Below are positions 1 through 8,017 of a stretch of 8,017 nt of DNA, one piece after another. Both the position numbers and the translations under genes were made by a program. A model generated the notes under the pieces. The model did not search any database. It worked only from the letters and a program-made list of their open reading frames with translations, and was not told where the DNA came from. Position 1 is the first letter of the stretch. Every line of letters starts with the position of its first letter. The stretch is from NCBI GenBank assembly GCA_900770015.1, contig CAAGIU010000088.1:1-8017 (forward strand), read 5' to 3'. Origin of the DNA: an uncultured Oscillospiraceae bacterium (GTDB lineage: Bacteria > Bacillota_A > Clostridia > Oscillospirales > Oscillospiraceae).

Positions 1-117
1 GATACAAGAGTATCCTCGAACTGTACGAGCGTGCACTTATGCGATTGAACCGCCGTATACCGAACGGTACGTACGGTGGTGTGAGAGGTCGGCTAGGTAT
101 CTAGCCTCCTACTCTAT
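1..117 (+). mobile_element. Group II intron, 3' end only (partial, enters from left)
   Basis: This is the 3' terminal part of a self-splicing retroelement whose body and reverse transcriptase gene would lie left of the window. It is recognised from RNA structure: a domain V hairpin (49-80) is followed directly by a domain VI hairpin (83-114) with a single bulged A at 111, and the intron would end in AT at 116-117. Bases 1-46 should be the tail of domain IV. One frame (from base 3 to the TAG at 102-104) stays open through domain V, but nothing shows that it is the true end of the maturase. The intron is antisense to the liv operon, and its 3' splice site is 7 bases from the livF stop codon. 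Domain V has a CGC-type triad, which fits bacterial class C introns, but class cannot be proved from this fragment. Confidence 0.85.
47..117 (+). ncRNA. Group II intron catalytic domains V and VI
   Basis: Domain V: bases 49-57 pair with 72-80 over nine pairs, including a G52-U77 wobble inside the C51-G52-C53 triad position. An upper stem (59-61 with 66-68) and a bulge at 69-71 follow the usual domain V plan. Domain VI: 83-85 pair with 112-114, then A111 is left bulged, 86-88 pair with 108-110, and 91-96 pair with 101-106 around a GTAT loop. The bulged A, seven nucleotides from the 3' end counting itself, is in the position of the lariat branch-point adenosine. Both domains look intact, so this end could still be splicing-competent. 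Confidence 0.85.
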
Positions 118-124
118 TTGAAAA

Positions 125-832
125 TCAGGTTCCCAGGTAGGCGGCCTGGACGGCTTCGTTGTTCAGCAGCTCTGCGCCGCTGCCCTTCAGGGTGATGCGG
201 CCGGTTTCCATGACGTAGCCGATGCCGGCGGTTTTCAGCGCCATGTTGGCGTTCTGCTCGATGAGGAGCACGGTGACGCCCTGACGGTTGATCTCCTTAA
301 TGATGTCGAAGATGCCCTTGACGATGATGGGGGCCAGACCCAGGGACGGCTCATCCATCATAATGACCTTGGGGCGGCTCATCAGCGCCCGGCCCACGGC
401 CAGCATCTGCTGCTCGCCGCCGGAGAGGGTGCCGCCGGCCTGCCAGGAGCGCTCCTTCAGCCGGGGGAACAGATCATACACCCAGTTGAGGTCGTCGGTC
501 AGGTCGTCGCTGCGCAGGTAAGCACCGATTTTCAGGTTTTCCAGCACCGTCATATCCGGGAAGATCCGGCGTCCCTCCGGCACCAGCGTGATGCCCCGGG
601 ACACGATGAGGTTGGTGTCCTTGCCGGTGATGTCCTCGCCCCGGAAGGCGATGGAACCGGCGGAGGGCTTCACCAGACCGGCGATGGCCCGCAGGGTGGA
701 GCTTTTGCCTGCGCCGTTGGCACCGATGAGGGTGACGATCTCGCCCTCGGGCACATCCAGACTGATGCCCTTGACGGCCTCAATGCCGCCGTAGTGCACC
801 TGCAGGTCGCGAATTTCCAGAATGTTACTCAT
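125..832 (-). CDS. livF: Branched-chain amino acid ABC transporter, ATP-binding protein LivF
   Basis: This is one of the two cytoplasmic ATPases that power LIV/HAAT-family amino acid import. The 235 residues match the usual length. Walker A is GANGAGKS at 37-44, the ABC signature LSGGEQQ is at 136-142, and Walker B is VIMMDEP at 156-162. The H-loop histidine is replaced by Gln in LLIEQNAN (Q193), which is typical of LivF and helps separate it from LivG. The start overlaps the end of livG by 8 bases, with a GGGGGTGA stretch about 6 bases upstream as a likely ribosome binding site. This implies translational coupling. It is the last gene of the operon. Its TGA is followed after 7 bases by the antisense end of a group II intron, so the normal operon terminator is not visible. 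Confidence 0.95.
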   Translation of the reverse strand: MSNILEIRDLQVHYGGIEAVKGISLDVPEGEIVTLIGANGAGKSSTLRAIAGLVKPSAGSIAFRGEDITGKDTNLIVSRGITLVPEGRRIFPDMTVLENLKIGAYLRSDDLTDDLNWVYDLFPRLKERSWQAGGTLSGGEQQMLAVGRALMSRPKVIMMDEPSLGLAPIIVKGIFDIIKEINRQGVTVLLIEQNANMALKTAGIGYVMETGRITLKGSGAELLNNEAVQAAYLGT

Positions 833-1676
833 GTTCCGTCACCCCCAGATAGGCCTCGATCACGCGCTTGTTCTTCTGCACTTCCTTGGGAATGCCCCGG
901 GCGATCTCGCTGCCGAAGTCAATGACATAGATATAGTCCGAAATCTTCATGACAAGGTCCATATGATGCTCGATGAGGAAGACCGTCAGGTGGTGCTTGT
1001 CGCGGATTTCCTTGATGTATTCTGCCAGCTGCTGGGTCTCCTGGGGATTCATGCCGGCTGCCGGTTCGTCCAGAAGCAGCAGCTTGGGCTCCGTTGCCAG
1101 TGCCCGGGCGATTTCCAGACGGCGCTGCAGGCCATAGGGCAGGCTGGTGGCGATTTCGTCCTTGTAAAGCTCCAGCCCCTGCTCCCGCAGAAGCTCCATG
1201 GTCTCTTCGCGCATTCTGGCCTCTTCTTTGGCGTTGGCGCGGAAGATGGCGGAGAAGACATTCTGCTTCGCTCGCATATGCTTGGCGACCAGGACGTTTT
1301 CAAAGACGGTCATGCTCTTCCAGAGGCGGATGTTCTGGAAGGTACGGGCGATGCCCAGCTTTGCCACATGGTCGGGGGTGGGGTCGATGATGGACTCTTT
1401 GGCGTAATCCTCGCCGTGGCTGCCCTGGTAATTCTTTTTCATTTTTCCGGTGGGATGGCTCTGGATCATGGTCTTGCCCATGAACTCCACTCTGCCGTTG
1501 GTGGGCTGGTACACGCCGGTGATGCAGTTGAAGGCCGTGGTCTTGCCTGCGCCGTTGGGGCCGATGAGCGCCACGATCTGACCCTCCGGCACATCCAGAG
1601 ACAGATTGTTCACGGCCACAACGCCGCCGAACTGCATGGTCACATTCTCCATGCGAAGAACACTCTTTTCACTCAT
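825..1676 (-). CDS. livG: Branched-chain amino acid ABC transporter, ATP-binding protein LivG
   Basis: Second ATPase subunit, expected to form a heterodimer with LivF beneath LivH/LivM. Numbered from the chosen start, Walker A GPNGAGKT is at 39-46, the family's variant signature LPYGLQRRLEIARA is at 179-192, Walker B LLLLDEP is at 199-205, and the H-loop LIEHHMD keeps its histidine. An ATG at 1685 overlaps the livM stop as ATGA, but only one base separates it from the AAGGAGG site. The ATG at 1676 (MSEKSVLRMENV) lies 10 bases from that site and is preferred, giving 283 residues. The protein is longer than classical LivG (about 255 residues) because of a charged insertion at about residues 70-102, between the early beta strands and the LGIARTFQNIRLW Q-loop segment. 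Confidence 0.94.
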   Translation of the reverse strand: MSEKSVLRMENVTMQFGGVVAVNNLSLDVPEGQIVALIGPNGAGKTTAFNCITGVYQPTNGRVEFMGKTMIQSHPTGKMKKNYQGSHGEDYAKESIIDPTPDHVAKLGIARTFQNIRLWKSMTVFENVLVAKHMRAKQNVFSAIFRANAKEEARMREETMELLREQGLELYKDEIATSLPYGLQRRLEIARALATEPKLLLLDEPAAGMNPQETQQLAEYIKEIRDKHHLTVFLIEHHMDLVMKISDYIYVIDFGSEIARGIPKEVQKNKRVIEAYLGVTEHE

Positions 1677-1681
1677 GAGCG

Positions 1682-2908
1682 TCATGCCTCCTTTTCAGCC
1701 GTTTTCTTTTTGGGCTTCAGCCGTGCAAGCAGCCCGCCGATGCCCTTCCAGCTCAGCTCCTTCTCACCCATGATGCCCTTGGAGAAGAACAGCACGATGA
1801 TCATGATGACCACGGAGAAGACCACCATCCGGAAGCCGCTGCGCAGCAGAGGCACCTTGAACGTGCCGATGTAGGTCTCGGCATCCAGGAACCGCAGCCA
1901 CCACTCGGAGCAGGCCACATACAGGAAGGTGCCGATGACGGAGCCGGACACGGAGCCAATGCCGCCGATGACCACGATGAGCAGTATCTCATAGGTCATG
2001 GTGGAGGTGAAGACCTTGGCCTGGGCGTTGGCAACATACATGGCGAACAGTGCGCCGCCCACACCGGCGAAGAAGCTGGAGATGATGAAGGAGAGCATTT
2101 TGTGCTTGAACAGGCTGATGCCCATGGCCTCGGCGGCAATTTCATCGTCCCGGATGGACTTGAAGGCCCGGCCATAGGAGGAGTGGATCAGCAGCACGAT
2201 CAGCGTGATGCAGACAATTGCCACCAGGAAGGGCACAAAGGTGCTCAGCCGCAGCACCACCTGTCCCGAGGCGTCCTTGATGTTGAAGTTGGAGAAGGTG
2301 GGGAAGCCCTTGATCATGTTGGCGCCGTTGGTGATGGGGCCAAGGGTCTGCCACTGGAAGATGGCCCGGAGGATCTCCGCAAAGCCCAGCGTGGCGATGG
2401 CCAGATAGTCGCTCTTCAGCCGCAGCACCGGCAGGCCGATGAGGGCTGCAAACAGCGCGGCCACCAGACCCGCCAGAATCAGACCGGTGAGCACGGTCAG
2501 CATCAGCGCCACGGCGCCGCCGAAGCCGGCAGTACCGAAGATGCCCTGATACAGATCCCACAGGGAGAACTTCACCGCGGAGCCGCCGAAGAGGTAGTAC
2601 ACCTGATCCTTGGCGGCCATGGGGACGGTGAGGATGGCGTAGGTATAGGCGCCCAGCAGCATGAAGCCCGCCTGGCCCAGGGAGAACAGTCCGGTGAAGC
2701 CGTTGAGCAGGTTCATGGATACGGCCACCAGGGAGTATACCGCGCCCTTTTTCAGCACGGTAAACAGCTGGCTGGTGGGATAGAACACCGGGGGCAGGCC
2801 CGGGATATAGTCGCTGAGGTTTTCCAGCACAATGATGAGGATCAGCACCACCGTGACCGCGCACAGCGTGGCGAAGCTGCCTTTTTTGCTCGTTTTCTGT
2901 TTCAGCAT
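1682..2908 (-). CDS. livM: Branched-chain amino acid ABC transporter, permease LivM
   Basis: Integral membrane subunit of the importer, 408 residues. It has a short basic N-terminus, a first membrane segment at about 13-28, then a series of hydrophobic helices. Family motifs seen are LLNGFTGLFSLGQAGFMLLGAY (about 67-88), SDYLAIATLGFAEILR (166-181), the coupling loop GRAFKSIRDDEIAAEAMGIS (246-265) that should contact an ATPase, and a late VVIGGIGSVSGSVIG segment (312-326). A basic Lys-rich tail ends it. The reading frame stays open for 39 more codons upstream, inside livH, but the ATG at 2908 has a strong AGGAGGT site 7 bases before it and begins MLKQKTSKK, so this start was chosen. It lies 13 bases after livH; its ribosome binding site overlaps the livH stop codon, and its own stop overlaps the alternative livG start. 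Confidence 0.94.
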   Translation of the reverse strand: MLKQKTSKKGSFATLCAVTVVLILIIVLENLSDYIPGLPPVFYPTSQLFTVLKKGAVYSLVAVSMNLLNGFTGLFSLGQAGFMLLGAYTYAILTVPMAAKDQVYYLFGGSAVKFSLWDLYQGIFGTAGFGGAVALMLTVLTGLILAGLVAALFAALIGLPVLRLKSDYLAIATLGFAEILRAIFQWQTLGPITNGANMIKGFPTFSNFNIKDASGQVVLRLSTFVPFLVAIVCITLIVLLIHSSYGRAFKSIRDDEIAAEAMGISLFKHKMLSFIISSFFAGVGGALFAMYVANAQAKVFTSTMTYEILLIVVIGGIGSVSGSVIGTFLYVACSEWWLRFLDAETYIGTFKVPLLRSGFRMVVFSVVIMIIVLFFSKGIMGEKELSWKGIGGLLARLKPKKKTAEKEA

Positions 2909-2921
2909 ATCCGGCACCTCC

Positions 2922-3827
2922 TCAGACCTTGTCGGTGGCCTTTTCACCGAAAAGACCGGTGGGCTTGCAGGTGAGAATGACGATGAGCAGCGCGAAGGTG
3001 AAGGCGTCGGAGAACACGGACACATTCCAGGACGAGGGCAGACCCTTGATGATGGTCTCGCAGATGCCGATGAGGAATGCGCCGATCACCGCGCCGGGGA
3101 TGGAGCCGATGCCGCCGAAGACCGCCGCCACGAAGGCCTTCAGACCGGGCATGGCGCCGGCGGTGGGGGTGATGGCGGGGTAGGTGGTGAAGTACAGAAT
3201 GGAGCCCACCACGGCAAGACCCGAGCCGATGACGAAGGTGGTGGAGATGACGCTGTTGATCTTGATGCCCATGAGACGGCTGGTCTCAAAATCCTTGGAC
3301 ACAGCCCGCATGGCCATGCCGATCTTGGTGTGGTTGATGAGCTGGGTCAGCAGGGCGATGAGCACCAGCACCAGCACCGGAGTGATGATGACCACCAGCT
3401 TGGTGGAGGTACCGGCGATGTTGACGGTTCTGGTCAGGGCGTTGATGGCCGGATACGTCATGGGCTGGCCGCCGGTGACATAGGTGGCGGTGTTCTGCAG
3501 CAGATAGCTGACACCGATGGCGGAGATCATGACGGACATTCTGGGGGCGCTGCGCAGGGGCTTGTAGGCCGCCCGCTCAATGAAGAAGCCCAAAGCCACC
3601 GTCAGGGCGATGACCACGGGAATTGCCACATAGATGGGCACGGCGGCGGAGACGTAAATGCCCAGCAGACCTGCCACCATGAACACATCGCCGTGGGCAA
3701 AGTTGATCAGGCGCAGAATGCCGTAAACCATGGTATAGCCGATGGCAATCAGCGCCAGCTGGCCGCCCAGGGAGATGCCGCTGAGCAGAATGGATATCAG
3801 ATATTCGGCGGAAAACAGTTGTTCCAT
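2922..3827 (-). CDS. livH: Branched-chain amino acid ABC transporter, permease LivH
   Basis: Integral membrane subunit that pairs with LivM to form the channel; 301 residues, normal for the family. Diagnostic segments are the N-terminal IGYTMVYGILRLINFAHGDV (29-48), the coupling loop GMAMRAVSKDFETSRLMGIK (170-189), and GLKAFVAAVFGGIGSIPGAVIGA (228-250). The start ATG at 3827 has GGGAGG 8 bases upstream (3836-3841). That ribosome binding site directly abuts the outer arm of the 132-bp structured element that separates livH from the binding-protein gene, so folding of the element could influence initiation here. The livH/livM junction is only 13 bases, consistent with coupled translation. Confidence 0.95.
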   Translation of the reverse strand: MEQLFSAEYLISILLSGISLGGQLALIAIGYTMVYGILRLINFAHGDVFMVAGLLGIYVSAAVPIYVAIPVVIALTVALGFFIERAAYKPLRSAPRMSVMISAIGVSYLLQNTATYVTGGQPMTYPAINALTRTVNIAGTSTKLVVIITPVLVLVLIALLTQLINHTKIGMAMRAVSKDFETSRLMGIKINSVISTTFVIGSGLAVVGSILYFTTYPAITPTAGAMPGLKAFVAAVFGGIGSIPGAVIGAFLIGICETIIKGLPSSWNVSVFSDAFTFALLIVILTCKPTGLFGEKATDKV

Positions 3828-3835
3828 AGAGGAAG

Positions 3836-3841
3836 CCTCCC
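3836..3841 (-). promoter_or_regulatory. livH ribosome binding site at the base of the structured element
   Basis: GGGAGG on the minus strand, 8 bases before the livH ATG. The base immediately 5' to it on the mRNA (3842) is the last nucleotide of the CAGATAAAT outer arm. If the outer stem forms, the ribosome binding site lies exactly at the foot of a multi-branched structure. Confidence 0.75.
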
Positions 3842-3973
3842 ATTTATCTGGAAGCTCTGGCGCAATCCGCCGCAGGGCAGAGGATTGCGCCGGAGCTTCC
3901 GGTTAGCAGTCGTATTTCCTTGGAAATACGACTGTTGGCGGGGGCGTGGCCCCCGCCAAGCAATCAGATAAAT
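3842..3973 (-). repeat. 132-bp intercistronic element: outer inverted repeat with three hairpins
   Basis: This element fills the gap between the binding-protein gene and livH. Outer arms ATTTATCTG (3842-3850) and CAGATAAAT (3965-3973) are exact reverse complements. Inside are three hairpins. The first has 19-base arms, 3850-3868 and 3882-3900, with one mismatch (a G-U type wobble on one strand) and a 13-base loop. The second has 13-base perfect arms, 3907-3919 and 3922-3934. The third has 11-base perfect GC-rich arms, 3935-3945 and 3949-3959, with a 3-base loop. Almost every base is paired, giving a four-way-junction or cruciform shape on either strand. No hairpin is followed by a T-run on the minus strand, so it is not a standard intrinsic terminator. 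It starts 18 bases after the binding-protein stop and ends 14 bases before livH. Likely roles are mRNA 3'-end protection of the binding-protein transcript or a mobile palindromic repeat; the family is not identified. Confidence 0.9.
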
Positions 3974-3991
3974 ACCTTGGTCGTGCTGATG

Positions 3992-5173
3992 TTACTGGGA
4001 AGAACCGGTCTGGACGGTCTCCAGCACCCAGGTGCCGTTAGCCGTGTCGGCGGTCTTGATGTAAGCGGTGTCGCGGACGGCGTCGCCCTGCTCGTCAAAG
4101 GCGATGGCGCCGGAAACGCCGGTGTAGGTGACGGAGGGCAGGATCTTCATCAGAGCGGCCTTGTCGCCGGAGTCGGCCTTCTTCATGGCCTCCAGAGCCA
4201 CGAAGTAAGCGTCATAGCCCATGGCGGTGACGGCGGAGATGGTGTCGTTGCCGCCGTTGGCAGCCAGAGCCTCGGCGTTGTCGTTGATGTACTTCTTGAT
4301 GCCGGCGTCGAACTCAGCGGAGCCGCCTTCCTGATAGAAGGTGGAGACATACAGCTGCAGGTCGGTGCCCTTGATGGCGTCGAGAACCATGTTGTCGTCC
4401 AGGGTGTCGGAGCCCAGGAAGGGGATCTCCAGACCCAGGGAAGCGGCCTGCTTGATGATCTGCACGGCATAGGCGATGGACACGGGGGTGAAGATGACGT
4501 CGGCGCCCTCGCTCTTGGCCTTGCTCAGGTAGGAGCCGAAGTCGGAGTTGCCGGTGGGGAAGGAGTCGGTGATGACCTTGCCGCCGTTGGCCTCGAAGAC
4601 CTGCTTGAAGAAGGCCACCAGACCCTGGTCGTATTCGTTGCCGCTCTCGCCCAGGCAGTAGGCGGTCTTGGCTTCGAACTTGCTCATGGCGAAGTTGGCC
4701 AGAACGTCGGCCTGGAAGTTATCCAGGAAGCAGATGCGGAAGTAGTAGCTGTTGCCTGCGGTGACGTTGGGGTTGGTGCAGGTGACGCCGATGGCGGGGA
4801 TGCCGGCCTCTTCAAACTTGGGGCCGCCGGCCATGGAAACGCCGGAGCCGTAGGAGCCCAGAACCACGCTGACGCCTGCGCTGACCAGAGAGGAAGCAGC
4901 GGAGGGAGCCTTGTCGGTGGTGGAGCCGTTGTCGCCGTAGACCAGCTCGATCTTATAGGTCTGGCCGCCCAGGGTGACCTCGGGAACCAGGCTGTTGGCG
5001 TACTGCATACCCAGGATCTCCTTCTTGCCGCCGGAGGCAGAGTCACCGGAGGAAGGCTCGAAGACGCCGATCTTGATGACCTTGGAGTCGGACGCGGCTT
5101 TGCCGGAAGAGCTGCAGGCAGCCAGGGACAGAACCATGCACAGTGCCAGGATTACGCAAAGAACTTTTTTCAT
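3992..5173 (-). CDS. livJ: Branched-chain amino acid ABC transporter, substrate-binding lipoprotein
   Basis: Extracytoplasmic receptor that captures the amino acid and delivers it to LivH/LivM. It is a type I periplasmic-binding fold of the LIV family, 393 residues. The signal peptide MKKVLCVILALCMVLSLAAC ends in lipobox LAAC, so mature protein should begin at lipid-modified Cys20, followed by a Ser-rich tether. Mature features include KIGVFEPSSGDSASGG near the N-terminus, the VVLGSYGSGVSMAG ligand-loop region (103-116), AIGVTCTNPNVT (127-138), and a GYDAYFVALEAM helix (319-330). The frame is open 31 codons further upstream, but only the ATG at 5173 gives a lipoprotein signal; it has GGAGG 8 bases upstream. 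It is the first gene of the liv operon, behind the 5238-5266 promoter. LivJ versus LivK type, and the exact ligand, cannot be decided from sequence alone. Confidence 0.93.
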   Translation of the reverse strand: MKKVLCVILALCMVLSLAACSSSGKAASDSKVIKIGVFEPSSGDSASGGKKEILGMQYANSLVPEVTLGGQTYKIELVYGDNGSTTDKAPSAASSLVSAGVSVVLGSYGSGVSMAGGPKFEEAGIPAIGVTCTNPNVTAGNSYYFRICFLDNFQADVLANFAMSKFEAKTAYCLGESGNEYDQGLVAFFKQVFEANGGKVITDSFPTGNSDFGSYLSKAKSEGADVIFTPVSIAYAVQIIKQAASLGLEIPFLGSDTLDDNMVLDAIKGTDLQLYVSTFYQEGGSAEFDAGIKKYINDNAEALAANGGNDTISAVTAMGYDAYFVALEAMKKADSGDKAALMKILPSVTYTGVSGAIAFDEQGDAVRDTAYIKTADTANGTWVLETVQTGSSQ

Positions 5174-5194
5174 TTTCAGATCCTCCAATCGAAG

Positions 5195-5221
5195 CAGACA
5201 TCCGCTTGCTGCGGACATCTG
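5195..5221 (-). promoter_or_regulatory. Leader hairpin in the 5' UTR of the liv operon
   Basis: An imperfect 27-base palindrome. Arms CAGA and TCCGC pair with GCGGA and TCTG around a 5-base loop, with a symmetric 2-base internal loop. It lies within the predicted leader of about 58 bases and ends 8 bases before the GGAGG ribosome binding site of the binding-protein gene. There is no T-run after it, so it is not a terminator. It may stabilise the 5' end or tune translation. Confidence 0.55.
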
Positions 5222-5237
5222 TTTCCAAGATAAGGAG

Positions 5238-5266
5238 ATTATAATGAATGGTTTTAAAAATTGCAA
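5238..5266 (-). promoter_or_regulatory. Predicted housekeeping promoter of the liv operon
   Basis: On the minus strand, TTGCAA (5261-5266) is followed by a 17-base spacer and a perfect TATAAT (5238-5243). Transcription would start near 5231, giving a leader of about 58 bases. The -35 box matches four of six consensus positions. Confidence 0.8.
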
Positions 5267-5280
5267 CTGTTATTTGCAAT
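5260..5280. promoter_or_regulatory. Candidate operator: inverted repeat over the liv -35 box
   Basis: ATTGCAA (5260-5266) and TTGCAAT (5274-5280) are perfect reverse complements separated by 7 bases; arm centres are 14 bp apart. The proximal arm contains the -35 hexamer, so a dimeric protein bound here would block polymerase. The pattern does not match the CodY consensus, and the regulator is unknown. Confidence 0.55.
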
Positions 5281-5398
5281 GGAAATGAAAGACAGTTTCA
5301 AAAATGTTTTTGGTGAATTCTTACAAGCACCTTTTTTGAACCGGAGGCGGCGGCTGATTTCCCCGGGTTTTGGATGGTATAGATGGGAAAAAGCGGTT

Positions 5399-5430
5399 AA
5401 AATCCGGGGGATTTGCAGCAAGAATCCCGG
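5399..5430 (-). terminator. Probable intrinsic terminator of the foldase/peptidase gene
   Basis: On the minus strand, CCGGGATT (5423-5430) pairs with the stretch 5404-5413 over eight pairs with a 2-base bulge and a 9-base loop. ATTTTAACC and then a further TTTTT follow. It lies about 75 bases past the stop at 5505. The stem is imperfect and the T-run short, so efficiency is uncertain. Confidence 0.5.
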
Positions 5431-5504
5431 GTGTTTCTTATGCAAGGACATCTGACCGTTTTGAAGGAAGATATGGACAGACAGTCATTTCCGCGCTGTT
5501 CGCT

Positions 5505-7643
5505 TCAGAAAAGTCCCGGAAGTTTCAGGAAATTTTCCCGGCGGCTCAGGGCGACGGTGCACTTTTCACAGACATATCCGCCGATCAGACCCTCCGGGCC
5601 GTGATCGTCGAAGGTGCCGCCGCAGCGGGTGCAGCCGGGGATGCGGACGATCTTGGGCTGCATGATGTAGAACTGGCCGCCGCCGGAGAGCAGCGCCGCC
5701 CGGGAGAAGCGGTCGGTTTTGTGCCCCGGGAGCTTGCCGTAGTTGTAGATGTTGGAGTCCCGGACCTCAAAGGTGTCGTCCTCCTCGTTGTAGGCCTGCA
5801 CCAGCAGGTAGTGTCCGCTGGAGGTGAAGATCCCCTTGACCTGCAGACTGATGACCACCTGACCGCTGCGCAGGGCTTCGATGACCTGGTCGATGTCAAA
5901 GACCGTTCTGTCCGTATAGAAGCCCAGCTCCGCAGGGGCTTTGGAGAAGATGGAGCCGTCGGTGCTGGTGCCCACCTGAAATTTGGAAAACTGCTGGGCC
6001 ATCATGTGGGGCGTCTGGATGGAATCGGTCATATAGGTGGCCAGCATGGCAAAGGCGGTGATGCCGCAGCCGTTTTTGCCGATCTGCACATAGCCGAAGG
6101 GGGAGTACATGTAGTCCTGCTGGAGATAGACGATGGCCTTGGGGAAGCGCTGGTGCCCCACGTCGGGGTAGAGCACGTCCTGAAGCGAAAAGTCCCCGGT
6201 TTCGGTCCACAGGGCGGCCTTGCTGTAATCGGCCTGTATGGGCAGCATAGCCTCCCGCCAGAAATCGATCTCCTTTTCCAGCGTCAGCGCCTCCAGTGCG
6301 TTGGCCTCCTCCACGGGGATGATGTCCTTGAGGTAGACGATGTGCACGCCATATTCCGACTGAAGCAGCTCCGAGTCACCCACTTTCCGGCTTTCATCGA
6401 AGCACCACGTATCCAGTACTTCGGTGAGCTGCCCCTGGCGGATGTGGCTGTAAAAGCCGCCATCCAGCCGGGAGCCTTCGTCCGCGGATTGTTCGGATGC
6501 CAGCTGGGCAAAGCTGGCGTCGGGATTGGTCTTGGTCAGATCCTGAGCCTTCCAGACATTCATCTGGTACTCGGCCAGCCGGAGGCAGGCGCTCCACTGG
6601 CTTTCGGTGGCCGTGACGGTGCCGTCTTCGGCAACCTCAGCCCCCTCCGGGATCATCAGGATGTGGCGGAAATCCACCAGCTTTTCCCCGGAGGGCTGGG
6701 AATCGGCCAGGTATGCGGCGATTTCTTCCTCAGTCACCTCCACGTCATAGCTTTTTTCCGTAAAGTACATATAGCTCAGATTGTAATCCGTGGCCATGTC
6801 CACCAGCATTTCGGCGGAAACATCAGAACCGAAGACGGCCTGGGCATAATCGGAAAGGCTTCCGTAGCCCCGCTGCGCCGCCAGTGCTGCCAGAGTGGCT
6901 TCCAGTTCGTCCAGATAGGCCTGATGCAGGGCGTTGGGGGTGTAGCATTCCCTGTCGGCATAGAGGAAATCATTGACGGGTAGCTCCGGGGCGATGTACT
7001 TGGCGTGGAGGGTGTCGGTCTGGTCGGGCTTGTAGGCCTCCTCGGTGATGATCTGGGGCTGGGCGGCGGCATCCAGGATGGTCTGCCGGATCTGCCAGCT
7101 GCGGACAGCCTGCTGCAGGAAGTAGTGCTGCCAGGACAGGTCCCCGCTGCCCAGCGGGCAGAGCTGGGTGTCCAGCGGCTGGCTGAAATCCGGGGCAATG
7201 TCGTTATCTGCCTGCCGGTAAGCGTTCACGGCGGTGAGATAGAGCACCTGCAGCTCCCCATTGGTCAATGCTTCGGAGCCCATGGTGGCCACCACAGCCG
7301 ATGGATCGGCGGTTTCGCTGAGATAGCTTTCCCTGCAGCGGATGCTGGCGGGATTGCCGTCGGCGGTCACCACAGGGACGGCGGGGATGGTCGTCTCCTG
7401 GGCATCCTCGGTGGCTTGCGTTGTCCCGACAGTTCCGGCGGTCTCGACAGCCCCGGTTGTCTCGGCAGTCTCGGGAACCTCGGTCTGCGGTGCCGTCTGC
7501 GTGACGGCGACGGCAGGCTCGGTGGGGATGCTCAACCGGTAGCTTATCCAGAGGAACGCGGAGGCGGCTGCCAGGATCATCAGCACCAGCAGCACGGTTA
7601 CGACGGTTCTGCCGCCCTTTTTCTTCTTTTTTGTCTTGCGCAT
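5505..7643 (-). CDS. Membrane-anchored parvulin-type foldase fused to a C39-like cysteine peptidase and zinc ribbon
   Basis: About 712 residues; residue numbers here count from the upstream ATG at 7649. A Lys/Arg-rich start and one membrane segment (15-36) without lipobox Cys suggest a signal anchor facing outward. A low-complexity Thr/Glu/Val linker (about 42-92) follows. Residues 117-315 resemble the SurA/PrsA N-terminal chaperone region (VVATMGSEALTNGELQ). Residues 326-441 form a PpiC rotamase domain: FRHILM with H329, FAQLASEQSAD (380-390), DGGF (396-399), YGVHIVYL with H436. Residues 500-665 look like a C39-like (C39_2) papain-fold peptidase: Gln510/511 as oxyanion residue, Cys528 in KNGCGITAF, His613 in SSGHYLLVQAY, Asp631 in VRDSN. 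A tail with C673, C676, C694 and C697 resembles a zinc ribbon. The ATG at 7643 is preferred because AAAGGA lies 7 bases upstream, against 1-2 bases for 7649. It has its own promoter. The substrate is unknown. Confidence 0.88.
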   Translation of the reverse strand: MRKTKKKKKGGRTVVTVLLVLMILAAASAFLWISYRLSIPTEPAVAVTQTAPQTEVPETAETTGAVETAGTVGTTQATEDAQETTIPAVPVVTADGNPASIRCRESYLSETADPSAVVATMGSEALTNGELQVLYLTAVNAYRQADNDIAPDFSQPLDTQLCPLGSGDLSWQHYFLQQAVRSWQIRQTILDAAAQPQIITEEAYKPDQTDTLHAKYIAPELPVNDFLYADRECYTPNALHQAYLDELEATLAALAAQRGYGSLSDYAQAVFGSDVSAEMLVDMATDYNLSYMYFTEKSYDVEVTEEEIAAYLADSQPSGEKLVDFRHILMIPEGAEVAEDGTVTATESQWSACLRLAEYQMNVWKAQDLTKTNPDASFAQLASEQSADEGSRLDGGFYSHIRQGQLTEVLDTWCFDESRKVGDSELLQSEYGVHIVYLKDIIPVEEANALEALTLEKEIDFWREAMLPIQADYSKAALWTETGDFSLQDVLYPDVGHQRFPKAIVYLQQDYMYSPFGYVQIGKNGCGITAFAMLATYMTDSIQTPHMMAQQFSKFQVGTSTDGSIFSKAPAELGFYTDRTVFDIDQVIEALRSGQVVISLQVKGIFTSSGHYLLVQAYNEEDDTFEVRDSNIYNYGKLPGHKTDRFSRAALLSGGGQFYIMQPKIVRIPGCTRCGGTFDDHGPEGLIGGYVCEKCTVALSRRENFLKLPGLF

Positions 7644-7689
7644 AAGCATTTCCTTTCGGATGGTCCTCGTGTTTCATTTCGAACAATTC

Positions 7690-7698
7690 ATTATAGCA
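7690..7698 (-). promoter_or_regulatory. Extended -10 promoter of the foldase/peptidase gene
   Basis: The minus strand reads TGC-TATAAT, a perfect -10 (7690-7695) with the TGn extension (7696-7698). No good -35 box is present at 17-18 bases, which is usual for extended -10 promoters or for activated ones. The start would be near 7683, with a leader of about 40 bases. Confidence 0.65.
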
Positions 7699-7729
7699 TA
7701 TCCATAATTATTTTGGTAGTGGTGAAAAT

Positions 7730-7766
7730 CGGAAAAACTTTTCCCCAGAGCCGGAAAAAGGTTTCC
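7730..7766. promoter_or_regulatory. Two tandem operator-like sites 22 bp apart
   Basis: CGGAAAAACTTTTCC (7730-7744) and CGGAAAAAGGTTTCC (7752-7766) agree at 13 of 15 positions and each contains an inverted repeat (GGAAAA/TTTTCC and CGGAAA/TTTCCG). They repeat every 22 bp, two helical turns, just upstream of the extended -10 promoter, centred near -54 and -76. This is the usual geometry for an activator; a regulator is not identified. Confidence 0.45.
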
Positions 7767-7907
7767 GCTTCCCGGTTCCGTGCAATTTTGCGGTAGTATT
7801 GTCGGCAAATGTGGGATTGAAAAATCCCCGGCGGTATGATATGAATAACATAATGGTTTTTGACACAGCTGGGAAGAAAAATTGGATTTTGGCGGGGAGC
7901 ACCAAAG

Positions 7908-8016
7908 GCTCCCTCTGCGAGGGAGCTGGCCGCGAAGCGGACTGAGGGAGAGAGCGTTGGTCGATCACCAGCGCTTCTTACGATGCCGCATCTAAAAGTC
8001 CGGGGTTCTCTCCTTC
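7908..8016. repeat. Structured GAGGGAG palindromic repeat element
   Basis: GCTCCCTC (7908-7915) pairs with GAGGGAGC (7919-7926). CCGC (7930-7933) pairs with GCGG (7937-7940). A second GAGGGAG (7944-7950) can compete for the first arm. A 9-bp stem joins 7953-7961 to 7967-7975 with one G-T wobble. GAGGGAGAGA (7944-7953) can also close with the pyrimidine run at 8007-8016. The CTCCCTC-loop-GAGGGAG-CTGAGGGAG arrangement resembles short interspersed repeats common between genes in Oscillospiraceae; that is recollection, not a search result. The element may continue past the window. Confidence 0.65.
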
Positions 8017-8017
8017 A

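Follow-up and report, generated by a model that had tools for sequence, protein, structure and literature searches.

A composite hairpin element between the binding-protein and livH genes of a clostridial liv operon, a candidate for setting the receptor-to-permease ratio

Stem-loops behind binding-protein (SBP) genes have been described in Clostridia, where the accessible part of PMC9045158 reports 191 of them from eight cellulolytic members, whose GC stems are long and which contain few U residues. The stem-loops tested there in Ruminiclostridium cellulolyticum stopped 20.7-96.1% of transcripts, and one stem-loop without a U tract ceased stopping transcription. From these experiments, as far as the accessible text goes, SBP-downstream stem-loops were found to set the receptor-to-permease ratio in that organism (PMC9045158). 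In E. coli, the available text of PMC5927463 covers five ABC systems in which the binding-protein gene was invariably the stabilised one. The portion of PMC8632094 that was accessible deals with ilv motifs and contains neither SBP nor livH.

We examined a liv (amino-acid uptake) operon from an uncultured Clostridia bacterium in the window (the whole 8,017-nt stretch of DNA that was analysed). The operon lies on the minus strand and comprises the genes for the SBP, livH, livM and two ATPases, with Pfam matches to one Peripla_BP_6 binding protein, two BPD_transp_2 permeases and two ABC_tran ATPases. An earlier sequence-only reading had placed a paired element between the binding-protein and permease genes of a liv operon, and the gene identities hold in Pfam. 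The SBP-livH gap measures 164 nt and is mostly occupied by this element at 3842-3973, whose parts are listed in Table 1. Because the operon is on the minus strand, the hairpins follow one another in the RNA, counted from the SBP stop, as H1, H2 and H3. Upstream of the operon, a 714-aa protein with PPIC-type rotamase and C39-like peptidase domains is encoded at 5505-7649 (-). At 48-117 (+), next to where the last ATPase gene ends, an Rfam match to Intron_gpII (RF00029; 46.2 bits) was noted, and a group II intron may lie at this edge of the window.

Table 1. Features of the SBP-livH region, numbered by position in the window.
Feature	Coordinates	Strand	Basis
SBP (binding-protein) gene, Peripla_BP_6	3992-5266	-	ORF list, Pfam
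In-frame ATG, likely SBP start	5173	-	Signal-peptide-like N-terminus, by eye
Outer closing helix, 5' arm	3966-3973	-	Fold and arm analysis
H1 with lower stem GATTG/CAGTC (3961-3965 with 3930-3934)	3930-3965	-	Stepwise folding
H1, 11-bp GC-rich hairpin, 32 nt past the SBP stop	3935-3959	-	Arms, conservation, covariation
Weak U-rich tail GTATTTCC 3' of H1 (relatives: GTATTTT)	3922-3929	-	Alignment, stepwise folding
H2, palindrome of 12-13 bp; 5' arm is the old tail CAGTCGTATTT	3907-3934	-	Fold, arms, alignment
H3, 22-bp hairpin interrupted by two 1x1 mismatches; its end lies 22 nt ahead of livH	3850-3900	-	Fold
Outer closing helix, 3' arm, pairs with 3966-3973	3842-3849	-	Fold and arm analysis
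GGGAGG, likely livH ribosome-binding site	3836-3841	-	Sequence
livH permease gene, BPD_transp_2	2922-3827	-	ORF list, Pfam

The element had been described as almost fully paired over 132 bp and as folding far better than chance, and both statements were borne out on recomputation. Its minimum free energy (MFE) was -89.1 kcal/mol on the plus strand and -86.6 kcal/mol on the minus (transcribed) strand, with z scores of -11.3 and -11.6, and none of 200 dinucleotide shuffles folded as well on either strand. Complementarity was 100% for the outer arms (3842-3850/3965-3973, 9 nt) and for the arms at 3907-3919/3922-3934 (13 nt) and 3935-3945/3949-3959 (11 nt), and 83% for those at 3845-3873/3877-3905 (29 nt). 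The outer helix of the minus-strand MFE fold comprises 8 pairs, since base 3850 pairs within H3; one end of it lies 18 nt past the SBP stop, and its 3' arm stops immediately ahead of the livH ribosome-binding site. This placement would suit a translation bridge, whereby closure of the 132-nt domain would place the livH ribosome-binding site near the SBP stop and let ribosomes continue across the long gap; the span of the helix up to GGGAGG and the 17-26 nt gaps of hairpin-free relatives (below) agree with such a role. However, the outer helix was not kept among the seven aligned genus relatives, and an exact inverted repeat of at least 8, the observed length once 3850 is given to H3, arose in 108 of 20000 base shuffles of both flanks. 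By itself the outer repeat is less striking, and we regard the bridge as very improbable.

Relatives were collected through a LivH scan of genome contigs, many of them from incomplete drafts, and the best 80 of 584 encoded relatives were joined by the genus loci L107, L108, L110 and L112 and the window to give 85 examined loci, every one of which had an SBP match upstream of livH (85/85). The livH starts were placed by script. Nine of the 85 gaps fell below 60 nt. Genuinely short gaps of 17-26 nt occur in six loci (L004-L008 and L016), while in L032, L057 and L079 the livH start was apparently misplaced, and an alternative start in L032 yields a 127-nt gap with strong hairpins present. Hairpin counts were made on the remaining 76 gaps, with a strong hairpin defined by at least 8 bp and -14 kcal/mol or lower; these counts are not fully independent because the L020 and L021 gaps are identical.

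We found at least one strong hairpin in 74 of the 76 gaps (loci mainly from the best 80 of 584 relatives) and at least two in 36, compared to 23.7% and 3.0% of shuffled gaps (20 per gap). The two gaps of at least 60 nt without any strong hairpin belong to L049 and L075. The fold z scores of the 76 gaps had a median of -5.3 and were -3 or lower in 65, with L077 at +0.3. The first strong hairpin started a median of 23.5 nt past the SBP stop (range 4-128); its counterpart in the window is H1, with an 11-bp stem of -22.9 kcal/mol. In the comparison of sister loci that had been proposed earlier, H1 is kept at its site in relatives, and six close relatives (L004-L008 and L016; LivH identity 81-84%) carry no hairpin at all in their short gaps. 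The element is therefore dispensable, and these six loci represent natural losses that can be used for comparison.

Compensatory changes, for which a check had also been proposed, were found for H1. In an alignment of 34 sequences, changes on both sides of the stem with pairing kept occupied 33 cells, compared to 5.3 +/- 2.0 in shuffles (0/500 as high), and partners slid out of register gave 6 cells or fewer. These 34 of the 76 gaps were chosen for the alignability of H1, so the paired share of the alignment is flattered. G.U pairs outnumbered A.C contacts by 12 to 8, a count that says little on which strand is selected. Within genomes, the H1 pattern occurred at a single place in each of eight related genomes picked for a close liv operon (8/8), and control patterns at none. 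When H1 was searched together with its tail at two mismatches or fewer, 6 of 61 genus genomes had a match, once in each; five of these adjoin the close livH by coordinates, and the sixth lies at a contig end directly behind an SBP gene with 88% identity. A close livH was present in 7 of the 61 genomes, the seventh of which (G032) has H1 with an altered tail. H1 is an old conserved feature of this locus.

We then considered the sequence that follows H1, on which the question of termination turns. Across the 34 rows the consensus 3' of the H1 stem reads nnGTnGTATTTT, with T in 27, 29, 27, 24 and 21 rows at columns 96, 98, 118, 119 and 120. Over 74 loci, T per 10 nt was 3.80 behind the first hairpin, compared to 2.66 before it and 1.95 further down, and the count behind was the higher of the first two in 43 loci, the lower in 15 and the same in 16. 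In 50 of the 74 loci, 8 nt with at least 4 T lie together behind H1 (at least 5 T in 24), and the other 24 have no such stretch. Stepwise folding of the window predicted that GATTG and CAGTC pair in the nascent RNA, beneath the GC stem, before H2 is completed, leaving GTATTTCC as a tail; lower pairing of some kind was predicted in 6 of 7 genus relatives as well, L112 being the exception. With 4 U of 8, the window tail is a weaker form of the relatives' GTATTTT, and a rule-based terminator scan of the window did not flag the H1 tail. The sequence-only reading had excluded a terminator because no T-run follows. This conclusion was too strong and is doubtful: its ground fails for the group because the relatives' tail behind H1 is U-rich, although the tail of the window is weak.

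Taken with the fold, these observations suggest that the element is probably a composite intercistronic RNA that raises the binding protein over the permease. H1 would be its leaky internal terminator and would also cap the 3' end. The long GC stem of H1 and its weak U-rich tail would halt a share of polymerases, H1 would shield the 3' end of the SBP mRNA, and the remaining polymerases would read through into livHMGF. H2 and H3, which lie between H1 and the livH ribosome-binding site, might act as a 5' shield of the downstream mRNA or might merely be tolerated, which is a guess. H1 of the window may itself terminate little or not at all, because the stem-loop deprived of its U tract in the accessible data of PMC9045158 ceased to stop transcription. 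The earlier suggestion that a structured RNA sets the receptor-to-permease ratio is probably right, given that H1 is kept and covaries and given the analogy to what is accessible of PMC9045158; the ratio effect itself, like termination and stabilisation, is what we infer beside the observed fold, site conservation, H1 covariation, single H1 place per genome and U enrichment behind H1 in relatives.

The same hairpins could operate through pure RNA processing, with no termination and an endonuclease that cuts where U-rich sequence separates H1 from the second hairpin. H1 would then guard the SBP mRNA against 3' exonucleases, and the second hairpin would guard the 5' end of the livH mRNA, along the lines of malEFG or cip-cel. 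Many relatives do have two hairpins around a U-rich stretch, as the 36 of 76 gaps with at least two strong hairpins attest, and precedents exist both in the E. coli ABC operons, where according to the available text the stabilised gene is invariably the binding protein (PMC5927463), and in C. cellulolyticum, where processing sites with stem-loops set ratios in the part of PMC4423207 at hand. Against this, H2 of the window pairs the stretch and leaves little of it single-stranded, and a terminator would predict the U enrichment seen immediately behind H1. We judge processing without termination to be unlikely.

H2 and H3 show a different history from H1. The sequence 3' of the H2 5' arm CAGTCGTATTT was found to vary among relatives in the alignment, and a clear H2-like hairpin was encountered in only one of the seven genus relatives, L110, where it has 11 bp with G.U pairs and other letters. 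The H2 site is weakly paired in L001, L107 and L108, the stretch is paired another way in L003, and it is unpaired in L002 and L112. As a guess at its origin, a weak palindrome may have been perfected, for instance via template switching. A near-perfect palindrome on a conserved left arm is also what an assembly or sequencing artefact might create, but the independent hairpin of L110 and the presence of H1 in relatives make an artefactual H2 hardly credible.

Searches for copies gave little beyond the liv locus. Among 300 family genomes, all from relatives, 14 had an H2+H3 match at E <= 0.01; all 14 are short and lie within stop-free frames of 146-901 codons, and they are taken as chance for these reasons, so that no real copy of H2 or H3 was found in the 300, with at most three candidates scored per genome, at which weak copies may be missed. 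Searched as a whole against 99 relatives, the element was matched in six, five times by the H1 part and once by 19 nt. Of 13 loci inspected for short matches, L103 and L104 are liv loci and the rest look coding-like by eye; the H2 pattern had no match in viral contigs. From the sequences compared, H2 and H3 look like recent local, lineage-specific additions.

Two sisters do carry a dispersed palindrome in the slot ahead of livH (L002:5830-5980 and L003:5900-5990). Its end pattern GGACGCCGCCCCCTACG, at one mismatch or fewer, gave 70 matches in G002 and 7 in G003, and the pattern is found in 6 of 8 genus genomes (absent from G001 and G062). A Y1_Tnp match was also noted in 6 of the 8 genus genomes; Y1_Tnp is a domain of REP-associated transposases. 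The sequence-only reading had raised a new palindromic repeat family, and a mobile REP-type repeat inserted between SBP and livH would agree with the strong palindromes of the element and with these sisters. However, H1 is confined to one place per genome in 8/8, the short H2+H3 matches of the 14/300 family genomes fall within stop-free frames, and the six whole-element matches among 99 relatives come down to H1 and 19 nt. The proposed copy search, as run on relatives, found H1 recurring at liv only and no real copy of H2 or H3. A mobile repeat is improbable; the 132-nt element is composite, and a new repeat family is rejected for H1 and unsupported for H2 and H3 in the relatives searched.

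The slot that H3 occupies ahead of livH is filled in many relatives by another hairpin, named H_B here, which is of one kind in 24 relatives (GGGCTGCCTCGAAA..TTTCGAGACAGCCC; L015:5921-5974 and 23 further loci) and was noted at L161-L176 as well. Rows were chosen by motif and eye, leaving out L021, whose gap is that of L020, and L033, which fitted poorly. Changes on both sides occupied 59 cells, compared to 17.1 +/- 3.1 in shuffles (0/500 as high) and at most 24 for slid partners. At one position near the base, 17 of the 24 have a C.A mismatch, 4 have U.G and 3 have U-A. There were 43 G.U pairs to 10 A.C contacts, a ratio that points to selection on the sense RNA.

A covariance model of H_B, R1, matched all 20 genomes picked as H_B carriers (20 of the 24), at one place in 16 and with an additional place in four (65.2 bits in G403, 37.8 in G407, 32.0 in G398 and 30.7 in G408; at most 150 candidates scored per genome). 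The additional H_B of G403 (L141, G403:C22) follows an SBP gene at the end of a contig, so that either this draft genome has another liv-type locus or its bin is mixed. An even draw of 250 family genomes, with at most 22 candidates scored in each, included 21 with a match at 1e-7 or better, each at a single place and all between SBP and livH genes; five of the 21 had fed R1. The SBP-livH gaps of 19 further loci gave weak matches only (L018, 19.6 bits; L033, 13.8). The H_B right-arm pattern occurred at 6 places in 5 of 12 genomes, four being liv sites by coordinates and the remaining two G403:C22, behind another SBP gene, and G403:C11.

We also considered H3 as a diverged H_B, and this was rejected: R1 gave no hit on window H3 (3847-3902) up to E 10 with filters off, despite a C.A mismatch near the base in both, and 7 of 17 pairs identical in the mismatch register by hand count were judged close to chance. 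L001, L107, L108 and L110 carry no strong second hairpin. A further possibility is that the slot ahead of livH holds a dedicated, liv-only regulatory RNA, in which H_B, a covarying hairpin whose sequence core is conserved and whose base has a C.A mismatch nearby, would be bound by a protein, RNase or metabolite and adjust the permease against the receptor, and which the window's genus would have lost and replaced. Replacement by a dispersed palindrome in two sisters and by H3 in the window would look as if selection kept a strong hairpin in the slot, whatever its sequence. This possibility remains tentative, and we hold it to be rather doubtful.

Neither the 132-nt element nor nine loci with H_B matched an Rfam family at the gathering score. 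The best sub-threshold Rfam match on the window, to a microRNA model, scored 26.3 bits where the gathering score is 79 and is regarded as chance. A known RNA family was set aside because every low-threshold match on L015 and on the window fell far short of its gathering score. The literature searched, in which few subscription papers were covered, described neither H_B nor this liv element, and the liv-specific H_B has no name in Rfam or in that literature.

Among the systems described, the nearest are the internal terminators of PMC9045158, as judged from its accessible part. H1 resembles them in its SBP-permease position, its long GC-rich stem, a lower stem set off by a short unpaired place, and the receptor excess predicted; its tail may correspond to their low-U tract. 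By analogy it fits this class in place and stem, with the window tail at the weak end and the function inferred. In contrast to the single stem-loops of that accessible part, the window has three hairpins, and many relatives have a second covarying hairpin ahead of livH. What is new here is thus the two-slot design, H_B above all, as single SBP-downstream stem-loops are already known from the accessible part of PMC9045158. The findings would extend a mechanism of cellulolytic Clostridia, with covariation, to the liv operons of a wide and mostly uncultured group of Clostridia, and both H1 and H_B are directly testable for control of the receptor-to-permease ratio.

Other systems share parts of this arrangement. 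The malE-malF REP region of the E. coli malEFG operon, in the available text of PMC5927463, is likewise a palindromic SBP-permease RNA with a protective 3' structure; unlike it, H1 is no repeat, having a single place per genome (8/8). The cip-cel operon has intergenic stem-loops that set operon transcript ratios in Clostridia, but it differs in gene content, and its stem-loops go with processing sites in the part of PMC4423207 at hand, whereas the liv element is not known to have one. Compared to the GTAG-/CGTC-tagged REPs in the accessible portion of PMC3733652, the second slot of L002 and L003 is alike in holding a dispersed palindrome containing GTAG; it lacks the unpaired GTAG-REP tag because GTAG lies within the stem. 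Window H3 differs from those REPs in having no GTAG at its base, no unpaired GTAG or CGTC tag beside it by eye and no copies found in the relatives searched.
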